Positions 1-64,000 of a stretch of DNA of 64,000 bases are shown here, piece by piece. The notes beneath the pieces were generated by a model. It searched no databases. It was not told where the DNA came from and saw only the letters and a list, made by a program, of their open reading frames with translations. Both the position numbers and the translations under genes were made by a program. Location of the stretch: NCBI GenBank assembly GCA_025963715.1, contig JAOQAG010000027.1, forward strand, positions 1 to 64,000. Reading direction: 5' to 3'. Source of the DNA: Bacteroidota bacterium (GTDB taxonomy: Bacteria; Bacteroidota; Bacteroidia; 2-12-FULL-35-15). Positions within the stretch are counted from its first letter, which is position 1. Every line of letters begins with the position of its first letter.

Positions 1-3
1 GCA

Positions 4-30
4 GATCCCGGGTCAAGCCCGGGATGACAG
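4..30. repeat. GTCATCCCG-type palindromic repeat, copy 1
   Basis: The palindrome GATCCCGGGTCAAGCCCGGG is followed by ATGAC. It belongs to the same family as the copies at 18244-18321, 45810-45834 and 48194-48220. It lies downstream of the minus-strand gene ending at 130. As RNA it would form a stable hairpin and could help to end transcription, but it has no T-tract. Confidence 0.7.
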
Positions 31-129
31 CTTAAGAAAGTATTTCTGTTTCCATAAACAATAATGTTCTGCAACATAACCATACAAAATAAAAGCATTT
101 GGTATAAACTTTCCGATACTCAATTAAAT

Positions 130-537
130 TTATTTTGCTTTCATTTTATTTCCTTTCGGATCATGCGTTACTTCCGCAAGTCCCAGTTTTTCCATCAATG
201 GCGGAATGTACATTCCAAAGCGCCCGCGTAATCCTTTTTTAAGGCCGTACCAGCCGCCAACCGGATTTTTTTCCGAACGTCCCCATGCTTCCACCGTTCC
301 TTCTTTTGCCGGTTTTTGCTCGTCGGCACTCCCCAGCTCCATCCAGTCGCCGTGCTTTTTCAGCATTGCATGCAAGTCGTTCAGGCAGCGCATATCGTAC
401 AGCAAAACGGTTTTGCCAACCGTGCATACCAATACTTCCTTACCGTCTTTTTCATCCACATGCATGGTATATTCCGATGTTAAAGGCGGCGTTTTCAGCG
501 CCATTGGTTTTTCTTTTGTTCCGATCTTATTTTTCAT
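130..537 (-). CDS. conserved protein, probably DUF6855-like
   Basis: This 135-residue soluble protein has no signal peptide or membrane segment. It contains well-spaced conserved-looking blocks: LKTPPLTSEYTM, VCTVGKTVLLYD, HGDWMELGSADEQKPA and NPVGGWYGLKKGLRGRFGMY. From memory this pattern matches a widespread uncharacterised family (I believe DUF6855), but the name is uncertain and no function is known to me. It is the last gene of a minus-strand group (sigma factor, SRPBCC protein, ABM-like protein, this gene), 19 bp after the preceding stop, so it is probably co-transcribed. The Lys-rich first residues come from ATG at 537. Confidence 0.8.
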   Translation of the reverse strand: MKNKIGTKEKPMALKTPPLTSEYTMHVDEKDGKEVLVCTVGKTVLLYDMRCLNDLHAMLKKHGDWMELGSADEQKPAKEGTVEAWGRSEKNPVGGWYGLKKGLRGRFGMYIPPLMEKLGLAEVTHDPKGNKMKAK

Positions 538-556
538 GATCCCGATTTATTTAAGT

Positions 557-865
557 TTAAAAAATAGTTTTTGTTGAACCTACCAAAGTTAACAATTCCA
601 GTTTAGGAGGCGCTTCGGGGCCGCTTGCTTTTAGTTGTTCCTGAAAATGTATGAACGCAGGCACTTCGTTCAACAGTTTCTGATCATCCTCCGATCTCAT
701 AAATGCGGTATGGATAAATGTTTTATTATCCGCAGATAAGCAGCAATGATAATTAATACCGGGATAATTTAATTTTTGCAACTCGGCCATTACATTTTTT
801 ATGTTCGTTTGGTTTTGTTCCGAAAATTCTGCTTTGGTTGTATAAGTTACTTTTACGATTTTCAT
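557..865 (-). CDS. small dimeric alpha/beta-barrel-like protein
   Basis: The protein has 102 residues. The opening strand (MKIVKVTYTTKAEF), a helix rich in charged residues, and a middle strand (NKTFIHTAFMRSEDDQKLL) resemble the ferredoxin-like dimeric alpha/beta barrel of the antibiotic-monooxygenase/EthD type. That is a fold guess from pattern only, and no catalytic residues can be assigned. It sits 29 bp downstream of the SRPBCC gene and 19 bp upstream of the next gene on the same strand, which suggests one transcript driven by the sigma-factor promoter. Proteins of this size next to SRPBCC proteins often bind small organic ligands; this is inference. Confidence 0.75.
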   Translation of the reverse strand: MKIVKVTYTTKAEFSEQNQTNIKNVMAELQKLNYPGINYHCCLSADNKTFIHTAFMRSEDDQKLLNEVPAFIHFQEQLKASGPEAPPKLELLTLVGSTKTIF

Positions 866-894
866 GTTGATTGATTTTTTTAGGTTTATATAAA

Positions 895-1395
895 TTATTT
901 CGCACTCATAATTGTTTCTGATTCCTTTTTAAGATCGCCTGCAAATTGTTCAAACGATCGATCAAAAGACGGGATCATTTTCGCGTACATCGGAAACATC
1001 AGCCCACCGATCTTTTCCGTCATCGAAAATGTGACAATTCCGTTGCCGCTGTTTGTAATTGTATAGATGCGGTTTCCCTGCCCGCCGCCCCACACCAGCT
1101 TTTTAGAGGGTTCAAATTCTTTTACCTTTAATTTGAAAGTACGTTTTGCATCCAGTATGGATTTTAATTTAATGGTTTCGCTCAAAGCAATGTTCCCTTC
1201 AATGGAAGTTACGGTGGAATTCCATCGTGGATAGTCGGATGCTTTGGTCAATAAAGCCCACACAATGGCTGCATCGGATTTTATTTCGATGCTTACAGCT
1301 GTTTGCCTGCTGAAAGTTGTTCGTACGGTGGTTGCTTTTCCCTGCCCGACTTCGTCATTCAGGCGGGCGTTTTGTGTTTTTGTTGCTGTCGTCAT
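895..1395 (-). CDS. SRPBCC (polyketide cyclase/START-like) family protein
   Basis: This 166-residue protein has the hallmarks of the SRPBCC helix-grip fold. An N-terminal strand (TAVSIEIKSDAAIVWALLT) leads into DYPRWNSTVTSIEG, followed by alternating strands and a long C-terminal helix (MYAKMIPSFDRSFEQFAGDLKKESE). The family binds hydrophobic ligands in a deep cavity; the ligand here is unknown. The gene follows the ECF sigma factor by 84 bp and probably belongs to its operon. The N-terminus is odd: residues about 10-18 (NARLNDEVG) are encoded by a palindromic element at 1341-1368 that also occurs between genes elsewhere in the window, so part of the N-terminal arm looks like inserted repeat DNA kept in frame. 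Confidence 0.9.
   Translation of the reverse strand: MTTATKTQNARLNDEVGQGKATTVRTTFSRQTAVSIEIKSDAAIVWALLTKASDYPRWNSTVTSIEGNIALSETIKLKSILDAKRTFKLKVKEFEPSKKLVWGGGQGNRIYTITNSGNGIVTFSMTEKIGGLMFPMYAKMIPSFDRSFEQFAGDLKKESETIMSAK
1341..1368. repeat. palindromic element inside a coding region
   Basis: On the plus strand the element begins CCTGCCCGA and ends TTCAGGCGGGC, with imperfectly complementary arms. A closely similar 24-bp copy lies between genes at 21257-21280. Here it is inside the SRPBCC reading frame and adds about nine residues without breaking it. Confidence 0.7.
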
Positions 1396-1479
1396 GATTG
1401 AATGATTTAAAAATTGATTAGATACGGCACTTTTTGTTTGTTTTCTATTCTGACGATCGGGCGAAGCAAAACGATAGGA

Positions 1480-2283
1480 TCATTCGGCTTTTTTTTCCAA
1501 ATATTTTTCCATCACTTTCCTATTATGCTCTAAATGATGCAGTTGCAATTCGGATGCCTTGGATTTAAAAGGGTCAATTTCTTTCAGGATCTGCATTCGT
1601 AAGTCAAATAAATGTTCTTTATTTCCTTTTTCGGCTTCTTTTACCAGCTCTATCTTCATTAATTCTTCCTGCGTGTTTTGTTTCGGATTAAAAATACCGT
1701 TCAGTTCCGAACATTGATCGCAAACGCCTTTTTTATTGATCAGCGCACAGCGGCCTTCAAAAATGCTGATCATTTTGGATCTTCCCGTATGGAGATAATA
1801 TTTTACCATTGCTTCCGTCGTGTCCAGTATGGTAGTTATTTCGGATACTTTAAATTCGTATACTTCTTTTAAAAATACAGACAGCTGCTGTTCCAGCGGC
1901 AGCGATTTTGAAATGCAGGTAAAACAAAACGCAATGTGTTCTTTCGCTTCGTATTGCCCGTTTGGAGAAGTGCTGCGGATGTGCATGGCTTCCTGAAAAA
2001 ATTCCTGGTGTGATAATGCTGCTGCCCGTGTAATGTCCGTTACATTTTCCACCCAGCGTTTTTGCGCCCGTAAATTATCTTTGGCAAGATTGGAAGCAAT
2101 GGTAAAAAACCAGGTTTTCAAACTGGATTCACCTCTGAATGTATCTAATTTTTCTGTCGCTTTTAAATAGGTATCCTGCGCAATGTCCTCTGCATCGGTT
2201 GCACTTGCTGTGATCCTTACAAGGTATGATTTTAATTGTGCGAGATTATTTTCAAATTCCTGGTTTAATATTTCTACGGTCAT
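1480..2283 (-). CDS. RNA polymerase ECF-type sigma factor with C-terminal extension
   Basis: The protein has 267 residues. Sigma region 2 is clear at about 25-85 (ATDAEDIAQDTYLKATEK, SSLKTWFFTIASNLAKDNLR). Region 4 is at about 120-175 (EVYEFKVSEITTILDT, VKYYLHTGRSKM). The remaining ~90 residues form an extension with a CDQC motif and a charged helical tail, longer than in a minimal ECF factor (~180 residues). No anti-sigma gene is adjacent. The gene is first in a minus-strand group of four and probably controls it or co-varies with it. Sigma factors paired with SRPBCC genes occur in small stress or environment-sensing operons; the signal is unknown. A zinc- or redox-sensing role for the C-terminal Cys pair is only a suggestion. 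Confidence 0.92.
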   Translation of the reverse strand: MTVEILNQEFENNLAQLKSYLVRITASATDAEDIAQDTYLKATEKLDTFRGESSLKTWFFTIASNLAKDNLRAQKRWVENVTDITRAAALSHQEFFQEAMHIRSTSPNGQYEAKEHIAFCFTCISKSLPLEQQLSVFLKEVYEFKVSEITTILDTTEAMVKYYLHTGRSKMISIFEGRCALINKKGVCDQCSELNGIFNPKQNTQEELMKIELVKEAEKGNKEHLFDLRMQILKEIDPFKSKASELQLHHLEHNRKVMEKYLEKKAE

Positions 2284-2342
2284 GGTTATTAAATTTATAA
2301 AATAAACTGTTTTAATTGGTCACAAAAAAATAAGATTTGGCA

Positions 2343-3005
2343 TTAATTCCGTTTTACAAATTTTGTCCGCTTTCCATTTGTCCACATCCCAACAGTAACA
2401 AAGCCATTACCTTTTCTTTTTAATATTTCCGTTTTTCCCCCGTATGTATGCATCTCTGTATCATTGGCAAATATGGTGATCTTTTCTGTTCCGGCAGGAA
2501 TCACAAAATCAGTTAATTTTCTGTTGCCACCAAATGGGTATAAAGAAAGCTTTCTGTCTTTCAAATCGGCTAAAGGAATTTTCACTATTCCAGTTTGCCA
2601 GTCCGCATCGTATATTGTTTTATTTGTTGCATCAGTATACCGGATATTATAAACTATCTGTTGCTGCCCGCACCAATTGCACCATTTAATATAAAGTGTA
2701 TCCGGTTTTTTTGTAGCGCCTGCAGCAATTATCCTGTTATGGCAACCCGTTGTGTCAAAGTCCAGGTAAAATTTATTTTTAGTTTCTCTAAACGTTCCTT
2801 TTCCATACCAGGTTTGCCCGTCATCTGTAAAGCCTTCCTGGTAAAAAATACCAGCTACATCCGTTTTTTTATCTTTTACAAACGTATAAACATTTGAAAA
2901 CAAAGAAGCATTTTCCTGCGAATATCTGGCAGTATCCTGTCCAAACATTTTTCCAAAAATTATCAGGAGCGGCATTATCGATATAATCTGTATCCTAATT
3001 TTCAT
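2343..3005 (-). CDS. secreted protein of unknown function
   Basis: The protein has 220 residues. A signal peptide (MKIRIQIISIMPLLIIFGKMFGQ) has a probable cleavage after GQ, a typical Bacteroidota processing site. The mature part is rich in beta strand and in aromatic and Gly residues, with a Cys pair (WCNWCGQQ). I do not recognise the family. It ends 59 bp upstream of the sigma-factor start on the same strand, so it may share that transcript or simply precede it. The product probably acts in the periplasm or outer envelope. Confidence 0.75.
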   Translation of the reverse strand: MKIRIQIISIMPLLIIFGKMFGQDTARYSQENASLFSNVYTFVKDKKTDVAGIFYQEGFTDDGQTWYGKGTFRETKNKFYLDFDTTGCHNRIIAAGATKKPDTLYIKWCNWCGQQQIVYNIRYTDATNKTIYDADWQTGIVKIPLADLKDRKLSLYPFGGNRKLTDFVIPAGTEKITIFANDTEMHTYGGKTEILKRKGNGFVTVGMWTNGKRTKFVKRN

Positions 3006-3168
3006 AGATCTTTATTTAATCGCTAATTGTATACAAAATACATATTTTATTAAAACTTCAACTATTTACAGGACGTTGCTTTGATGCAAAATCTGCACAA
3101 AGAATCAAAAAATCTTACATACGACATCCGGTAGAATAATCTGGTTCGCTGGGATCCTGTCCTGAGAA

Positions 3169-3176
3169 TAAATTTG
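3169..3176 (+). promoter_or_regulatory. candidate -7 box TAAATTTG
   Basis: TAAATTTG fits the Bacteroidota TAnnTTTG -7 consensus and lies 27 bp before the ATG of the 50-residue membrane peptide at 3204. No clear TTTG -33 box is seen. Confidence 0.45.
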
Positions 3177-3203
3177 TGTTGTAAATCTTAAATCATTCAC
3201 AAC

Positions 3204-3356
3204 ATGAAAGCAATCCTACACACACTCGAAATGCCTTTGCAGAAATGGAGAAATTATAAAATAACGGAAGTTTCCCAGGTCCACATGATCGCCTTTTGGA
3301 TCACGCTGGTTCCATCAGTAGTTTTGACGGTGGTTTATTTGGTTGCCAATAGTTGA
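3204..3356 (+). CDS. small single-span membrane protein
   Basis: This 50-codon reading frame starts MKAILHTLEMPLQKW and ends with a strongly hydrophobic stretch (MIAFWITLVPSVVLTVVYLV) that would span the membrane once. A TAAATTTG -7 box stands just upstream, and the neighbouring DNA on this strand is otherwise non-coding. The layout (amphipathic N-terminus, one transmembrane helix, short tail) is like small membrane regulators or type I toxin peptides, but I do not recognise a family. Support is the promoter, the composition and the isolated position, so the call stays tentative. Confidence 0.45.
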   Translation: MKAILHTLEMPLQKWRNYKITEVSQVHMIAFWITLVPSVVLTVVYLVANS

Positions 3357-3392
3357 ATATGTTTGGTAACACGAGATTTCATAAAAAACCAA

Positions 3393-4076
3393 TTAAGGCT
3401 TAAATCTCAGAATATCTTTAGTCAACATCTTGGATTCTTCATGATTAGAAATTTCTAAATTATCAGGAATATTATTATTTTGAGAATACCTGTTTTGTAC
3501 ACTTATCAAAGGAGAATAAATCCTGGTGACAAATGGTAAAACCACATGAAGATTAAAATACGATTGAAGTTCATACATATCATGATCAAATCCTCCGTTT
3601 TTATTTTTATGTCCTTCAATATCAATAAAAACATACCGTTCTTGGTTCGGATAATTTTTTTGGGTTTTGTATATTGACGCAAATATCACTCTTGCTGCAT
3701 CTTCAAAAGTGTCGTGTGGTAGAATAATATGATAAAATGCTATTCCTTGGTTCTTTAACAGATGCCTTGAATTAGGATCAATTTCTATATACGTTTGCTC
3801 CTCTACCCTTCCTGTTTTTACAATAAATTCATTTCTTGCTTTTACAACGTTCCACCAATAATCTCTCATTTGTCGTATTTTTTTACTTTTTGTTGGGTTA
3901 TCTCCAAATAAATCATGGCATGAAGCACATAGTGGTGCTGCATTTTCAATCAAATCAGAACCTTTTTTACTTTTAAGAATTATGTGATGTACATCTGCTG
4001 CCAAATCATGACATATACAACATCTAAATGCAGAGTTATTTAACGCTTCTATTTTTGTCGATTCTGGGAACGCCAT
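3393..4076 (-). CDS. HNH endonuclease-like protein
   Basis: The 227-residue protein has an N-terminal HNH zinc-finger nuclease core. C19 and C22 with C50 and C53 form two CxxC knuckles, HH lies at 30-31, N45 in the middle and H54 at the end (LCASCHDLFGDN). The rest (about 90-227) has mixed alpha/beta character with no domain I recognise (FYHIILPHDTFEDAARVIFAS, RYVFIDIEGHK). The family cuts DNA and is common in restriction, homing and defence loci. The region is visibly more AT-rich than the housekeeping genes to the right and sits between a lone membrane peptide and a DUF5677 gene near a tRNA, which suggests acquired DNA. A defence role is inference. Confidence 0.85.
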   Translation of the reverse strand: MAFPESTKIEALNNSAFRCCICHDLAADVHHIILKSKKGSDLIENAAPLCASCHDLFGDNPTKSKKIRQMRDYWWNVVKARNEFIVKTGRVEEQTYIEIDPNSRHLLKNQGIAFYHIILPHDTFEDAARVIFASIYKTQKNYPNQERYVFIDIEGHKNKNGGFDHDMYELQSYFNLHVVLPFVTRIYSPLISVQNRYSQNNNIPDNLEISNHEESKMLTKDILRFKP

Positions 4077-4120
4077 TGTTGTTGTTTTTAAATCATAGTA
4101 AAATTATAGAAATATTGTGT

Positions 4121-4157
4121 ACAAAAAAACCATCCTCTTGCAAAAATGAGGTTAAAG
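4121..4157. repeat. 37-nt direct repeat, left copy (terminator-like)
   Basis: This copy matches the copy at 5417-5453 at 32 of 37 positions by eye. Read on the minus strand it is AACCTCAT, a 12-nt spacer, then ATGG and a T-run, so it can serve as terminator for the DUF5677 gene ending at 4170. The pair brackets that gene exactly. Confidence 0.75.
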
Positions 4158-4169
4158 CATATTTATATT

Positions 4170-5390
4170 CTAGATTAATTTCACCCGTTCCTGAAATTCT
4201 TTTGGAAAAGCCGGGTTAATGATTTCTAATTCTTTAAAGACATTTAATAGTGATGGTTTAATGTCAGATATAAATTTCTGCATATCACGATTGTCGGTTT
4301 TACTAATGAGTTTCCATTTCTGTAATTCGTGAATTATTAGTATATTCAATAAGCATGCATATGTGATAGCTTCTATTCTCGTAGATGTTCTCAGTGAAGA
4401 GGTAAAGCCTTTTTCTATATCTATGTAACTGGGTAAAGAGCGAAAATCGGGATGAGTATAACTAGACAAAAAATCGTACAAAAATTGATAAATAACACTA
4501 TCAAGGTTCCCATAAACAGGGTGAAGGGAAGCAAGTTTAAATTTATTATTAAATTTTAAAATATATTCTTCTCCAGTTTTTATGTTTACTATTTTTGAAG
4601 AACCATTCTTAGATAGCTTATAGGTACCAAGCAAAACTCCTAGTTTTATTTCTAATTCTTTAATAAATTCCTCTGTATTGTTAAGTGTAGTAGAAACATG
4701 TAAATAATTTTCAAAAACTGATCTGATTAAGTTTAATGCATCTTCACCAAAATGCTTATCCAGCAGCATAATAACAGTTTTTAGTGTTTTTAAATTTTTT
4801 GTAAAACAAAATAAAAGATAGTCATTTGCCAAACCTTCAGGCTTCTTTTTTTTCTTGAGTCTTTCATTAAATTTATGTAACAACAAAGCATATAGATATT
4901 GTAAATCATTTAGCTTTTCCCAACAGTATTCAATATCTATTGTCAGTTGAGGAATTTGTATTTTCTTTTTACCCTTTTTAATATCTCTAAATTCTTTAAT
5001 TGCATCATTCCAGTTTTTCAATACATTATCTGGCATCATGTCTTTGTTTACCTCTGATATTGTATAACCTGTTTTCCTAGAAGCATAAAGTAGTTCTTCG
5101 GGCAGCTTTAATTCATCGAACATTTCCTCCAGTACATCATAATAATCATCTTCAGACATTAATAACGCACCAAAAAATATGGGCTCATTTTTTTGTGGTT
5201 TACGCCCGAAAACTTTTATGAAATTTTCCTCCTGCCTATTCAAAATTTCTTTTGCTTCATCTCTTAATGGTATTTGTTGGATAGTCCGTTCCTTAATATC
5301 TTTAAAAAATAAGTTTTTCTTTTTACAACAAAATTTATGTTTTTTGCCACTTTCACAAGGGCAGGATTCATTATCAGGAAATGGTTTCAT
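4170..5390 (-). CDS. SEC-C motif / DUF5677-like protein
   Basis: I choose the ATG at 5390 (407 residues). The 13 codons available further upstream overlap a repeat/terminator and carry no conserved feature. The N-terminus holds a textbook SEC-C zinc motif (C10-P-C12...H18...C21-C22, CPCESGKKHKFCC). The remainder is helical and charged; IMLLDKHFGEDALNLIRSVFENYLHVST at about 225-250 and the C-terminal LRTSTRIEAITYACLLNIL resemble DUF5677/HEPN-like helical proteins. SEC-C attaches to many unrelated proteins, including accessory defence proteins. The gene is AT-rich, lies 100 bp from tRNA-Leu, and is bracketed by two 37-nt direct repeats, suggesting it moved in as a unit. Exact function unknown. 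Confidence 0.8.
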   Translation of the reverse strand: MKPFPDNESCPCESGKKHKFCCKKKNLFFKDIKERTIQQIPLRDEAKEILNRQEENFIKVFGRKPQKNEPIFFGALLMSEDDYYDVLEEMFDELKLPEELLYASRKTGYTISEVNKDMMPDNVLKNWNDAIKEFRDIKKGKKKIQIPQLTIDIEYCWEKLNDLQYLYALLLHKFNERLKKKKKPEGLANDYLLFCFTKNLKTLKTVIMLLDKHFGEDALNLIRSVFENYLHVSTTLNNTEEFIKELEIKLGVLLGTYKLSKNGSSKIVNIKTGEEYILKFNNKFKLASLHPVYGNLDSVIYQFLYDFLSSYTHPDFRSLPSYIDIEKGFTSSLRTSTRIEAITYACLLNILIIHELQKWKLISKTDNRDMQKFISDIKPSLLNVFKELEIINPAFPKEFQERVKLI

Positions 5391-5416
5391 CTTAATATGT
5401 ATTAAATTTATTGCAA

Positions 5417-5453
5417 ACAAAAACCCCATCTTCTTACGAAAATGAGGTTAAAG
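5417..5453. repeat. 37-nt direct repeat, right copy (terminator-like)
   Basis: This is the partner of 4121-4157. On the minus strand, AACCTCAT pairs with ATGGGGTT (one T-G pair) and is followed by TTTTTG. It sits just beyond the tRNA-Leu gene in the direction of transcription and ahead of the DUF5677 start. Confidence 0.75.
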
Positions 5454-5460
5454 TTTAACT

Positions 5461-5486
5461 CCCGAAACTTGGAAGCTTCCGGGAAT
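5461..5486 (-). terminator. hairpin immediately 3' of tRNA-Leu
   Basis: On the minus strand TCCCGGAA pairs with TTTCGGGA (8 bp, one G-T pair) directly after the tRNA discriminator region. It probably marks the 3' end for processing or termination. No long T-run follows. Confidence 0.5.
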
Positions 5487-5488
5487 CG

Positions 5489-5568
5489 TACCCAGTGCCG
5501 GAGTCGAACCGGCACAGTTTCCTACTGGTGTTTGAGACCAGCGCGTCTACCAATTCCGCCAACTGGGC
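5489..5568 (-). tRNA. tRNA-Leu (CAA)
   Basis: Read on the minus strand, acceptor GCCCAGT pairs with ACTGGGT (G-T at the first pair). The anticodon arm is CTGGT-CTCAAAC-ACCAG, giving anticodon CAA (codon UUG). An 11-nt variable region precedes the T-arm GCCGG-TTCGACT-CCGGC. The discriminator is A and no CCA is encoded. The long variable region agrees with a class II tRNA. Confidence 0.95.
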
Positions 5569-5662
5569 ATTAAGTATTTTGGCTACTTTGCCAAAAGCGG
5601 GACGCAAAACTATGGATTTGTTTCGGATTAGCAAAAAAATCCGGCTAAAACCTTAAAAAACT

Positions 5663-5693
5663 TTTGCCAAAACGGCAAATTTTAGTACATTTG
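5663..5693 (+). promoter_or_regulatory. promoter of prs with overlapping dyad
   Basis: TTTG (5663-5666), 19 bp, then TACATTTG (5686-5693) is a near-perfect Bacteroidota promoter 21 bp before the prs start codon. The segment TTTGCC-AAAAC-GGCAAA overlaps the -33 box as an inverted repeat and could be an operator. Confidence 0.75.
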
Positions 5694-5714
5694 CAACCCT
5701 TATAAAAAAAGGCC

Positions 5715-6650
5715 ATGCATCATCAAGTTAAATTATTCTCGGGTTCTGCTTCACGCATTTTGTCTGAAAACATCAGCAAAAGCTACAAGCAGGAATTAGG
5801 CAAAGTTTCCCTGCTTCGCTTTAGCGATGGGGAGATCCAGACTTCTTATGAAGAAACGGTTCGCGGCAGCGATGTGTTCATCATCCAGTCGACCATGCCC
5901 CCTACCGAAAATTTATTTGAACTTTTACTGATGATCGATGCTGCCAAACGTGCATCTGCCAACAGGATCATCGCTGTGATCCCGTATTTCGGGTTTGCCC
6001 GCCAGGATCGTAAAGATCAGCCACGCGTGGCGATCGGAGCAAAAATGGTGGCCAATTTATTGTCCGCAGCAGGCGCTACCCGCATCATTACCATGGATTT
6101 ACATGCCGATCAGATCCAGGGATTTTTCGATTTCCCGGTGGATCATTTATATGCTTCCTCCATTTTTTTACCTTACATCCAGGAATTAAAATTGCCGAAT
6201 TTAACAATGGCAGCACCGGATATGGGCGGTTCCAAAAGAGCCAATGCCTACGCAAAATACCTGAAATCCGACATTGTGATCTGCTACAAACAACGCGCAA
6301 AAGCAAACGTGATCGAAAGCATGACCGTGATCGGTGATGTGGAAGGAAGAGATATTGTGCTGATCGACGATTTGATCGATACCGGCGGCACGCTTACAAA
6401 AGCAGCTGATATGATGCTGGACAGAGGCGCCAACAGCGTTCGTGCATTTTGCACCCATCCGGTTTTATCCGGAAAAGCATACGAAAATATCGAGAAATCA
6501 AGAATTACAGAGCTGGTGGTAACGGATACCATTCCCTTGAAACAACACAGCGATAAAATTAAAGTTTTGTCTGTTGCCGACCTTTTTGCGAAGGTATTGC
6601 ACAGCGTTCACACATACGAATCGATCAGCTCTAATTTTATTGTCAGCTAA
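5715..6650 (+). CDS. prs: ribose-phosphate pyrophosphokinase
   Basis: This enzyme makes 5-phosphoribosyl 1-pyrophosphate from ribose 5-phosphate and ATP, feeding purine, pyrimidine, NAD, His and Trp synthesis in the cytosol. At 311 residues it has the usual length. The catalytic flexible-loop region FARQDRKDQPR lies at about 96-106, and the PRPP-binding loop VLIDDLIDTGGTL at about 215-228. An optimal promoter stands just upstream. It is followed by rplY and pth in the same direction, an order typical of Bacteroidota. The upstream dyad may allow purine-type control, but no regulator is visible here. Confidence 0.98.
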   Translation: MHHQVKLFSGSASRILSENISKSYKQELGKVSLLRFSDGEIQTSYEETVRGSDVFIIQSTMPPTENLFELLLMIDAAKRASANRIIAVIPYFGFARQDRKDQPRVAIGAKMVANLLSAAGATRIITMDLHADQIQGFFDFPVDHLYASSIFLPYIQELKLPNLTMAAPDMGGSKRANAYAKYLKSDIVICYKQRAKANVIESMTVIGDVEGRDIVLIDDLIDTGGTLTKAADMMLDRGANSVRAFCTHPVLSGKAYENIEKSRITELVVTDTIPLKQHSDKIKVLSVADLFAKVLHSVHTYESISSNFIVS

Positions 6651-6758
6651 GATCAAATCCATCTTCGCGTAAGCGATGGTAAATAAAAGAATTGCGCAAA
6701 ACATATATATAAACATTGGTTGAAAGGCGCAGCAACCAGTTAAAATAAAAACAAAAAA

Positions 6759-7385
6759 ATGAAATCAGTATCTATTAGCGGTTCGCCACGTGCGAACGTA
6801 GGGAAAAAAGATGCTACTGCATTGAGAAATGCAAAGCAAGTACCATGTGTCCTTTACGGAGGTAAAGAACAAGTTCACTTTTCAGTTCTGGCAGCAGACT
6901 TTAAAAACCTGATCTACACACCGGAAGTGAACACAGTTGATCTGAACATCGACGGAAAAAAATTCCACGCAATCATGCAGGAAACTCAGTTCCACAGAGT
7001 AATGGATCATTTATTACATGTGGATTTCCTGGAAATTACCCCGGGAAAAGCAGTAGTGATCAATCTTCCTGTAAAAACAACCGGAACTTCACCGGGAGTT
7101 AGAGCAGGTGGTAAATTGAACAAAAAATTAAAAACTCTGAAAGTTAGAGGTTTGGTAGAAAAAATGCCGGAATCGATTGATATTGCTATCGATGCATTGG
7201 AAATTGGTGGTTCTGTACGTGTTGGCGATATCAAAATCGACGGGCTTACGATGTTGGATGCACACAACGTAACTGTTGTAAGCGTTCAGGTAACACGTGC
7301 CGTTGCTGCTGAAGCTGCTGCCGCTACTCCTGCTAAAGCTGCTCCTGCTGCTGCGAAAGCTGCTGCACCTGCTGCTAAAAAATAA
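6759..7385 (+). CDS. rplY: 50S ribosomal protein L25/general stress protein Ctc
   Basis: The 208-residue protein has an N-terminal L25 domain (about 1-95: RANVGKKDATALRNAKQVPCVLYGG) that binds 5S rRNA. The CTC-type C-terminal beta domain follows at about 100-180 (PVKTTGTSPGVRAGGKLNKK, GLVEKMPESIDIAIDALEIG). The last ~25 residues are a low-complexity Ala/Pro/Lys tail common in Bacteroidota L25 proteins and probably disordered. The gene lies 108 bp after prs and is followed by a strong terminator at 7406-7440, then pth. Confidence 0.97.
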   Translation: MKSVSISGSPRANVGKKDATALRNAKQVPCVLYGGKEQVHFSVLAADFKNLIYTPEVNTVDLNIDGKKFHAIMQETQFHRVMDHLLHVDFLEITPGKAVVINLPVKTTGTSPGVRAGGKLNKKLKTLKVRGLVEKMPESIDIAIDALEIGGSVRVGDIKIDGLTMLDAHNVTVVSVQVTRAVAAEAAAATPAKAAPAAAKAAAPAAKK

Positions 7386-7405
7386 TAATCTATTGATCAT
7401 TTCAT

Positions 7406-7440
7406 AAAGTTGACGGAAACAATCCTCCGTCAACTTTTTT
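7406..7440 (+). terminator. intrinsic terminator of rplY
   Basis: AAAGTTGACGG (7406-7416) pairs perfectly with CCGTCAACTTT (7427-7437) across a 10-nt loop, with the T-run continuing to 7440. pth begins 21 bp further on and needs either readthrough or its own promoter. Confidence 0.85.
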
Positions 7441-7460
7441 TATTTTTGCATTGAATTAAG

Positions 7461-8027
7461 ATGAGTAAATTTTTAATTGCAGGCTTAGGCAATATCGGTG
7501 ATGAGTATGAAAATACCCGTCATAATATTGGATTTAAAGTACTCGATACCCTTGCGAAAGAAAACAATCTGAAATTTAGTTCCGACCGCCTTGCCGCGGT
7601 TGCCGAATATAAATTTAAAGGCCGGACGCTCATCCTGATAAAGCCTGCCACGTTTATGAACCTGAGCGGTAAAGCGGTTAATTACTGGCTGCAGGCCGAA
7701 AAGATCCCGAAAGAGAACCTGGTGGTAGTAACGGATGATATTGCACTGCCTTTCGGATCGTTACGGATGAAAGGGAAAGGAAGCGACGGCGGACATAACG
7801 GGCTGAAAAACATCCAGGAAACACTCAATAGCGTGGATTATGCCCGGATCCGTTTTGGAGTTGGCAGCGAATTTGCAAAAGGACGACAGGTGGAATATGT
7901 ATTGGGAAAATGGACCCCGGATGAGGAAAAATTACTCGAACCGAGAATAAAACAGGCTGTGGAGATGATCCAGGGATTTGCGACCATTGGCTTGCAGCTG
8001 ACAATGACAAATTATAACAAAAAATAA
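7461..8027 (+). CDS. pth: peptidyl-tRNA hydrolase
   Basis: The enzyme releases peptides from peptidyl-tRNA that has dropped off ribosomes. At 188 residues it is of normal length. The catalytic His is in NTRHNIGF (about residue 22), the family Asp in VTDDIALPFG (about 93-98) and the conserved SDGGHNGLKNI at about 112-122. The N-terminus MSKFLIAGLGNIG is the canonical start. It lies 75 bp downstream of rplY, across that gene's terminator, and 29 bp before the next gene on the same strand. Confidence 0.98.
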   Translation: MSKFLIAGLGNIGDEYENTRHNIGFKVLDTLAKENNLKFSSDRLAAVAEYKFKGRTLILIKPATFMNLSGKAVNYWLQAEKIPKENLVVVTDDIALPFGSLRMKGKGSDGGHNGLKNIQETLNSVDYARIRFGVGSEFAKGRQVEYVLGKWTPDEEKLLEPRIKQAVEMIQGFATIGLQLTMTNYNKK

Positions 8028-8056
8028 ATTATATTTACTAATCAATAAACCAACAC

Positions 8057-9706
8057 ATGATGAAAAACTTTACTAAAAAATTTCTTTCCATTTTTATATT
8101 TGCGATGATCGTCTCCACAACGGGATGGGCGCAAATCTATTGGAATTTTGGCGTAACTGCGGCACTTTCCGCTTACCCAACTTCCGGGATCCCGGCAAAT
8201 ATTACTATTGATTCCGTTAGAGGAGGCAACAGCACCGGAACTCCGTTCTTATCCACTACTTCTGCTTCCAGCGGTTATACCGGGTTTAGCGCAGGCGGAA
8301 ACGCAGGTCTTACTGCAAAAGCAGGCCCTTTGGATTATACAGTGAACACTGCTACCGGCAGCGCTTTTTATGAAATTACATTAACGCCTGCTGCAGGTTA
8401 TTATGTAAGCGTTACCGGTATTGGTTTCGGATCCCGTTCCACCGGAACAGGCCCGAAAAAATACAGCATCCGCACAGATGTGGATAGTTACGCTACCGAG
8501 CAGGCTGGCGATACCATTAACTCCGCTACTTCTGCATGGGGATACAGAACGCAAACACTTGCGATCAATGGTGTTGCAGGTACTGCTGTGAAGATCCGCA
8601 TTTACGGATACGACGGTGCAGGTACGGTAGGTGCGGTTAATTTCCGTTTGGACGATTTAGGTTTACTTGCAACAGCTGTAGGCGCAAATCCCACCATCGC
8701 GCTTGATCCACAGGATGCAGCGGCTTGTATCGGTTCTTCTGCAATGTTCGGCATCACTGCTTTTGGAGCAGGGAGCTACCAATGGGAGCAAAATTCCGGA
8801 AGCGGATTTTTTGCATTGAGCAACGGCGGTGTGTTTTCAGGTGTAGATACTGATACTTTAATGATCTCGGATATTACCGGGTTAAATGGCAATATGTACC
8901 GCTGCATCGCGATGAACGGATCAGGAAACGACACGTCTGCATCGGCTTTACTTACGGTTAATCCTACTGTGGTTCCTTCTGTGAGCATTTCCGGCCCTTC
9001 CACTACCATCTGCGAAAGCGATTCGGTAGTAGGAATTGCAACCAGCTTAAACCCGGGATCTGCCGGTAATTATATTTGGTCGGTTGTGGGTGTTGGCCCG
9101 GTTGGCAACGATTCTGTACTGGTGATCCCGGCTGGAACGGTACCTGCAGGAACATACACGGTAAGTTGCCAGATGACAAGCAATGCAGCATGCGCATCTC
9201 CGGCAACGGTAAACAGCAATATTGTAATTGTTACGGTTAACCCAAGCCCATTGATCCCTGTTATTTCACAAACAGGAAACATGCTGAGCACTACTGCTTA
9301 CACTACATACCAATGGTATTACGCAGGAACAACCATGCTGGGAACCGACTCTTCGCAAATTGCTACTGTAGATGGAAACTATTCGGTGGTAGTAACCAAT
9401 GCAAGCGGTTGTTCGGCTACGTCAGCTGATTTTGCTTTTGTTCCCGAAGGCATCAATATGTATGCGGCAAATGAAGCGATCAACGTGTATCCAAATCCTT
9501 CTGCAGGTGTGTTTACTTACGCAATCGAAAATGCTGATAAAGCAAGCGTGATCGTTTACAACATCCTTGGCAAACAGATCCTGAACACAGAAGTAAACAA
9601 AGGAACGCACACGATCGACCTTTCTGCGCAAGCAAACGGAAGCTATTTCATGAGCATTAAAACTGACAAAGAAGTGATCACTAAAAAGATCATTGTAAGC
9701 AAATAA
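8057..9706 (+). CDS. T9SS-secreted surface protein with Ig-like and sorting domains
   Basis: The 549-residue protein has a signal peptide (KKFLSIFIFAMIVSTTGWAQ) and an N-terminal beta-rich domain of about 180 residues. Ig-like segments follow at about 210-390 (SYQWEQNSGSGFF, TYTVSCQMTSN). A type A T9SS C-terminal sorting domain closes the protein (INVYPNPSAGVFTYAIE ... TIDLSAQANGSYFMSIKTD ... KKIIVSK). It is exported by Sec, then carried across the outer membrane by the type IX system and anchored or released. Cys content is low and no enzymatic motif is seen. Two ATGs stand in tandem; I keep the first. A strong terminator follows at 9727-9766. Confidence 0.93.
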   Translation: MMKNFTKKFLSIFIFAMIVSTTGWAQIYWNFGVTAALSAYPTSGIPANITIDSVRGGNSTGTPFLSTTSASSGYTGFSAGGNAGLTAKAGPLDYTVNTATGSAFYEITLTPAAGYYVSVTGIGFGSRSTGTGPKKYSIRTDVDSYATEQAGDTINSATSAWGYRTQTLAINGVAGTAVKIRIYGYDGAGTVGAVNFRLDDLGLLATAVGANPTIALDPQDAAACIGSSAMFGITAFGAGSYQWEQNSGSGFFALSNGGVFSGVDTDTLMISDITGLNGNMYRCIAMNGSGNDTSASALLTVNPTVVPSVSISGPSTTICESDSVVGIATSLNPGSAGNYIWSVVGVGPVGNDSVLVIPAGTVPAGTYTVSCQMTSNAACASPATVNSNIVIVTVNPSPLIPVISQTGNMLSTTAYTTYQWYYAGTTMLGTDSSQIATVDGNYSVVVTNASGCSATSADFAFVPEGINMYAANEAINVYPNPSAGVFTYAIENADKASVIVYNILGKQILNTEVNKGTHTIDLSAQANGSYFMSIKTDKEVITKKIIVSK

Positions 9707-9726
9707 CTGATCCTTATTTTTTATTG

Positions 9727-9766
9727 AACGCGCCTTTCGGGATGACCGGAAGGCGCGTTTTTGTTT
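9727..9766 (+). terminator. intrinsic terminator of the T9SS cargo gene
   Basis: AACGCGCCTTTCGG (9727-9740) pairs with CCGGAAGGCGCGTT (9746-9759), 14 bp with one T-G pair and loop GATGA, then TTTTTGTTTT. The same T-rich end runs into a TATCTTTG -7 box at 9767-9774 that could serve uvrC. Confidence 0.9.
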
Positions 9767-9783
9767 TATCTTTGTAGCTGAAA

Positions 9784-11598
9784 ATGGAAAGGCCCGAACA
9801 TATACAGAACATCCTGCGCACATTGCCCGATAACCCCGGCGTGTACCAGTATTACGATAGTGAAGGCATCATTATTTATGTGGGGAAAGCCAAGAATTTA
9901 AAAAAGCGCGTGCTGTCGTATTTTAATAAAGATCAGCATGATAATGGTAAAACGCTGATCCTTGTAAAAAAGATCACGGATATAAAGTACATCATTGTTG
10001 ATACGGAACTGGATGCGCTGCTGCTGGAAAACAACCTGATCAAAAAATACCAGCCGCGTTACAATGTGTTGTTGAAGGATGATAAGACCTATCCATGGAT
10101 CTGTATTAAAAACGAGCGTTTCCCGCGGGTGTTCACCACGCGCAATGTGATCCGCGATGGCTCCACGTATTACGGCCCATACGCAAGCGGGCGCCTGATG
10201 CACACGCTCCTGGATCTGATCAAATTTTTATTCCCGCTCCGCAATTGTAATTTTTTACTGACGGAACACAACATCAGGGCACAAAAATTTAAAGTGTGCC
10301 TGGAATATCACATCGGTAATTGCAAAGGTCCCTGCGTTGGAAAAGAGGAAGAAGAAGCCTACAATGAAAAAATAACGCAGATCAAAGAGATCCTGAAAGG
10401 CAATAGCAATACGGTGAACCGTTATCTGAAAGTGCAATTACAAACGCATGTGGATAACATGGAGTTTGAGAAAGCACAGATCATAAAAGAGAAGATCGAC
10501 CTGCTGGAAACGTATCAAAGTAAATCTACTGTTGTAAATCCCGCTATCACTAACGTAGATGTGTTCTCGATTGTAACGGATGACAAATGCGGTTATGTAA
10601 ATTTCCTGCGCATTATTAACGGCGCCATCATACAGGCGCATACGATTGAGTTGAAAAAAAAGCTGGAAGAAAATCCGGAAGAGCTGATCACCCTTGCTAT
10701 TGTTGAATTACGCGAACGTTTCAGCAGTAATGCACGCGAGATCATCGTTCCGTTTGAGATCGAACTGCAGTTACCGAATGTAACATTTACGGTTCCGCAA
10801 CGCGGTGATAAAAAACAATTGCTGGAGCTTTCCGAACGCAACGTGGAATATTTTCGCCGCGAAAAAATAAAACAGGAAAGCCTTGTTGATCCGGAACGCC
10901 ATACGAAGCGGATCCTGGAGCAAATGAAAAAAGATCTGCATCTTACGGAGGAACCGCGCCATATCGAATGTTTTGATAACTCCAACTTCCAGGGCGCTTA
11001 CCCGGTTGCAGCCATGACGGTTTTTAAAGATACAAAACCAAGCAAAAAAGATTACCGCCATTTTAATATCAAAACGGTGGAAGGCCCGGACGATTTTGCA
11101 TCGATGGAAGAAATTATTTACCGGAGGTACAAACGTGTGCAGGAAGAAAATTTGGAAATGCCACAGCTGATTGTAATCGATGGCGGTAAAGGACAATTAA
11201 GCTCGGCGCTTACCAGCCTTGAAAAACTGGGTTTGCGTGGAAAAGTGGGGATCATTGGCATTGCAAAAAAACTGGAAGAAATTTATTTTCCCGGCGATTC
11301 CATTCCTATGTATTTGGACAAACGCAGCGAAACATTAAAGATCATTCAGCAGATCCGCGATGAGGCCCACCGCTTTGGGATCACGCACCATCGCAGCAAG
11401 CGCGATAAAGGCACCTTAAAAACAGAGCTTACCGAAATCAGAGGCATCAGCGATACGACGGCAAAAAAATTATTATCGCATTTTAAATCCGTGAAAAATG
11501 TGAAAGAAGCACCGGAAACGGAGTTGGTTGAAGTGATTGGAAAATCAAAAGGAAAAATGGTGTTTGATTTTTATCATACGCCGGAAAACAGAAGTTGA
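9784..11598 (+). CDS. uvrC: excinuclease ABC subunit C
   Basis: UvrC makes both incisions around a DNA lesion in nucleotide excision repair together with UvrA and UvrB. At 604 residues it has the usual length. It has a GIY-YIG domain at about 14-95 (GVYQYYDSEGIIIYVGKAKNLKKR), a Cys cluster near 156-183, a UVR motif near 215, the RNase H-like endonuclease domain (IECFDNSNFQGAYPVAAMTVF, VIDGGKGQLSSAL) and C-terminal helix-hairpin-helix motifs (LTEIRGISDTTAKKLLSHF). A possible -7 box TATCTTTG ends 9 bp before the ATG. The stop codon lies inside the first bases of the structured segment that precedes the AbiF gene. Confidence 0.98.
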   Translation: MERPEHIQNILRTLPDNPGVYQYYDSEGIIIYVGKAKNLKKRVLSYFNKDQHDNGKTLILVKKITDIKYIIVDTELDALLLENNLIKKYQPRYNVLLKDDKTYPWICIKNERFPRVFTTRNVIRDGSTYYGPYASGRLMHTLLDLIKFLFPLRNCNFLLTEHNIRAQKFKVCLEYHIGNCKGPCVGKEEEEAYNEKITQIKEILKGNSNTVNRYLKVQLQTHVDNMEFEKAQIIKEKIDLLETYQSKSTVVNPAITNVDVFSIVTDDKCGYVNFLRIINGAIIQAHTIELKKKLEENPEELITLAIVELRERFSSNAREIIVPFEIELQLPNVTFTVPQRGDKKQLLELSERNVEYFRREKIKQESLVDPERHTKRILEQMKKDLHLTEEPRHIECFDNSNFQGAYPVAAMTVFKDTKPSKKDYRHFNIKTVEGPDDFASMEEIIYRRYKRVQEENLEMPQLIVIDGGKGQLSSALTSLEKLGLRGKVGIIGIAKKLEEIYFPGDSIPMYLDKRSETLKIIQQIRDEAHRFGITHHRSKRDKGTLKTELTEIRGISDTTAKKLLSHFKSVKNVKEAPETELVEVIGKSKGKMVFDFYHTPENRS

Positions 11599-11670
11599 AA
11601 ATCCTCTTCGGGAGAATTGATCCTTATTGTTGGGCACAAAACCTCGCTACTCCTAACAAGGAGGGATTTT
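11598..11670 (+). ncRNA. structured segment upstream of AbiF gene (5' part)
   Basis: A long-range stem joins AAAATCC (11598-11604) to GGATTTT (11664-11670). It encloses a hairpin CTCCT-AACA-AGGAG (11650-11663). It may be the terminator of uvrC or the 5' domain of an abi-linked non-coding RNA. I cannot decide between these from sequence alone. Confidence 0.4.
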
Positions 11671-11671
11671 T

Positions 11672-11782
11672 ATACTAAATAATAAAAAATAGTATCCATT
11701 ATAGAAAAAATAGTACTACTTTTATAGCAATCAAACCCTGCACGCCTCTGATTCAAGCGCACTTTGCAGGGTCTTTTTTTTT
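11672..11782 (+). ncRNA. candidate AbiF-associated non-coding RNA ending in a terminator
   Basis: After an AT-rich hairpin (ATACTA/TAGTAT, starting near 11672) comes a poor -7 box TACTTTTA (11717-11724). Then a stable stem ACCCTGCA (11735-11742)/TGCAGGGT (11765-11772) carries an inner CGC/GCG pairing and is followed at once by nine T residues (11774-11782). A short RNA of about 50 nt, or a longer one of about 110-180 nt, would end just before the ATG at 11788. To my knowledge AbiF-type genes are often preceded by a structured RNA, which this layout fits. The boundaries are uncertain. Confidence 0.55.
11735..11782 (+). terminator. intrinsic terminator directly before the AbiF start codon
   Basis: An 8-bp perfect stem with a 22-nt loop is followed by T9, ending 5 bp before the ATG. 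Because it cannot terminate the AbiF message itself, it must end a transcript starting upstream, which makes expression of the protein conditional. Confidence 0.85.
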
Positions 11783-11787
11783 ATAAA

Positions 11788-12684
11788 ATGACTGTATTTA
11801 CCAAACCAGCAAAAACATCCGAAGATCATTATCTGCTACTCGTTGGCAGAGGACTTATTATTAACGATAAAAGTCGGTTCCTAAAATATTTGCAACACAT
11901 CAGTTATTATAGGATGACAGGATATATGTATCCATTTCAAACGAATGCTTCCCATACATTTAAAGAAAAAGTAACTTTCGAATTAATTTTAGACCATTAT
12001 TTATTTGATAAAAAACTTCGTCTTTTAATAATGGATTATATCGAAAGAATTGAAGTATCATTAAGAACGAATATTTGCAACATAATGTCGCTAAGCTATG
12101 GCGCTCATTGGTATTTGGATCCAAGCCTTTTCAATAATCTGACGCTTCATTCTGAAATGATAGAAAAGATAAATTCTTATTGCAAAAATGCGAGTGAAAC
12201 TTTCATCAAAAATTATAATTCGAAATACGATACACCTAAATCTCCTCCATCATGGATGATTATGGAAACACTCACATTTGGTGGCTTAACAAGCTTATTT
12301 GAAAATCTGAAGGACAATGATGAGAAGAAGAAAATATCTAAACAATATAATGTTGTCGTTCCTTTATTTCAATCATGGTTAAAGAGTATCAACTTTATAC
12401 GGAATTCGTCTGCGCATCATTCAAGGTTATGGAATAGAAGAATTCCTTTAAAACCAACAATTCCTACGAAAAAAAGCAATCGCTTTTTAACACATATTGA
12501 TCACGAAACGGATAAACGGCTTTATGGTATTTTATCTTGTATGCTATTTTTAGTAAAAAATATAAGTCCTAAATCCAGATTTAGAGAAAGAATTTTAACA
12601 CTTTTTGATGAGTATCCCTCTGTAAATATTAGATACATGGGGTTTCATGAAAAATGGGAAGAAGAAGAAATATGGAACAATTAA
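11788..12684 (+). CDS. Abi family (AbiD/AbiF, Abi_2) HEPN protein
   Basis: I use the ATG at 11788 (298 residues). A reading frame from TTG at 11764 would begin inside the terminator stem. The protein matches the Abi_2 family: SEDHYLLLVGRGLIINDK, LKYLQHISYYRMTGYMYPF and LDHYLFDKKLRLLIMDYIERIEVSLRTNI near the N-terminus. A HEPN-type RxxxxH motif lies at R205-H210 (RNSSAHH), the expected RNase active site. AbiD/F proteins stop phage infection by halting the host, and related proteins are RNA-cutting toxins held in check by an RNA. The gene is AT-rich, has no partner protein gene, and follows a candidate ncRNA. It converges with the next gene at a 7-bp gap, so it is a one-gene insert between uvrC and a surface-glycan operon. 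Confidence 0.92.
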   Translation: MTVFTKPAKTSEDHYLLLVGRGLIINDKSRFLKYLQHISYYRMTGYMYPFQTNASHTFKEKVTFELILDHYLFDKKLRLLIMDYIERIEVSLRTNICNIMSLSYGAHWYLDPSLFNNLTLHSEMIEKINSYCKNASETFIKNYNSKYDTPKSPPSWMIMETLTFGGLTSLFENLKDNDEKKKISKQYNVVVPLFQSWLKSINFIRNSSAHHSRLWNRRIPLKPTIPTKKSNRFLTHIDHETDKRLYGILSCMLFLVKNISPKSRFRERILTLFDEYPSVNIRYMGFHEKWEEEEIWNN

Positions 12685-12691
12685 TTGTATG

Positions 12692-14650
12692 TTATTTATA
12701 CACCATCACTTCCCAGTGATCATACAGCAGTTCTTCTTTCCCGGGATTCCACAGATACACTTTTAATTCATCGTCCGGCGTGCTGAATGCCGGAAGCACA
12801 AATTGAAATTCCATTTTCTGCCAGGTTGGCCCCGGTTTAAAATAATCTTTAAAGCCAAAGCTCTGGTAAAAAACGGTGGTGTCTTTGTTGGAAACGGCGG
12901 CAACCAGCTCTATTTTATCACATGCTGTTTTTGCAAGAAAATCGGCGGTAACAAATACCTTTAAACCTTCTTGTTGTTTTAAATCAGTCGCTTTCGCGGA
13001 AGCGGTAATTCCATATTCGGTTGTGGCATCCAGCTTTGCAGGTGCGTGTGCAGCGGATGTTGCAGAGTTGTAAGCCGATCTGTAAAAAATACTTTCCGGC
13101 GTAATCCCTAAAAATTGTTTTAATGATTTTGGCTGAATTTTTTCACTTCGTTTATAAAAAGAAACTTTTCCGTTCCCCCCGATCCGCTCCAGCATGGCGG
13201 TAATGGGCGGATAATTTTTGATCACATCCGACACTAAATACAGATCCTGGATGGCCACATAATCCCATTTGCACCAGAACAGGGAGGTAGAAATATTTTT
13301 ACGCGTGGTTCCCAAAATGGGATAACCCTTGCGCTGCATTAAAATAAACGGAACGTTATAGGTATACGCATCGATCACAAGGATTTTTGCATCTTTTGAA
13401 ACACCTATGGAATCGAGATAAGCAGCTGTTCCAACAAAATTCTGGCGGGTGATTTCCTGCCGGTCCCAGGCGCCGGTTGCACAACGCTCTGCTTGTACCG
13501 CTTTATTATCAATAAAAAAGAGGATCACGGAAAGCACAGAAACAGAAGCCAGTAGCACTTCCCGGCGCGACGTTTGAAAAGAAATGGTATTGATGCAAAA
13601 AACAAAAAGAAAAATAATTGGCACAAAAAGCGAATCGAGAAAATAATAATCGTGGGAATAAAATTGCCGCGCCATTAATAAAAAATAAATGAGGGTACCG
13701 CAGGAAATGATGAAAAGATTGAACCAGTATTTTCTATTTTTTTCGATGATGCTTTTTTGCTTTACAAAAACCGCAAAAGCAAGGATCACCGCTGCTAACA
13801 AAAGCAGATAATGCATTTTTGTAAAATAATGCAATCCCCAGTGGTGATACATTTGCGACAGAACTTCTTTGAGCTCTGCTGCACTTTTCGGTTGCATTAA
13901 ATGGTCCAGGAAAATACTTCCGTAGATGCGGTACACATGCAAATTGTAAGCAAAATAAGCGGCGAAAACAATAAAGCCTGCTGCAAAAATAATGAGCTCA
14001 GAAAGTCGGAATTTTTTTGTTTTTAATCCCTGCCAGCATTGCTGCAACAACGCTGCTACTAAAAATATAACAAACGGCATCCGTACCAACGCTGCCAGTG
14101 TGAAAAACAATATGCTGTAAATCAATTGTTTTTTATTGGCGTTTTCTTTGTAAGTAAAAAAACGGTAATAGGCAATAAATGTAAATGCCAGCGCAGGAAT
14201 GCTGGGAATAAAACCATCCTGGTACCAGGCATATACGGGCGATAAAAAAACAAAGAAAACTGTAAGCCAGGATTTTAATTCGGAAGAAGTGATTTTTTTT
14301 ACCAGCAAATACAAATACACCAAACCGGTAATACTCAGGCACAATGTATAAATGCGGAATACCGCAAACGAAGTGGTACCAAGTATTTTCATCACAATAG
14401 CAACAACATATTCGCTGATCGGAAAATCCACACGGGTAATACCATTCACAGTTTCCTGATCAAATGTTTGCGGATGGAACAGATCGAAACCGTTACGTAA
14501 AAAACCCAATGCAAGCGAATAGCGGTCGGATTGCGACCATGCATGGATGAACATTGGAAACGCGGTAATGGTAGCATGATACAGCAATCCGCTAAAGATC
14601 ACCAATGTGACGATCAGCAGCGGTACCATTTTTTTATTACTGAAACCCAT
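12692..14650 (-). CDS. multi-pass membrane glycosyltransferase (GT-C fold)
   Basis: The 652-residue protein starts with a membrane helix and a periplasmic loop (FIHAWSQSDRYSLALGFL) carrying the acidic residue expected of GT-C lipid-linked sugar transferases. About ten hydrophobic helices follow to residue ~370, then a soluble C-terminal domain (~380-652) with a beta-rich end. Its relatives move a sugar from a lipid carrier to an acceptor at the outer face of the inner membrane. Substrate cannot be read. It is the last gene of a minus-strand group after gpsA (12 bp gap), an SGNH protein and an MBOAT acyltransferase, which points to making or decorating a surface polysaccharide. Confidence 0.82.
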   Translation of the reverse strand: MGFSNKKMVPLLIVTLVIFSGLLYHATITAFPMFIHAWSQSDRYSLALGFLRNGFDLFHPQTFDQETVNGITRVDFPISEYVVAIVMKILGTTSFAVFRIYTLCLSITGLVYLYLLVKKITSSELKSWLTVFFVFLSPVYAWYQDGFIPSIPALAFTFIAYYRFFTYKENANKKQLIYSILFFTLAALVRMPFVIFLVAALLQQCWQGLKTKKFRLSELIIFAAGFIVFAAYFAYNLHVYRIYGSIFLDHLMQPKSAAELKEVLSQMYHHWGLHYFTKMHYLLLLAAVILAFAVFVKQKSIIEKNRKYWFNLFIISCGTLIYFLLMARQFYSHDYYFLDSLFVPIIFLFVFCINTISFQTSRREVLLASVSVLSVILFFIDNKAVQAERCATGAWDRQEITRQNFVGTAAYLDSIGVSKDAKILVIDAYTYNVPFILMQRKGYPILGTTRKNISTSLFWCKWDYVAIQDLYLVSDVIKNYPPITAMLERIGGNGKVSFYKRSEKIQPKSLKQFLGITPESIFYRSAYNSATSAAHAPAKLDATTEYGITASAKATDLKQQEGLKVFVTADFLAKTACDKIELVAAVSNKDTTVFYQSFGFKDYFKPGPTWQKMEFQFVLPAFSTPDDELKVYLWNPGKEELLYDHWEVMVYK

Positions 14651-14662
14651 TCCGTTTTTGTA

Positions 14663-15676
14663 TTAAGATAATTTATCAGTAAGCAATTTCATTTCAATTG
14701 CCGGGGAAATTTTTTCGTATACAATATTGTACACCGCATTGGTGATCGGCATTTCCACTTTGTATTTTTTATTGATCTCGTAAATGCATTTTACGCCGTA
14801 ATATCCTTCCGCGATCATGTTCATTTCCATTTGCGCATATTTTACGGAGTAGCCTTTCCCTACCATATTACCAAACATGCGGTTACGGCTGAATTGCGAA
14901 TAGGCCGTTACCAGCAAATCGCCAAGGTATGCCGAGCTTTTAATATCGCGGTCGATGGGATGTACCACATCCACAAATGCTTTTATTTCCTGGATGGCAT
15001 TGGAAATCAGCACCGCCTGGAAGTTGTCGCCATAGCCCAAACCGTGACAAATACCACTGGCAATTGCAAATACGTTTTTCAGTACAGATGAATATTCCGT
15101 TCCGAAAATATCGTCGGAAACAGTGGTTTTAATATAACGGCAATTGAGCTGTGACGCCACGTAGGCAGCATTTTCTGTATTTTGTGATGCGATCGTGAGG
15201 TACGATAATTTTTCCATCGCCACTTCTTCTGCATGACAGGGCCCGGTGATCACACCAATATTATCCAGCGGCAACTGGTATTCCTGGCTGAAAAATTCAC
15301 CAACGATCAAATTATGTTCGGGTACAATTCCTTTGATCGCAGAAAAGATTTGTTTGTTTTTAAAATCAGCTGGCGTTAATCCCGAAAGTGCATCTTTCAA
15401 AAAAGCGGATGGAACCGCCATGATCAGTATATCTGCGGCAGCTACAATTTTTTTCAGATCGGTATCCAGCGCTAATTTATCCGTATCAAATTCAACGGAA
15501 GTTAAATAATTGGGATTGTGTTTGTATTTTTTTATGTGCGCAACAACCGTTTCACTGCGCAGCCACCAATGCACCTGCTGCATCCGTGCCGGTTCGTTCG
15601 GATACACATTATTGCAAAGCATTTTTACAATAGCCGTTGCCCAGCTTCCCCCTCCGATTACTGCTATTTGTTTCAT
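14663..15676 (-). CDS. gpsA: glycerol-3-phosphate dehydrogenase [NAD(P)+]
   Basis: The enzyme reduces dihydroxyacetone phosphate to sn-glycerol 3-phosphate for phospholipids. Its 337 residues match the family. It has the N-terminal dinucleotide-binding loop IAVIGGGSWATAIVKML, ILIMAVPSAFLKDAL at about 83-98, and the catalytic-domain blocks VITGPCHAEEVA and LKNVFAIASGICHGLGYGDN. The gene lies between an SGNH-type gene (29 bp) and the membrane glycosyltransferase (12 bp) on the same strand. The co-expression may simply be operon packing or may supply glycerol phosphate to a polymer. Confidence 0.97.
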   Translation of the reverse strand: MKQIAVIGGGSWATAIVKMLCNNVYPNEPARMQQVHWWLRSETVVAHIKKYKHNPNYLTSVEFDTDKLALDTDLKKIVAAADILIMAVPSAFLKDALSGLTPADFKNKQIFSAIKGIVPEHNLIVGEFFSQEYQLPLDNIGVITGPCHAEEVAMEKLSYLTIASQNTENAAYVASQLNCRYIKTTVSDDIFGTEYSSVLKNVFAIASGICHGLGYGDNFQAVLISNAIQEIKAFVDVVHPIDRDIKSSAYLGDLLVTAYSQFSRNRMFGNMVGKGYSVKYAQMEMNMIAEGYYGVKCIYEINKKYKVEMPITNAVYNIVYEKISPAIEMKLLTDKLS

Positions 15677-15705
15677 TTAATTTTTTTCTGAAAATTACAC
15701 ATTTT

Positions 15706-16683
15706 TCACTTCTTATTCAATTGTTTATTGGCTTTGATGATCCAATGCATTACGCCCAAATGGTTCCAGTGCGAATCGTTAAAATAAAAAACCGAATTTT
15801 TTTCCTGCTTCAATTCCGTATAAATATCAATGAATTTAAATTGCGTTTTCGGATGGTTTTCTATCCGCTCTATCAAATGATTGTAAGGCTTTTCCCAATT
15901 TTTATACACGCTTGCCGCATTCGGGATGATGGAAAAACACACTTCATCAAATCCGCATTGCATTAATTGAGCGCTCACTTTATTTAAATTCTGCACCATG
16001 TTTTCCACTTCGGAATCCGGCACTTCCGCAAAAGAAGAAGCGCTGTTTTTCGGGTCAACGGTTTCATTTAAATAAAGCCTGCCGCTGCTATCCGGGCGGG
16101 TAACCATATCCGTATAACGGTTAAACTCATTTAAATAAATGCGTGTTTTTAATTCTTTGAACGGCGCTTCCCATCCAAAATGTGTGAGCATGTATTGCAA
16201 ATTATCTTCTGCCATTAATTTTATTTCCGGTGCTTCGGTTTTCAAATACCGGTTGTTATTTATTGTGAGCAACTGATCTTTTATAAATCGCCAGCGGATG
16301 TACCGTTCGGTAGATTCAACGATCAGAATATTTTTTTTGCTTTTATCCAGCGCCTGGATGGTGTCCGGAATACTATTCCAGTGAATGAATGTATATTTTC
16401 CGGCATTAAAATAAGATGAATCCAATGATGCTAAATAACTATCGCCGATAATGGTGAGCGCCGTATTTTTTTGTTTTTGATACGCAGGCGCCGGTAATTT
16501 TTGCGATTTTACATCCACACGATAGCCTTTTAAATTGGAAAGCAAATACAGGTCGCCATACTTGTACGGGCTCGGCACATGATGCTGCACCTCCTCAAAC
16601 CACGCGGAGTAGCTCCCGATCGCCAGCAGGAAAACAAAAAAGCAACCGGTGCAAAAAGAAACTATTTTTAAGATCGTTTTCAT
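15706..16683 (-). CDS. SGNH/AlgX-like acetyltransferase partner protein
   Basis: The 325-residue protein has an N-terminal membrane anchor (IVSFCTGCFFVFLLAIGSYSAWF). The SGNH blocks are the GDS motif in LTIIGDSYLASLDSS and a C-terminal DSHWNHLG (D..H pair) near residue 310. This is the arrangement of AlgJ/AlgX/DltD-type proteins, which accept an acyl group from an MBOAT protein and pass it to an exported polymer. Its start codon overlaps the MBOAT stop codon by one base (TAATG), so translation is coupled. The polymer being acylated is unknown. Confidence 0.82.
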   Translation of the reverse strand: MKTILKIVSFCTGCFFVFLLAIGSYSAWFEEVQHHVPSPYKYGDLYLLSNLKGYRVDVKSQKLPAPAYQKQKNTALTIIGDSYLASLDSSYFNAGKYTFIHWNSIPDTIQALDKSKKNILIVESTERYIRWRFIKDQLLTINNNRYLKTEAPEIKLMAEDNLQYMLTHFGWEAPFKELKTRIYLNEFNRYTDMVTRPDSSGRLYLNETVDPKNSASSFAEVPDSEVENMVQNLNKVSAQLMQCGFDEVCFSIIPNAASVYKNWEKPYNHLIERIENHPKTQFKFIDIYTELKQEKNSVFYFNDSHWNHLGVMHWIIKANKQLNKK

Positions 16684-18065
16684 TAAAATTGAAAATAAAT
16701 AAATTGTTTCGCGTTGAACTCTCCGAATAAATAACTCAATAATAACAGGCAGCAGCTGATCATAATAACCGACAGGCTGGTTTTAAAAATACTGCGTTTT
16801 ATAAACCGTTCGGTAAATACTAGTCCTGCGATCAGTGCAAAACAAAAAATCAGCTCCGTACGGTTGAATACCGCCGGTAGTGTATTGTTAACGGATAGAT
16901 GAAACAAATGATCCAGCGCTACAAATGCATCTTTCACTTCTTTCACCCGGAAAAAGATCCAGGCAATACACACGCTGCAAAACACAAAAATGATTTTTAA
17001 AAAAGCCGGGATCTTCCATTTTATTTTTTGGAAGATCATCCTTTCGGAGATGAGCAAAAAACCGTGTAATGCGCCCCATACCACAAAATTCCAGCGGGCG
17101 CCGTGCCACAAGCCGCTTAATAAAAACACCAACCCGATGTTGAATACCCAACGGGATCGACTGGTACGGTTGCCTCCCAACGGAATGTACACGTAATCGC
17201 GGAACCAGCTGGAAAGCGAAATGTGCCAGCGGGTCCAGAACTCGCTAATGGAAGTTGATAAATAAGGCGATTTAAAATTTTCCACCAGCCGGATACCCAT
17301 GATGTTGGAAACGCCCAGTGCGATGTCGGTATAGCCGGAAAAATCACAATAAATTTCGAATGCAAAAAATACGGTCGCAATTAAAACCGACAATCCATTA
17401 CTTGGATAAATGTGATCGAAAACGGGATCTACAAAAAGTGTGAGCCGGTCGGCGATCACTACTTTTTTAAAAACGCCGCAGGCAATCCTGAAAATTCCTT
17501 CTGTTAAATTACGCTCTTTAAATACGATCGGCTGCCTGAATTTTGGAAGCAACTGTTGCGGCCGCTCAATGGGACCGGCTACCAGCTGCGGAAAATACAA
17601 TACATACAAGCTGTAATTTAAAAAATTGGTTTCTGCTTTTTGATTGCCGCGATACACTTCAATGGTGTAGCTCATCGCCTGGAATGTGTGGAACGACAGG
17701 CCGATCGGCAAAATAATATCCAGCACCGGCAAATGATTGTGCACATGCGCCAGGTTCAATAAAACGGAAATGGTATCGTTCAGGAAGTTGTAATATTTAT
17801 AAAAAACAAGGATCCCAATGTTGGAAACCAAACTGATCACCAGCCAGCTTTTTTTGTGATGACTGCTTTTTTCAATCTGCCTTCCGGCGAAATAATCGAT
17901 GGCAATCACCACAACAAGGATCAGTAAATAAACCGGCTTGAACACCATGTAGAAATAGCAGCTGGCGATCAACAGCCATGGCTTGCGCAGGTTTTGCGGA
18001 ATGCTGAAAAGAATGAAAAAGAATGCGAAAAAAAACAGCAGGAATTGTAAGGAATTAAAAAGCAT
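16683..18065 (-). CDS. MBOAT family membrane O-acyltransferase (AlgI/DltB-like)
   Basis: The 460-residue protein spans the membrane many times. The MBOAT signature includes FDYFAGRQIEKS-like and SISEFWTRWHISLSSWFRDYVYIPLGGNR blocks, with the catalytic His in SGLWHGARWNFVVWGALHG at about 315-335. It transfers acyl groups from the cytoplasm to a partner outside. The next gene encodes that SGNH-type partner with overlapping codons, strong evidence for an acylation pair. It is first in the four-gene operon. The upstream 293 bp contain palindromic repeats rather than an obvious promoter. Confidence 0.95.
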   Translation of the reverse strand: MLFNSLQFLLFFFAFFFILFSIPQNLRKPWLLIASCYFYMVFKPVYLLILVVVIAIDYFAGRQIEKSSHHKKSWLVISLVSNIGILVFYKYYNFLNDTISVLLNLAHVHNHLPVLDIILPIGLSFHTFQAMSYTIEVYRGNQKAETNFLNYSLYVLYFPQLVAGPIERPQQLLPKFRQPIVFKERNLTEGIFRIACGVFKKVVIADRLTLFVDPVFDHIYPSNGLSVLIATVFFAFEIYCDFSGYTDIALGVSNIMGIRLVENFKSPYLSTSISEFWTRWHISLSSWFRDYVYIPLGGNRTSRSRWVFNIGLVFLLSGLWHGARWNFVVWGALHGFLLISERMIFQKIKWKIPAFLKIIFVFCSVCIAWIFFRVKEVKDAFVALDHLFHLSVNNTLPAVFNRTELIFCFALIAGLVFTERFIKRSIFKTSLSVIMISCCLLLLSYLFGEFNAKQFIYFQF

Positions 18066-18358
18066 ACCGGTTGGTTTTTAATAGCAAAGCAATTGTTTTA
18101 TATCTGTTGTAAATATAAAACAATTGCTTTTATTGTTGGGTGCTGTTTTTGTACAAAGATTGTTGCTTACGTTGGGCGTAGCGTCCGTTTAACATAGGAT
18201 ACTCACACTTGTCAGAATTGAAATCGACTCACTATCTCAAACTGTCATCCCGCACTTGTTGCGGGATCTCGTAAATGTCAGCAGCATCTAATTAACCGAT
18301 CCCGCAACATTGCGGGATGACGATCAGAAAAAAATTCTAATGTTAAATTAAAACATTC
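18066..18358. other. intergenic region with head-to-head palindromes
   Basis: The region separates the MBOAT operon start from the lysS stop. It holds an AT-rich part, then two GTCATCCCG-family palindromes facing each other (18244-18267 and 18298-18321). No gene or clear promoter is seen. Confidence 0.7.
18244..18321. repeat. paired GTCATCCCG palindromic repeats
   Basis: GTCATCCCGCACTTGTTGCG continues to GGAT. About 30 bp later GATCCCGCAACATTGCGGG continues to ATGAC. Each is itself a hairpin and together they make one larger inverted repeat. Confidence 0.85.
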
Positions 18359-20068
18359 TTACTCCACCGCCTGATAAACCGGCCCTTCGCGCTTCACAAG
18401 GCTTCTTTCTTCCAGCGAGTTCATCATTTTCTGCAGCTGGTTTTTCGAAATTCCCATGATCTCACTAATACTTACAAGTGTTGCCGGGTTTTGCGTTTTT
18501 ATTACATCCAGGATTTTTGCTTCTTCGGGCTTTAATTCCACCACCGCTTTTTTCACCTCTTCGGGGCGCATTTGCGGGAAAAATAATACATCCTGTATGG
18601 ATACATTATTGGTCATGATCATCGCCAAACGGTCGATCCCAATACCGATCCCGGATGTTGGCGGCATTCCGTATTCCAGTGCGCGTAAAAAATCCTGATC
18701 GATAAACATGGCTTCATCATCGCCACGTTCCATTAATTTTATTTGTTCTTCAAAACGCTCCCGCTGATCGATCGGATCATTTAATTCGGAATATGCATTT
18801 GCCAATTCCTTGCCGTTTACCATCAGCTCAAAACGCTCTACCAGTCCGGGTTTGCTGCGGTGTTTTTTTGTAAGCGGACTCATTTCTACCGGGTAATCCG
18901 TGATAAAAGTCGGTTGCATATAATTGCCTTCGCATTTAGCGCCGAAAATTTCATCGATCAATTTTCCTTTACCCATGCTTGGCGCCACGTCAATTTTCAA
19001 TTGTTTGCAGGCTTCGCGCAAACCGTCTTCGTCCATGCCACTGATATCGATGCCGGTAAATTCTTTGATGGAATCAAACATGGTAATGCGTTTGAAGGGG
19101 CGCTGAAAATCAATTACATTTTCTCCTACCTGTACTTTTGTAGTTCCATTCAGATCCATTGCAATTTTTTCGATCAGTTCTTCCGTCACATCCATCATCC
19201 AGTTATAATCTTTATACGCTACATACAGCTCCATTACTGTAAATTCGGGGTTGTGCGTACGGTCCATTCCTTCGTTGCGGAAGTTCCTGGAAAACTCATA
19301 CACGCCATCAAATCCACCTACGATCAGGCGTTTCAAATACAGCTCATTGGCGATCCGCATGTACATGGGAATGTTCAGCGAGTTGTGATGCGTTACAAAC
19401 GGGCGTGCAGATGCGCCACCCGGAATAGCCTGTAAAACGGGCGTATCCACTTCTAAATATCCTTTTTCATTGTAAAAATCGCGAATGGTATTTACCATTT
19501 TTGTGCGTTTGATAAATGTTTCTTTCACATGCGGATTGATGATCAGATCCACATAACGCTGGCGGTAACGAAATTCCGGATCGGTTACTTCATCAAACAC
19601 ATTTCCTTCATCATCGCGCTTTACCGCTGGTAGCGGGCGTAACGATTTGCTCAGCATTTTAAAGGAAGTAGCATGAATGGAAATTTCACCTACTTTGGTA
19701 ACAAACACATAACCGGTAATCCCAACAATATCGCCCAAGTCGGTGTGTTTTTTAAACAGCTGATCAAACAACGATTTATCTTCACCCGGGCAAATATCGT
19801 CGCGGCGGATGTATACCTGGATGCGGCCGGTTGCGTCCTGCAGGCTTACAAAGCAGGCTTTACCCATGTCGCGGTTGCTCATGATCCTTCCGGCGATGCT
19901 GATATTGGTATACTCATCCGCCTTCTCCGGCGTAAAATTCTCTAAAATATTTTTTGCTGTTGCGTTGATCTCTACCAATGCAGCAGGATAGGCATCAATG
20001 CCCATGTTGGTAATCTCTTTTAGTTTACCGCGTCTTAATAATTCCTGTTCGCTTAACTCAATACTCAT
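18359..20068 (-). CDS. lysS: lysyl-tRNA synthetase (class II) with C-terminal extension
   Basis: The enzyme charges tRNA-Lys. Its 569 residues contain the OB-fold anticodon domain (about 50-150), motif 2 (YEFSRNFRNEGMDRTHNPEFT) and motif 3 (GIGIGIDRLAMIMT). It is about 65 residues longer than E. coli LysS. The extension LKPEEAKILDVIKTQNPATLVSISEIMGI looks like a winged-helix or helix-turn-helix domain; I know similar extensions in other Bacteroidota but not their function. A -7 box TATATTTG lies on the minus strand at 20098-20105. The gene is probably transcribed alone. Confidence 0.97.
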   Translation of the reverse strand: MSIELSEQELLRRGKLKEITNMGIDAYPAALVEINATAKNILENFTPEKADEYTNISIAGRIMSNRDMGKACFVSLQDATGRIQVYIRRDDICPGEDKSLFDQLFKKHTDLGDIVGITGYVFVTKVGEISIHATSFKMLSKSLRPLPAVKRDDEGNVFDEVTDPEFRYRQRYVDLIINPHVKETFIKRTKMVNTIRDFYNEKGYLEVDTPVLQAIPGGASARPFVTHHNSLNIPMYMRIANELYLKRLIVGGFDGVYEFSRNFRNEGMDRTHNPEFTVMELYVAYKDYNWMMDVTEELIEKIAMDLNGTTKVQVGENVIDFQRPFKRITMFDSIKEFTGIDISGMDEDGLREACKQLKIDVAPSMGKGKLIDEIFGAKCEGNYMQPTFITDYPVEMSPLTKKHRSKPGLVERFELMVNGKELANAYSELNDPIDQRERFEEQIKLMERGDDEAMFIDQDFLRALEYGMPPTSGIGIGIDRLAMIMTNNVSIQDVLFFPQMRPEEVKKAVVELKPEEAKILDVIKTQNPATLVSISEIMGISKNQLQKMMNSLEERSLVKREGPVYQAVE

Positions 20069-20097
20069 CTTTAAATTTGTGTTATTTTTTTGAATTG

Positions 20098-20105
20098 CAA
20101 ATATA
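20098..20105 (-). promoter_or_regulatory. -7 box TATATTTG of lysS
   Basis: Read on the minus strand, TATATTTG matches TAnnTTTG and lies 30 bp before the lysS ATG. A -33 TTTG at the right distance is not clear. Confidence 0.55.
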
Positions 20106-20206
20106 CACGCAAAGAAACGATAATTGTAAATTATAGCCGAAAAATTGCCTTGCCATTAAAGCAAAAAGTGTATTTTTACTGCTTAAAGATCGATTAATAT
20201 AAGCGC

Positions 20207-21190
20207 ATGAAAACACTTGTAGCAAATTTTTCAAAACAACTGGCAGAGGCCATCTCTATCGGAAACAATGCGAAGCTGAGCGCTTCTGAAAACAAAATTT
20301 CAAATGTATTGATCTGTGGGCTCGGCGGTTCCGGCATCGGTGGAAGCATTGTTACAGAACTGGTTTCGGCCAATGCAACTGTGCCGATCAATGTTACAAA
20401 AGGATATTTTATTCCCGCATACGTAAATGAAAACACACTGGTAATTATCTCCAGTTACTCCGGAAATACAGAGGAAACGCTCAACTGCATGGAACTGGCA
20501 ATTGCTAAAAAAGCAAAGATCACCAGCATTACTTCTGCAGGAAAAGTATTGGAAATTTCCAAAGCAAAAAATTTAGATTGTATTGTTGTTCCGGGAGGAA
20601 TGCCTCCCCGCTCCTGCCTTGGATATTCATTAACGCAGCTGTTTTTTATTCTTGGTTTTCATAAGATCATTTCCATTAATTACAAAGCAGATCTGGAAGC
20701 TGCCATCAAATTAATTGATGCGGAAGAAACCGGCATCATCGCGGAAGCAAGCGCTATTGCTGCAAAATTAAAAGGAAAAATTCCGGTGATCTATGCCACT
20801 ACCAACAATGAAGGCATTGCGATCCGTTTCCGCCAGCAGCTGAATGAAAATTCGAAAGTGCTTTGCTGGCACCACATTATTCCGGAAATGAACCACAATG
20901 AGCTGGTGGGCTGGACCGAAAAAAATGACAATTTAAGCGTACTTATTTTCCTTGACCGCGATGAATATACCCGCAATTTAGCACGCGTGGATATTAATAA
21001 AGAAGTGATCAAAAAATATGCTGCCGCGATCACCGAAGTTTATTCAAAAGGAAATTCGGTAATTGAAAAAGCCATTTATTTTATTCATCTTGGCGATTGG
21101 GTTTCTATCGCTTTGGGCGAATTGCGTGGTGCCGACCTGATGGAGGTAAACGTGATCAACCACCTGAAAGCGAAATTATCGGAGATTTAA
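20207..21190 (+). CDS. bifunctional phosphoglucose/phosphomannose isomerase
   Basis: This 327-residue SIS-domain protein interconverts glucose 6-phosphate or mannose 6-phosphate with fructose 6-phosphate. It contains the N-terminal SIS signature VLICGLGGSGIGGSIVTEL (about 32-50), the phosphosugar loop ISSYSGNTEET (about 83-93) and the family block GGMPPRSCLGYS with the arginine and serine typical of the archaeal-type bifunctional enzyme. The C-terminus contains HHIIPEMNHNELVGW, with the catalytic His and Glu. It lies alone between divergently oriented lysS and the downstream lipB. Confidence 0.93.
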   Translation: MKTLVANFSKQLAEAISIGNNAKLSASENKISNVLICGLGGSGIGGSIVTELVSANATVPINVTKGYFIPAYVNENTLVIISSYSGNTEETLNCMELAIAKKAKITSITSAGKVLEISKAKNLDCIVVPGGMPPRSCLGYSLTQLFFILGFHKIISINYKADLEAAIKLIDAEETGIIAEASAIAAKLKGKIPVIYATTNNEGIAIRFRQQLNENSKVLCWHHIIPEMNHNELVGWTEKNDNLSVLIFLDRDEYTRNLARVDINKEVIKKYAAAITEVYSKGNSVIEKAIYFIHLGDWVSIALGELRGADLMEVNVINHLKAKLSEI

Positions 21191-21256
21191 AATCAAGGTT
21201 AGCCACAGATTTTAAATTAATTCTTGCAAATACAGATTCGTAGTTTCGTTTTTTTT

Positions 21257-21280
21257 CCTGCCCGAATCGTTCAGGCGGGC
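21257..21280. repeat. CCTGCCCGA...TTCAGGCGGGC palindrome
   Basis: This intergenic copy of the element found in frame inside the SRPBCC gene (1341-1368) is four bases shorter in the loop. It sits 52 bp before lipB. Confidence 0.65.
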
Positions 21281-21331
21281 GTTATCCGTACCTGAAATGA
21301 ACAATCAGAACTCTTATCTGTTTAAAATACC

Positions 21332-22030
21332 ATGGAGCACGTTACGTTTATCGACCTTGGTTTAACCGATTACAAACAAGCCTGGGATTACCAGGAAAAA
21401 TTGTTTGACGGCATTGTTGCTATAAAAATCGCCAACCGCACTGCAGCGCCTGACGAACAAAAACCGACCAGCAATTACCTTATTTTTTGTGAGCATCCGC
21501 ATGTATACACACTTGGCAACAGTGGCAAAGCGGAGCATTTGCTGGTGAACGAACGCCAGCTGCAGGAAAAAAATGCCACGTATTATAAGATCAACCGCGG
21601 CGGCGATATTACCTATCACGGGCCAGGACAAATTGTTGGCTACCCGATCCTGGATCTTGATCATTTTTTTACAGACATTCATAAATACCTTCGTTTCCTG
21701 GAAGAAATGGTGATCCTTACGCTGGCTGAATACGGAATTGAAGCAGGCAGAAGCGCAGGCGAAACCGGTGTATGGCTGGATGCGGGAACACCGCGTGCAC
21801 GCAAGATCTGCGCAATGGGTATCCGCGCAAGCAGGTGGGTTACCATGCATGGATTTGCGCTGAATGTAAATACCGATCTGAATTATTTCGGCAACATTGT
21901 TCCCTGCGGCATCACCGATAAGGCGGTAACTTCTATGGACAAAGAGCTGGGACGTAAAGTAGAGGAAGAAGAAGTGAAACTAAAATTAAAAAAACATTTT
22001 GCTGCGTTGTTTAATTGCAGCATCGTCTAA
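21332..22030 (+). CDS. lipB: lipoyl(octanoyl) transferase
   Basis: LipB moves octanoate from acyl carrier protein to lipoyl domains of 2-oxoacid dehydrogenases and the glycine cleavage system. The protein is 232 residues. It has GGDITYHGPGQIVGYPI at about 90-106, the catalytic Lys in ARKICAMGIRASRWVTMHG (about 150-168) and the catalytic Cys in NIVPCGITDKAVTSM. It starts at the ATG 21332. The next gene begins 46 bp downstream in the same direction and may be co-transcribed. Confidence 0.97.
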   Translation: MEHVTFIDLGLTDYKQAWDYQEKLFDGIVAIKIANRTAAPDEQKPTSNYLIFCEHPHVYTLGNSGKAEHLLVNERQLQEKNATYYKINRGGDITYHGPGQIVGYPILDLDHFFTDIHKYLRFLEEMVILTLAEYGIEAGRSAGETGVWLDAGTPRARKICAMGIRASRWVTMHGFALNVNTDLNYFGNIVPCGITDKAVTSMDKELGRKVEEEEVKLKLKKHFAALFNCSIV

Positions 22031-22076
22031 ACATTCATTCCTTTTCATTGTTCTCCGTTTTGTGAGAACAACCAAC

Positions 22077-22946
22077 ATGGTAGCCAGATTTTCAATAAAA
22101 GACCTCGAAAAGTTATCAGGGATCAAAGCACACACGCTGCGGGCCTGGGAGCTGCGCTACGGTATTTTAAAGCCGGAACGTACCGATACCAACATCCGCT
22201 GGTATTGCAACAACGAGCTGAAGCTGCTGCTGAACATCACGCTTTTATATAACAACGGTTTCAAGATCTCGAAGATCGCCTGCCTGCAAAACCACGACCT
22301 GGTGGAGGAAGTGAACAAGCTTATTGATGCGCAGGGAAAAGCCTGCGACCAGATCGAAGGATTGATCATTTCGATGGTGGAGCTGGACGAGCAGCGTTTC
22401 GAAAAAATAATTTCCAACAGCATTTTACACAACGGCTTTGCGCATACGATCGAAAATATTGTGTATCCTTTCCTTCACCGCATTGGGATCTTGTGGCAAA
22501 CCGGCAGCATTAACCCTGCACAGGAACATTTTATTTCCAACCTCATCCGCCAGAAACTAATTGTAGCGATCGACGGCGTGCCTGTACCGACAGCTGCAAA
22601 TCCAAAAAGATTTGTACTGTACTTGCCGGATGGTGAATTGCACGAATTAAGTTTGCTGTATTTTGCCTATATCTTAAAATCAAAGGGACACCAGGTTATT
22701 TACCTTGGCCAATCGGTGCCCTTTATGGATCTTGAAAAAGTATTTGAGATCCGGAATCCGCATTACATTCTATCGGTGTTTACACACGTTCCGGCTGCGA
22801 TGGAATACATAAAACAACTCTCGGAAACATTTTCCGGAGCCGGTATTTTATTATCCGGCAACCAATGCCTTGAACCCGGACTAGCGCTTCCGGGCAATAT
22901 TTCCGTTTTTAAAACCCCGGCCGATCTTCTGGTGCTGATCTCCTAG
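22077..22946 (+). CDS. CarH/LitR-like MerR regulator with B12-binding domain
   Basis: I start at the ATG 22077 (289 residues); an upstream frame overlapping lipB adds nothing conserved. The MerR winged helix is at 1-70 (FSIKDLEKLSGIKAHTLRAWELRYG). The four-helix and cobalamin domains follow with the photoreceptor hallmark W140-x9-E150-H151 (WQTGSINPAQEH) and H189 in GELHELSLLY. That His is at the place of the lower cobalt ligand, although the usual following Gly is Ser. In CarH, adenosylcobalamin drives tetramer formation on DNA in the dark and light breaks it. An ECF sigma gene follows with a dyad over its promoter, a probable target. Confidence 0.9.
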   Translation: MVARFSIKDLEKLSGIKAHTLRAWELRYGILKPERTDTNIRWYCNNELKLLLNITLLYNNGFKISKIACLQNHDLVEEVNKLIDAQGKACDQIEGLIISMVELDEQRFEKIISNSILHNGFAHTIENIVYPFLHRIGILWQTGSINPAQEHFISNLIRQKLIVAIDGVPVPTAANPKRFVLYLPDGELHELSLLYFAYILKSKGHQVIYLGQSVPFMDLEKVFEIRNPHYILSVFTHVPAAMEYIKQLSETFSGAGILLSGNQCLEPGLALPGNISVFKTPADLLVLIS

Positions 22947-23168
22947 TATTATAAAAAAATTACTTAAAGAACGTCATTGCGAGGGCGAAAAGCCCTCGCA
23001 ATGACGTAACTTTCCAATAATCATTTTATATATCAAACTATTGATAATCAATAATTTAAGTTAAGTTTTACTTTTCTCAACAAGACTATTTCTCCCATTT
23101 TTTCTACATGGTATTGTTCATTCACCCGGATCCGCCTTATTAAAATTTAGCTGACAAAAATCAATTCT
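22947..23168. other. intergenic region with 16-bp palindrome
   Basis: The gap between the CarH-like gene and the ECF sigma promoter holds a hairpin at 22971-23007 and otherwise AT-rich sequence. No gene is seen. Confidence 0.7.
22971..23007 (+). repeat. palindrome ACGTCATTGCGAGGGC / GCCCTCGCAATGACGT
   Basis: The 16-bp perfect stem (22971-22986 with 22992-23007) has loop GAAAA. It is of the widespread GTCATTGCGAGG repeat type. It stands 25 bp after the regulator's stop and may also act as a terminator, but lacks a T-tract. Confidence 0.85.
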
Positions 23169-23196
23169 GTTTAACTTTTTTGTATATTTGTTAAAC
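23169..23196 (+). promoter_or_regulatory. ECF sigma gene promoter with dyad operator
   Basis: GTTTAAC (23169-23175) and GTTAAAC (23190-23196) form a 7-bp inverted repeat 14 bp apart, wrapped around the -7 box TATATTTG (23183-23190). This is a plausible binding site for the neighbouring MerR-type repressor. The TSS would fall near 23197. Confidence 0.6.
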
Positions 23197-23215
23197 AATA
23201 TAAAATAAAAATAAA

Positions 23216-23728
23216 ATGACAGCAATCGAATTTAACCAGCAGCTCATTTACCAGGGAACTTCGTTGAAAAAATTTGCTTACAGCTTAACACTGAATGGCG
23301 AAGAAGCGCAGGATCTTGTGCAGGATACCTATGTAAAAGCGATCAGTTACCGCGACAAGTTTATGGATGCGACGAACCTGAAAGCATGGCTGTATACAAT
23401 TATGAAAAACACCTTCATCAATAATTACAGGAGATCCATAAAAACCCGCCAGATCATTCAGCAAACGGACGACCTGAGCCTGGTAAAACCGGTGAGCGGC
23501 ACCAACGGACCAAGTGCCGAATCACAGATCAATGAAAAGCAGATCACCAGCGCGATCAATGCACTGGATGATGATTATAAAATTCCGTTCGTGCGTTATT
23601 TCGACGGTTACAAATACAAGGAAATTGCGGATGAATTAGACCTCCCGATCGGTACCGTAAAAAGCAGGATCTTCCTTGCCAGGAAAAAGCTGATGCTGGA
23701 TTTAAAGGATTTTGTCTATCAAAATTAG
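23216..23728 (+). CDS. ECF-type RNA polymerase sigma factor
   Basis: This 170-residue factor has region 2 at about 15-80 (LTLNGEEAQDLVQDTYVKAI, NLKAWLYTIMKNTFINNYRR) and region 4 at about 110-165 (ALDDDYKIPFVRYFDGYKYKEIADELDLPIGTVKSRI). It closely resembles the sigma factors that stand beside CarH-like regulators in Bacteroidota carotenoid clusters. Here no crt genes follow, so its targets must lie elsewhere or differ. No anti-sigma gene is adjacent, so control is probably by the upstream regulator through the dyad at its promoter. Confidence 0.95.
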   Translation: MTAIEFNQQLIYQGTSLKKFAYSLTLNGEEAQDLVQDTYVKAISYRDKFMDATNLKAWLYTIMKNTFINNYRRSIKTRQIIQQTDDLSLVKPVSGTNGPSAESQINEKQITSAINALDDDYKIPFVRYFDGYKYKEIADELDLPIGTVKSRIFLARKKLMLDLKDFVYQN

Positions 23729-23766
23729 TTAACTCTTATTATTAAACGTTAAACAGTTGGTTTCTC

Positions 23767-23886
23767 AACACAGAGGACACGGAGAAAAAAAGAGTGTTTC
23801 ACAGAGAAAAAAATGCTTCGACAAGCTCAGCATGACTTTTTACAAAAACTCTGTGAAGCTCTTTTTTTCTCCGTGTCCTCTGTGTT
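23767..23886. repeat. large palindromic element, 28-bp perfect arms
   Basis: The arm 23767-23794 (AACACAGAGGACACGGAG, A-run, GAG) is the exact reverse complement of 23859-23886. An inner pair TTCACAGAG/CTCTGTGAA (23798-23806/23849-23857) continues the stem. The loop carries the CTTCGACAAGCTCAGCATGAC repeat, itself a small hairpin, so two repeat families are nested. It lies between the sigma gene and the ABC transporter. Confidence 0.95.
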
Positions 23887-23926
23887 AAAAACCGTAAATT
23901 TGCGCTGAATTTTCCTCCCGAAAACA

Positions 23927-24847
23927 ATGCCGAATACATCCGAAAAAATAGTTGAAATAAAAAACCTCGTGAAACATTATGGAAAATTCCATGCGGTGGA
24001 AGATGTGAGTTTTGATGTTTACCGTGGTGATGTATTTGGTTTTCTCGGCCCGAACGGCGCAGGAAAAAGCACCACTATCCGCACCATGCTTTCGCTGATC
24101 AAACCTACCAGCGGCGAGCTAAAATTATTTGGAAAAGATCTGCTGAAAGACCGTAATTATATTTTAAGCAAGATCGGCTGTATTGTGGAGAAGCCCGATT
24201 TTTATAAATATTTATCTGCCGAAAAAAATATTGAGATCTTTGCACGCTTATCGGGTGTAACCGTTACCAAAAGCAAGATCCACGAGATCATTGAATTTGT
24301 GGGATTGAAGGGCCGTGAAAAAGACAAGCTCGGCGGATTTTCGCACGGGATGAAACAACGCCTGGGAATTGCGCAAACACTGGTGCACGACCCCGAGCTG
24401 ATCATCCTGGATGAGCCCACCACCGGACTGGATCCGCAAGGGATCATCGATATCCGCAACCTTATTTTACAATTAAAGAACGAGCGCAATAAAACCGTGC
24501 TGCTTTCTTCACACATCCTTTCGGAGATCGAGTTGATCGCGAACAGAATGGTGATCATCAACAAAGGAAAAACAATTGTGCAGGGTTCTGTAAGCGAATT
24601 ATTAAATGCGCAGGAGCTGATCGTTTCTTTTTCTGTTGACAACATGGAGAAAGCAAAACAATTATTGGCAAACGCCGGAATGACACAATTGATAGACAAA
24701 ACAGAGGATAGTAATTTATTACTGCACATTTCGCAGGAAAAAATTCCGGTCGTTAATAAATTATTTTGCGATAACGGGATCAATGTTTTTTCGATTGAAG
24801 CAAAACGAAAACTGGAAGATTATTTTTTAAAACTCATCAACGCCTGA
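23927..24847 (+). CDS. ABC transporter ATP-binding protein
   Basis: The 306-residue subunit has a Walker A motif (GPNGAGKSTTIRTM, about 45-58), signature motif (SHGMKQRLGIA, about 138-148), Walker B (LIILDEPTTGLDPQG) and H-loop (LLSSHILSEIE). The C-terminal ~90 residues are the regulatory extension common in ABC-2-type exporters. Its stop overlaps the start of the permease gene at 24847, so the two are translationally coupled. Substrate is not evident; a LolA-like gene follows in the same operon. Confidence 0.96.
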   Translation: MPNTSEKIVEIKNLVKHYGKFHAVEDVSFDVYRGDVFGFLGPNGAGKSTTIRTMLSLIKPTSGELKLFGKDLLKDRNYILSKIGCIVEKPDFYKYLSAEKNIEIFARLSGVTVTKSKIHEIIEFVGLKGREKDKLGGFSHGMKQRLGIAQTLVHDPELIILDEPTTGLDPQGIIDIRNLILQLKNERNKTVLLSSHILSEIELIANRMVIINKGKTIVQGSVSELLNAQELIVSFSVDNMEKAKQLLANAGMTQLIDKTEDSNLLLHISQEKIPVVNKLFCDNGINVFSIEAKRKLEDYFLKLINA

Positions 24848-25689
24848 TGTTCTGGAAAAGCACTTATAACGAGTTTATCAAGATCGCTGCAAAGCCCCGC
24901 AGTTACATCGGCCTGGGCGCGATCACGCTCATCATTGCCATTATATTATTTGCCATGAAAGCAGATGGCATGAGTTTTATTTCTTTTGTTACCGGGCCTT
25001 TCGAACAATCTTTATCGTTTGAAGGAAATATCCTGAACGGAAATTTAATTGCATTTATTATTTTACAAATGCTCATCATCCACGTTCCGCTATTGATAGC
25101 GCTTGTTACCGGCGACCTGGTTTCGGGCGAAGGCGCAATGGGAACCATCCGTTTATTATTAACAAAGCCTATTTCCCGCACCAGCATCCTGTTTTCGAAA
25201 TACCTTGCCGGATGCGCTTATACATTTATTATTTTATTGTGGATGGGTTTTATGGCGCTCATCATTGGTAAATGGATGTTTGGCAGCGGTGACCTGATGG
25301 TATTGAACAGCGACGGATTGATCGTGCTGCAGGAACACGACCTTGCATGGCGCTTCTTCTGCGGGTTCAGCGTAGCCTATCTTTCACTGGTAATGGTAGC
25401 AGCATTATCATTAACGCTTTCGTGTTTTTCCGAAAATTCCATCGGGCCTATTGTTTCCACGATGGCCATTATTATTTTATTTACCATCATTGGTGCGCTG
25501 GATGTACCGGTTTTACAAAAGATCCAGCCGTATTTATTTACTTCTCACATGGTGGCCTGGCGTAATTTTTTCGAAGATCCCTTACCCACACAAAAAATAA
25601 TTTCATCGATCGGGATCCTGGTCGCACACATTGTTGTTTTATTATCCATTGCGGTTTATAAATTCAACAGAAAAGATATTTTATCATGA
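24847..25689 (+). CDS. ABC-2 type transporter permease
   Basis: The 280-residue membrane protein has about six hydrophobic segments. SGEGAMGTIRLLLTKPISRTSILFSKYLAG is the typical ABC-2 cytoplasmic loop, and an aromatic-rich last helix precedes the end. It pairs with the preceding ATPase (overlapping stop and start) and overlaps the next gene by ATGA. It probably moves a lipid, polymer or drug out of the cell; the substrate cannot be told. Confidence 0.93.
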   Translation: MFWKSTYNEFIKIAAKPRSYIGLGAITLIIAIILFAMKADGMSFISFVTGPFEQSLSFEGNILNGNLIAFIILQMLIIHVPLLIALVTGDLVSGEGAMGTIRLLLTKPISRTSILFSKYLAGCAYTFIILLWMGFMALIIGKWMFGSGDLMVLNSDGLIVLQEHDLAWRFFCGFSVAYLSLVMVAALSLTLSCFSENSIGPIVSTMAIIILFTIIGALDVPVLQKIQPYLFTSHMVAWRNFFEDPLPTQKIISSIGILVAHIVVLLSIAVYKFNRKDILS

Positions 25690-26402
25690 TACGAATGAAT
25701 CAACTAAAAAAATACGCGGGATTATCGCTGCTGTTTTTTATCGCATTTATTTTTTCGACGTCCGCGCAAAGCAATGCCAATCAAATCATCCGGGGCGTGT
25801 ACGCAAAATTGCAGAAAGTAAAAGATTATACGGTAATGGCCAATGTAAAAGTGGATATGCCTTTTATCCGCATGCTGCCGATCGATGCAAAAATTTATTA
25901 CAAACAAAAAGGTAAATTTAAAGTAGAATCCAAAAGCATTGCCATTGTTCCGCGCCAGGGTTTTGATCAGTCATCGCGCATGCTGGCCGATACCAATGCA
26001 TTTACTGCAATTATACAGGGAACGGATGTGATCAACGGGACCACAGTAAGTATCATTAATATTATTCCTTTAACAGATACCAGCGACCTGATCCTTGGAA
26101 AATTATGGATCGATACGAAACAAAATGTGATTTTAAAATCGCAGCTGACCACCAAATCAAACGGCACCATTCTTACGGAATATACCTACGGAGCGCAGAT
26201 TGCATACGGTCTGCCGGATAAAATGGTTTTTTCGGTGGATGTAAAAAAATTCAAGATCCCAAAAAGCGTTTCTGCAGATATTAATAACAGCAGCGCGGAC
26301 AAACCTGATAAATTAAAAGAGAACAAAAAAGGACAAATTTTTATTATACTTACCAATTACCAGATCAACAAAGGCATTCCGGATACGGTGTTTAAAAAAT
26401 AA
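25686..26402 (+). CDS. LolA-like outer-membrane lipoprotein-sorting family protein
   Basis: The 238-residue protein has a signal peptide (LKKYAGLSLLFFIAFIFSTSAQS). The mature part has the LolA/LolB-like incomplete-barrel pattern (YAKLQKVKDYTVMANVKVDMPF, FKVESKSIAIVPRQG, KLWIDTKQNVILKSQLTTKSNGTILTEYTYG). I keep the ATG at 25686, which overlaps the permease stop; ATG 25695 is equally possible. Such proteins bind acyl chains in the periplasm. Being third in an ABC-2 operon, it may hand an exported lipid onward. It is not necessarily the true LolA. Confidence 0.82.
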   Translation: MIRMNQLKKYAGLSLLFFIAFIFSTSAQSNANQIIRGVYAKLQKVKDYTVMANVKVDMPFIRMLPIDAKIYYKQKGKFKVESKSIAIVPRQGFDQSSRMLADTNAFTAIIQGTDVINGTTVSIINIIPLTDTSDLILGKLWIDTKQNVILKSQLTTKSNGTILTEYTYGAQIAYGLPDKMVFSVDVKKFKIPKSVSADINNSSADKPDKLKENKKGQIFIILTNYQINKGIPDTVFKK

Positions 26403-26446
26403 AACGCGGTGTAACTTTCTTCCCTCCCTGACCTCTGATTAACGGC

Positions 26447-26980
26447 TTATTTTATCTGAGCGGCAACGCTATCCACTTTCGGCACCATTGCCGCCACCTT
26501 GCTTTTATTCAATGCGGGGATCAGCATGGGTGCGATCTTGCCAACAGGCTTGTACAGGAGCGATTCTTCTTTTGTTTTGGATGTTATCATTGGATAACTT
26601 TGTTCTACCGCATCGATCATAAAAATAACAACACTCATGACCAGTGCAAATTTTAAGGCGCCAAAAATGGCTCCTCCGATCTTGTTGAATGCGCCTAATG
26701 CCATACCTTCCACCATACCCTGCACCAGTTTAGCGATAAAATAAATGAGGATCACAATGCCTAAAAATGTAAGAGCAAATGCAACAACAGGCAAATAAGG
26801 AGAATTCCAGGAGAATGTTTTTTTCATCTGATTTGCCACAAAATCCGAGAATTTAATTCCGCCCCAAACACCCAGTCCGAATGCGATCATGGTAGCAGCC
26901 TCCACAATTAATCCTTTTGTGAATCCTTTATAAAGTCCCCATACTATTGGGATACAGAGAATAATATCGATGTAATTCAT
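26447..26980 (-). CDS. CvpA family membrane protein
   Basis: From the ATG at 26980 the protein has 177 residues; longer upstream starts add no hydrophobic or conserved sequence. Four membrane helices match CvpA: YIDIILCIPIVWGLYKGFTKGLIVEA, then IAFGLGVWGGIKFSDFVA, VVAFALTFLGIVILIYFIAKLV and GALKFALVMSVVIFMIDAV. CvpA is linked to colicin V production and envelope stress in other bacteria; its function in Bacteroidota is unclear. It converges with the LolA-like gene. Confidence 0.93.
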   Translation of the reverse strand: MNYIDIILCIPIVWGLYKGFTKGLIVEAATMIAFGLGVWGGIKFSDFVANQMKKTFSWNSPYLPVVAFALTFLGIVILIYFIAKLVQGMVEGMALGAFNKIGGAIFGALKFALVMSVVIFMIDAVEQSYPMITSKTKEESLLYKPVGKIAPMLIPALNKSKVAAMVPKVDSVAAQIK

Positions 26981-27134
26981 TTTAAAAAAAATTAAGTATG
27001 CAACCAAATTGTAGTTATCAACATCTCGATACAAAGAAAGCCTGAAACACTTTTTGAAACACGTGCATAAACTAAAACTTATTAAACCAACATTGTTGAA
27101 TTAATAAGTGCTACTTTAAACAAACTACTCTGAT

Positions 27135-28967
27135 ATGAAAAAAATTTACTTGTCCCTGCTATTCCTATGTTCCGTTGCGACTATAAAAGCCCAATACACA
27201 CAAGGCGACATCAGCCTTATGCCGCAACCGATGATGAGCCACGATTCCACTACGTGCAGCTCCACGTGTAATTTATTTTACATGGTCACGATCTCCAATT
27301 CATTTGTGAACGATACCGTAAAACTGAAAGACCAGGGTACCGGTTTTTTATTGGGAGAACAAATAAATACAACCGGCTCCAACCCCTGGACGATCATGAT
27401 GCCGGTCCCGTTCGGCGGCTCAACTGTAACCGACGACCTGGTATCGGGTGGCTCGGTACTGTTTTATGCGCCTACCTGCAAAGTGATCTGCGGGCCGGAT
27501 ACGCTTTACAACATCAGCAATTTTTATCCCTTTGGGGTAAGCAATCCTTGCCAGTACGGAATGGTTTCCGGCAGGGTTTACATCGATAACAACAGTGATT
27601 GTACTTTTAACACAGGTGATGTGGCATTATCCGGTGTGGATCTGGAAACGGACGAAAACCTGAACAGCCCGTCCATGGCATTGATGTTCTCTTCCTCTTA
27701 TTCGGATGGGGCAGGGATGTACGGCGCCAACCTGATCCAGAACTGGCTGGTGGATTACACGGTTTCCATTCCGTCGTATTACCAGTTTATATTTCCATCA
27801 ACGGCGTGTTCGTCAACCAGCTACACAGGCACAACGCTGCCGCATCCCAATGTTGATTTTTCGCTGCAATGTACCAGTAATGTAGATGTGCAATGTTATG
27901 CGGGATCGATGGGTATTGTTCGTCCGGGCCAGCCGTTTTACATGTTCCCATACGTAAGCAATACGGGTTGCGATCCTGCATCCGGACAATTAAAACTGAT
28001 CCTCGACAGCCGCGTTATATATAATGCCGGTTTATCAAGCCCGGGCGCTACGCTCAGCGGCGATACACTTACCTGGAATTATTCGGGCCTTACCAATTTA
28101 ACCGGTGGCGCTTATTGGAACAGCTTTTTCGCAAATGTGCATTTAACTCCAAATACCAGCGTAACCACCGGCGACACCTTGTGTTTTAGAGTAATGACAA
28201 CGGAACCGGCAGCCGATATTTATCCGGGTAACAATGATTACACGATCTGTTTACCGGTGATCAATTCGTACGATCCTAATTTTAAAGAAGTAAGTCCGAA
28301 AGGAACCGGTGTTACCGGTGAGATCCCGGCTACTACACCGGAGTTGAATTATGTAGTCCATTTTCAGAATACGGGAACTGCAGCAGCATACAACATCAGC
28401 GTGCTGGATACGCTTGACCCGCATGTGATCCCATCCAGTTTGGTAATTACCGGTACCAGTCACAATGTAATGCCGGTATGGGTTGCACCGGGTGTGGTAC
28501 GTTTTGATTTTAACAGCATTATGCTGGCAGACAGCACTTCCAACGAAGCAGCCAGCCATGGTTACATTGCTTTTAAAGTAAACCTGCAGGCGGGGCTTGC
28601 AGGCGGTACGCAAATAAAAAATACGGCGGATATTTATTTTGATTTTAATCCGGCTGTAATTACCAATACGGTATTGAATACCATTGCCACAACTACCGGC
28701 GTGGATGAAATAGCAGGCAATGCATCGGTAAATGTGTATCCGAATCCGTTTACGGACAACACTACTTTTGTGATCCAAACGAACAAACAAAACGAAACCT
28801 ATTCATTTGAAATGACCGATGTGCTGGGCAAAACGGTTAAATCAATGCAAGGAATTTCAGAAAAACAATTTACTGTTTCGCGCAACGGATTGCCGAACGG
28901 AATGTATTTCTATAAAATTTACTCGAACACTAAAACTGTCAGCACAGGCAAATTAATTGTGAACTAA
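27135..28967 (+). CDS. T9SS-secreted protein with conserved repeat (DUF11-like) domain
   Basis: The 610-residue protein has a signal peptide (KKIYLSLLFLCSVATIKAQ). A Cys-containing N-terminal region includes an SdrD/collagen-binding-B-like segment (GRVYIDNNSDCTFNTGDVALSGVDLET). The conserved repeat domain of cell-surface proteins is at about 385-525 (NYVVHFQNTGTAAAYNISVLDTLDPH ... IKNTADIYFDFNPAVITN). The T9SS type A sorting domain is NVYPNPFTDNTTFVIQ to TGKLIVN. It is the first of four tandem cargo genes; the next starts 15 bp downstream. Likely an adhesin or surface-layer component. Confidence 0.94.
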   Translation: MKKIYLSLLFLCSVATIKAQYTQGDISLMPQPMMSHDSTTCSSTCNLFYMVTISNSFVNDTVKLKDQGTGFLLGEQINTTGSNPWTIMMPVPFGGSTVTDDLVSGGSVLFYAPTCKVICGPDTLYNISNFYPFGVSNPCQYGMVSGRVYIDNNSDCTFNTGDVALSGVDLETDENLNSPSMALMFSSSYSDGAGMYGANLIQNWLVDYTVSIPSYYQFIFPSTACSSTSYTGTTLPHPNVDFSLQCTSNVDVQCYAGSMGIVRPGQPFYMFPYVSNTGCDPASGQLKLILDSRVIYNAGLSSPGATLSGDTLTWNYSGLTNLTGGAYWNSFFANVHLTPNTSVTTGDTLCFRVMTTEPAADIYPGNNDYTICLPVINSYDPNFKEVSPKGTGVTGEIPATTPELNYVVHFQNTGTAAAYNISVLDTLDPHVIPSSLVITGTSHNVMPVWVAPGVVRFDFNSIMLADSTSNEAASHGYIAFKVNLQAGLAGGTQIKNTADIYFDFNPAVITNTVLNTIATTTGVDEIAGNASVNVYPNPFTDNTTFVIQTNKQNETYSFEMTDVLGKTVKSMQGISEKQFTVSRNGLPNGMYFYKIYSNTKTVSTGKLIVN

Positions 28968-28981
28968 AATTAACCACACAC

Positions 28982-31900
28982 ATGAAAAAACTACTCTCCA
29001 CTCTCACTATTGTTCTGATCAGCGCGGCTGCATTTGCAACCGGGGTGGTTGCTACGGCAATCGGAACAAATCCAGGCTGTAACGGATCCAATAACGGATC
29101 GGCTACTGCGTTTGCTTCGGGCGGCATAGGCCCGTATGGCTTTACCTGGACAGGCCCATCGGGGTACACCGGAACCGGTGCCAGCATTAGCGGCTTGTAC
29201 GCAGGAACGTACATTGTAACGGCAACCGACAGCAGCGACATGAGCATTGCGTTGTATACGCTGCTGCTTACACAACCCACAGCTATTGCAACATCTGTAA
29301 CAGGCGGTACAACTATTTGCTCGGGTGGCAGTACAACGCTTACTGCAACAGTAACAGGCGGAACAGGCCCTTACATGTATGTATGGACTCCTGCAACAGG
29401 CCTGAGCTCTTCTACTATTTATAACCCGGTGGTATCAATAACCACCACTACTACTTACACGGTATTAGCAACCGATGCAAGCGGTTGTTCGGGTACAGCA
29501 ACGGTAACAGTTTTGGTTAACCCTTCCCCTACTATTTCAATCTCTCCATTTGCTGCCACTTGTGGTGCATGTAACGGCTTTGTCTCCAATTCAACTACAG
29601 GGGCATCCACTTATTCATGGGCTAGCTCAACCGGTTTTGTAGCCACCACAGCTACAATCACGGGGTTGTGCCCCGGAACGTATACATTAACAGCAAGCAA
29701 TACATTCGGCTGTTCTGCAACAGGAACAACAACCGTGGTAAATACGCTACCGGTATATGTTACGACAGGATCGGTAACGCCGAGTACCTGCGGCGCCTGC
29801 AACGGCGGAACCAATATTGTAAGTACAGGCGGAACGCCTCCATACCAATATTCAGTGATTCCGGGTGGGCCAACGCCTGCCGTGGTAACCGGCCTTTGTA
29901 CCGGAACCTACACAGTAAATGTAACCGATGGAAACGGTTGTACTGCTGTAAATGTATTTACGGTAGGAAGCACACCTGCTATTACTGCACTGGGCGTTAC
30001 AATAACAGCTGCAAGCTGTGGCGCAAGTAACGGAACGGCAACAATAGGGGCTGCAACAGGTGGAGTGGCACCATATAGCTATTCTGTAAACGGCGGTGCT
30101 TTTTCGGCAACAACAACCTACACGGGATTGGCAGCAGGCTCTTATCCTGCAACAGTGAAGGATGCAAACGGCTGCTCGTATACCACTTCATTTATTATTA
30201 CAAACAGCAGCGGGCCAACAGCAGCAGCTATTACTACTGTAAATACAGGTTGTGCTACCAGCATCGGAGAGATCCACATTGGTGTAATTACAGGTGGTAC
30301 AGCGCCTTATACGTATTCTGTAAACGGTGGGGCATTTAGTGCAACAACAGATTATGTAGGCTTACCGGCTGGCACTTACCCCGTAGCGGTTAAAGATAGT
30401 CCGGGATGTATCTATACGCAGGCGGTAACTATTTTTCCTGGAAATTTGCCGGTGATCACGCTGGATAGTATGCAAAATATCTATTGTTCAAATGGAAGCA
30501 TACATATTTCTGTATCAGGCGGTACGCCCGGATATACTTACATGTGGAGCCCGGCTGGTACTACAACGGAAGATCTTTTAAACATTAATATTCCCGGAGG
30601 ATACACTGTAAATGTTACAGATGCAGGCGGGTGTACAGCTTCTCATTATTACAATGTAACCCATATTTCTTCTCTTTATCCTAATTTATCATCGATAAGC
30701 GGCAATTGCGGTTCGCTCGGAACTTTATCCGTTGCACCAACAGGTGGCACAGCTCCATATACGTATGTATGGAACACAATTCCTGTGCAAACTACAGCTA
30801 CTGTTACAGGAGTGCCTTCCGGAAATTATAGTTGTACTATCACCGATAGCACCGGTTGTTTCACTACGGCTTATACAAACATTTACAACAGCTGTTACAA
30901 TATTATTAAGGGTACAGTATACAACGATGTGAACACGAATTGCACTAAAGATCCGGGTGAAGCGGGATGGCTTTACCAGGTGGTATATGCAACAGGAAGT
31001 ACTGGTACTTATTACGGAAGTACGGATGCGAATGGAAATTATACGATCGCGACCGGGAACATGAACAATGTGGTAACGGCTTACAATACATCCTATTCGT
31101 ATCCTTATACAGTGCCAACGTGCCCGGTATCCGGATCCCAAAATGTAAACTTTACAACACCGGGGGATACAATCAGCAATACTAATTTTGGATACTATGC
31201 AAATCCGGCTTACTTTGATTTATGCATCCATCCGGGTTGGTCATCGGGAAGCCCCGGCTTTACAAAACAATACTGGATCTGTTATTATAATCACAGCCCG
31301 ACGCCTCAAAATGCAGTGTTGCGTTTTGTATACGATTCGGTATTGCAATATGTTAGCTGTACAGAAGGCGGAGTTCATTACCCGGCACAACATAAGATAG
31401 AATGGACATTTACCGGCCTTCCACCGGCAAGTTCATGGGTATGGGCAACACGCCCGATCATAAATTTTAATGTGCCTTCAACGGTAAGTGTAACTACACC
31501 TATCCATTCTTATTTTGAAATAACACCAATCGCCGGAGATGCTTATCCGTCTGATAATACACTTACGTCGGTCGAACCGATCACCGGTTGCCACGATCCG
31601 AACTCGATGCTGGTGAACCCATTGGGAACAGGTGCGGGCGGAGATATTTTACAAGCGGATTCTGTACTTACGTATACCGTACATTTTCAGAATAACGGAA
31701 ACGATACTGCGCATTTTGTAGAAGTGAGAGATACATTGCCGCATTTCCTTGAGCCGTTAAGTGTGGTACCGGGAGCGGCAGATCATGCGTATACTTATAA
31801 TCTGTCGGGGGAAGGTATTCTTACATTCCGTTTCGATAACATTATGCTGCCCGACAGCACAACGGATGAACCGGCAAGCAGTGGTTATTTTACCTATACG

Positions 31901-32293
31901 GTACACGTAAAACACGGAACACCGGTTGGATCGGTGATCAACAACAATGCTTCCATTTATTTTGATTACAACCTGCCGGTAGTAACCAATACCGCCATCA
32001 ATACCATTGTGGATGTAAGCACGGGGATTGAAACAGCCAGCAGCAACAATGCTGTAAAAGTATTCCCGAATCCGTTTAACGATAACACTACATTTGTGAT
32101 CCGGTCGGATAAGATGAATGAAACATATTCCTTCGAAATGACAGATGTATTGGGTAAAACCGTGCAATCGATCAAAGGGATCTCCGGAAAACAATTTACC
32201 GTTTCACGTAACGGATTACAAAGCGGAATTTATTTTTATAAAATAATTGCAGCCGGAAAAAACATCGGCACAGGAAAATTAATCATTCAATAA
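28982..32293 (+). CDS. large T9SS-secreted adhesin-like protein with SprB repeats
   Basis: The 1103-residue protein has a signal peptide and then about eight SprB-like repeats. Each contains a G-G-x-x-P-Y-x-Y core followed by G-x-Y-x-V-x-V-x-D-x-x-G-C (for example SGTYTVNVTDGNGCT, AGSYPATVKDANGCS). An SdrD-like segment (GTVYNDVNTNCTKDPGEAGW) and the same conserved repeat domain and sorting domain as the previous gene follow (ETYSFEMTDVLGKTVQ). SprB of Flavobacterium johnsoniae is a surface gliding adhesin, so this product may be a motility or attachment adhesin. It lies 15 bp after the previous gene and 20 bp before the next. Confidence 0.95.
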   Translation: MKKLLSTLTIVLISAAAFATGVVATAIGTNPGCNGSNNGSATAFASGGIGPYGFTWTGPSGYTGTGASISGLYAGTYIVTATDSSDMSIALYTLLLTQPTAIATSVTGGTTICSGGSTTLTATVTGGTGPYMYVWTPATGLSSSTIYNPVVSITTTTTYTVLATDASGCSGTATVTVLVNPSPTISISPFAATCGACNGFVSNSTTGASTYSWASSTGFVATTATITGLCPGTYTLTASNTFGCSATGTTTVVNTLPVYVTTGSVTPSTCGACNGGTNIVSTGGTPPYQYSVIPGGPTPAVVTGLCTGTYTVNVTDGNGCTAVNVFTVGSTPAITALGVTITAASCGASNGTATIGAATGGVAPYSYSVNGGAFSATTTYTGLAAGSYPATVKDANGCSYTTSFIITNSSGPTAAAITTVNTGCATSIGEIHIGVITGGTAPYTYSVNGGAFSATTDYVGLPAGTYPVAVKDSPGCIYTQAVTIFPGNLPVITLDSMQNIYCSNGSIHISVSGGTPGYTYMWSPAGTTTEDLLNINIPGGYTVNVTDAGGCTASHYYNVTHISSLYPNLSSISGNCGSLGTLSVAPTGGTAPYTYVWNTIPVQTTATVTGVPSGNYSCTITDSTGCFTTAYTNIYNSCYNIIKGTVYNDVNTNCTKDPGEAGWLYQVVYATGSTGTYYGSTDANGNYTIATGNMNNVVTAYNTSYSYPYTVPTCPVSGSQNVNFTTPGDTISNTNFGYYANPAYFDLCIHPGWSSGSPGFTKQYWICYYNHSPTPQNAVLRFVYDSVLQYVSCTEGGVHYPAQHKIEWTFTGLPPASSWVWATRPIINFNVPSTVSVTTPIHSYFEITPIAGDAYPSDNTLTSVEPITGCHDPNSMLVNPLGTGAGGDILQADSVLTYTVHFQNNGNDTAHFVEVRDTLPHFLEPLSVVPGAADHAYTYNLSGEGILTFRFDNIMLPDSTTDEPASSGYFTYTVHVKHGTPVGSVINNNASIYFDYNLPVVTNTAINTIVDVSTGIETASSNNAVKVFPNPFNDNTTFVIRSDKMNETYSFEMTDVLGKTVQSIKGISGKQFTVSRNGLQSGIYFYKIIAAGKNIGTGKLIIQ

Positions 32294-32313
32294 AAACACG
32301 TCACAAACTAAAA

Positions 32314-34149
32314 ATGAAAAAACTAATTCTCTTCATCGCTTTCGCGATCACAGGTATTGCATCAGCTTCGGCAACAGGTATTGTTGCAACTGCAATTGGC
32401 GTAAATCCAACTTGTTTTGGAATGTGTAACGGATCTGCCAATGCAATGGCGGCAGGCGGCGTAGGGCCGTATGGCTTTACCTGGACAGGCCCTGCCAGCT
32501 ATACAGCAAGCGGCGCAAACATTACCGGCTTGTGTGCGGGTGTGTATATTGTAACAGCAACCGACAGCAGTGATATGAGCATAGCTGTTTATACGGTTTC
32601 ATTAACACAGCCAACGCTGCTTACCGCTTCTGCTCCGGCTGCAACTGCATGTGCAGGAGATTGTACTCCTTTAACGTCATCCGTTAGCGGAGGTACGGCT
32701 CCTTATTATTATACATGGAGCCCGGCAACAGACCTGAGCGATCCGCATGTATTTAACCCAACAGCTTGCCCGACATCCACAGAGACATACACCCTGACAA
32801 TTGTGGATCCGAATATGTGTACGGCTACGGCAACAACAACCGTTACCATAAACCCGATTCCTACGGTAGTGGCAACCAACAATTCACCAATATGTGAAAA
32901 CAGCAGCCTTATGCTTGCAGCTTCATCTACTGCTGGCGCAACGTATTCCTGGGAAGGACCGGCTGGTTATATTGCTGTGCTTCAAAACCCAACCATTGTA
33001 AATGCGCCAACACTAATTTCCGGAACATTTACGGTTACGGTAACTGTTAGCGGCTGCACAGGCAGCGCCACCACCAATGTATTGGTAAATCCACTGCCGG
33101 TTATTTCTATGACGCCGCATTCCACTACCTGCGGCATGTGTAACGGTTCTATTTCCAATAATACCATCATTGCATCTACTTATATCTGGAGCGGGCCTAC
33201 AAGCTATTCATCCACAGCAATGAACCCTGCTAATTTATGCGTAGGGACGTACACTCTTACTGCTGCAAATACTTATGGTTGTACAGCAAGCAATGCCGCT
33301 ACGGTAGTAAGCGCTCCAATGTATGCGGATTATTCCATTGTTCCGGATTCGGCGGATGGATATACCATCCACACATTCAATACCACATCCGGCAGCGGCA
33401 ATTATTATACATGGGATTTTGGTGATGGTACAAATGATTACACCACCAGCCCAACGCATCTTTATACTGCACCGGGAACGTATACGGTCTGCTTACAGGT
33501 GGCTTCGCCTTCCGGCGGATGTTATGATACCGTTTGTAAAAGCGTAGTAATTACCGGAACACCAGCCAGTTGCCTTGCTTTGTTTAACATTGGAGATGAT
33601 ACCACCAATGCCGATCCGAATGCATTTACAGTATATAATTTATCATACGGAACTACATTGAGCTATTCATGGAATTTTGGCGATGGCGCCACATCCACGC
33701 AACAAAACCCAACACACGTTTATCCGGGTATGGGACCTTACCAGATTTGCTTAACGGTGGATAACGGCAGCGGCTGTATACAAACGTATTGCGATTCCAT
33801 CATGTCCGTTGATTCATTGAGCAGAAGCAATTCATTGTCATTTACAGTGGTAGACGTTCCCGGATCGTCTTTAACAACAGGCATCAGCGAGCAGGAATCA
33901 AAAGTGGGTGTAAATGTTTATCCGAATCCGTTTAGCGATAACACCACTTTTGTGATCCAGTCAACTAAATTAAACGAAACATATTCCTTCGAAATGACAG
34001 ATGTACTTGGCAAAACAGTACAATCGGTCAAAGGAATTTCCGGAAAACAATTTACCGTTTCACGTAACGATTTACAAAGCGGAATCTATTTTTATAAAAT
34101 TTATAGTTCCGGAAAAAATATTGGTGTAGGAAAGCTGATCATTAAATAA
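32314..34149 (+). CDS. T9SS-secreted protein with SprB-like, Ig-like and PKD domains
   Basis: The 611-residue protein has a signal peptide (KKLILFIAFAITGIASASA), an N-terminal SprB-like repeat (GVGPYGFTWTGPASYTASG) nearly the same as in the previous gene, and Ig-like segments. Two PKD domains follow (YYTWDFGDGTNDYTTSPTHLY; LSYSWNFGDGATSTQQNPTHVY). The type A sorting domain is almost identical to those of its neighbours. It closes the three-gene transcript, ending at the hairpin 34154-34200. It probably arose by duplication with exchange among the four cargo genes. Confidence 0.94.
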   Translation: MKKLILFIAFAITGIASASATGIVATAIGVNPTCFGMCNGSANAMAAGGVGPYGFTWTGPASYTASGANITGLCAGVYIVTATDSSDMSIAVYTVSLTQPTLLTASAPAATACAGDCTPLTSSVSGGTAPYYYTWSPATDLSDPHVFNPTACPTSTETYTLTIVDPNMCTATATTTVTINPIPTVVATNNSPICENSSLMLAASSTAGATYSWEGPAGYIAVLQNPTIVNAPTLISGTFTVTVTVSGCTGSATTNVLVNPLPVISMTPHSTTCGMCNGSISNNTIIASTYIWSGPTSYSSTAMNPANLCVGTYTLTAANTYGCTASNAATVVSAPMYADYSIVPDSADGYTIHTFNTTSGSGNYYTWDFGDGTNDYTTSPTHLYTAPGTYTVCLQVASPSGGCYDTVCKSVVITGTPASCLALFNIGDDTTNADPNAFTVYNLSYGTTLSYSWNFGDGATSTQQNPTHVYPGMGPYQICLTVDNGSGCIQTYCDSIMSVDSLSRSNSLSFTVVDVPGSSLTTGISEQESKVGVNVYPNPFSDNTTFVIQSTKLNETYSFEMTDVLGKTVQSVKGISGKQFTVSRNDLQSGIYFYKIYSSGKNIGVGKLIIK

Positions 34150-34153
34150 AATA

Positions 34154-34200
34154 ACCGCTGGTAAGGTTTTTAGTTTTGTGCTAAAAACTTTGCCAGCGGT
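34154..34200 (+). terminator. long hairpin after the third cargo gene
   Basis: A stem of 20 pairs, 34154-34173 with 34181-34200 (ACCGCTGG...CCAGCGGT outermost), has two G-T pairs and a 7-nt loop TTTTGTG. A T-tract lies inside the stem rather than after it, so termination efficiency is uncertain. Confidence 0.75.
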
Positions 34201-34254
34201 ATCGTTATAAAAGATAAACGCATTATTTTTATAGTATAATTAAAACCAATTCAC

Positions 34255-35850
34255 ATGAAAAAACTTCTACTCTCTTCCCTGTTTGCGTTTACAACAATTG
34301 TTACTGCAATGGCATCCGGGCACACCGTAACAGTTACCGGAACAAATGTAACCTGTAACGGCGCCTGTAACGGAACGCTTAGCGCTACGGCCAGCGGCGG
34401 TGTTGGGCCTTACGGTTATACCTGGACCAACGGATCGTTCTTTTCCGCGTCAACCGCTACTCTTACCGGTGTTTGTCCGGGCATGTACACCGTAACTGCT
34501 ATTGATAGCAGCGATATGTCGACCGCAACCGCAACATACACCATTACAGAGCCAGCTGTGCTAACCATTGCATTACCGGGATACTATTCCGTTTGCGCCG
34601 GTGGATCAGTAACATTAAATGCAGCGCCAGGCGGCGGTACAGCAGGCTACACTTTTAACTGGACACCCAATTATGCAATATCTACAATTTTTGTTTTCAA
34701 TCCGGTTAGCGCTCCTCCAACAACAACAACTTATACGATTACTGTTACCGATATGAATGGTTGTAGCGCTGCAGCTACAACAACCATTTATGTGGATAAT
34801 ATCGCAGTAACAACATCTTCTACAAACGCATCGGGATGCGGCGCCTGCGATGGCTCTGCCGTAATTACACCTGTAAGCGGCTCGGGTCCGTATGTATATG
34901 TCTGGTCCAACGGTGCAACCACAGCAGCACCGGTAAATTTATGTGAAGGTTCTTACACTGTAACAACTACGGATGCAGCCGGTTGTTCGGCAACCACCAC
35001 AGCTAATATTACAGCGCCGGGCTTGTACGCCAATTTTACAATGGTGCTGGATTCTGCCAACGGGCTTAATTACCGGGCGTACAATACAACCACAGGAACA
35101 GGTTTAACATACGCCTGGGATTTTGGTGATGGCGCCGCATCCTCACTTGCATCGCCAATGCATACATACAGCACTGCAGGCACATACACAGTAATACTTG
35201 TGGTTACAGGTCCCAGCGGTTGTGCAGCTACAACTTCGCATGTGGTAACGGTAAACGCAGCAGCAGCAACCTGCTTATCGTTGTTCAACGTGGCCGATGA
35301 TCCTTCCAACTCCGATCCGGATGCACTTACGGTTTATAATTTATCATACGGCACCACATTAAGCTATTCATGGAATTTTGGCGATGGCGGAACCTCCACG
35401 CAACAAAATCCAACGCATGTGTATTCAGGTATGGGCCCGTACCAGATTTGCCTTACCGTAGATAATGGCAGCGGCTGCACACAAACATACTGTGATTCCA
35501 TCATGTCGGTTGATTCACTGAGCAGAAGCGCTTCCATTTCCTTCAATGTGGTGGATGTGCCTTTCCCTGCTACAACAACGGGTATCACCGAACAACAAAC
35601 AAAAGCGGGCATCAGCGTTTATCCGAATCCATTTACCGACAACACCACCTTTGTGATCCAGTCGGATAAAATGAATGAAACATACTCTTTCGAAATGACA
35701 GATGTAGTAGGCAAAAAAGTAAGATCCGTTTACGGCATCAGTCAAAAACAATTTACCATTTCAAGAGATGATCTGCAAAGCGGAATTTATTTCTATAAAA
35801 TCTACAACGCGCAGGGAACTGTGGGAATGGGTAAAGTAACAGTGAAGTAA
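34255..35850 (+). CDS. T9SS-secreted protein with SprB-like and PKD domains
   Basis: The 531-residue paralogue of the previous gene has a signal peptide and SprB-like repeats (VGPYGYTWTNGSFF; SGPYVYVWSNGATT). Two PKD domains (LTYAWDFGDGAASSLASPMHTY; LSYSWNFGDGGTSTQQNPTHVY) and the same sorting domain follow (ETYSFEMTDVVGKKV). The second PKD domain and the ~130 residues around it are almost word for word those of the gene before. It has 105 bp of its own leader after the hairpin, so it may have its own promoter. A bidirectional terminator follows at 35928-35978. Confidence 0.94.
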   Translation: MKKLLLSSLFAFTTIVTAMASGHTVTVTGTNVTCNGACNGTLSATASGGVGPYGYTWTNGSFFSASTATLTGVCPGMYTVTAIDSSDMSTATATYTITEPAVLTIALPGYYSVCAGGSVTLNAAPGGGTAGYTFNWTPNYAISTIFVFNPVSAPPTTTTYTITVTDMNGCSAAATTTIYVDNIAVTTSSTNASGCGACDGSAVITPVSGSGPYVYVWSNGATTAAPVNLCEGSYTVTTTDAAGCSATTTANITAPGLYANFTMVLDSANGLNYRAYNTTTGTGLTYAWDFGDGAASSLASPMHTYSTAGTYTVILVVTGPSGCAATTSHVVTVNAAAATCLSLFNVADDPSNSDPDALTVYNLSYGTTLSYSWNFGDGGTSTQQNPTHVYSGMGPYQICLTVDNGSGCTQTYCDSIMSVDSLSRSASISFNVVDVPFPATTTGITEQQTKAGISVYPNPFTDNTTFVIQSDKMNETYSFEMTDVVGKKVRSVYGISQKQFTISRDDLQSGIYFYKIYNAQGTVGMGKVTVK

Positions 35851-35853
35851 GTA

Positions 35854-36052
35854 TTTAGTACGGAGTCGTTAGTCTTTAGTACTGCGCGTTTACTGTGTAC
35901 TAAAAAAATTAAAACCTAAATAAAATTAAACCGAAAGCCGTTAGTATAAATTACTAACGGCTTTCGGTTTTTTATTTTTGCAGATACATCGTGTAAACAT
36001 TGAAAACACACAGCACACATCCGGGACTAAAAACTAACGACTCCGTACTAAA
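35854..36052. repeat. 20-bp inverted repeat spanning a convergent gap
   Basis: TTTAGTACGGAGTCGTTAGT (35854-35873) recurs as its exact reverse complement at 36033-36052. The arms sit directly beside the stop codons of the two convergent genes and enclose the 19-bp terminator hairpin. Confidence 0.95.
35928..35978. terminator. bidirectional intrinsic terminator
   Basis: AAACCGAAAGCCGTTAGTA (35928-35946) pairs perfectly over 19 bp with 35952-35970 around loop TAAAT. T-rich sequence lies on the plus-strand side and A-rich sequence on the other, so it fits both convergent genes. Confidence 0.93.
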
Positions 36053-36054
36053 GA

Positions 36055-36531
36055 CTATTGCACCGTTTTTCTCAAATCACTGATATCATATCCTTTTAAC
36101 CGGCAGCGTTCTGCAATAGCGGTGTACAGCTCATTGTTCATTTTGCCGGAGCGGTTCATAATGTATAAATATTTTTTTTCGGGATGGCCAACAACAACAT
36201 AGGAATAATCCGGTGCCAGCTCTTCGATTAAATAATCGGCTTTGAACGGCCATACAAATTGCACTTTCCATTCCACATTGTTGGTTTTATCATCCGGAAA
36301 ACCTTTGGACATGAGTGTGGACGTTTTTCCCACATCGTGTTTTACATAAGTAGTAAGCACGTCAATATTTCCATCTTCGCGAACGCTATAAGATTCGGTA
36401 GTGTATTTCCATTTTTTATCAAAACGCGTAGGAATACTTCCGATGATGAACCATTTTCCGGAATACTTTTGAAGATCCACATATTTGACCGGCTGAATGT
36501 TGGCCGAAGTAGTTGGTGTTGTGTATACCAT
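36055..36531 (-). CDS. lipocalin family protein (Blc-like)
   Basis: The 158-residue protein has the lipocalin first motif YVDLQKYSGKWFIIGSIPTRFDK (G-x-W core) at about 17-40. Strands typical of bacterial lipocalin Blc follow (YSVREDGNIDVLTTYV, WKVQFVWPFKADYLIEELAPDYSYVVVGHP). The end contains YLYIMNRSGKM and a final Arg-containing helix (AIAERCRLKGYDISDL). No lipoprotein signal is seen in this start, unlike E. coli Blc, so it may be cytosolic or the true start may differ. Lipocalins carry fatty acids or lysophospholipids. Confidence 0.93.
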   Translation of the reverse strand: MVYTTPTTSANIQPVKYVDLQKYSGKWFIIGSIPTRFDKKWKYTTESYSVREDGNIDVLTTYVKHDVGKTSTLMSKGFPDDKTNNVEWKVQFVWPFKADYLIEELAPDYSYVVVGHPEKKYLYIMNRSGKMNNELYTAIAERCRLKGYDISDLRKTVQ

Positions 36532-36679
36532 AACAGATATTTTTGGTTATGATCCGTAATTTTAAAAAAACGTGCCAGCAGATTCACTGTAAAGATGTTT
36601 TTACTTTAAAAAACAGATACTTCGAAATGCCTTATTTCAGCGACTTTTAAGGATAAAATTTAAAATAGATGAAAAATAA

Positions 36680-36712
36680 TTTGGATTGTAACAAATTCAT
36701 GCGATATATTTG
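36680..36712 (+). promoter_or_regulatory. promoter of the sulfur-operon leader
   Basis: TTTG (36680-36683), 21 bp, TATATTTG (36705-36712) is a full match to the Bacteroidota promoter. Transcription would start near 36718, 14 nt before the first leader peptide. No second promoter is apparent between the two attenuators. Confidence 0.8.
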
Positions 36713-36731
36713 CAGCGCAATAATCGAAACA

Positions 36732-36803
36732 ATGAACAACAACGCAAAACATATTTTAAATACGATCAACAGCAACATGATGTGCTGCATGATGTGTATT
36801 TAA
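36732..36803 (+). CDS. Met/Cys-rich leader peptide 1
   Basis: This 23-residue peptide begins MNNNAKHILNT and ends with the run MMCCMMC at residues 16-22, then Ile and stop. Cys and Met are rare in proteins, so six of seven consecutive codons of this kind plus a neighbouring terminator mark a ribosome-mediated attenuator. Its stop (36801-36803) is 5 nt before the antiterminator arm GGAAAGCC (36808-36815). A ribosome finishing translation would cover that arm, while one stalled at the Met/Cys codons would leave it free. Confidence 0.85.
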   Translation: MNNNAKHILNTINSNMMCCMMCI

Positions 36804-36844
36804 TTATGGAAAGCCCGTTGAACCAACATATTTTAAACACATTT

Positions 36845-36880
36845 AAAAAAGGCTTTCCAAAACGGGAAGCCTTTTTTATT
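36845..36880 (+). terminator. attenuator terminator 1
   Basis: AAAAAAGGCTTTCC (36845-36858) pairs with GGGAAGCCTTTTTT (36864-36877), 14 pairs with one T-G and a 5-nt loop. The competing antiterminator is GGAAAGCC (36808-36815) with GGCTTTCC (36851-36858), a perfect 8-bp helix. Confidence 0.9.
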
Positions 36881-36956
36881 TTACAACAAATTCAATTTTA
36901 CAGCAATGACAATTAATAGCCTTTTGACTTTTTCTCTTTTAACTTTCAACTTTACA

Positions 36957-37025
36957 ATGTGTATGTGTTGTATGATGCACCCGCGAATGCGGAAGGACAA
37001 CACCATGCCTTATTGTAAAATATAA
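36957..37025 (+). CDS. Met/Cys-rich leader peptide 2
   Basis: This 22-residue peptide opens MCMCCMM and contains two further Met and one more Cys (8 of 22 residues are Met or Cys). Part of its own coding sequence, TGCGGAAGG (36988-36996), is the antiterminator arm and is complementary to CCTTCCGCA (37052-37060). A ribosome stalled in the first seven codons would stop just short of this arm; one reaching the stop at 37025 would mask it. Confidence 0.85.
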   Translation: MCMCCMMHPRMRKDNTMPYCKI

Positions 37026-37045
37026 AAACAATATAAGCAACATGT

Positions 37046-37080
37046 AAAAGCCCTTCCGCAATAACCGGAAGGGCTTTTTT
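37046..37080 (+). terminator. attenuator terminator 2
   Basis: AAAAGCCCTTCCG (37046-37058) pairs perfectly over 13 bp with 37066-37078 around a 7-nt loop and is followed by Ts. The competing helix is 36988-36996 with 37052-37060 (9 bp perfect). Confidence 0.92.
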
Positions 37081-37083
37081 TAT

Positions 37084-37170
37084 GGTCTTGTGGCCGAAGG
37101 GTTCAGGTACGGGTCTGCAAAACCTGATATAGCGGTTCGTTCCGATAGCTATCGGAACCGCTCGGGACCT
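37084..37170 (+). tRNA. tRNA-Cys (GCA)-like gene with interrupted T-loop
   Basis: The acceptor GGTCTTG (37084-37090) pairs with CGGGACC (37163-37169, two T-G pairs). The D-arm is GCC/GGT, and the anticodon arm CGGGT-CTGCAAA-ACCTG gives anticodon GCA (37117-37119). The variable loop has 4 nt and the T-stem is AGCGG/CCGCT. The discriminator is T (37170), the identity base of tRNA-Cys, and no CCA is encoded. The T-loop begins TTCG but is 22 nt instead of 7, because the palindrome GTTCCGATAGCTATCGGAAC (37139-37158) interrupts it. Without it the gene would be a normal 72-nt tRNA. It lies in the leader of the sulfur operon, same strand, 4 bp after terminator 2. It could be a broken tRNA gene, a tRNA with a tolerated insert, or a regulatory mimic. 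Confidence 0.75.
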
Positions 37171-37228
37171 CAAACCCTCCTATGCCAAGGCTTTGGAGGA
37201 TAAAAAACAAAAAATTTAAAAAATAAAA

Positions 37229-38104
37229 ATGGAAAAAATATACATAAGCGATTCAGGCCCTGAAGTATCAGCGGCGATCTATAGTTTCTGGAGATGGAAC
37301 ACAACAGCGCTTAGCACTGCAAAAAAAGTAGAAGACATTATCAATTACAACCTCGAACTGGGTGTGAATACATTTGATCACAGCGATCAATACGGCAATG
37401 GTAAGATCGAGGAATTGTTTGGAAAAGCCATCCAGGCCAAATCATTTAAGCGCGAAGATATTGTGATCTCATCTAAAAGTGGGATCCGCAATGCAGGTAA
37501 GGGAAATGTGGTCATCGATCATAGTGCAAAACACATCCGCCAATCGGTAGATGCATCCTTAAAAAAATTAAAAACCGATTACCTCGATATTTTTTTACTC
37601 GAAAATAACGACCCGCTTTTTAATGTGGAAGAAACTGCATCCGCACTGACGGAGCTGATCCTGAACGGAAAAATAAAATTCATCGGCGTTTCCAATTTCA
37701 ATGCATCGCAACACCGTTTACTGGCCTCACATCTTTCTCATCCCATTGTCACCAATCACATCGAATTAAGTTTATTGCAAACCACCGCTATTACCGATGG
37801 CCGACTGGATTTTATAAAGGAACAATACAGCAAACCCTTAGCATGGGCGCCGCTTGCAGGCGGAAGCATTTTAACAGGAAAAGAAAAAAAGGCAGTAAAA
37901 GTGAGAAAAGCGCTGCAGGAAATAAGTAAAAATTACACCGGCAATATAGAACAAACAGCTGTTGCATGGCTCTACAAACTGGGTGCATTACCCATCATCG
38001 GGAGCCCCGATAAAAAGCGCATCAAAAATGCGGCAAGCGCTTACGCGATTGACCTGACGCGTGAAGATTGGTATAAGTTGTACAACGCAACGATAAATAA
38101 GTAG
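37229..38104 (+). CDS. aldo/keto reductase family protein with His-to-Glu change
   Basis: The 291-residue (beta/alpha)8 protein has the YdhF-type aldo/keto reductase pattern. D50, Y55 (NTFDHSDQYGNGKIEELFGKAI) and K83 (VISSKSG) of the catalytic tetrad are present, but the usual His is Glu125 (DIFLLENNDPL, normally ..LLHRPDPL). C-terminal cofactor-binding blocks are LAWAPLAGGSILTG and GALPIIGSPDKKRIKNA. In mammalian AKR1D1 the same His-to-Glu change turns the enzyme into a carbon-carbon double-bond reductase; whether this applies here is unknown. It is the first gene after the attenuator leader, 125 bp beyond the tRNA-Cys anticodon region. Confidence 0.9.
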   Translation: MEKIYISDSGPEVSAAIYSFWRWNTTALSTAKKVEDIINYNLELGVNTFDHSDQYGNGKIEELFGKAIQAKSFKREDIVISSKSGIRNAGKGNVVIDHSAKHIRQSVDASLKKLKTDYLDIFLLENNDPLFNVEETASALTELILNGKIKFIGVSNFNASQHRLLASHLSHPIVTNHIELSLLQTTAITDGRLDFIKEQYSKPLAWAPLAGGSILTGKEKKAVKVRKALQEISKNYTGNIEQTAVAWLYKLGALPIIGSPDKKRIKNAASAYAIDLTREDWYKLYNATINK

Positions 38105-38404
38105 GCAAAAGGCAGTAGACAATAAGCAAACAATAAAAAAATAAAGACAAAGCATTAGGGCAAAAAAAATACAGTATTCAAACACAGTCTCCGCGAAAGC
38201 GAAGCCTCAAAACACAAAAAAAACATAGCATATGCATAGCCTCTGCGAACTCTGCGTCTCTGCGAGAAACAAACACATAGCATCAACACGGTAACTATAG
38301 CATCTCTGCGAACTCTGCGCCTTCTCTGCGCTCTTCGCGGTTAATAAACACAGCACCACACAGCACACTAATGAACAAATGAACCAGTAAACCAATGAAC
38401 TAAT
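38105..38404. other. intergenic region of dispersed repeat words
   Basis: The gap contains TCTGCGAACTCTGCG twice (near 38245 and 38305), CTTCTCTGCGCTCTTCGCGG, and ACACAGCAC-type words that recur in other gaps of the window. It holds no gene and no clear promoter, so the aldo/keto reductase and sulfite reductase may still share one message. Confidence 0.65.
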
Positions 38405-40495
38405 ATGAACAGCTTCCAAACAGAAATAGAAAATCCCCTCGTCGAAAAAGACATCATCGAGCTGGAGCAAAAGATCCGCGCTTTCCGCGAAGGAACGATC
38501 AACGAAGAAAAATTTCGTTCGCTGCGTTTGGCACGTGGCGTTTACGGGCAGCGCCAGCAAGGTGTGCAGATGGTGCGTATAAAATTGCCTTTCGGGAAGA
38601 TCAGCACCAAACAACTGTTACGCATTGCTGATATTTCAGATGAATATTCTAACGGAAACCTGCATTTAACAACACGCCAGGATGTGCAGATCCATTACGT
38701 GAGCCTCGATAAAACACCGGAATTGTGGGCCAAGCTGGAAGAAGATGACATTACCATCCGCGAAGCTTGCGGCAATACCGTACGCAATATTACAGCTTCC
38801 GCCGTTGCCGGGATCGACCCGAAAGAACCTTTTGATGTGTCACCGTATGCAGATGCATTGTTCCGTTATTTTTTGCGGAAACCATTCGGACAAGAGCTTG
38901 GCCGCAAATTAAAATTTGCTTTTTCATCCAATGATGACGATACCGCTTACACATTTATGCACGACATTGGATACATCCCGAAAGTAAAAATAGCAGGAGG
39001 TAAAATTATACGCGGCTTCAAGATCCTTATTGGTGGCGGATTAGGAGCGCAACCATTTTTAGCAAAAACAGCATTTGAATTTTTGGAAGAAGAGCAGATC
39101 ATTCCGTTTACGGAAGCTGTGATCCGCGTATTTGACCGCTATGGCGAGCGTACCAGTCGCCACAAAGCGCGCATTAAATATTTGGTGAATAAGATCGGGA
39201 TCGAACAATTGCTTTTATTGGTAGAAGAAGAGCGCCTGGCACTGACGGAAAAAACAGTAGCGATCAACCGTGATGCAGTAGCCAGCAAACCCAATTTGCA
39301 AAAGACTTCCTACACCACGTTTAAGATCAGCAATGATCCGCAGTACAAAAACTGGCTTGCAACCAATGTGTTCGAGCAAAAACAGCAAGGCTTTTACGGG
39401 GTGCACATTAAAATACAACTGGGAAATTTAAATTCAGAAACAGCCCGAAAGCTTGCCGCAATTGTAGATGCGTATGCAGCAGACGATATCCGTGTAACCA
39501 TTAACCAGGGCTTGTTACTAAAGTTTGTTCCCAAAGCGGCATTGCCGGTTTTATTCAAATCATTGAATCAGATAAACCTTGCTGCGCCTGGTTTTGACAG
39601 TGTTGTCGATATTACGGCTTGCCCCGGTACCGATACCTGTAACCTGGGAATCACCAGCAGCACCGGCATTGCAAAGGAACTGGAAAAAGTGGTAAAAGAG
39701 GAATATCCCGAATTGTTGTTTAACAACGATATTAAAATAAAGATCAGCGGTTGCATGAATTCCTGCGGACAGCATGCGTTGGCCCAAATTGGTTTTCACG
39801 GAAGTTCTTTTAAAAGCGGAACGGCAGTTATACCGGCATTGCAGCTTGTTTTAGGCGGTGGCGCTTTGGGAAACGGCGAAGGACGGATTGCTGATAAGAT
39901 CATTAAAATTCCAAGCAAACGCGGTCCGGATGTGTTGCGCACATTGCTCAATGATTTTGAAAACAATGCGGCAGAAGGCGAATATTTTAATAATTATTAC
40001 GATAAAAATGGTAAAGATTATTTTTATCAATTGTTAAAACCGCATGCCGATAATACCACGCTTACCGCAGATGAACACCTGGACTGGGGACATGCACAAA
40101 CCTTTAAAACCGAGATAGGAGTGGGCGAATGCGCCGGTGTGATGATCGACCTGGTGGCAACATTATTTTTTGAATCGGAAGAAAAAATTGATTGGGCGGA
40201 AAAAGCGATCGGCGAAAAATTAATTGCCGATAGTATTTATCACAGTTATTCAACTATTGTAAATACAGCGAAAGCTTTGTTATTAAATAAAAATATTCCA
40301 ACCAATACACAGCATGGGATCATCAGCGATTTTGACAAACATTTTGTAGAAACAAAGGAAATAAAAATACAGGGAACATTTAAAGATTTTGCGTTGCAGA
40401 TCAATCAGAATGAACCTTCGGAAGCTTTTGCAATCAGCTATTTAGAGGATGCAAAAACATTTTTACAACAAGTAAAACAATTCAGGAACGAATGA
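38405..40495 (+). CDS. assimilatory sulfite/nitrite reductase hemoprotein with C-terminal HEPN-like domain
   Basis: The 696-residue enzyme has two ferredoxin-like half domains and two siroheme/4Fe-4S domains. The iron-sulfur Cys motifs are TACPGTDTCNLGITSS (about 403-418) and SGCMNSCGQHALAQIGFHG (about 447-465). Context (siroheme genes, APS reductase) favours sulfite over nitrite. Residues about 560-696 form an extra domain with a helical HEPN pattern (IDWAEKAIGEKLIADSIYHSYSTIVNTAKALLL ... EAFAISYLEDAKTFLQQVKQF). No RxxxxH is seen, so RNase activity is unlikely. I have seen such fusions only in Bacteroidota. The stop overlaps a small reading frame by ATGA. Confidence 0.95.
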   Translation: MNSFQTEIENPLVEKDIIELEQKIRAFREGTINEEKFRSLRLARGVYGQRQQGVQMVRIKLPFGKISTKQLLRIADISDEYSNGNLHLTTRQDVQIHYVSLDKTPELWAKLEEDDITIREACGNTVRNITASAVAGIDPKEPFDVSPYADALFRYFLRKPFGQELGRKLKFAFSSNDDDTAYTFMHDIGYIPKVKIAGGKIIRGFKILIGGGLGAQPFLAKTAFEFLEEEQIIPFTEAVIRVFDRYGERTSRHKARIKYLVNKIGIEQLLLLVEEERLALTEKTVAINRDAVASKPNLQKTSYTTFKISNDPQYKNWLATNVFEQKQQGFYGVHIKIQLGNLNSETARKLAAIVDAYAADDIRVTINQGLLLKFVPKAALPVLFKSLNQINLAAPGFDSVVDITACPGTDTCNLGITSSTGIAKELEKVVKEEYPELLFNNDIKIKISGCMNSCGQHALAQIGFHGSSFKSGTAVIPALQLVLGGGALGNGEGRIADKIIKIPSKRGPDVLRTLLNDFENNAAEGEYFNNYYDKNGKDYFYQLLKPHADNTTLTADEHLDWGHAQTFKTEIGVGECAGVMIDLVATLFFESEEKIDWAEKAIGEKLIADSIYHSYSTIVNTAKALLLNKNIPTNTQHGIISDFDKHFVETKEIKIQGTFKDFALQINQNEPSEAFAISYLEDAKTFLQQVKQFRNE

Positions 40496-40659
40496 AAACA
40501 CAATTTAAAAACCATATAAAATTTGATACGTGTTGGTACGATAAATTTTTTAAAGTAAATAACCGACAACGAAATTATCAATCATCATCCCGTGATTTAA
40601 CCGCGAAAAATAATCCGGACACGGGAATAATAAAAACAGAAAAAAATGAAAACAAATAA
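40492..40659 (+). CDS. small overlapping reading frame of 55 codons
   Basis: The ATG overlaps the sulfite reductase stop (ATGA) and the TAA lies inside the start of the methyltransferase gene, so the frame bridges the two genes exactly. The peptide is basic and polar (KFDTCWYDKFFKVNNRQRN near the middle), with no recognisable domain. It could be a real small protein, a translational coupler, or chance. Its perfect fit with both neighbours is the only support. Confidence 0.3.
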   Translation: MKTQFKNHIKFDTCWYDKFFKVNNRQRNYQSSSRDLTAKNNPDTGIIKTEKNENK

Positions 40660-41416
40660 ATATCCAAAATTAACATTGGTAGGTGCTGGCCCCGGCGACG
40701 TTGACCTGATCACGGTAAAGGGCCTGAATGCAATTGCTTCCGCGGATGTGATCCTCTACGATGCATTGGTAAATCCCGAATTATTAAAATACGCAGCTGT
40801 AAATGCACGAAAAATTTACGTGGGAAAACGCAATAAAAATCACATTTATACACAGGATCAGATCAATGCATTGATCGTTGATTTTGCATTTTCTTATGGT
40901 CACGTAGTGCGTTTAAAAGGCGGTGATCCTTTTGTATTCGGGCGCGGGCAAGAAGAAATTGCTTATGCCGAATTGTTCAATATCGAAACCGCAGTAATTC
41001 CCGGATTGTCCAGTTCCATTGCTGTTCCGGCTTTATCTGGAATCCCGGTTACCAATCGCGGCACCAGCGAAAGTTTTTGGGTGATCACCGGTACCACCAG
41101 CAGCCGAAAATTATCAGATGATTTAAAACTGGCGGCGCAATCCACGGCAACGGTTGTTGTGTTGATGGGATTAAGTAAACTTGCCGAGATCACAGAAGTG
41201 TACAAATCTTCCGGAAAAGAAAATACCGCAATTGCGATCATCCAGAACGGATCGTTACCGAACGAAAGAAGCGTGCTGGGAACCATTGATACTATTGAAG
41301 AACTGGCTGCAGCCGAAAAAATAGCAGCTCCTGCAGTGATCGTGATCGGCGATGTGGTAAAGCTGCATCCTTTGTTTCCAGCCAGCTTAACCGATTGGAA
41401 ATATTTATTGAATTAG
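40646..41416 (+). CDS. cobA: uroporphyrinogen-III C-methyltransferase
   Basis: The enzyme adds two methyl groups from S-adenosylmethionine to uroporphyrinogen III, giving precorrin-2 for siroheme. Its 256 residues contain the signatures LVGAGPGDVDLITVKGLNAI (9-28), VRLKGGDPFVFGRGQEE (about 92-108), and VIPGLSSSIAVPALSGIPVTNRG. With the Met8-type enzyme at 42338 it makes the siroheme that the sulfite reductase needs. It is methyltransferase only, without the dehydrogenase half of E. coli CysG. It lies 150 bp after the reductase. Confidence 0.96.
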   Translation: MKTNKYPKLTLVGAGPGDVDLITVKGLNAIASADVILYDALVNPELLKYAAVNARKIYVGKRNKNHIYTQDQINALIVDFAFSYGHVVRLKGGDPFVFGRGQEEIAYAELFNIETAVIPGLSSSIAVPALSGIPVTNRGTSESFWVITGTTSSRKLSDDLKLAAQSTATVVVLMGLSKLAEITEVYKSSGKENTAIAIIQNGSLPNERSVLGTIDTIEELAAAEKIAAPAVIVIGDVVKLHPLFPASLTDWKYLLN

Positions 41417-41702
41417 AAAATAAATTTAATTGAGCATCGGTAACTTTGTACCACAAAAAAATTTAAACCATATAAGGCACAAAGAAAACATAAGGCTAAG
41501 CCTGAGTTAAGCAATAACACTCAGAGCTTATGTTTTCTTTGTGCCTTATGTGGTAGAAGTAAGGGAGTAGAATTTATAAGATTGTTTCTCTGCCAAGAGA
41601 AACAATGACGAATTAATTAAAAGTTTTCAATAAAAAATAAGTTTAGTATAACTTTATAATAACTCAATAAAAATTAATTATTCATCCTTAAAAACTAAAA
41701 AT
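41417..41702. other. intergenic region with large palindrome
   Basis: Between the methyltransferase and peroxiredoxin genes lie the palindromic element 41472-41549, its flanking words ACCATATAAGG/CCTTATGTGGT, and AT-rich sequence before the peroxiredoxin start. No gene is seen. Confidence 0.65.
41472..41549. repeat. palindromic element, 23-bp perfect arms
   Basis: The arm 41472-41494 (ATAAGGCACAAAGAAAACAT, then AAG) is the exact reverse complement of 41527-41549. The loop itself contains CTGAGT...ACTCAG, making a three-part cruciform. Words of this kind (CTTTGTGCCTTATGTGGT) recur in other Bacteroidota gaps as far as I recall. Confidence 0.93.
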
Positions 41703-42338
41703 ATGTCATTACGATTAGGCGACACTGCACCGGATTTTACCGCTGAAACAACAGAAGGAAAAATCGAATTTTACAACTGGCTGGGAAGCAGCTGGGGAAT
41801 TTTGTTTTCGCATCCTGCCGATTATACGCCGGTTTGCACTACCGAATTAGGTACCGTGGCAAAGCTGCAGGACGAATTCAAAAAACGCAATGTAAAAACC
41901 ATCGCGTTAAGTGTTGATCCTCTGGAATCACATTTCAGCTGGATCAAAGACATTAACGAAACGCAAAAAACGATTGTTAATTTTCCGATCATTGCCGATC
42001 CCGTTTTTGAAGTGGCAAAATTATACGACATGATCCATCCGAATGCATCGGATAAATTTACGGTACGTTCTGTATTTATTATCGGTACAGATAAAAAAGT
42101 AAAATTGATCCTGACGTATCCTGCTTCTACCGGGCGGAATTTTGATGAGATCCTGCGTGTGATCGATTCACTGCAACTAACCGCCAATTATAGCGTTGCA
42201 ACGCCTGCCAACTGGAAAGACGGCGACGATGTGGTAATTGCACCGACGATAAAAGACGAGGACATTGCAGCAAAATTTCCGAAAGGACACACGCGCATCA
42301 AGCCGTATTTACGCACAACACCGCAACCCAATAAATAA
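41703..42338 (+). CDS. peroxiredoxin, 1-Cys Prx6 type
   Basis: The 211-residue protein has the peroxidatic Cys in FSHPADYTPVCTTELG (about 36-51) and only that Cys in the protein, which together with length and the extended C-terminus indicates the 1-Cys Prx6 group. It removes peroxides, using an external thiol. The position inside the sulfur operon suggests protection during cysteine synthesis, whose products react with oxidants. The stop overlaps the next start by one base (TAATG), so it is translationally coupled to the siroheme gene. Confidence 0.95.
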   Translation: MSLRLGDTAPDFTAETTEGKIEFYNWLGSSWGILFSHPADYTPVCTTELGTVAKLQDEFKKRNVKTIALSVDPLESHFSWIKDINETQKTIVNFPIIADPVFEVAKLYDMIHPNASDKFTVRSVFIIGTDKKVKLILTYPASTGRNFDEILRVIDSLQLTANYSVATPANWKDGDDVVIAPTIKDEDIAAKFPKGHTRIKPYLRTTPQPNK

Positions 42339-42973
42339 TGCCGCTAGCAGATAACACACTGAAATCAATCATTACAGGCAACCAATTGTTTCCGGTATTC
42401 CTTAAATTAGAACATTTACATGTGCTGGTAATAGGTGGCGGAAACATTGGTTTGGAAAAAATTTCGGCACTGTTGAATGCAAATCCGGATGCAAAAATAA
42501 CAGTGGTCGCAAAAGCGGTATTGCCTGCTATTAAAGCATTTAAGGAAACATCAAAACAATTGATCATCATTGAAAAGGCGGTGGAAGAAACAGATTTGGA
42601 TGATAAAGATCTGATAATTGCAGCAACAGGAAACAGGCAAATAAGCGAATGGTTGCGAACAGAAGCAAGCAAACGAAAAATTCTGATCAACGTTGCGGAT
42701 ACGCCTGATCTTTGTGATTTTTATTTAGGCTCAATTGTCAAAAAAGGCGATTTAAAGATCGCGATCTCTACCAATGGAAAATCGCCTACGTTTGCAAAAC
42801 GCCTGAAAGAAGTGTTCAATGAAGCATTACCGGATGATCTGGAGGAATGTTTAAATAACCTGAATGCATTGCGGGAACAACTCAAAGGCGATTTTACAAA
42901 CAAAGTAAAGCAATTGAATGCCGCAACAGCCGTACTGATTGCCGAAAACGAAAAGGCGGCGAATAATTCGTAA
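42338..42973 (+). CDS. precorrin-2 dehydrogenase / sirohydrochlorin ferrochelatase (Met8-like)
   Basis: The 211-residue protein has a Rossmann loop VLVIGGGNIGLEKISALL at about 29-46. IAATGNRQISEWL, LINVADTPDLCDFYLGSIVKKGDLKIAISTNGKSPTFAKRLKE is the family block with the catalytic Asp (VADTPDLCDF). It oxidises precorrin-2 to sirohydrochlorin and may insert iron, finishing siroheme for the sulfite reductase. It is joined to the peroxiredoxin gene by a TAATG overlap and followed 56 bp later by the APS reductase gene. Confidence 0.95.
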   Translation: MPLADNTLKSIITGNQLFPVFLKLEHLHVLVIGGGNIGLEKISALLNANPDAKITVVAKAVLPAIKAFKETSKQLIIIEKAVEETDLDDKDLIIAATGNRQISEWLRTEASKRKILINVADTPDLCDFYLGSIVKKGDLKIAISTNGKSPTFAKRLKEVFNEALPDDLEECLNNLNALREQLKGDFTNKVKQLNAATAVLIAENEKAANNS

Positions 42974-43029
42974 TTTTGCAGACAGCTTGAGATTTTAGAT
43001 TTGCAGGAGAGCAGGCGGGAAACAGGACA

Positions 43030-43677
43030 ATGGATATAGAAGAGTTAAATAAAAAATACCGGGAATTAACACCGGAAGAGCGGATCAGGATGTTGTATAC
43101 CGATTTTAATTCGGTGTTATTTACGTCTTCTTTCGGCACTACGTCGGCTTTTTTATTACACCTGTTCAACAAAGTAAACCCGCAGCAAACTGTTTATTTT
43201 TTAGATACAACGTATCATTTTAATGAAACGCTGGCGTATAAAAATCAGCTGGCGGAATTGTTAAAATTAAATGTGATCGATATAAAACCGGAAGAGTGGA
43301 AAAATAATTTTACGCAACAGGACAAAACATGGAATTCGGATCCTGACTTGTGTTGCTCTATTAACAAGGTAGAGCCGCTGGATAAAATAAAACCGGGATT
43401 TCAGATCTGGGTTTCGGGATTGATGTCGTCGCAAAACGCATACCGCGAAAGTTTAAAAATATTTGAAGAAAAAGATGGGATCATTAAATTTTTTCCAATC
43501 GTTGATTTGTCGGAAAAAGATGCTTTTGATTACATTAAAAAAAATAATTTACCGGAGCATCCATTACTCAAAGCCGGTTATAATTCCGTTGGCTGTTTCC
43601 ACTGTACGGTTGCAGGAAAAGGCAGAAGCGGGCGCTGGATCAATAAATCAAAAACCGAATGCGGTTTGCATTTGTAG
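43030..43677 (+). CDS. cysH: adenylyl-sulfate (APS) reductase, CysH family
   Basis: The 215-residue protein reduces activated sulfate to sulfite with thioredoxin. It has SSFGTTSAFLLHLF (PP-loop-like start, about 36-49), a Cys pair DLCCSINKVEP (about 110-112), a CxxC GCFHCT (about 188-191) and the catalytic tail ECGLHL. The CC plus CxxC set is the 4Fe-4S signature of enzymes that use APS rather than PAPS, so no APS kinase step is needed. Its product goes to the sulfite reductase of the same operon. The sulfate adenylyltransferase genes cysD/cysN are not in the window. Confidence 0.95.
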   Translation: MDIEELNKKYRELTPEERIRMLYTDFNSVLFTSSFGTTSAFLLHLFNKVNPQQTVYFLDTTYHFNETLAYKNQLAELLKLNVIDIKPEEWKNNFTQQDKTWNSDPDLCCSINKVEPLDKIKPGFQIWVSGLMSSQNAYRESLKIFEEKDGIIKFFPIVDLSEKDAFDYIKKNNLPEHPLLKAGYNSVGCFHCTVAGKGRSGRWINKSKTECGLHL

Positions 43678-43694
43678 CTTCCGTTTTCCGGATT

Positions 43695-43760
43695 GTCACT
43701 CTGAGCTTGTCGAAGAGTTTTGATAAATAAATGTAAATGTTTCGACAGGCTCAACATGAC
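43695..43760. repeat. CTTCGACAAGCTC-type inverted repeat
   Basis: GTCACTCTGAGCTTGTCGAA (43695-43714) faces TTCGACAGGCTCAACATGAC (43741-43760) across 26 bp. The arms are complementary at most positions (17 of 20). The same word sits in the loop of the repeat at 23767-23886. Confidence 0.85.
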
Positions 43761-43804
43761 GATGGACGTAACTTAACAAACTAAAATTCTACAATTAAAA
43801 AAGT

Positions 43805-45010
43805 ATGGGAAATAAAAACATTACAATTGGTTTATTCGGTTTTGGCTGCGTTGGACAAGGTTTGTACGATGTGTTGAATCATTCGCAGGGATTAAAAGCC
43901 AACATCGAAAAGATCTGCGTGAAGGATAAAAATAAAAAACGAAAGATCGATTCCAGCTACTTTACATTTGATAAAGAAGAGATCCTGAAACGCGATAATC
44001 TCAATGTGATCGTGGAGCTGATCGATAATGCCGATGAGGCTTTCGCGATTGTAAAACAAGCAATGAACAACGGCGTGAGCGTGGTAACTGCCAACAAAAA
44101 AATGCTGGCCGAAAATTTCCGTGAGCTGTATGAATTACAAATAAAAAATAAAGTCGCGCTTATATATGAAGGCTCCGCAGGCGGCAGCATTCCCATCATC
44201 CGCAACCTCGAGGAATATTACGACAATGAATTATTAAGCAGCATAAAAGGAATTTTGAATGGCACCTGCAATTATATTTTAACCCGTATGGAGCTGGAAA
44301 ATAAAGAATACCAGGAAGTGTTGAAAGATGCACAGCTCAACGGTTTTGCCGAAAGCGACCCCTGGCTGGATGTGGCGGCATTCGATACAAAATTCAAAAC
44401 ATTGCTGCTCACCGTTCATGCGTTCGGGATCGTTTTAAATCCCGATGATATTTTTAATACGGGGATTCAGAATATCAGTTACGATGATATTTTATATGCA
44501 ACACAACGCGGCCTCCGCATCAAAATGCTGGCCGTATCACACAAGATCGGCGATAAATTCCGTGTGTACGCCATCCCACATTTTGTAGATAAAAACAGCG
44601 AGCTGTACAATGTGAATTATGAATACAATGCCGTGGAAGTAGAAGGTGCGTATTCCTGTAAGCAAACATTTGTTGGAAAAGGTGCAGGAAGCCATCCAAC
44701 AGGAAGCGCGGTGCTTTCCGACATTTCTGCACTAACCTATGATTATAAATACGGCTACAAAAAATTAAAAAAACTGATCAACGGAACAGGGAAAATAGAA
44801 GAAGGAAAAACACAGATAGAATACGATTTCCCGATCAAATTATACATCCGTTATCAAACGCGCGAGCAGCTCAACGATCTCGAAATAATATCTGTAGAAG
44901 AAGAATACAAATCAGCCAACACCAATTATATCATCGCCAACGTAAATTTTAATTCACTGTTTAACATTTACAACAAACGCGATAATAAATTATTTATCTG
45001 CGCAATATAA
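43805..45010 (+). CDS. hom: homoserine dehydrogenase
   Basis: The enzyme reduces aspartate semialdehyde to homoserine, the branch leading to methionine and threonine. The 401-residue protein has NAD(P)-binding GLFGFGCVGQGLYDVL at 9-24, VVTANKKMLAENF at about 96-108 and the catalytic block YEGSAGGSIPIIRNL and ILNGTCNYILTRME. FAESDPWLDVAAFDTKFK follows. The last ~80 residues may be an ACT-like feedback domain. It ends the sulfur gene group, giving a carbon skeleton for sulfur incorporation. This explains why the leader counts both Met and Cys codons, which is inference. Confidence 0.96.
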   Translation: MGNKNITIGLFGFGCVGQGLYDVLNHSQGLKANIEKICVKDKNKKRKIDSSYFTFDKEEILKRDNLNVIVELIDNADEAFAIVKQAMNNGVSVVTANKKMLAENFRELYELQIKNKVALIYEGSAGGSIPIIRNLEEYYDNELLSSIKGILNGTCNYILTRMELENKEYQEVLKDAQLNGFAESDPWLDVAAFDTKFKTLLLTVHAFGIVLNPDDIFNTGIQNISYDDILYATQRGLRIKMLAVSHKIGDKFRVYAIPHFVDKNSELYNVNYEYNAVEVEGAYSCKQTFVGKGAGSHPTGSAVLSDISALTYDYKYGYKKLKKLINGTGKIEEGKTQIEYDFPIKLYIRYQTREQLNDLEIISVEEEYKSANTNYIIANVNFNSLFNIYNKRDNKLFICAI

Positions 45011-45335
45011 AAGAAGTTCAAAGTTCAAGGTTAGAAAGTTCAAAGTTTGCTATGCGCAGAGGCTGTGTTTGATGGAACGCGGATAACGCTGATGGAGCGG
45101 ATTAAAACGGATCAAAAAATAAAACTTAATGCATAAATTTATGCAGGATCAATTCCCCTCTCGAGAGGGGTTAGGGGTGTGTTCTGCGCAAAGCAAACTG
45201 TTTTTAATTGAGTTACCAAACATTCCAAAAACTATAAAACAGCATCTGGTTTTTCTTTGCGCCTCCGCGCCTTCGTGGTAAAAAGCCGCTCCGAAGGAGC
45301 CACCCAGCACACACAGATTAGTATATTCGTATAAA
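45011..45335. other. intergenic repeat mosaic after hom
   Basis: The gap holds, in order, GTTCAAAGTT words, GAACGCGGATAACGCTGATG, the palindrome CCCCTCTCGAGAGGGG (near 45156) followed by TTAGGGGTGTG, CTTTGCGCCTCCGCGCCTTC near 45257, and GCTCCGAAGGAGC. All are repeat-like words seen again in other gaps here. It lies between convergent genes and has no coding frame. Confidence 0.7.
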
Positions 45336-45695
45336 CTAGTAATTAGTAGATAATTTCTTTTGCTCCGCCTTCGAAAGCCCCTTCACTACCAGGCTATAGG
45401 AATCATCTACCCAACCCAGCACTATTTTTTTCGTCACCGATCCATCCACAATAATCGTATTCCAGTGTTTTTTATTCATGTGATATCCGGGAAGCACACA
45501 GGAATATTCTTCCCGCAATTCAATTGCTTTTTCCGGATCGCATTTTACATTGAACTGCAATGGGTTGGAATCAAATCCTGTTAACAAAAATGCTTTACCG
45601 GCCACTTTAAAAACCAATGTTTCCGGTCCAAAAGGCAATGTTTCCTCCACACCTTTTTTTGAAATGCAATAGTCTCTTAATTCTTCTAAATTCAT
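45336..45695 (-). CDS. MmcQ/YjbR family protein
   Basis: The 119-residue protein has the CyaY-like alpha/beta pattern of the MmcQ/YjbR family: MNLEELRDYCISKKGVEETLPFG, LVFKVAGKAFLLTGFD, LQFNVKCDPEKAIELREEY, VLPGYHMNKKHWNTIIVDG and a final helix. Members are often called DNA-binding, but evidence is thin and the function is unknown. It is a lone gene facing hom, with repeat-rich gaps on both sides. Confidence 0.95.
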   Translation of the reverse strand: MNLEELRDYCISKKGVEETLPFGPETLVFKVAGKAFLLTGFDSNPLQFNVKCDPEKAIELREEYSCVLPGYHMNKKHWNTIIVDGSVTKKIVLGWVDDSYSLVVKGLSKAEQKKLSTNY

Positions 45696-45996
45696 GTGAA
45701 AAAAGTATAAAGTATCAGGTAGTTAGTATCAGGTACTGTGTTTGCTAAATTCAAACAATAAATATAATCGTTGTGCAGCGTGATAGATATTGTCAGCAAA
45801 CATTCATGAGATCCCGTGCCTGACACGGGATGACAACTCCGATGGTAGATTTATTTTCAAATATAAATTTGACTTGGATCAAATCATATTTAACAGACAA
45901 ATAAGCATACAGCAATCTTTTTTAATCTTAACAAATCCTAACAGATCTGCGTTCCCATCACACACAGTCTAATATCCAACATCTAAAAATCTAACA
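45696..45996. other. intergenic region with GTCATCCCG palindrome
   Basis: It contains the palindrome 45810-45834 and, before the Lrp gene's stop, the AT-rich repeat words TCTAATATCCAACATC and AAAATCTAACATCAATATTC. No gene is seen. Confidence 0.65.
45810..45834. repeat. GTCATCCCG-type palindromic repeat
   Basis: GATCCCGTGCCTGACACGGG followed by ATGAC, the same family as 4-30 and 48194-48220 but with GTG in place of GGG in the arms. The arms have changed together, so pairing is kept. Confidence 0.85.
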
Positions 45997-46467
45997 TCAA
46001 TATTCTAAAGGAAGTAATTTCGAATCCTTCGGTTTCGACAACACCACCATGGTTTGCATCTGCCCGATCTCTTCCATTTTACTCAGTTTCTGAGAGATCA
46101 GCGATTCAAAATCCCGGATATCTTTCAGCATTACGATCAGCACATAATCCGCATTTCCCGTTACCTGGTAGCATTCCAGGATCTCCGGAATTTTATTGAT
46201 CTCCTTTTTAAAATTACTGATCGCGTTTTCCACCTGTCGCGTAAGCGTAATTTGGATAATGGCGCTGATACCAATCCCCAGCGCTTCATGATCCAGCTGC
46301 GTATAATATCCTTTGATCAGTTTGGATGCCTCCAGCTTTTTTACCCGTTCCAGCGTGGGAGCAGGCGAAAGCCCTATTTCTGCCGATAATTGAAGATTGG
46401 TGATCTTCGCATTCTCCTGCAGTATTTTCAATATTTTCAGATCCGTTTTATCGAGATGGTAGTTCAT
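45997..46467 (-). CDS. Lrp/AsnC family transcriptional regulator
   Basis: The 156-residue regulator has an N-terminal helix-turn-helix (LDKTDLKILKILQENAKITNLQLSAEIGLSPAPTLERVKKLEASKLI) and a C-terminal Lrp/RAM sensor domain (AIIQITLTRQVENAISNFK ... VTGNADYVLIVMLKDIRDFE). It binds DNA as an oligomer and responds to an amino acid, which one is unknown. It is divergent from the acyl-CoA carboxylase gene, 97 bp apart, and could regulate itself and that gene. Confidence 0.96.
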   Translation of the reverse strand: MNYHLDKTDLKILKILQENAKITNLQLSAEIGLSPAPTLERVKKLEASKLIKGYYTQLDHEALGIGISAIIQITLTRQVENAISNFKKEINKIPEILECYQVTGNADYVLIVMLKDIRDFESLISQKLSKMEEIGQMQTMVVLSKPKDSKLLPLEY

Positions 46468-46564
46468 GTGAAGCGTTATTTACCCAAAGTTAAAAAAATA
46501 AAAAAGAACCTGTATTTTTTGCTATTTTTGAACAGCTTAAACACAAAATTGAAGAACATCGGAT

Positions 46565-48109
46565 ATGGAAAATAAAATCAAAGAATTAGATAAAAAAATT
46601 GAAGAAGCGCATTTGGGCGGTGGAGCAAAACGCATCGAATCACAACATAAAAAAGGCAAATTAACGGCACGTGAGCGTCTGCATTTTTTACTCGATGAAG
46701 GAAGCTTTGAAGAGATCGGGATGTTTGTCACACACCGTTCGTCGGAATTTGGCCTCGATCGTGAAAAATACCTGGGAGATGGTGTGATCACCGGTTACGG
46801 AACCGTAAGCGGGCGCCTCATTTATGTTTTTTCACAGGATTTTACCGTATTCGGAGGTTCGTTAAGTGAAACGCATGCTGAAAAAATTTGCCGCATCATG
46901 GACCTGGCCGTAAAAAACGGTGCTCCCCTGATCGGTCTCAACGATAGTGGTGGCGCACGTATCCAGGAAGGTGTTGTTTCCCTGGGCGGTTACGCCGATA
47001 TTTTTTACCGCAACACATTAGCATCCGGGGTTATTCCGCAGCTTTCCGCGATCATGGGACCATGCGCCGGTGGAGCGGTATATTCGCCTGCCATCACCGA
47101 TTTTATCATGATGGTGGAAAATACTTCCTACATGTTTGTGACCGGCCCCAACGTTGTGAAAACGGTAACACACGAAGAAGTAACCTCCGAAGAACTGGGT
47201 GGAGCATCCACACATTCCACCAAATCCGGTGTTACCCATTTTTCCTGCGCCAACGAAATTGAATGCATTAACAACATCAAGGCATTGCTCAGCTACATGC
47301 CGCAAAATTGTGAAGACGATGCACCAATGATGCCGTACGAAAGCAATGGCAACGAAAAACGCCCGGCATTAAATAACATTATTCCTGCAAATCCAAACCA
47401 GCCTTATGATATTCGTGAAGTGATCACCGGTGTGATCGATACCGGTTCATTCCTGGAGGTACATAAAAATTTCGCGGAAAATATTGTAGTCGGCTTTGCC
47501 CGCCTTGCCGGAAGAAGCATTGGGATCGTGGCCAACCAGCCAGCATTTTTGGCCGGTGTACTCGATATCAATTCCTCTGTAAAAGCAGCGCGTTTTGTAC
47601 GCTTCTGCGATAGTTTTAACATTCCATTGCTTGTATTTGAAGATGTACCGGGCTTTTTACCGGGCACCGACCAGGAGTGGCATGGCATTATTACCAACGG
47701 CGCAAAATTGTTATACGCTTTCTGCGAAGCAACCGTGCCGCGCGTTACCGTGATCACACGCAAAGCATACGGTGGTGCATACGATGTAATGAACAGCAAG
47801 CACATCGGTGCGGATATGAACTACGCATGGCCATCTGCCGAGATTGCCGTAATGGGTGCAAAAGGCGCTGCCGAAATTATTTTTAAAGGAGAAATTGCCG
47901 CTTCCGCAGATCCTGCAGCCAAACTTTCCGAAAAGGAAAAAGAATACATCCTGCATTTTGCAAACCCTTACCGCGCTGCCGAAAGAGGTTATGTGGATGA
48001 AGTGATCCGTCCGGAAGATACCCGCGAAAAACTCATCAAAGCATTCGGGATGCTCAAAAATAAAGTGGATAAATTACCACGTAAAAAACACGGGAACATT
48101 CCATTGTAA
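46565..48109 (+). CDS. acyl-CoA carboxylase, carboxyltransferase (beta) subunit
   Basis: The 514-residue protein has the double crotonase-fold carboxyltransferase: [86 protein letters not shown], the C-terminal [29 protein letters not shown] and [19 protein letters not shown]. These fit propionyl-/methylmalonyl-CoA carboxylase (PccB/MmdA) type. It transfers CO2 from biotin to propionyl-CoA. Biotin carboxylase and carrier subunits are not in the window. It is divergent from the Lrp gene, which may control it. Confidence 0.95.
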
Positions 48110-48193
48110 AGGAAGTTCAAAGTTTAAAGTTCAAAGTTTGCTTTGCGCAGATGCTGTGTTTGCTAAAATCGGGGAAGAATCTCACCCTGTACT

Positions 48194-48220
48194 GTCATCC
48201 CGGGCTTGACCCGGGATCTG
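48194..48220. repeat. GTCATCCCG-type palindromic repeat
   Basis: GTCATCCCGGGCTTGACCCG followed by GGATCTG. It is the reverse complement of the copy at the left edge of the window (4-30). Confidence 0.9.
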
Positions 48221-48267
48221 TTAATTGGAAAAAAATCACTATTGTACGGCGAATATGGCGCGTATTT

Positions 48268-48450
48268 GCCACAGATTCACAGATTAAAAAATGAATGGAG
48301 AATTGCACAGATCGGTAAAATCGCAATGCGATTTTGAAACAATTTGTGTAAATATTTTTTAAGTAAAAAAATCTGTAAATCTGTGGCTTCTTTATCAGCC
48401 TTTAAATCTGTTTTATCCATAGCATCCGCGTTCCATCATACACAGCAAAC
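48268..48450. repeat. GCCACAGATTCACAGATT element, copy 1 (long form)
   Basis: GCCACAGATTCACAGATT (48268-48285) faces AATCTGTAAATCTGTGGC ending 48387, one mismatch in 18. The ~85-bp loop and about 60 bp beyond the right arm are shared almost base for base with 58272-58452, so the repeat unit is about 180 bp. Confidence 0.93.
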
Positions 48451-48479
48451 TTTAAACTTTCCAACTTTAAACTTTGAAC

Positions 48480-50423
48480 TTACTTCGTGATATCCTGGAA
48501 ACAGATCTTAAACGACGTCCCCGGGCCTTCCATTTTCTCAATCGTCCCATCCACTTGTTCCACCAGCGTTTTGATCAGTTCAATACCCAGTGTTACGGAA
48601 TCTTCCCAGGAAAAATCAGCAGGCAATCCAATGCCATTATCCTCTACCGTCATTTCAAATTCACCATTGTATTTTTTGTTCAGGCCTATTTTGATCTTGC
48701 CCTCATCGCGACCGGTAAAAGCATATTTCAACGAATTGGAAATTAATTCATTCAGGATCAATCCCAATGGCATCAGCGTATCGATCCCTACGGAACTCAC
48801 CGTACAATTCACTTCCAGCTCCACTTCCATGTCCGTGCGGTACGACCGGATCAAACTCGCGGCAAGCGTTTCAATGTAATTTTTTGTATCAATATTAGCC
48901 AGGTCTTCCGAACGGTATAATTTTTCATGAATGATCGCCATCGATAAGATCCGGTTCTGGCATTCTTCAAACATAACCAGCGCCCTTTTATCTTCGATCT
49001 GGTGCGATTGCAAACGCAGCAGGCTATTAATGATCTGCAGGTTATTTTTTACGCGGTGATGGATTTCTTTTAACAACAATTCCTTTTCGTCTTTTTGTTT
49101 TCGCATGTCCGCGTTTTGCACGATCAGCAATTGGTTGGCCCTCCGTTTTTGCCTGTAGCCATTAATATAAACGATCACAATGATCAGCAGCATCACAAAC
49201 CCGATAAAAGCCGAAAGCGACAACATCCTTCCGTTATAGATCGCCAGCTTTTGCAGGTCCTGCTCCTTCATTAAATAAGCGATCTCCTTTTTATTTTTTT
49301 CATACTCATACTTCGCCTGCATTTCCGAGATCTGCTTATTGTTCCGGTCATTCAGCAAACTATCTTTTATCAGCGCATTTTTCTTGATGTATTCATTTGC
49401 CTGTTTATAATCCCCCAGCTTTTCGTATACGTCCGACAGCGACATGTATGCCTTGCGCTGCTCCTCCGTTGATCCGATCTCGATCGCCAGGTTTAAACCC
49501 GTTTTTAAATATTCGATCGCCGATACATATTGCTGCATTTTAAAATACAAAGCGCCGATATTATCATTTACCGTAGCCTTTCCATCCTTGTCATCCAGCT
49601 CTTCCAGCAGCAGCAGCGATTGATTGTAATAGTTCAATGCCGCTTTGTATTCCTGTTTTAACACATACACATCACCGATATTATTCAGCGTGTTTGCCAT
49701 CCCCGATTTATTTTTCAGTTCTTTTTTTAACTCCAGCGACCGCAAATAATAATCCATGGCTTCCGGATATTTCCCCTGCTTTTTATAGATCTCGCCAATG
49801 TTATTCAGCGTGTTTGCAACCCCGGTTTTATTGTTTGCCGCCTGTTTTAATTGCAGCGATTTAAAATAAAAGCTCAGCGCCTCATCATATTCGCCCAGCA
49901 GATCATTGATATTACCAATGTTGTTGTATGAAACCGCGATCGAAGCCTTGTCCTTCATTTTTTCATTCAGCCGCAGCGAAACATAATAAAATTTTAATGC
50001 TTCCGGGTAAGCGCCCTGGTTGGCATACATCATTCCAATGTAATTTGCCGCCGAGCTCATGCCGATCGTGTCCGTAATTTCCTTATCCAGGTCAAATGCT
50101 TTAAAATAATACCCCCTTGCTTTTATAAATTCCTCCTGCAGGCGGTAATACTCACCGATCTGGTAATTCGATTTTGCCATGCCCCGTTTTAAGGAAATGC
50201 TTTCCGAAAGTTTCAGCGCCTGCGTTGCATACAATAAAGCTTGTTTGGGCTGACTGGTTTTTAGCTCCTGCGAAAGTTTTAAAAGCATATTTATCCGCAC
50301 CGAATCATCTGTGGCTTTTGAGATGAGCCGCAGCAAACTATCTTTCTTTTCGCCTTGGCCGACAATACAAAAAGGGAAAAGAAAAAACAGGAAAAGAGTA
50401 AGAGTGAAAGTAGTTTGCTTCAA
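48480..50423 (-). CDS. TPR-containing sensor histidine kinase (HisKA_2 type)
   Basis: The 647-residue protein has a signal-like N-terminus (FTLTLFLFFLFPFCIVG). About eight tetratricopeptide repeats follow at about 55-360 (YPEALKFYYVSLRLNEKMKD, KQGKYPEAMDYYLRSLELKKEL), then a transmembrane helix at ~395-415 (LSLSAFIGFVMLLIIVIVYI). The HisKA_2 dimerisation helix has the phosphorylated His in LLLKEIHHRVKNNLQIINSLL (about 455). The HATPase domain ends the protein (LMPLGLILNELISNSLKYAF, VEDNGIGLP). Periplasmic TPRs probably sense a protein partner. No response regulator is adjacent. Confidence 0.95.
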   Translation of the reverse strand: MKQTTFTLTLFLFFLFPFCIVGQGEKKDSLLRLISKATDDSVRINMLLKLSQELKTSQPKQALLYATQALKLSESISLKRGMAKSNYQIGEYYRLQEEFIKARGYYFKAFDLDKEITDTIGMSSAANYIGMMYANQGAYPEALKFYYVSLRLNEKMKDKASIAVSYNNIGNINDLLGEYDEALSFYFKSLQLKQAANNKTGVANTLNNIGEIYKKQGKYPEAMDYYLRSLELKKELKNKSGMANTLNNIGDVYVLKQEYKAALNYYNQSLLLLEELDDKDGKATVNDNIGALYFKMQQYVSAIEYLKTGLNLAIEIGSTEEQRKAYMSLSDVYEKLGDYKQANEYIKKNALIKDSLLNDRNNKQISEMQAKYEYEKNKKEIAYLMKEQDLQKLAIYNGRMLSLSAFIGFVMLLIIVIVYINGYRQKRRANQLLIVQNADMRKQKDEKELLLKEIHHRVKNNLQIINSLLRLQSHQIEDKRALVMFEECQNRILSMAIIHEKLYRSEDLANIDTKNYIETLAASLIRSYRTDMEVELEVNCTVSSVGIDTLMPLGLILNELISNSLKYAFTGRDEGKIKIGLNKKYNGEFEMTVEDNGIGLPADFSWEDSVTLGIELIKTLVEQVDGTIEKMEGPGTSFKICFQDITK

Positions 50424-50702
50424 ACTGCAAGTGTTTTGATTTATAATCTATAAATCATTGTACTGTAAATGTACAAAAGGTTGTTGATATAAAAAACCCC
50501 TGATTTCCGGGATTTTTTCCTTCGGATTTAATTGTTAAATCCACCACCGGAATTCTTTTATCTTTAAAAATGCAATGGAACAAAAAGTTCAGCCACAGAT
50601 TCACGGATTTACTGTTTTGATTATTTCACAAATAGTCGTTTTTACAGATCTTAATTTAGTTTTTTAAAATACGTTTAATTGATTTTTGATATAAATCTGT
50701 GA
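50424..50702. other. intergenic region with GCCACAGATT element
   Basis: The gap after the histidine kinase start holds a short A/T-rich stretch and most of the palindromic element 50591-50712. No promoter for the downstream cytochrome gene can be recognised. Confidence 0.6.
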
Positions 50703-50712
50703 ATCTGTGGCT
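50591..50712. repeat. GCCACAGATTCACAGATT element, copy 3 (diverged loop)
   Basis: AGCCACAGATTCACGGATTT (50591-50610) faces AAATCTGTGAATCTGTGGCT (50693-50712). The loop is AT-rich and unlike copies 1 and 2. The right arm and following T-run touch the 5' end of the cytochrome reading frame. Confidence 0.9.
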
Positions 50713-50792
50713 TTTTTTCTTTTTTCCAGGGTGACCTTTTTAATTTTTCACCATTAATAGTAAATCCTGAGAATGCGGGGTCAAAAATATTC

Positions 50793-52226
50793 ATGCAAAA
50801 TTGTGCCGTATGTCACAGCCTTGGAAAAGACAAGATCAGCGGTCCCGGCCTTGCAGGAGTAACGACCAGGATCCCAAGCGAAACCTGGCTCAGAAAATTT
50901 ATTGTGAATAATATGGCCGTCATTGCAAGTGGCGATCCCTATGCAAATAAAATTTATAATGAGAATAACAAAGCGCTCATGACAGTGTTTACAACTCTTT
51001 CGGATGAGCAGGTAACCGACGTGATCAGTTATATTAAAAACGCCAGCCCAGGCACCAATTTTAATGGGATCAATCCTGCAAAAATTAAAACGATCTGGAA
51101 TAAAACATTTCAAAACACATTATTGTCAACCCGTGAGTTTGAAGCCCGCTTACCATTTATTTTTAATACCTGTAACGAAAAAGTATTGGATCTGTATGTA
51201 AATAACCTGGATAAAAACCTTTCCGGGATCGATTTACTCGCGTATTCCACAAGCACCAATCCGCGGTTTCTTCAATTCGCTGCTCAAGGCGATGGCAAAG
51301 TAAAAAATGGGAATAAAAATGTGGAGCTTCTGAAAAAATATTATGAAAAAAAATCAAAATTATTTACAGACGCCATCACCAAAACAAAAGAAGAATTCTG
51401 GAAAAAGAATGCTGAAGCAAATTCCCTTGCGGGAAAAAAAGGAATGGAGCATTCCATGAAAGAAGTAGAGCGTCTTAGTGATAATTTTACAAAAGAATTT
51501 GACCTTAATTTGAACGAAGCCTGTCGCCAGTTAGGATATGGACAACTTCATACGACGGTAAATTCATGGAACGCCCTTCCTGCTCAAACATACGGAACGC
51601 CCATAACTTTTACCGGTTGGTGCAACATTGATGCTTACACAGCGTACGCTACGGCAAATCGCAGCACCATCGATTACACCGATCCCATTAGCGGAAAAAA
51701 AGCAATCATTAAATACGAGCCATTAACAGTTACCATTGCAAATTTCCAAAATTACGATCGCGTATTAGTATACCTGTTGCCAGATGAGCTGAACAGCTTT
51801 ATGCGTGTGAATAATAAAAATGAAGTGTTTGAGGAAAAATTAAATGAGCTGATCAGCTATAAAATGGTGTGCGTCGCTTATAAAGGAACAGAAAGTTTTT
51901 ATTATTCCCAGGACAATGTGAAACCCGGTAATGTAGCTGTTTCATTAATAAAATCAACAAACCGCGACATTGAAAATAACGTAAGCAAGCTTAGCAGCCG
52001 CAAGCAATCAAAAGCAATGAACGACGAATTAAATTACATGGAATTCGAAAAACAAGAATCGAAACGGCAGGCACAATTAGTAAAGATACAGGAATTAACA
52101 AATAAAGTAAGACCGGTGATCTTGCCTTGCATGGCCGCTAAACCGGTTCCGGGTCCTGCACCAGTGGATGAAGAAATACATAGCAAAAAAGGCGGCAAAA
52201 AATTATCCGGTATTGGTAAAAAATAA
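50793..52226 (+). CDS. c-type cytochrome domain protein, apparently 5'-truncated
   Basis: From the ATG at 50793 (477 residues) the heme motif CAVCH starts at residue 4, far too early. The frame is open upstream to 50703 and reads like the start of a cytochrome domain (ENAGSKIF before the ATG) but has no start codon and no signal peptide. Heme attachment happens outside the cytoplasm, so as it stands the product could not be matured. After the cytochrome domain (about 1-90: GPGLAGVTTRIP, MTVFTTLSDEQVTDVISYIK) come ~380 residues of unrecognised sequence ending in a Lys-rich tail. The right arm of a GCCACAGATT repeat lies exactly where the signal peptide should begin. Either the gene was cut by the repeat or the true start is unusual. 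Confidence 0.75.
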   Translation: MQNCAVCHSLGKDKISGPGLAGVTTRIPSETWLRKFIVNNMAVIASGDPYANKIYNENNKALMTVFTTLSDEQVTDVISYIKNASPGTNFNGINPAKIKTIWNKTFQNTLLSTREFEARLPFIFNTCNEKVLDLYVNNLDKNLSGIDLLAYSTSTNPRFLQFAAQGDGKVKNGNKNVELLKKYYEKKSKLFTDAITKTKEEFWKKNAEANSLAGKKGMEHSMKEVERLSDNFTKEFDLNLNEACRQLGYGQLHTTVNSWNALPAQTYGTPITFTGWCNIDAYTAYATANRSTIDYTDPISGKKAIIKYEPLTVTIANFQNYDRVLVYLLPDELNSFMRVNNKNEVFEEKLNELISYKMVCVAYKGTESFYYSQDNVKPGNVAVSLIKSTNRDIENNVSKLSSRKQSKAMNDELNYMEFEKQESKRQAQLVKIQELTNKVRPVILPCMAAKPVPGPAPVDEEIHSKKGGKKLSGIGKK

Positions 52227-52241
52227 ACTATAATTTTTTGC

Positions 52242-52277
52242 ACCCCTGTCGGGTTTTAAACCCTGACAGGGGTTGTT
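52242..52277 (+). terminator. hairpin terminator after the cytochrome gene
   Basis: ACCCCTGTC (52242-52250) pairs with GACAGGGGT (52265-52273), continuing GGGTTT/AAACCC with one bulged base. It is followed by TGTTCTGTTTTAG. The word is a common Bacteroidota intergenic hairpin. Confidence 0.7.
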
Positions 52278-52324
52278 CTGTTTTAGCAGGTGCGCAATCC
52301 TTTTTTTCCTAAATTTGCCGCCGC

Positions 52325-52915
52325 ATGAATTACTATATCATTTACAAGCCATACAAGATCATTTCTCAATTTACCTCCTCACACCGTAAAAAAAAATGTT
52401 TGGGCGAACTGGGATTTGCATTTCCAAAAGATGTGTATCCGGTAGGGCGGCTGGATGAAAACAGCGAAGGATTATTGATCCTTACCAATGACAAAAAATT
52501 AAACTTCAAATTATTAAATCCCGAGTTTCAGCACAAGCGTATTTACCTGGTGCAGTTGCAGGGAATCATTACTCCCGAAGCAATCAAACAACTGGAAAGC
52601 GGCGTAACCATTGCACTGGATGCCGGTCCGTATTTAACACGACCTTGTAAAGCAAAAATTGTCCCTAAGCCCGAAAAGCTTCCGCCACGCGGACATCCGA
52701 TCGCCGAAAGCCTGCCAACTTCCTGGATTGAACTCACACTTACCGAAGGGAAATTTCACCAGGTGCGTAAAATGACTGCCGGTGTTGGGTTTCCGTGTTT
52801 GCGTTTAATTCGTATTGCCATTGAAGATATTCGTTTGGAAACCATGCAGCCTGCGGAAGTACGCGAATTAAAAAGAGATGCGGTTTACAAAAAATTAAAC
52901 ATTCCGGTGGAGTAA
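52325..52915 (+). CDS. rRNA/RNA pseudouridine synthase, RsuA/RluE type
   Basis: The 196-residue enzyme converts uridine to pseudouridine in rRNA. It has the catalytic Asp block YPVGRLDENSEGLLILTNDKKL (about 37-58; GRLD is motif II), RIYLVQLQGIITPEAIKQLESG, and the C-terminal WIELTLTEGKFHQVRKM and LIRIAIEDIRL. The absence of the N-terminal S4 domain and the length near 200 suggest the RluE group, which modifies 23S rRNA in E. coli. The exact target here is unproved. Confidence 0.93.
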   Translation: MNYYIIYKPYKIISQFTSSHRKKKCLGELGFAFPKDVYPVGRLDENSEGLLILTNDKKLNFKLLNPEFQHKRIYLVQLQGIITPEAIKQLESGVTIALDAGPYLTRPCKAKIVPKPEKLPPRGHPIAESLPTSWIELTLTEGKFHQVRKMTAGVGFPCLRLIRIAIEDIRLETMQPAEVRELKRDAVYKKLNIPVE

Positions 52916-52920
52916 CTTTT

Positions 52921-52955
52921 AGCCACAGCCCCGATAGCAATCGGGACACAGATTT
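52921..52955. repeat. GCCACAG repeat interrupted by a CCGATAGCAATCGG palindrome
   Basis: AGCCACAG continues after the inserted palindrome CCCCGATAGCAATCGGGA with CACAGATTTA. The palindrome is a close relative of the one in the tRNA-Cys T-loop (CCGATAGCTATCGG). Confidence 0.7.
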
Positions 52956-52969
52956 AAAAGGGAAAGTCT

Positions 52970-53344
52970 TGCATTAGTAAAATGTAGCTTTTTGTTTGAA
53001 TCTTTAGAAGTATAAAATCGAATGCTGCATCATTTTATTCTCTTTTCCCTTCAGATCGGAAGAATTAAAATCGTGCTCCGCTTCTCAAGCATTCTGCTGC
53101 CACTATGTAAAAACAATAGGATACTCATTCTGCAGACTCTTTCAGCCTGTCCAGTAATAGCGGGAATAAGCGCCGGAAAAACCATAGCTACGAAGCGACC
53201 CACCGCATGCGCGAAATTAACCGCGGTTTTCCTGCAGCGCCAGCGGAAGGAAAAATTACCTTACAGGCAGTCCGCCGCGGCGGATTGTTAATTTTGCCTT
53301 CAAAAAGTAAAAGATAGAGATAAAACCTACATTTTACTAATGCA
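52970..53344. mobile_element. 375-bp MITE-like element with 18-bp terminal inverted repeats
   Basis: TGCATTAGTAAAATGTAG (52970-52987) and its exact reverse complement (53327-53344) bound the element. No clear target-site duplication is seen. Inside is a short GC-richer segment (53130-53300) with about 65 codons open in one frame without a start, perhaps a relic. No transposase is present, so movement would need one supplied in trans. Confidence 0.6.
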
Positions 53345-53550
53345 TAATCAAAGGGAATATAAAATCACACAGATTTTAAAAATCTGTGTTTATATTTTTG
53401 CAATTAAAATCTGCGGCTCACCTATTTTTACCTGAACGCTAATCCTCCTGATCACCAGTTTCCTGATTTTTGATCGGAATTGTCCCGTTTTGGGGTTTTA
53501 GCAATACTAAATAAAATTTCTTACTTTCGTTATCCGGCAAACTACTCTTT

Positions 53551-54903
53551 ATGCGTGTTGTAAACACAAATTTTATAGACAAGCAAATTTCCCCGCTTTG
53601 CAGATGCCTTCTGCTGATGACCTTCCTTTTGTTTTTTTCGGGCCATACCGTCTTCGCGCAAGCACCCGGCATGCTGGAATTTGGCGGACGTACCGTAAAG
53701 GATAACAAACCCATTTCCGGCGCCACCGTTACGGTATACAGGAATGGCAACATCAACCAGGAAGAACTAAAAACCGGAAAAAATGGGAAATTCCGCTTTT
53801 ACCTCGTGTTTGGTTCCGATTATAAAATTACCTTTTCGTATCCCGGCTGCGTGGACATGTTCCTGATGGTATACACCAGTAAATTGCCAAAAGAACGCAG
53901 CGATCTTTTCCCTTTGTACGAAACCGAGATCCCGTTTTTTGAATCCAACAATGCGCAGGTTCGCATCAGCAAATACAAAAATCCGTTTACAAAAGTGATC
54001 TACGACGGCAAAAAAGCCTTCATGGATGACGAAGCTTATTTGGCTGCATTTACAAAAGATCTGCTCATTGATCCATCCGAACAGGCAAAACTATTTGCCG
54101 AAAAAGAAGCAGCCGAAAAAGCGGAAAAGGATAAGCTGGAAGCAACCGAAAAAGCGAAACGCGATGCGGAGGACAAAGCAAAACGCGATGCAGAAGATAA
54201 ATTGCTGGCTGAGCAAAAAGCCAAAGAAGACGCCCTTGCAAGGGAGATGGAATTAGCGCGTTTAAAACTGGAAGCGGATAAAAAACAAAATGTGGACAAA
54301 AGCATGGAGACCGAAGCCATGCGCCTGCAGCGGGAAAAAGAAGAAAAAGAACAACTGGCGAAAAAGAACAAGGAGATCAAAACCAAATATGAAAATGACC
54401 TGCTGAAACTGGTTGCGGAAAATGAGCGCATAGCCAAAGAAAAAGCATTCAGCAAACAAAAGCTGGAAGTGCGCTCCAACACTGTGATCGAGCAGATGAA
54501 AAGGGAAACCGAACTGAAAGCGAAAGCCGACGGATTGCGGGAAGAAGCCGAGCTGAAGAAAAAGAAAGAGCTGGAAAACAAGCAATACAAACTCAACGAA
54601 ATGCGTAAGCTGGTGGAAGCTGCTGCTTTTGCAGACCGCTCGGTAAAGATCAGCAACCAGAAAGTAACGCCGGATGCTACGCACTATGTGCGCCGCATAC
54701 TGCCAAACGTGGCGGTAACCGTAGACGACGGCTATATTAAAACTGTGCGCACCACCGTGGTCACACAAGGAAAACAACAGGATACGTACCGGAAAGAAAC
54801 CTATTTCTGGGGCAGTGTCTATTGTTATAAAAACAACATTGAAATTGATGAAATAACATACAATGCAGAAGTAGGATATTACTCATCGTATGAAAATAGA
54901 TAA
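53551..54903 (+). CDS. exported protein with carboxypeptidase-regulatory-like domain and long coiled coil
   Basis: The 450-residue protein has a signal peptide (LLLMTFLLFFSGHTVFAQA). A beta-sandwich CarboxypepD_reg-like domain is at about 45-125 (EFGGRTVKDNKPISGATVTVYRNG ... KFRFYLVFGSDYKITFSYPG). A 200-residue charged coiled coil follows at about 165-370 (repeats of KAKRDAEDK, with A, E, K and R predominating), then a C-terminal domain (YFWGSVYCYKNNIEIDEITYNAEVGYY). It begins upstream of, and ends 28 bp before, the propeller/PP2C gene, so the pair is probably one transcript. It may be a periplasmic structural partner of that sensor. Confidence 0.88.
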   Translation: MRVVNTNFIDKQISPLCRCLLLMTFLLFFSGHTVFAQAPGMLEFGGRTVKDNKPISGATVTVYRNGNINQEELKTGKNGKFRFYLVFGSDYKITFSYPGCVDMFLMVYTSKLPKERSDLFPLYETEIPFFESNNAQVRISKYKNPFTKVIYDGKKAFMDDEAYLAAFTKDLLIDPSEQAKLFAEKEAAEKAEKDKLEATEKAKRDAEDKAKRDAEDKLLAEQKAKEDALAREMELARLKLEADKKQNVDKSMETEAMRLQREKEEKEQLAKKNKEIKTKYENDLLKLVAENERIAKEKAFSKQKLEVRSNTVIEQMKRETELKAKADGLREEAELKKKKELENKQYKLNEMRKLVEAAAFADRSVKISNQKVTPDATHYVRRILPNVAVTVDDGYIKTVRTTVVTQGKQQDTYRKETYFWGSVYCYKNNIEIDEITYNAEVGYYSSYENR

Positions 54904-54931
54904 GCTCTCACATATTGATACATTTTTTAAA

Positions 54932-57900
54932 ATGAAAAAATATAAAATAATCTTTGCGGTTTTGCTGGCAGGCTTCCTCTCGTGCTTCCGGCAGATACAC
55001 GCACAAACCACCAGTTTTATTTATTACGGCGTGGAACAGGGATTACCGCAATCGCAGGTGCAATGCATCACGCAGGACGATGATGGAAACCTGTGGGTGG
55101 GAACGCTCTCCGGGCTTACCAGGTACAACGGCCGCGAATTCAGGATTTTTTCACGTACCGATTCCCTGGCCGAAGACTGGGTAACCTCGCTTTGCAAAGA
55201 TAAAAACGGCAACATCTGGTTTGGTCACTGGGCGGGCGGTGTATCGATGTTCAATTACAAAACACAGAAGATCGAGAATTTAAATTTAGAAGAATACACC
55301 CGCTTTAAAACCGTTACCTGTATTACCCAGGATGAGAAAGGCCGTTTCTGGATCGCTACGGAAGGCGCCGGTGTTTTTATTTACGATCCGGCAAATAAAA
55401 AAATGAGCACGCTCATTAAAAAAGACGGGCTGAGCAGCGACAATGTATACACCGTTTGCCTGGATGAAAAAGGAAATGTTTGGGTGGGAACCGATATCGG
55501 TATCACCATTTTTGACGAAAATCAATTAACGGTACACAGTATTTTAAACATCGGGAACGGGCTGCACAGCAACCGGATTACCTGCATGGGACTGGTAAAT
55601 GAAAACGAAATGTGGATCGGGAGCGCCGATGCGGGAGTGATGGTGCTGAAAGTGAAAGATGATTTTAAAGTAACACAACCCGCTAAAGCCATTGAAAATG
55701 CGGGCGAACGCATTGATATGAAAAACGGGCTTTCATCGGTGTTCATCAATTGCATTAGCGAAGATAAATCGCACAATGTATGGATCGGTACCACCGGCGG
55801 CGGCGCTGCCAAATGCGTTCCTTTTCCTTCAACCGACCGTACAGAAGCCATTTCCAAAGCCATCGTCTATAATTACAATACCAAACAGGGATTGAATTAT
55901 TTTAATGCCAACGCTATTTTTCAGGATCGTGAAAACAATGTGTGGATCGGTACCGACATCGGCCTGAATCAATACCACGGCGAGCGTTTCCAGATCTATG
56001 ACGAAGCCGACAGCCTTACCAATAACCTGGTGTGGACCACGCTGTGCGACCGCGAAGGAAATGTATGGCTGGGTACAAACGACGGCGTTTCAAAAATTTC
56101 GTTCAGTTATTCGGGGATCAACCACAAACAAAATCACACCATCAAAAATTACAATACAAAAGATGGGTTGAGCAGCAATGTGATCCTTTCCTCTTTCGAA
56201 GACAGAGATGGGAATTTATGGTTTGGTACCGGTTACGGCGGCGTTTGCAAATTCAATAAAACCACCGGTAAGTTTGAAACCATCAACAAGGAAAGCGGTT
56301 TAACCGATGATGTGGTTTTTGCGATCAGTGACGACAACCATGGCAACATTTGGTTTGGGACAAAAGAAGGCGCATCGAAATACGATCCGGTTACAAAAAC
56401 ATTCCGCAATTATACCATCGCTGATGGATTGGGCGGCAACAACGTGTACCGCATTTTTAAAGATAGCAAGGGCAATTTGTGGTTTGGCGCTTTGGGCGGA
56501 AATCTCTCGATGTACGACGGATCCACCTTCAAATCTTTTGATGAATCGGATGGTATGCATCACCGGTTTATTTTATGTATCAATGAAGATAAGCAGCACA
56601 ACCTGTGGTTTGGCGCCTACGGCGGCGGCTTGTATAAATACGATGGAAAAATATTTACAAATTATACCGTAAAGGAAGGATTAACAACCGATTCGCCGTA
56701 CTCGCTTATTTGCGATAACAATGGGTATATGTGGATCGGCAGCAGCCGTGGCATTGATCGTTTTGACGAAAAAAATAAAAAATTTATCCATTACGGTAAA
56801 TCCGAAGGTTTCCTGGGTGTGGAAACCAACCCGAATGCCGTGTGCATGGACAAGGAAGGAAACCTTTGGTACGGCACCATTATGGGCGCTGTACGCTATT
56901 GCCCGAAAGAAGACAAGGCCAACAATGTGGAGCCGAAAACGTTTATCACCGGCATGAAGCTGTTCATGAAAGAATCGGCTTTCCCTGATGATAATCGCTT
57001 TTCCTACGACATGAACCATCTTACGTTTACGTTTGTGGGTGTGAGCCTTAACAATCCCGAAAATGTAGAATACCAGTACAAGTTGGAAGGTTTTGATAAA
57101 GACTGGCTGCCGGGTTATACCAAAGCAAACGAAGCCGTTTACACCAACCTGCCTCCGGGATCGTACACGTTTATGGTGCGCGCCTGCAACAGCAATGGTA
57201 CCTGCAATGCACAACCGGCCAGCTATAAATTTTTTATTGCACCGCCATTCTGGCAAACAGCCATTTTCTACATTTTTATGGCGGTGTTTGCCGTTTTCGG
57301 GATCTATGTATTTGATAAGATCAGGACCAAATCGCTGAAAAAAGCGAAAAAAATACTGGAAGAAAAAGTAGAAGAACGCACGGAAGAGCTTGCCGGGAAA
57401 AATGCAGAGTTAGCAGAGAAAAACAAAGACATTACCGATAGTATCCGCTATGCAAAACGTATCCAGGAAGCTATTTTGCCACCGGATACCGTGGTAAAGA
57501 AATACTTGCCGGATGCCTTTATTCTTGCAAAACCAAAAGACATTGTCAGCGGCGATTTTTACTGGGTGGATAAAAAAGGAGAGCAGGTTTTATTTGCAGC
57601 AGTGGATTGTACCGGGCATGGCGTTCCGGGTGCATTCATGAGCATTGTGGGGCATAACATCCTGAACCAGGCGGTGGCCGAAAGCAGCGCAATTGTTCCA
57701 TCCTTATTGCTGGATCGCCTGAACAAAGGTGTAAGCGAAACGCTGAACCAAACATCAGAAGAAACAAAATTACGCGACGGAATGGACATTGCGCTGTGCG
57801 CGATCAATTTCAACACGCTGGAACTGCAGTTTGCAGGCGCTTACAACCCGTTGTTCATTGTACGCGGCGGAGAGTTTATTGAAGTAAAAGGCGAGAACAT

Positions 57901-58183
57901 TGCCATTGGCAGTTACACGGCATCCAACCAGCAGAAATACATCAACCACACGATCCAGCTGCAAAAAGGCGATACGATCTATGTGTTCTCTGATGGTTAC
58001 GCCGATCAGTTTGGTGGCCCGGATGGTAAAAAATTCAAGCAAACACAATTCAAAGCCATGCTGGCTACATTAAACGGTGTATCCATGCAACAACAAAAAC
58101 TGGTGATCGAAAAATCCATTGAAGAATGGCGCGGGGTATTGCAGCAGGTGGATGATATTTTAGTGATCGGAGTTAGAATTTAG
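54932..58183 (+). CDS. two-component-propeller sensor with Y_Y_Y and PP2C (SpoIIE) phosphatase domains
   Basis: I prefer the ATG at 54932 (1083 residues) because it starts directly at the signal peptide (KKYKIIFAVLLAGFLSCFRQIHAQ); a start at 54890 overlaps the previous gene. About twelve to fourteen propeller repeats (D.DGNLWVGTLSGLTRYNG; DRDGNLWFGTGYGGVCKFN) are followed by a Y_Y_Y domain (YQYKLEGFDKDWLPGYTKA). A transmembrane helix is at about 785-805, a coiled coil (KILEEKVEERTEELAGKNAEL) next, and a SpoIIE-type phosphatase domain (PKDIVSGDFYWVDKKGEQV, AVDCTGHGVPGAFMSIVGHN). It senses something in the periplasm and dephosphorylates a serine-phosphorylated partner such as an anti-sigma antagonist. 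That partner is not in the window. Confidence 0.95.
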   Translation: MKKYKIIFAVLLAGFLSCFRQIHAQTTSFIYYGVEQGLPQSQVQCITQDDDGNLWVGTLSGLTRYNGREFRIFSRTDSLAEDWVTSLCKDKNGNIWFGHWAGGVSMFNYKTQKIENLNLEEYTRFKTVTCITQDEKGRFWIATEGAGVFIYDPANKKMSTLIKKDGLSSDNVYTVCLDEKGNVWVGTDIGITIFDENQLTVHSILNIGNGLHSNRITCMGLVNENEMWIGSADAGVMVLKVKDDFKVTQPAKAIENAGERIDMKNGLSSVFINCISEDKSHNVWIGTTGGGAAKCVPFPSTDRTEAISKAIVYNYNTKQGLNYFNANAIFQDRENNVWIGTDIGLNQYHGERFQIYDEADSLTNNLVWTTLCDREGNVWLGTNDGVSKISFSYSGINHKQNHTIKNYNTKDGLSSNVILSSFEDRDGNLWFGTGYGGVCKFNKTTGKFETINKESGLTDDVVFAISDDNHGNIWFGTKEGASKYDPVTKTFRNYTIADGLGGNNVYRIFKDSKGNLWFGALGGNLSMYDGSTFKSFDESDGMHHRFILCINEDKQHNLWFGAYGGGLYKYDGKIFTNYTVKEGLTTDSPYSLICDNNGYMWIGSSRGIDRFDEKNKKFIHYGKSEGFLGVETNPNAVCMDKEGNLWYGTIMGAVRYCPKEDKANNVEPKTFITGMKLFMKESAFPDDNRFSYDMNHLTFTFVGVSLNNPENVEYQYKLEGFDKDWLPGYTKANEAVYTNLPPGSYTFMVRACNSNGTCNAQPASYKFFIAPPFWQTAIFYIFMAVFAVFGIYVFDKIRTKSLKKAKKILEEKVEERTEELAGKNAELAEKNKDITDSIRYAKRIQEAILPPDTVVKKYLPDAFILAKPKDIVSGDFYWVDKKGEQVLFAAVDCTGHGVPGAFMSIVGHNILNQAVAESSAIVPSLLLDRLNKGVSETLNQTSEETKLRDGMDIALCAINFNTLELQFAGAYNPLFIVRGGEFIEVKGENIAIGSYTASNQQKYINHTIQLQKGDTIYVFSDGYADQFGGPDGKKFKQTQFKAMLATLNGVSMQQQKLVIEKSIEEWRGVLQQVDDILVIGVRI

Positions 58184-58627
58184 TTCATTGGTTCATTGGA
58201 GTGCCGTGTGATGCTGAACACAGATGTCCTGTATTTTTACCATGAAGACGCGAAGGCACAAGGATTTTTTCGCCACAGATTCACAGATTAAAAAAATGAA
58301 TGAAGGATTGCACAGATCGGTAAAAGCGCATTGCGATTTTGAAACAATTTGTGTAAATATTTTTTAAGTAAAAAAAATCTGTGAATCGGTGGCTTTTTTA
58401 TCCGTTTAAATCCGCTTTTTATCCGCAGCATCCGCGTTTCATCATACACAGTTCACGTCCAGATTAGTATATTGATAAAAATTGGTATTTAGTAGATGAT
58501 ATTTCCTTCGCGCCCGGGGATGACAGTATAGAAAGGAGATTGATTTCCAATTTAGCACACACATTATTACACACAGCATCTGCGTATAGCTAACTTTGAA
58601 CTTTCTTTCCAACCTTAAACTTTGAAC
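58184..58627. other. intergenic repeat mosaic
   Basis: The 444-bp gap between convergent genes holds the words ATGAAGACGCGAAGGCACAA, the long GCCACAGATT element (58272-58452), CAGATTAGTATATTGATAAA, a remnant GCCCGGGGATGACAG (about 58513), ACACACAGCATCTGCG, and AACTTTGAACTTTCTTTCC/AAACTTTGAACTTA. No gene is seen. Confidence 0.75.
58272..58452. repeat. GCCACAGATTCACAGATT element, copy 2 (long form)
   Basis: Arms GCCACAGATTCACAGATT (58272-58289) and AATCTGTGAATCGGTGGC (ending 58393). Loop and right flank are nearly those of 48268-48450, including ATTGCACAGATCGGTAAAA and TTTTGAAACAATTTGTGTAA. Confidence 0.93.
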
Positions 58628-58993
58628 TTATTTTCTCTTTCCTTCCAGCAACGAATTCACTTTCTTGAGTAGCTCGTATTTTTCTTTCAGGTCGGAGAGC
58701 TGGTATTTCAATTGATTAAAATCAACATCGTCCTGAACAGGATATGCTTTATTGCCTTTGGTTGGTTTGGCGGTATCTTTTGTAGGCGCAAGCTTGGGAT
58801 TGAGATACAGTGAAAAAAAATCGAATTTGAGTGCCTTCCCCACTTTTTCAAGTAAAGCGGTATCAATAGACTCTCTTTTAAAAATACCGTAAACATTCTG
58901 TTTCGAAGTATTTATAATTCTGCCTAATTCGGTGGGGCCAATCCGTAACTCATTGGCACGTTGTTTTATTCTTTCACCAATATGTATTTTCAT
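58628..58993 (-). CDS. XRE-family DNA-binding protein with coiled-coil tail
   Basis: The 121-residue protein starts with a helix-turn-helix (HIGERIKQRANELRIGPTELGRIINTSKQNVYGIFKRESID, about 3-43). A polar linker and a C-terminal leucine-zipper-like helix follow (FNQLKYQLSDLKEKYELLKKVNSLLEG). This type is common in Bacteroidota, where it is often beside transposon or phage remnants; here it is divergent from a small Cys-containing protein gene. It may bind the palindrome CACTACATTGTAGTG in the divergent gap. Confidence 0.93.
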   Translation of the reverse strand: MKIHIGERIKQRANELRIGPTELGRIINTSKQNVYGIFKRESIDTALLEKVGKALKFDFFSLYLNPKLAPTKDTAKPTKGNKAYPVQDDVDFNQLKYQLSDLKEKYELLKKVNSLLEGKRK

Positions 58994-59071
58994 AAGTACA
59001 AAATTGGTATGCTCAAGGGCAATTATTTATTAAAATAATATCGTAAAAATTGACCATTAGTAAATAATAAA

Positions 59072-59127
59072 TTGACTTTGAGGTAAAAAATCAATTACTT
59101 TGTATTTAAAAACACTACATTGTAGTG
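59072..59127 (+). promoter_or_regulatory. promoter with palindromic operator CACTACATTGTAGTG
   Basis: TTG (59072-59074), 20 bp, TTACTTTG (59095-59102) is a fair promoter toward the small protein at 59157. The perfect 15-bp palindrome CACTACATTGTAGTG (59113-59127) would sit at about +5 to +19, a repressor-like position. The divergent XRE gene is the obvious candidate regulator. Confidence 0.55.
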
Positions 59128-59156
59128 AAAAACACGACAATTTAATTCAGAAAAAC

Positions 59157-59333
59157 ATGATACTACTAACCCTGCTCTGCGAAAGCTGCGGAAAGAAAAT
59201 GAAATCCAGGACCGGTAAAGGCAAGATGAATGTTTATCCTGTAAAAGCGGTGGCTCCCAAAACAATATTGAACCAATACCGGCAATTATTACAGAACCAT
59301 CCGGAGATCATCAACGGGTTGTTGCTTCATTAA
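59157..59333 (+). CDS. small CxxC protein
   Basis: The 58-residue protein from ATG 59157 begins MILLTLLCESCGKK, giving one CxxC pair. A basic segment (MKSRTGKGKMNVYPVKAVAPK) and an amphipathic end (NQYRQLLQNHPEIINGLLLH) follow. An upstream ATG at 59100 would lie at the promoter and within the operator, so it is rejected. I do not recognise the family. A hairpin at 59343-59364 ends both this gene and the convergent one. Possibly a small redox or zinc protein. Confidence 0.55.
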   Translation: MILLTLLCESCGKKMKSRTGKGKMNVYPVKAVAPKTILNQYRQLLQNHPEIINGLLLH

Positions 59334-59342
59334 AATAAAAAA

Positions 59343-59364
59343 CGTCATTTCGTGTGAAATGACG
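59343..59364. terminator. hairpin between convergent genes
   Basis: CGTCATTTC (59343-59351) pairs with GAAATGACG (59356-59364) around GTGT, with AAAATAAAAAA before and TATTTAAAAATTT after, so it can serve both strands weakly. Confidence 0.6.
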
Positions 59365-59389
59365 CTATTTAAAAATTTAGCAAGCTCCT

Positions 59390-59758
59390 TTAGTTCGAAG
59401 CACCCAGGTCAAATTGCAATGCATCTTCGAAAGCAAGTGTTGATTCGCCTTCGGCAACAATACCATGTCCGGTGGTTAAACCTGTTTCTTTTGCGCTCAG
59501 CACTTTTTTGCTTGCTTTGATAGCAGCAACCGGTGTAACGCTCAAGCCGTTCAACTCCATTTTAAGTTCTTTTAAACACATACCCAAAGCAATTGCTTTT
59601 TTGGTATCGTTTATAATGAACTCTACATCGAAATCATCCGCAGACGATTTTGATCTCACAGTAAAGTCGATTTTATTTTCAATGCAATATTCGATCAGTG
59701 AAGCGATGTTTTTCTTTTTCACTGATACGGTTGGTCTTTCTTCGTTCGTAAAACTCAT
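59390..59758 (-). CDS. conserved hypothetical protein
   Basis: The 122-residue soluble protein, mixed alpha/beta (VKKKNIASLIEYCIENKIDFTVRSKSSADDFDVEFIINDTKKAIALGMCLKEL), has a flexible acidic tail (STLAFEDALQFDLGASN). No domain known to me. The Ser-Ala-Asp-Asp-containing loop and the small size are similar to proteins I recall as Bacteroidota-only hypothetical proteins. It is a single gene, monocistronic, on the minus strand between the small CxxC gene and purQ. Confidence 0.75.
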   Translation of the reverse strand: MSFTNEERPTVSVKKKNIASLIEYCIENKIDFTVRSKSSADDFDVEFIINDTKKAIALGMCLKELKMELNGLSVTPVAAIKASKKVLSAKETGLTTGHGIVAEGESTLAFEDALQFDLGASN

Positions 59759-59917
59759 GGCAAAAAAATTTTTAAATATTTATTTATAATTTATAACCGA
59801 TAGTAAAGTTAAACCATCGTTCCCCCAAATCAAAGTGAAAAATATTAACAGGTTTTGGCTGCCTGTTGATGAATTGTTGATATTAAAATTGAGCTGTTTT
59901 TAGCTGAAAAAGATAAA

Positions 59918-59955
59918 AAAACGAGCAAAAATTTGTGCTTTTTGCTCGTTTTCGA
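59918..59955 (-). terminator. intrinsic terminator of purQ
   Basis: AAAACGAGCAAAAA (59918-59931) pairs perfectly over 14 bp with TTTTTGCTCGTTTT (59939-59952) around a 7-nt loop. The minus-strand reading gives the T-run after the stem. Confidence 0.85.
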
Positions 59956-59971
59956 TCAAAATCGTTCTTTT

Positions 59972-60667
59972 TTAGTTTTTTACCAGGCTCAGGATGGAAT
60001 CAAAGATCCAGCGTCCGTCGATGTTATTCAATTCGCCATCGGTAGCACGCTCCGGATGCGGCATCATACCAAACACATTTTTGGCTTCGTTACATACACC
60101 GGCAATGTTTTCGATAGCGCCATTCGGGTTAGAAGCAGCGGTTACATTTCCTTTTTCATCACAATAGCGGAAAAGAATTTGTCCGTTTGCATTCATTTTT
60201 TTAAGGGTATCGGCATCCGCATAGTATTTCCCTTCGCCATGTGCGATAGGGATTTTCAGGGCTTTGCCGGTAGGAACTTCGGATGTGATCAATGTAGAGC
60301 TATGTTCTGCTTTGATGTGTACATTTTTGCAGATGAACTTGCGCTCATCATTGTGCAGCAATGCGCCCGGTACCAATCCGGCTTCGCACAGGATCTGGAA
60401 CCCGTTGCAAACCCCCAGTACATAACCGCCTTTGCCTGCAAATTCAATTACTTTTTCCATGATAGGTGAAAAACGTGCAATTGCTCCGGAGCGCAGGTAA
60501 TCGCCGTAAGAGAAACCGCCCGGAAGCACAATAAAATCGCATCCCTGCAGGTTGGTATCTTTGTGCCACAGCTCTACAACTTCCTGCCCCATGATGTTGC
60601 GTAAAATATAGATCATATCCTGGTCGCAGTTCGACCCCGGAAAAATTACAACTCCAAATTTGCTCAT
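59972..60667 (-). CDS. purQ: phosphoribosylformylglycinamidine synthase, glutaminase subunit
   Basis: I start at the ATG 60667 (231 residues), giving the standard MSKFGVVIFPGSNCDQD opening; an ATG 11 codons further upstream adds only a polar tail. The glutaminase provides ammonia for the fourth step of purine synthesis. The catalytic Cys is in GVCNGFQIL (about 86), the His/Glu pair in MMPHPERA near 212. It is part of a small PurQ plus PurL plus PurS system; those genes are not here. The purD gene lies 3 kb away. Confidence 0.96.
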   Translation of the reverse strand: MSKFGVVIFPGSNCDQDMIYILRNIMGQEVVELWHKDTNLQGCDFIVLPGGFSYGDYLRSGAIARFSPIMEKVIEFAGKGGYVLGVCNGFQILCEAGLVPGALLHNDERKFICKNVHIKAEHSSTLITSEVPTGKALKIPIAHGEGKYYADADTLKKMNANGQILFRYCDEKGNVTAASNPNGAIENIAGVCNEAKNVFGMMPHPERATDGELNNIDGRWIFDSILSLVKN

Positions 60668-60745
60668 ATCTGATGGATTTTTCTGAATTACAGGTTGCAA
60701 AGTTAGGAATAAAACCGCTGGTAGAAAACCTTGTGAGCATCTTGT

Positions 60746-61729
60746 TTAAAAAATAGTTGCGATCAGGTCGACAAAGATCCCAACCATCAGCAGTAAAAAC
60801 AGGATCTCGCCCCACAATTCCTTTTTTTGCTTTAAAAAATAATTGGAGCAGATAATGGCAGCAGGGATTGCCAGCAGCGAAAAATAAACCGTGGAAACGG
60901 CAGGCGCCAGGAAAAGCGAAAGGATAGAAAACAGGAACAGCCACAAGGTGAGCGTGATGGCTTTTTTGGTTTTTTGAGCACCGCCGCCCAAACCGCTGAA
61001 TAGCTTACCGAAGGATAAAATAACGATGAGCCAGCCAACGGTAACGAGGAAATAAAAAGACTGAGGCAGATCAAACGAAGGGCGTTTGAATACCATCGGG
61101 AAAACAAATTTATCGAAAAACAGCTGGTGCAGCTTGTTGTTCCAGAAGTACCAGGTAAACACAAAAATATAGGGAACCAGTACTCCTAAAAAGGAAATGG
61201 CCCATTCGCGCCAGTTAAAAGGGCGAAAAATGATAAGAGAAATGCCAATGACCGGAAAAAAAACAATGCATGGGAAATAAAACAGGGTGGCAATGGAAAT
61301 GAGCAATCCGGCATCAAAAAACTGGGAAAAAGCAAGGTCTTTACGATAGGAATTAAAAATCTTGCTAAAGGCGAATAACAGGAACAGGTTGGAGAAAACA
61401 AGCGGGTGAAGGTCCAGCATGGAATTATTATTGCTCATAAAAACGAGGTAAAACAATGCCGTCAGGTTTGTTTTTTTAATGAGCACTTCGTTCTCATTGA
61501 CAATATAATTAAGGATAAATGCCTCCGCTACTATCAGGATAAGAGCAACGAGGGTACTGAGCCAGGGGATTTTTGCCAGCGGCATGGCCAGCAGATCGTA
61601 GAGCGGCATGGCATGATTTACCGTTAAAGGCTGCGGGTGAATAAAGCCGAAAACCCATATAGCTATTGCGATCAGGGGCAACAGAAAGAAGGCGGAAGCT
61701 GTATTGGATTTAAAAAAACGGATGATCAT
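60746..61729 (-). CDS. membrane protein of the DUF6427 family
   Basis: The 327-residue protein has about ten hydrophobic helices and begins MIIRFFKSNTASAFFLLPLIAIAIWVFGF. The middle contains NNNSMLDLHPLVFSNLFLLFAFSKIF, FSQFFDAGLLISIATLFYF and FRPFNWREWAISFLGVLVPYIFVFTWYF. This pattern is what I know as DUF6427, conserved in Bacteroidota beside DUF6341, which is indeed the divergent neighbour. Function unknown. It lies upstream of purQ by 79 bp on the same strand. Confidence 0.9.
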   Translation of the reverse strand: MIIRFFKSNTASAFFLLPLIAIAIWVFGFIHPQPLTVNHAMPLYDLLAMPLAKIPWLSTLVALILIVAEAFILNYIVNENEVLIKKTNLTALFYLVFMSNNNSMLDLHPLVFSNLFLLFAFSKIFNSYRKDLAFSQFFDAGLLISIATLFYFPCIVFFPVIGISLIIFRPFNWREWAISFLGVLVPYIFVFTWYFWNNKLHQLFFDKFVFPMVFKRPSFDLPQSFYFLVTVGWLIVILSFGKLFSGLGGGAQKTKKAITLTLWLFLFSILSLFLAPAVSTVYFSLLAIPAAIICSNYFLKQKKELWGEILFLLLMVGIFVDLIATIF

Positions 61730-61783
61730 AATTTACGTGCCTAAAAATACGTTGAATTTTTTATGCAATTTCAAATTAATTTG

Positions 61784-61791
61784 TACTTTTG
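61784..61791 (+). promoter_or_regulatory. -7 box TACTTTTG for the DUF6341 gene
   Basis: TACTTTTG matches TAnnTTTG exactly and lies 28 bp before the ATG at 61820. No clear -33 TTTG. Confidence 0.5.
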
Positions 61792-61819
61792 GCGATGTTG
61801 AATTAAAAATTCCTGAACT

Positions 61820-62005
61820 ATGAATATGACAGATGTTTTTTACGGTATTGGTGACTTTTTCCAATGGACATTCAAATGCATGAAAGGCTTTGGTAATGGG
61901 CCTAATTTGGTATTTTGGCTGATCATTGGCGCATTGATCGTTACGTGGCTGCGCATGCAGTCTAAATTTAACCAGGAAGCAAAAAATAAAGGAACGTTGA
62001 AATAA
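61820..62005 (+). CDS. DUF6341 family small membrane protein
   Basis: The 61-residue protein has MTDVFYGIGDFFQWTFKCMKGF, one membrane helix (PNLVFWLIIGALIVTWLRM) and a basic tail. From memory it matches the small Bacteroidota family DUF6341, found beside DUF6427 as here (divergent, 90 bp apart). The function is unknown. A good terminator follows at 62026-62059. Confidence 0.88.
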   Translation: MNMTDVFYGIGDFFQWTFKCMKGFGNGPNLVFWLIIGALIVTWLRMQSKFNQEAKNKGTLK

Positions 62006-62025
62006 ACGTCCGGAATATTTTCTCT

Positions 62026-62059
62026 AAAAGCCTTGAATTTTAACAAATTCAGGGCTTTT
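62026..62059 (+). terminator. intrinsic terminator of the DUF6341 gene
   Basis: AAAAGCCTTGAATTT (62026-62040) pairs with AAATTCAGGGCTTTT (62045-62059) over 15 pairs with one T-G, followed by GTCTTTT. Confidence 0.85.
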
Positions 62060-62073
62060 GTCTTTTAAAACCG

Positions 62074-62107
62074 TTGCCGCTGGTGTATTTTTAACAAAAT
62101 AAATTTG
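62074..62107 (+). promoter_or_regulatory. promoter of the heme-motif lipoprotein gene
   Basis: TTG (62074-62076), 23 bp, TAAATTTG (62100-62107). The 5' leader to the ATG at 62212 would be about 98 nt. Confidence 0.55.
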
Positions 62108-62211
62108 ACTTTTATAAATTTATCACTACCTTTAACATTAGAAATCATCCCCTTCAACACAAAAAGCGGAAAATTAAAAATCCCAGCAGCTTGTAAATGA
62201 TTTTTGAACGC

Positions 62212-62661
62212 ATGAAAAATTTAGTAAAAATTAGTTTGGTTTGTGTTACGATACTTGCTTTTGCAAGCTGTCGCAAAACCGATTTTGATGATGTTACACC
62301 GGGCAATGTGTCGAATCATACAACAAAATTGTATCACGACGGATCAACGGATGACAGCAATGTGGGTGGAACAATGTTTACCGACAGGGACAAATGTAAA
62401 AAATGCCATGGCGGTACCACTGCAAGTGGTAAATCGCTGGACATTAACTGGAAGGCACCTTACATGAGCAATGGAGAATATGCAAGCATAGAAGAGCTGG
62501 TTAATAATTTTGATTTTGTGAATGATGTGCATTTAAGAAAAAGCGATGCAAATTCACTTGCTTCAAAAACACCAGCAGGCATTACTACAGAACAAAAACA
62601 ACAATTGATCGATTATCTGAAAAATCTGGCTGCTGCATCTGCAGGAGCTGCAACAAAATAG
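62212..62661 (+). CDS. lipoprotein with one CxxCH heme motif
   Basis: From ATG 62212 (149 residues) the protein starts with a lipoprotein signal (KNLVKISLVCVTILAFASC, lipid-bearing Cys20). An Asp/Thr-rich stretch leads to CKKCHGG at about 62-68, a c-type cytochrome attachment site, and the C-terminus QLIDYLKNLAAASA is the expected final helix. No obvious distal Met ligand: MSNGEYASIEELVNN includes one possible. It probably works as a small membrane-anchored electron carrier, or uses only the motif. A terminator follows at 62684-62715. Confidence 0.85.
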   Translation: MKNLVKISLVCVTILAFASCRKTDFDDVTPGNVSNHTTKLYHDGSTDDSNVGGTMFTDRDKCKKCHGGTTASGKSLDINWKAPYMSNGEYASIEELVNNFDFVNDVHLRKSDANSLASKTPAGITTEQKQQLIDYLKNLAAASAGAATK

Positions 62662-62683
62662 ATAACGGTTTTTTTAAAATATT

Positions 62684-62715
62684 AAAAACCTCTGCGGATC
62701 CCGTAGAGGTTTTTT
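62684..62715 (+). terminator. intrinsic terminator of the lipoprotein gene
   Basis: AAAAACCTCT with CGG (62684-62697, one unpaired G) pairs with CCG and AGAGGTTTTT (62701-62714) and runs into TTTTGTTTTT. Confidence 0.85.
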
Positions 62716-62924
62716 GTTTTTGATTACTATGTGCAGATGACATACGCTGTGGGGGTTTCACCACGAAGACGCAAAGGTGCGAAGATGATTTGAATGCTTA
62801 TCGTACTTAGAATGCTTGGTAACACAGATTTTAAATGATTTCTGATGTGCAGATGGTTACCCGATATACTGAAGTGAGATTGCTTTGTTCCTCGCAATGA
62901 CGCGCTAAATTTGCTGTTGTCTAC

Positions 62925-63044
62925 GCTGGCGCGAGTGTTTCACTCGTGCCTCTTTATTTTATGGCATCCTGCCATTGTAAGAAGTATTAAATAAGGGCGG
63001 GACGCCCTTGAATAGTTTGGCACGAGTGGGACACTCGCGCCAGC
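62925..63044. repeat. GGCGCGAGTG...CACTCGCGCC inverted repeat element
   Basis: Arms of 26 bp, 62925-62950 and 63019-63044, match at 24 positions. The 68-bp centre has two more small palindromes, ATGGCATCCTGCCAT and AAGGGCGGGACGCCCTT. I recall this word (CACGAGTGGGACACTCGCGC) from other Bacteroidota intergenic DNA. Confidence 0.93.
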
Positions 63045-63081
63045 AGAAGAGCATTTATAATTTATAATTCAGCATTAATAA

Positions 63082-64000
63082 TTATTCTTCATAATAAGCT
63101 TCCAGGTCTTTCCCGATATCGCTGCGGTAATATTTTCCCTTGTACTGAATGCGTTCTGCGTTTGCAAATGATTTTTGCAGCGCTTCTTTCATGGTAGCTC
63201 CCTGGGAGGTAAGGGCGATCACACGGCCGCCATTGGTAACGGTTTGTCCGTTGGTGGTGGTGGTGCCTGCATGAAATGCGATGCTGCCTTCTACTAATTC
63301 GAGGCCGGTAATAATATCTCCTTTTTTATATTCTTCGGGATAACCGCCCGCCACAAGCATTACTGTGGTGGCAAAGTTCGGGTCCACTTCAAATGTTTTT
63401 TCGTGCAGGTTTCCATGTGCAACACCTTCAAACAGATCGAGCAGATCGGATTTAATGCGTGGCAATACCACTTCCGTTTCCGGATCGCCCATGCGTACGT
63501 TGTATTCGATCACCTGCGGGTCGCTGTTGACATTCATAAGGCCGATAAAAATAAATCCTTTGTATACGATGTTCTCTTTTTTTAATCCGTTGATGGTGGG
63601 GATGATCACGCGCTCTTCTACTTTTTTGATGAAGGCTTCGTCTGCAAACGGAACAGGAGAAATGGCACCCATGCCACCTGTGTTAAGCCCGGTATCACCC
63701 ACGCCGATGCGTTTGTAATCTTTTGCTGCGGGCAAGATCTTGTACGAATTTCCGTCTGTTAATACAAAAACAGAAAGTTCAATTCCTTTTAAAAATTCTT
63801 CGATCACCACCTTCGCGGAAGCGTTACCAAACTTAGCATTGGCAAGCATTTCGGAAAGTTCTGCTTTTGCTTCGGGCAATGTATTTGGGATCACAACGCC
63901 TTTACCGGCTGCTAATCCATCGGCTTTTAATACGTATGGCGGCTCCAGTGTTTCCAGGAATTTTAATCCTTCGCTGAGTGTTTCTTTGGTAAATGTTTCG
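63082..64000 (-). CDS. purD: phosphoribosylamine-glycine ligase, N-terminus beyond the window
   Basis: The frame is open to the right edge, so an internal Met at 63894 is not the start. About 305 C-terminal residues are visible. The ATP-grasp core includes [41 protein letters not shown], and [43 protein letters not shown] and the C-terminal [16 protein letters not shown] end it. It joins glycine to phosphoribosylamine in purine synthesis. It is near purQ but separated from it by small genes on the other strand. Confidence 0.97.

Follow-up and report, generated by a model that had tools for sequence, protein, structure and literature searches.

Is the sulfur-assimilation cluster of this Bacteroidota bacterium guarded by two leader-peptide attenuators in series and, if so, what would two such sensors read? 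Leader-peptide attenuation is textbook knowledge from Proteobacteria, and to our knowledge it has been little explored in Bacteroidota. The question is raised by the DNA ahead of the cluster in the window, by which we mean the whole 64,000-nucleotide stretch analysed here (contig JAOQAG010000027.1, positions 1 to 64,000); all features of the locus lie on its forward strand.

The tandem leader and the genes behind it

A Bacteroidota-type promoter was identified at 36680-36712, with TTTG at 36680-36683 and TATATTTG at 36705-36712, and this layout, TTTG-N21-TATATTTG, fits the Bacteroidota promoter consensus. The initial annotation had placed a single promoter ahead of both units, which stands; its type is that of Bacteroidota, not sigma-70. 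Upstream of ORF 1, TATATTTG was found at constant spacing in 9/9 relatives checked, and TANNTTTG was absent from the stretch that separates terminator 1 from the core of ORF 2 (9/9 relatives checked), so that, judged by consensus, the polymerase must pass both terminators.

The first unit begins with leader ORF 1 (MNNNAKHILNTINSNMMCCMMCI and a stop codon, 36732-36803), which is kept in 15 loci of the genus and ends in MMCCMMC-I-stop (36777-36803). The Met/Cys run that had been annotated directly before the stop is present, but one extra residue, Ile, separates the two. In relatives ORF 1 has 23-24 residues and the C-terminal MMCCMMC or near variants of it. The putative antiterminator arm 1, GGAAAGCC (36808-36815), lies 5 nt past the stop at a position identical across all leader-1 copies, and can pair without mismatch over 8 bp with GGCTTTCC (36851-36858), which belongs to the 5' half of intrinsic terminator 1 (36845-36877 with its T-run; stem -19.8 kcal/mol), which is present in all tandem loci; a ninth pair is possible between 36807 and 36859.

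The second unit is built differently around leader ORF 2 (MTINSLLTFSLLTFNFTMCMCCMMHPRMRKDNTMPYCKI and a stop codon, 36906-37025), the core of which, MCMCCMM, occupies 36957-36977 and had originally been read as the start of the peptide. This start was abandoned, since an ATGAYA motif lies in frame with the MCMCC core in 10/10 genomes and at five distances (42, 45, 51, 69, and 84 nt), indicating that insertions preserved the ORF 2 frame; ORF 2 most likely begins upstream of 36957, at the ATG at 36906 (MT...). Bacteroidota ribosomes mostly initiate without Shine-Dalgarno sequences. Core and tail of ORF 2 are kept in relatives, where the peptide combines the MT... start and the MCMCCMM core with a tail like LRMRK..MHYCK. 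The putative antiterminator arm 2, TGCGGAAGG (36988-36996), lies inside ORF 2, the stop of which follows 27 nt beyond the arm, and pairs exactly over 9 bp with CCTTCCGCA (37052-37060) in the 5' half of intrinsic terminator 2 (37046-37078 with its T-run; -20.6 kcal/mol), a conserved element found by scan. The positions first given for both arms and both terminators were reproduced in full. A hairpin at the ORF 2 stop (TATTGT/ACAATA) was also considered, and is not claimed here, as 53% of its cells were paired, no better than in slid controls.

The first gene after the leader in the window encodes an aldo/keto reductase (37229-38104; Pfam PF00248, 3.2e-49), as it does behind the tandem leader in G001 and G033, and in most relatives this first place is taken by the sulfite/nitrite-reductase haemoprotein, encoded here at 38405-40495 (PF01077, 4.4e-46, and PF03460). 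The latter protein shows a C-terminal HEPN domain match (residues 587-694; Pfam E 8.7e-05), an unusual fusion. The cluster continues with genes for a uroporphyrinogen-III C-methyltransferase for sirohaem (SUMT; 40646-41416; TIGR01469), a peroxiredoxin (41703-42338; NF009668), a sirohaem synthase N-terminal domain protein (CysG-N/Met8-like; 42338-42973; TIGR01470), the phosphoadenylyl-sulfate reductase CysH (43030-43677; NF002537), and a homoserine dehydrogenase serving a methionine precursor (43805-45010; NF004976), each of these models scoring over its cut-off. Some intergenic gaps in the cluster measure 150-300 nt, and we infer that one transcript is shared across it.

Between terminator 2 and the first gene we observed a tRNA-Cys-like sequence (37084-37171) with a GCA anticodon and a 7-bp acceptor stem, carrying in its T-loop the palindrome CCGATAGCTATCGG, of which the window genome holds 35 copies. 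Its Rfam tRNA score of 19.8 is below the cut-off of 29, ARAGORN makes no call for it, and a normal tRNA-Cys is encoded elsewhere in the genome (L006). As a part of the switch this element was set aside because it is absent from every relative examined.

Conservation of the frames, arms and terminators

A DNA search of relatives recovered the complete leader in many genomes of the same genus. The sulfite reductase gene is present in 14/36 genus genomes and the tandem leader lies just upstream of it in 11 of these 14, on a single contig in 10/11 (in G016 the two leaders sit on two contig ends); the tandem leader was not found in the 22/36 genomes without sulfite reductase. G008 and G031, both with sulfite reductase, have a different gene at the leader site, and G013 has a single Cys-Cys leader (SACCYS) with a terminator before an aldo/keto reductase. 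The pattern ATGTGYTGYATGATG gave 26 matches in the 36 genomes compared to 1 for its reversed control. L089 (G014) was discarded as a chance match. Both short frames, their Cys/Met codons and the arms, whose conservation in relatives had been proposed as a check, proved conserved within the genus when this check was run.

The coding character of the leaders was assessed from substitution patterns. Codons 16-22 of ORF 1 show a dN/dS of about 0.08 among 15 copies, in which the Cys codons swap between TGC and TGT with Cys retained, and the whole-ORF ratios are modest (about 0.5), which is what one would expect of a sequence under additional constraint from RNA pairing. The conserved Met/Cys frames, the core dN/dS of 0.08 and the preservation of the frame argue that the leader ORFs are translated.

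The pairing of the window leaders was compared with 300 dinucleotide shuffles. The arm-terminator duplex of leader 1 has an energy of -15.6 kcal/mol against -5.7+/-1.8 kcal/mol in shuffles, and that of leader 2 has -17.6 against -8.2+/-2.1 kcal/mol, so that both exceed all or nearly all of the 300 shuffles (p ~0.003), while whole-leader folding gave z = -5.8 for leader 1 and -3.4 for leader 2 against dinucleotide shuffles. When the sequence following the Met/Cys run was paired with the 5' half of the terminator, the best duplex in both leaders was the very arm named in the initial annotation, and a duplex at a fixed place recurs in about 60 Met/Cys leaders of several families. The 8-bp version of antiterminator 2 has 90% of its cells paired among 10 genomes compared to 43-59% when slid by 1-3 columns, and pair counts in these 10 genomes showed no two-sided changes; antiterminator 2 is hence argued from retention and from a constraint on the motif CCGC, not from covariation. 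In five genomes (G003, G011, G032, G006, and G017) the 3' arm of terminator 2 cannot pair with the CCGC of the 5' arm, yet CCGC is invariant (11/11), and the antiterminator arm retains GCGG, its partner. The CCGC of terminator 2 would thereby be kept only where the antiterminator needs it, which is the strongest argument that the arms matter.

Single ORFs of this length are common in any window, and the locus could in principle combine short ORFs and ordinary terminators by chance, with no regulatory function. This reading has a negligible probability, being refuted by the conservation in relatives, the shuffles, the controls and the recurrence of the arrangement. That only one attenuator functions in the window genome and the other is a relic of duplication fits with leader-1 copies standing alone elsewhere, so that the pair is not required, and with the two leaders being unlike in sequence and arm placement. 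However, the window leaders both have exact arms of 8-9 bp and strong terminators, both frames are constrained in 10 genomes, and other families too have tandem arrays, with arms unlike these, and we therefore regard a relic as quite improbable. Two complete predicted attenuators in series behind one promoter, as initially annotated, are confirmed as real and conserved by this comparative evidence.

The probable signal and the proposed switch

The proposed switch would operate as follows. Polymerase starting at the one promoter would pass terminator 1 and then terminator 2, while a ribosome translates the short peptide in each leader. If charged tRNA-Cys and/or tRNA-Met were scarce, the ribosome would stall on the Met/Cys run just before the antiterminator arm, the arm would capture the terminator's 5' half and the polymerase would read on, whereas with ample supply the ribosome would advance and cover the arm, or let it refold, and the terminator would form. 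With the same amino acids read in both leaders, expression should approximate the product of the two read-through fractions, and this multiplication would keep the basal level very low and make the response steeper than that of a single attenuator. The AND-like or graded logic would follow from the series terminators. The assignment of one gate to tRNA-Cys and one to tRNA-Met is not supported, as both leaders carry both codons. We consider it highly probable that transcription of the sulfur-assimilation cluster is governed by two serial attenuators of the ribosome-mediated kind, with stalling, signal and multiplicative logic as we infer them here.

Several features of the locus agree with attenuation: the Met/Cys codons correspond to the end products of the pathway, terminators stand between the ORFs and the genes, and pairing of the antiterminator arms would exclude the terminators. 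In a simple footprint model, a ribosome with its A site on any Met/Cys codon obstructs little or none of the arm, in leader 1 and leader 2 alike. With the ribosome at the ORF 1 stop, the arm's pairing probability, otherwise 1.0, drops to 0.002 or 0.61 according to which leading edge is assumed. In leader 2 the ribosome blocks arm 2 as it crosses codons 36984-37008 of ORF 2 and at the stop is already past it, the duplex lying at -37 to -44 relative to the stop, compared to 0 to +6 in leader 1 and about -10 to -38 in leaders of the Flavobacteriaceae type. Hence, it must be either transit timing or a refolded arm that turns leader 2 off. The arm spacing had been presented as fitting ribosome stalling, and this holds for the stalled state of both leaders, but the off state of leader 2 is less simple than had been implied. 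Equilibrium folding of the full-length leader always favours the terminator, so the switch must be kinetic.

The sensor might instead be an arrest caused by the nascent peptide, or an aptamer binding a metabolite, without codon-dependent stalling, and conservation of the ORF 2 tail (HYCK) besides the Met/Cys run could be read in this way. In contrast, no Rfam family was found in the leader at gathering score, nothing relevant appeared at E<=5, and the SAM riboswitch RF00162 in particular gave no match at gathering score or at E<=5; Phe_leader and Thr_leader scored far under their cut-offs, probably due to a terminator-like shape. Moreover, the peptides diverge outside the Met/Cys core, unrelated leaders share just the Met/Cys run, and TATTGT, which lies towards the end of ORF 2, is seen again in Flavobacteriaceae leaders but out of frame, pointing to a role in the RNA, which leaves arrest or an aptamer very improbable. 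The comparative evidence supports the Met/Cys codons as the sensed element, as the initial annotation had it.

Both attenuators may work and sense only cysteine supply, the Met codons serving spacing, slow decoding or RNA pairing, and we regard this as a tentative alternative with appreciable weight. Cys codons are present in every leader of the set, whereas several leaders have other residues in place of flanking Met (ORF 1 codon 16 is M/N/P, and ORF 2 codon 7 is M/N/E/C), and the genes of the cluster make sulfide, i.e., cysteine first. The leader of G013 (L147; ..LSACCYSVILY) has no Met run and lies with its terminator about 900-1070 nt upstream of sulfite reductase, which suggests that the relevant amino acid may be cysteine. 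On the other hand, the ATG codons 17, 20, and 21 of ORF 1 are invariant (15/15), although the search pattern favoured them, and the Flavobacteriaceae leaders ahead of metY, which is a methionine gene, have Met codons as often as Cys codons. Each leader would be a sensor of Cys and Met, possibly mainly of Cys, and not a gate for one amino acid alone.

Recurrence in Bacteroidota and relation to known systems

The window genome contains a third Met/Cys attenuator (MNTNNFHKTMNSCCTMMCCMMCCI) before cysC-cysD, and leaders of this cysC type have a different arm and terminator pair that again match. In relatives, single leader-1 copies were found before a membrane-protein gene, aldo/keto reductase, homoserine dehydrogenase and cysH, the copy before homoserine dehydrogenase in G029 (L022) being a single one of its own; leader copies before such various genes indicate that the unit behaves as a movable cassette of sulfur genes.

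A Met/Cys pattern was scanned over 84,980 species genomes and the matches were then read. Tandem Met/Cys attenuators were found before metY in Kordia (4 genomes), Salinimicrobium (3), several Flavobacterium-like genomes and one of Saprospiraceae, and Flavobacterium sp. SUN046 has one ahead of a gene resembling cysH; metY and cysH were assigned in these scan records from their sequences. The arms of these leaders (CGCAGAGG; CCAAAAG/TATTACC) differ from those of the window and from one another, and the tandem metY leaders likewise carry other terminators. The phylum count of 61 versus 1 overstates the real number, as many distant matches are due to chance or have no attenuator parts. Rejected on these grounds were most matches in distant Bacteroidota families (L107-L110 and L122-L135) and in non-Bacteroidota records, the chance matches lying within genes. 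Four Flavobacteriaceae loci (L113, L117, L118, and L119) have another short MCCMM leader (MKNYSRNIMTSFPCSFAMCCMMNYVLKWR) with terminator AGCCTTTCATTGCACCATGAAAGGCT; the large gene that follows begins MSSEIIKHNPFQSMIDRFNIAADIL and looks like one for a glutamate-dehydrogenase-type protein.

For metY, one genome per genus of Flavobacteriaceae was sampled, leaders not being used for selection, and 30 loci were read. A SAM-I riboswitch lies directly upstream of metY in 23/30, Met/Cys attenuators are present in tandem in four (L157, L165, L170, and L171) and singly in one (L178), those of L170 and L178 being judged by eye, and two loci (L161 and L163) have neither. SAM-I and a Met/Cys attenuator occurred together at 0/30 loci, with a probability of about 1.5e-4 under independence, and the opposite-strand control gave attenuator units in 0/30. 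At metY, Met/Cys attenuators thus replace the SAM-I riboswitch in Flavobacteriaceae. The window genome itself has one SAM-I riboswitch (G000:C35:88167-88314; L180), and the next long ORF downstream of it is methyltransferase-like.

It is likely, in our view, that these leaders form an undescribed Bacteroidota system of Met/Cys attenuators, often arranged as two same-signal gates in series that multiply read-through for tight and steep control of genes for sulfur amino acids, and exchanging with SAM-I ahead of one and the same gene. A recurrent double gate of this kind poses the question of why two like sensors are placed in series, whether for leak control, a steeper response or timing, and this is directly testable because related leaders occur in nature with one gate as well as with two. 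At metY, the exchange with SAM-I amounts to a natural experiment in which one pathway is sensed either by tRNA charge or by a metabolite.

The window leaders resemble the trp, his, ilv, and thr attenuators in combining a leader ORF with product codons, an intrinsic terminator, a competing antiterminator arm and pathway genes downstream. Unlike that type, two complete units stand in series, the codons are Cys and Met, the host belongs to Bacteroidota, and the arm of leader 2 is internal to its ORF, with the stop well beyond it. Further, trp shows superattenuation, whereas in our folding model the arm is free when no ribosome is present, which would give antitermination by default. The SAM-I (S-box) riboswitch (RF00162) serves the same pathway and, in most Flavobacteriaceae, sits at the corresponding position ahead of metY, but its aptamer senses SAM directly with no leader peptide, and the window leader has no SAM aptamer. 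Leader peptides with a run of Cys codons were predicted for cys operons of Actinobacteria, with no terminators or antiterminators found (PMC1262725); these share a short Cys-run ORF before sulfur genes with the window leader, but are single and have no reported Met codons, while terminators and arms are present here. In the same phylum, leader-peptide attenuators before amino-acid operons were proposed from a transcriptome map of F. psychrophilum, the parts of that report available to us describing no tandem arrangement or Met/Cys leader (PMC9723704).

The B. clausii metE tandem riboswitches likewise place two terminators in series. A published case of tandem leader-ORF attenuators is the mgtCBR leader of Salmonella (mgtM and mgtP), which reads two signals, ATP and proline, additively and, by the contrast drawn there with metE, is without two intrinsic terminators (PMC3641672). 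The two systems are alike in having two short leader ORFs as separate switches on one transcript ahead of an operon, but the signals of mgtCBR differ from each other, whereas the window ORFs both carry the same Met and Cys codons, each with its own intrinsic terminator. The initial view that the arrangement is undescribed therefore has to be narrowed to gates of like signal with two intrinsic terminators. In the open-access literature we found no description of two intrinsic-terminator gates reading the same amino acids, nor of Met/Cys or same-signal tandem attenuators in Bacteroidota. In conclusion, leader-peptide attenuation and tandem leader ORFs are already known, while the same-signal, two-terminator Met/Cys version appears to be new.
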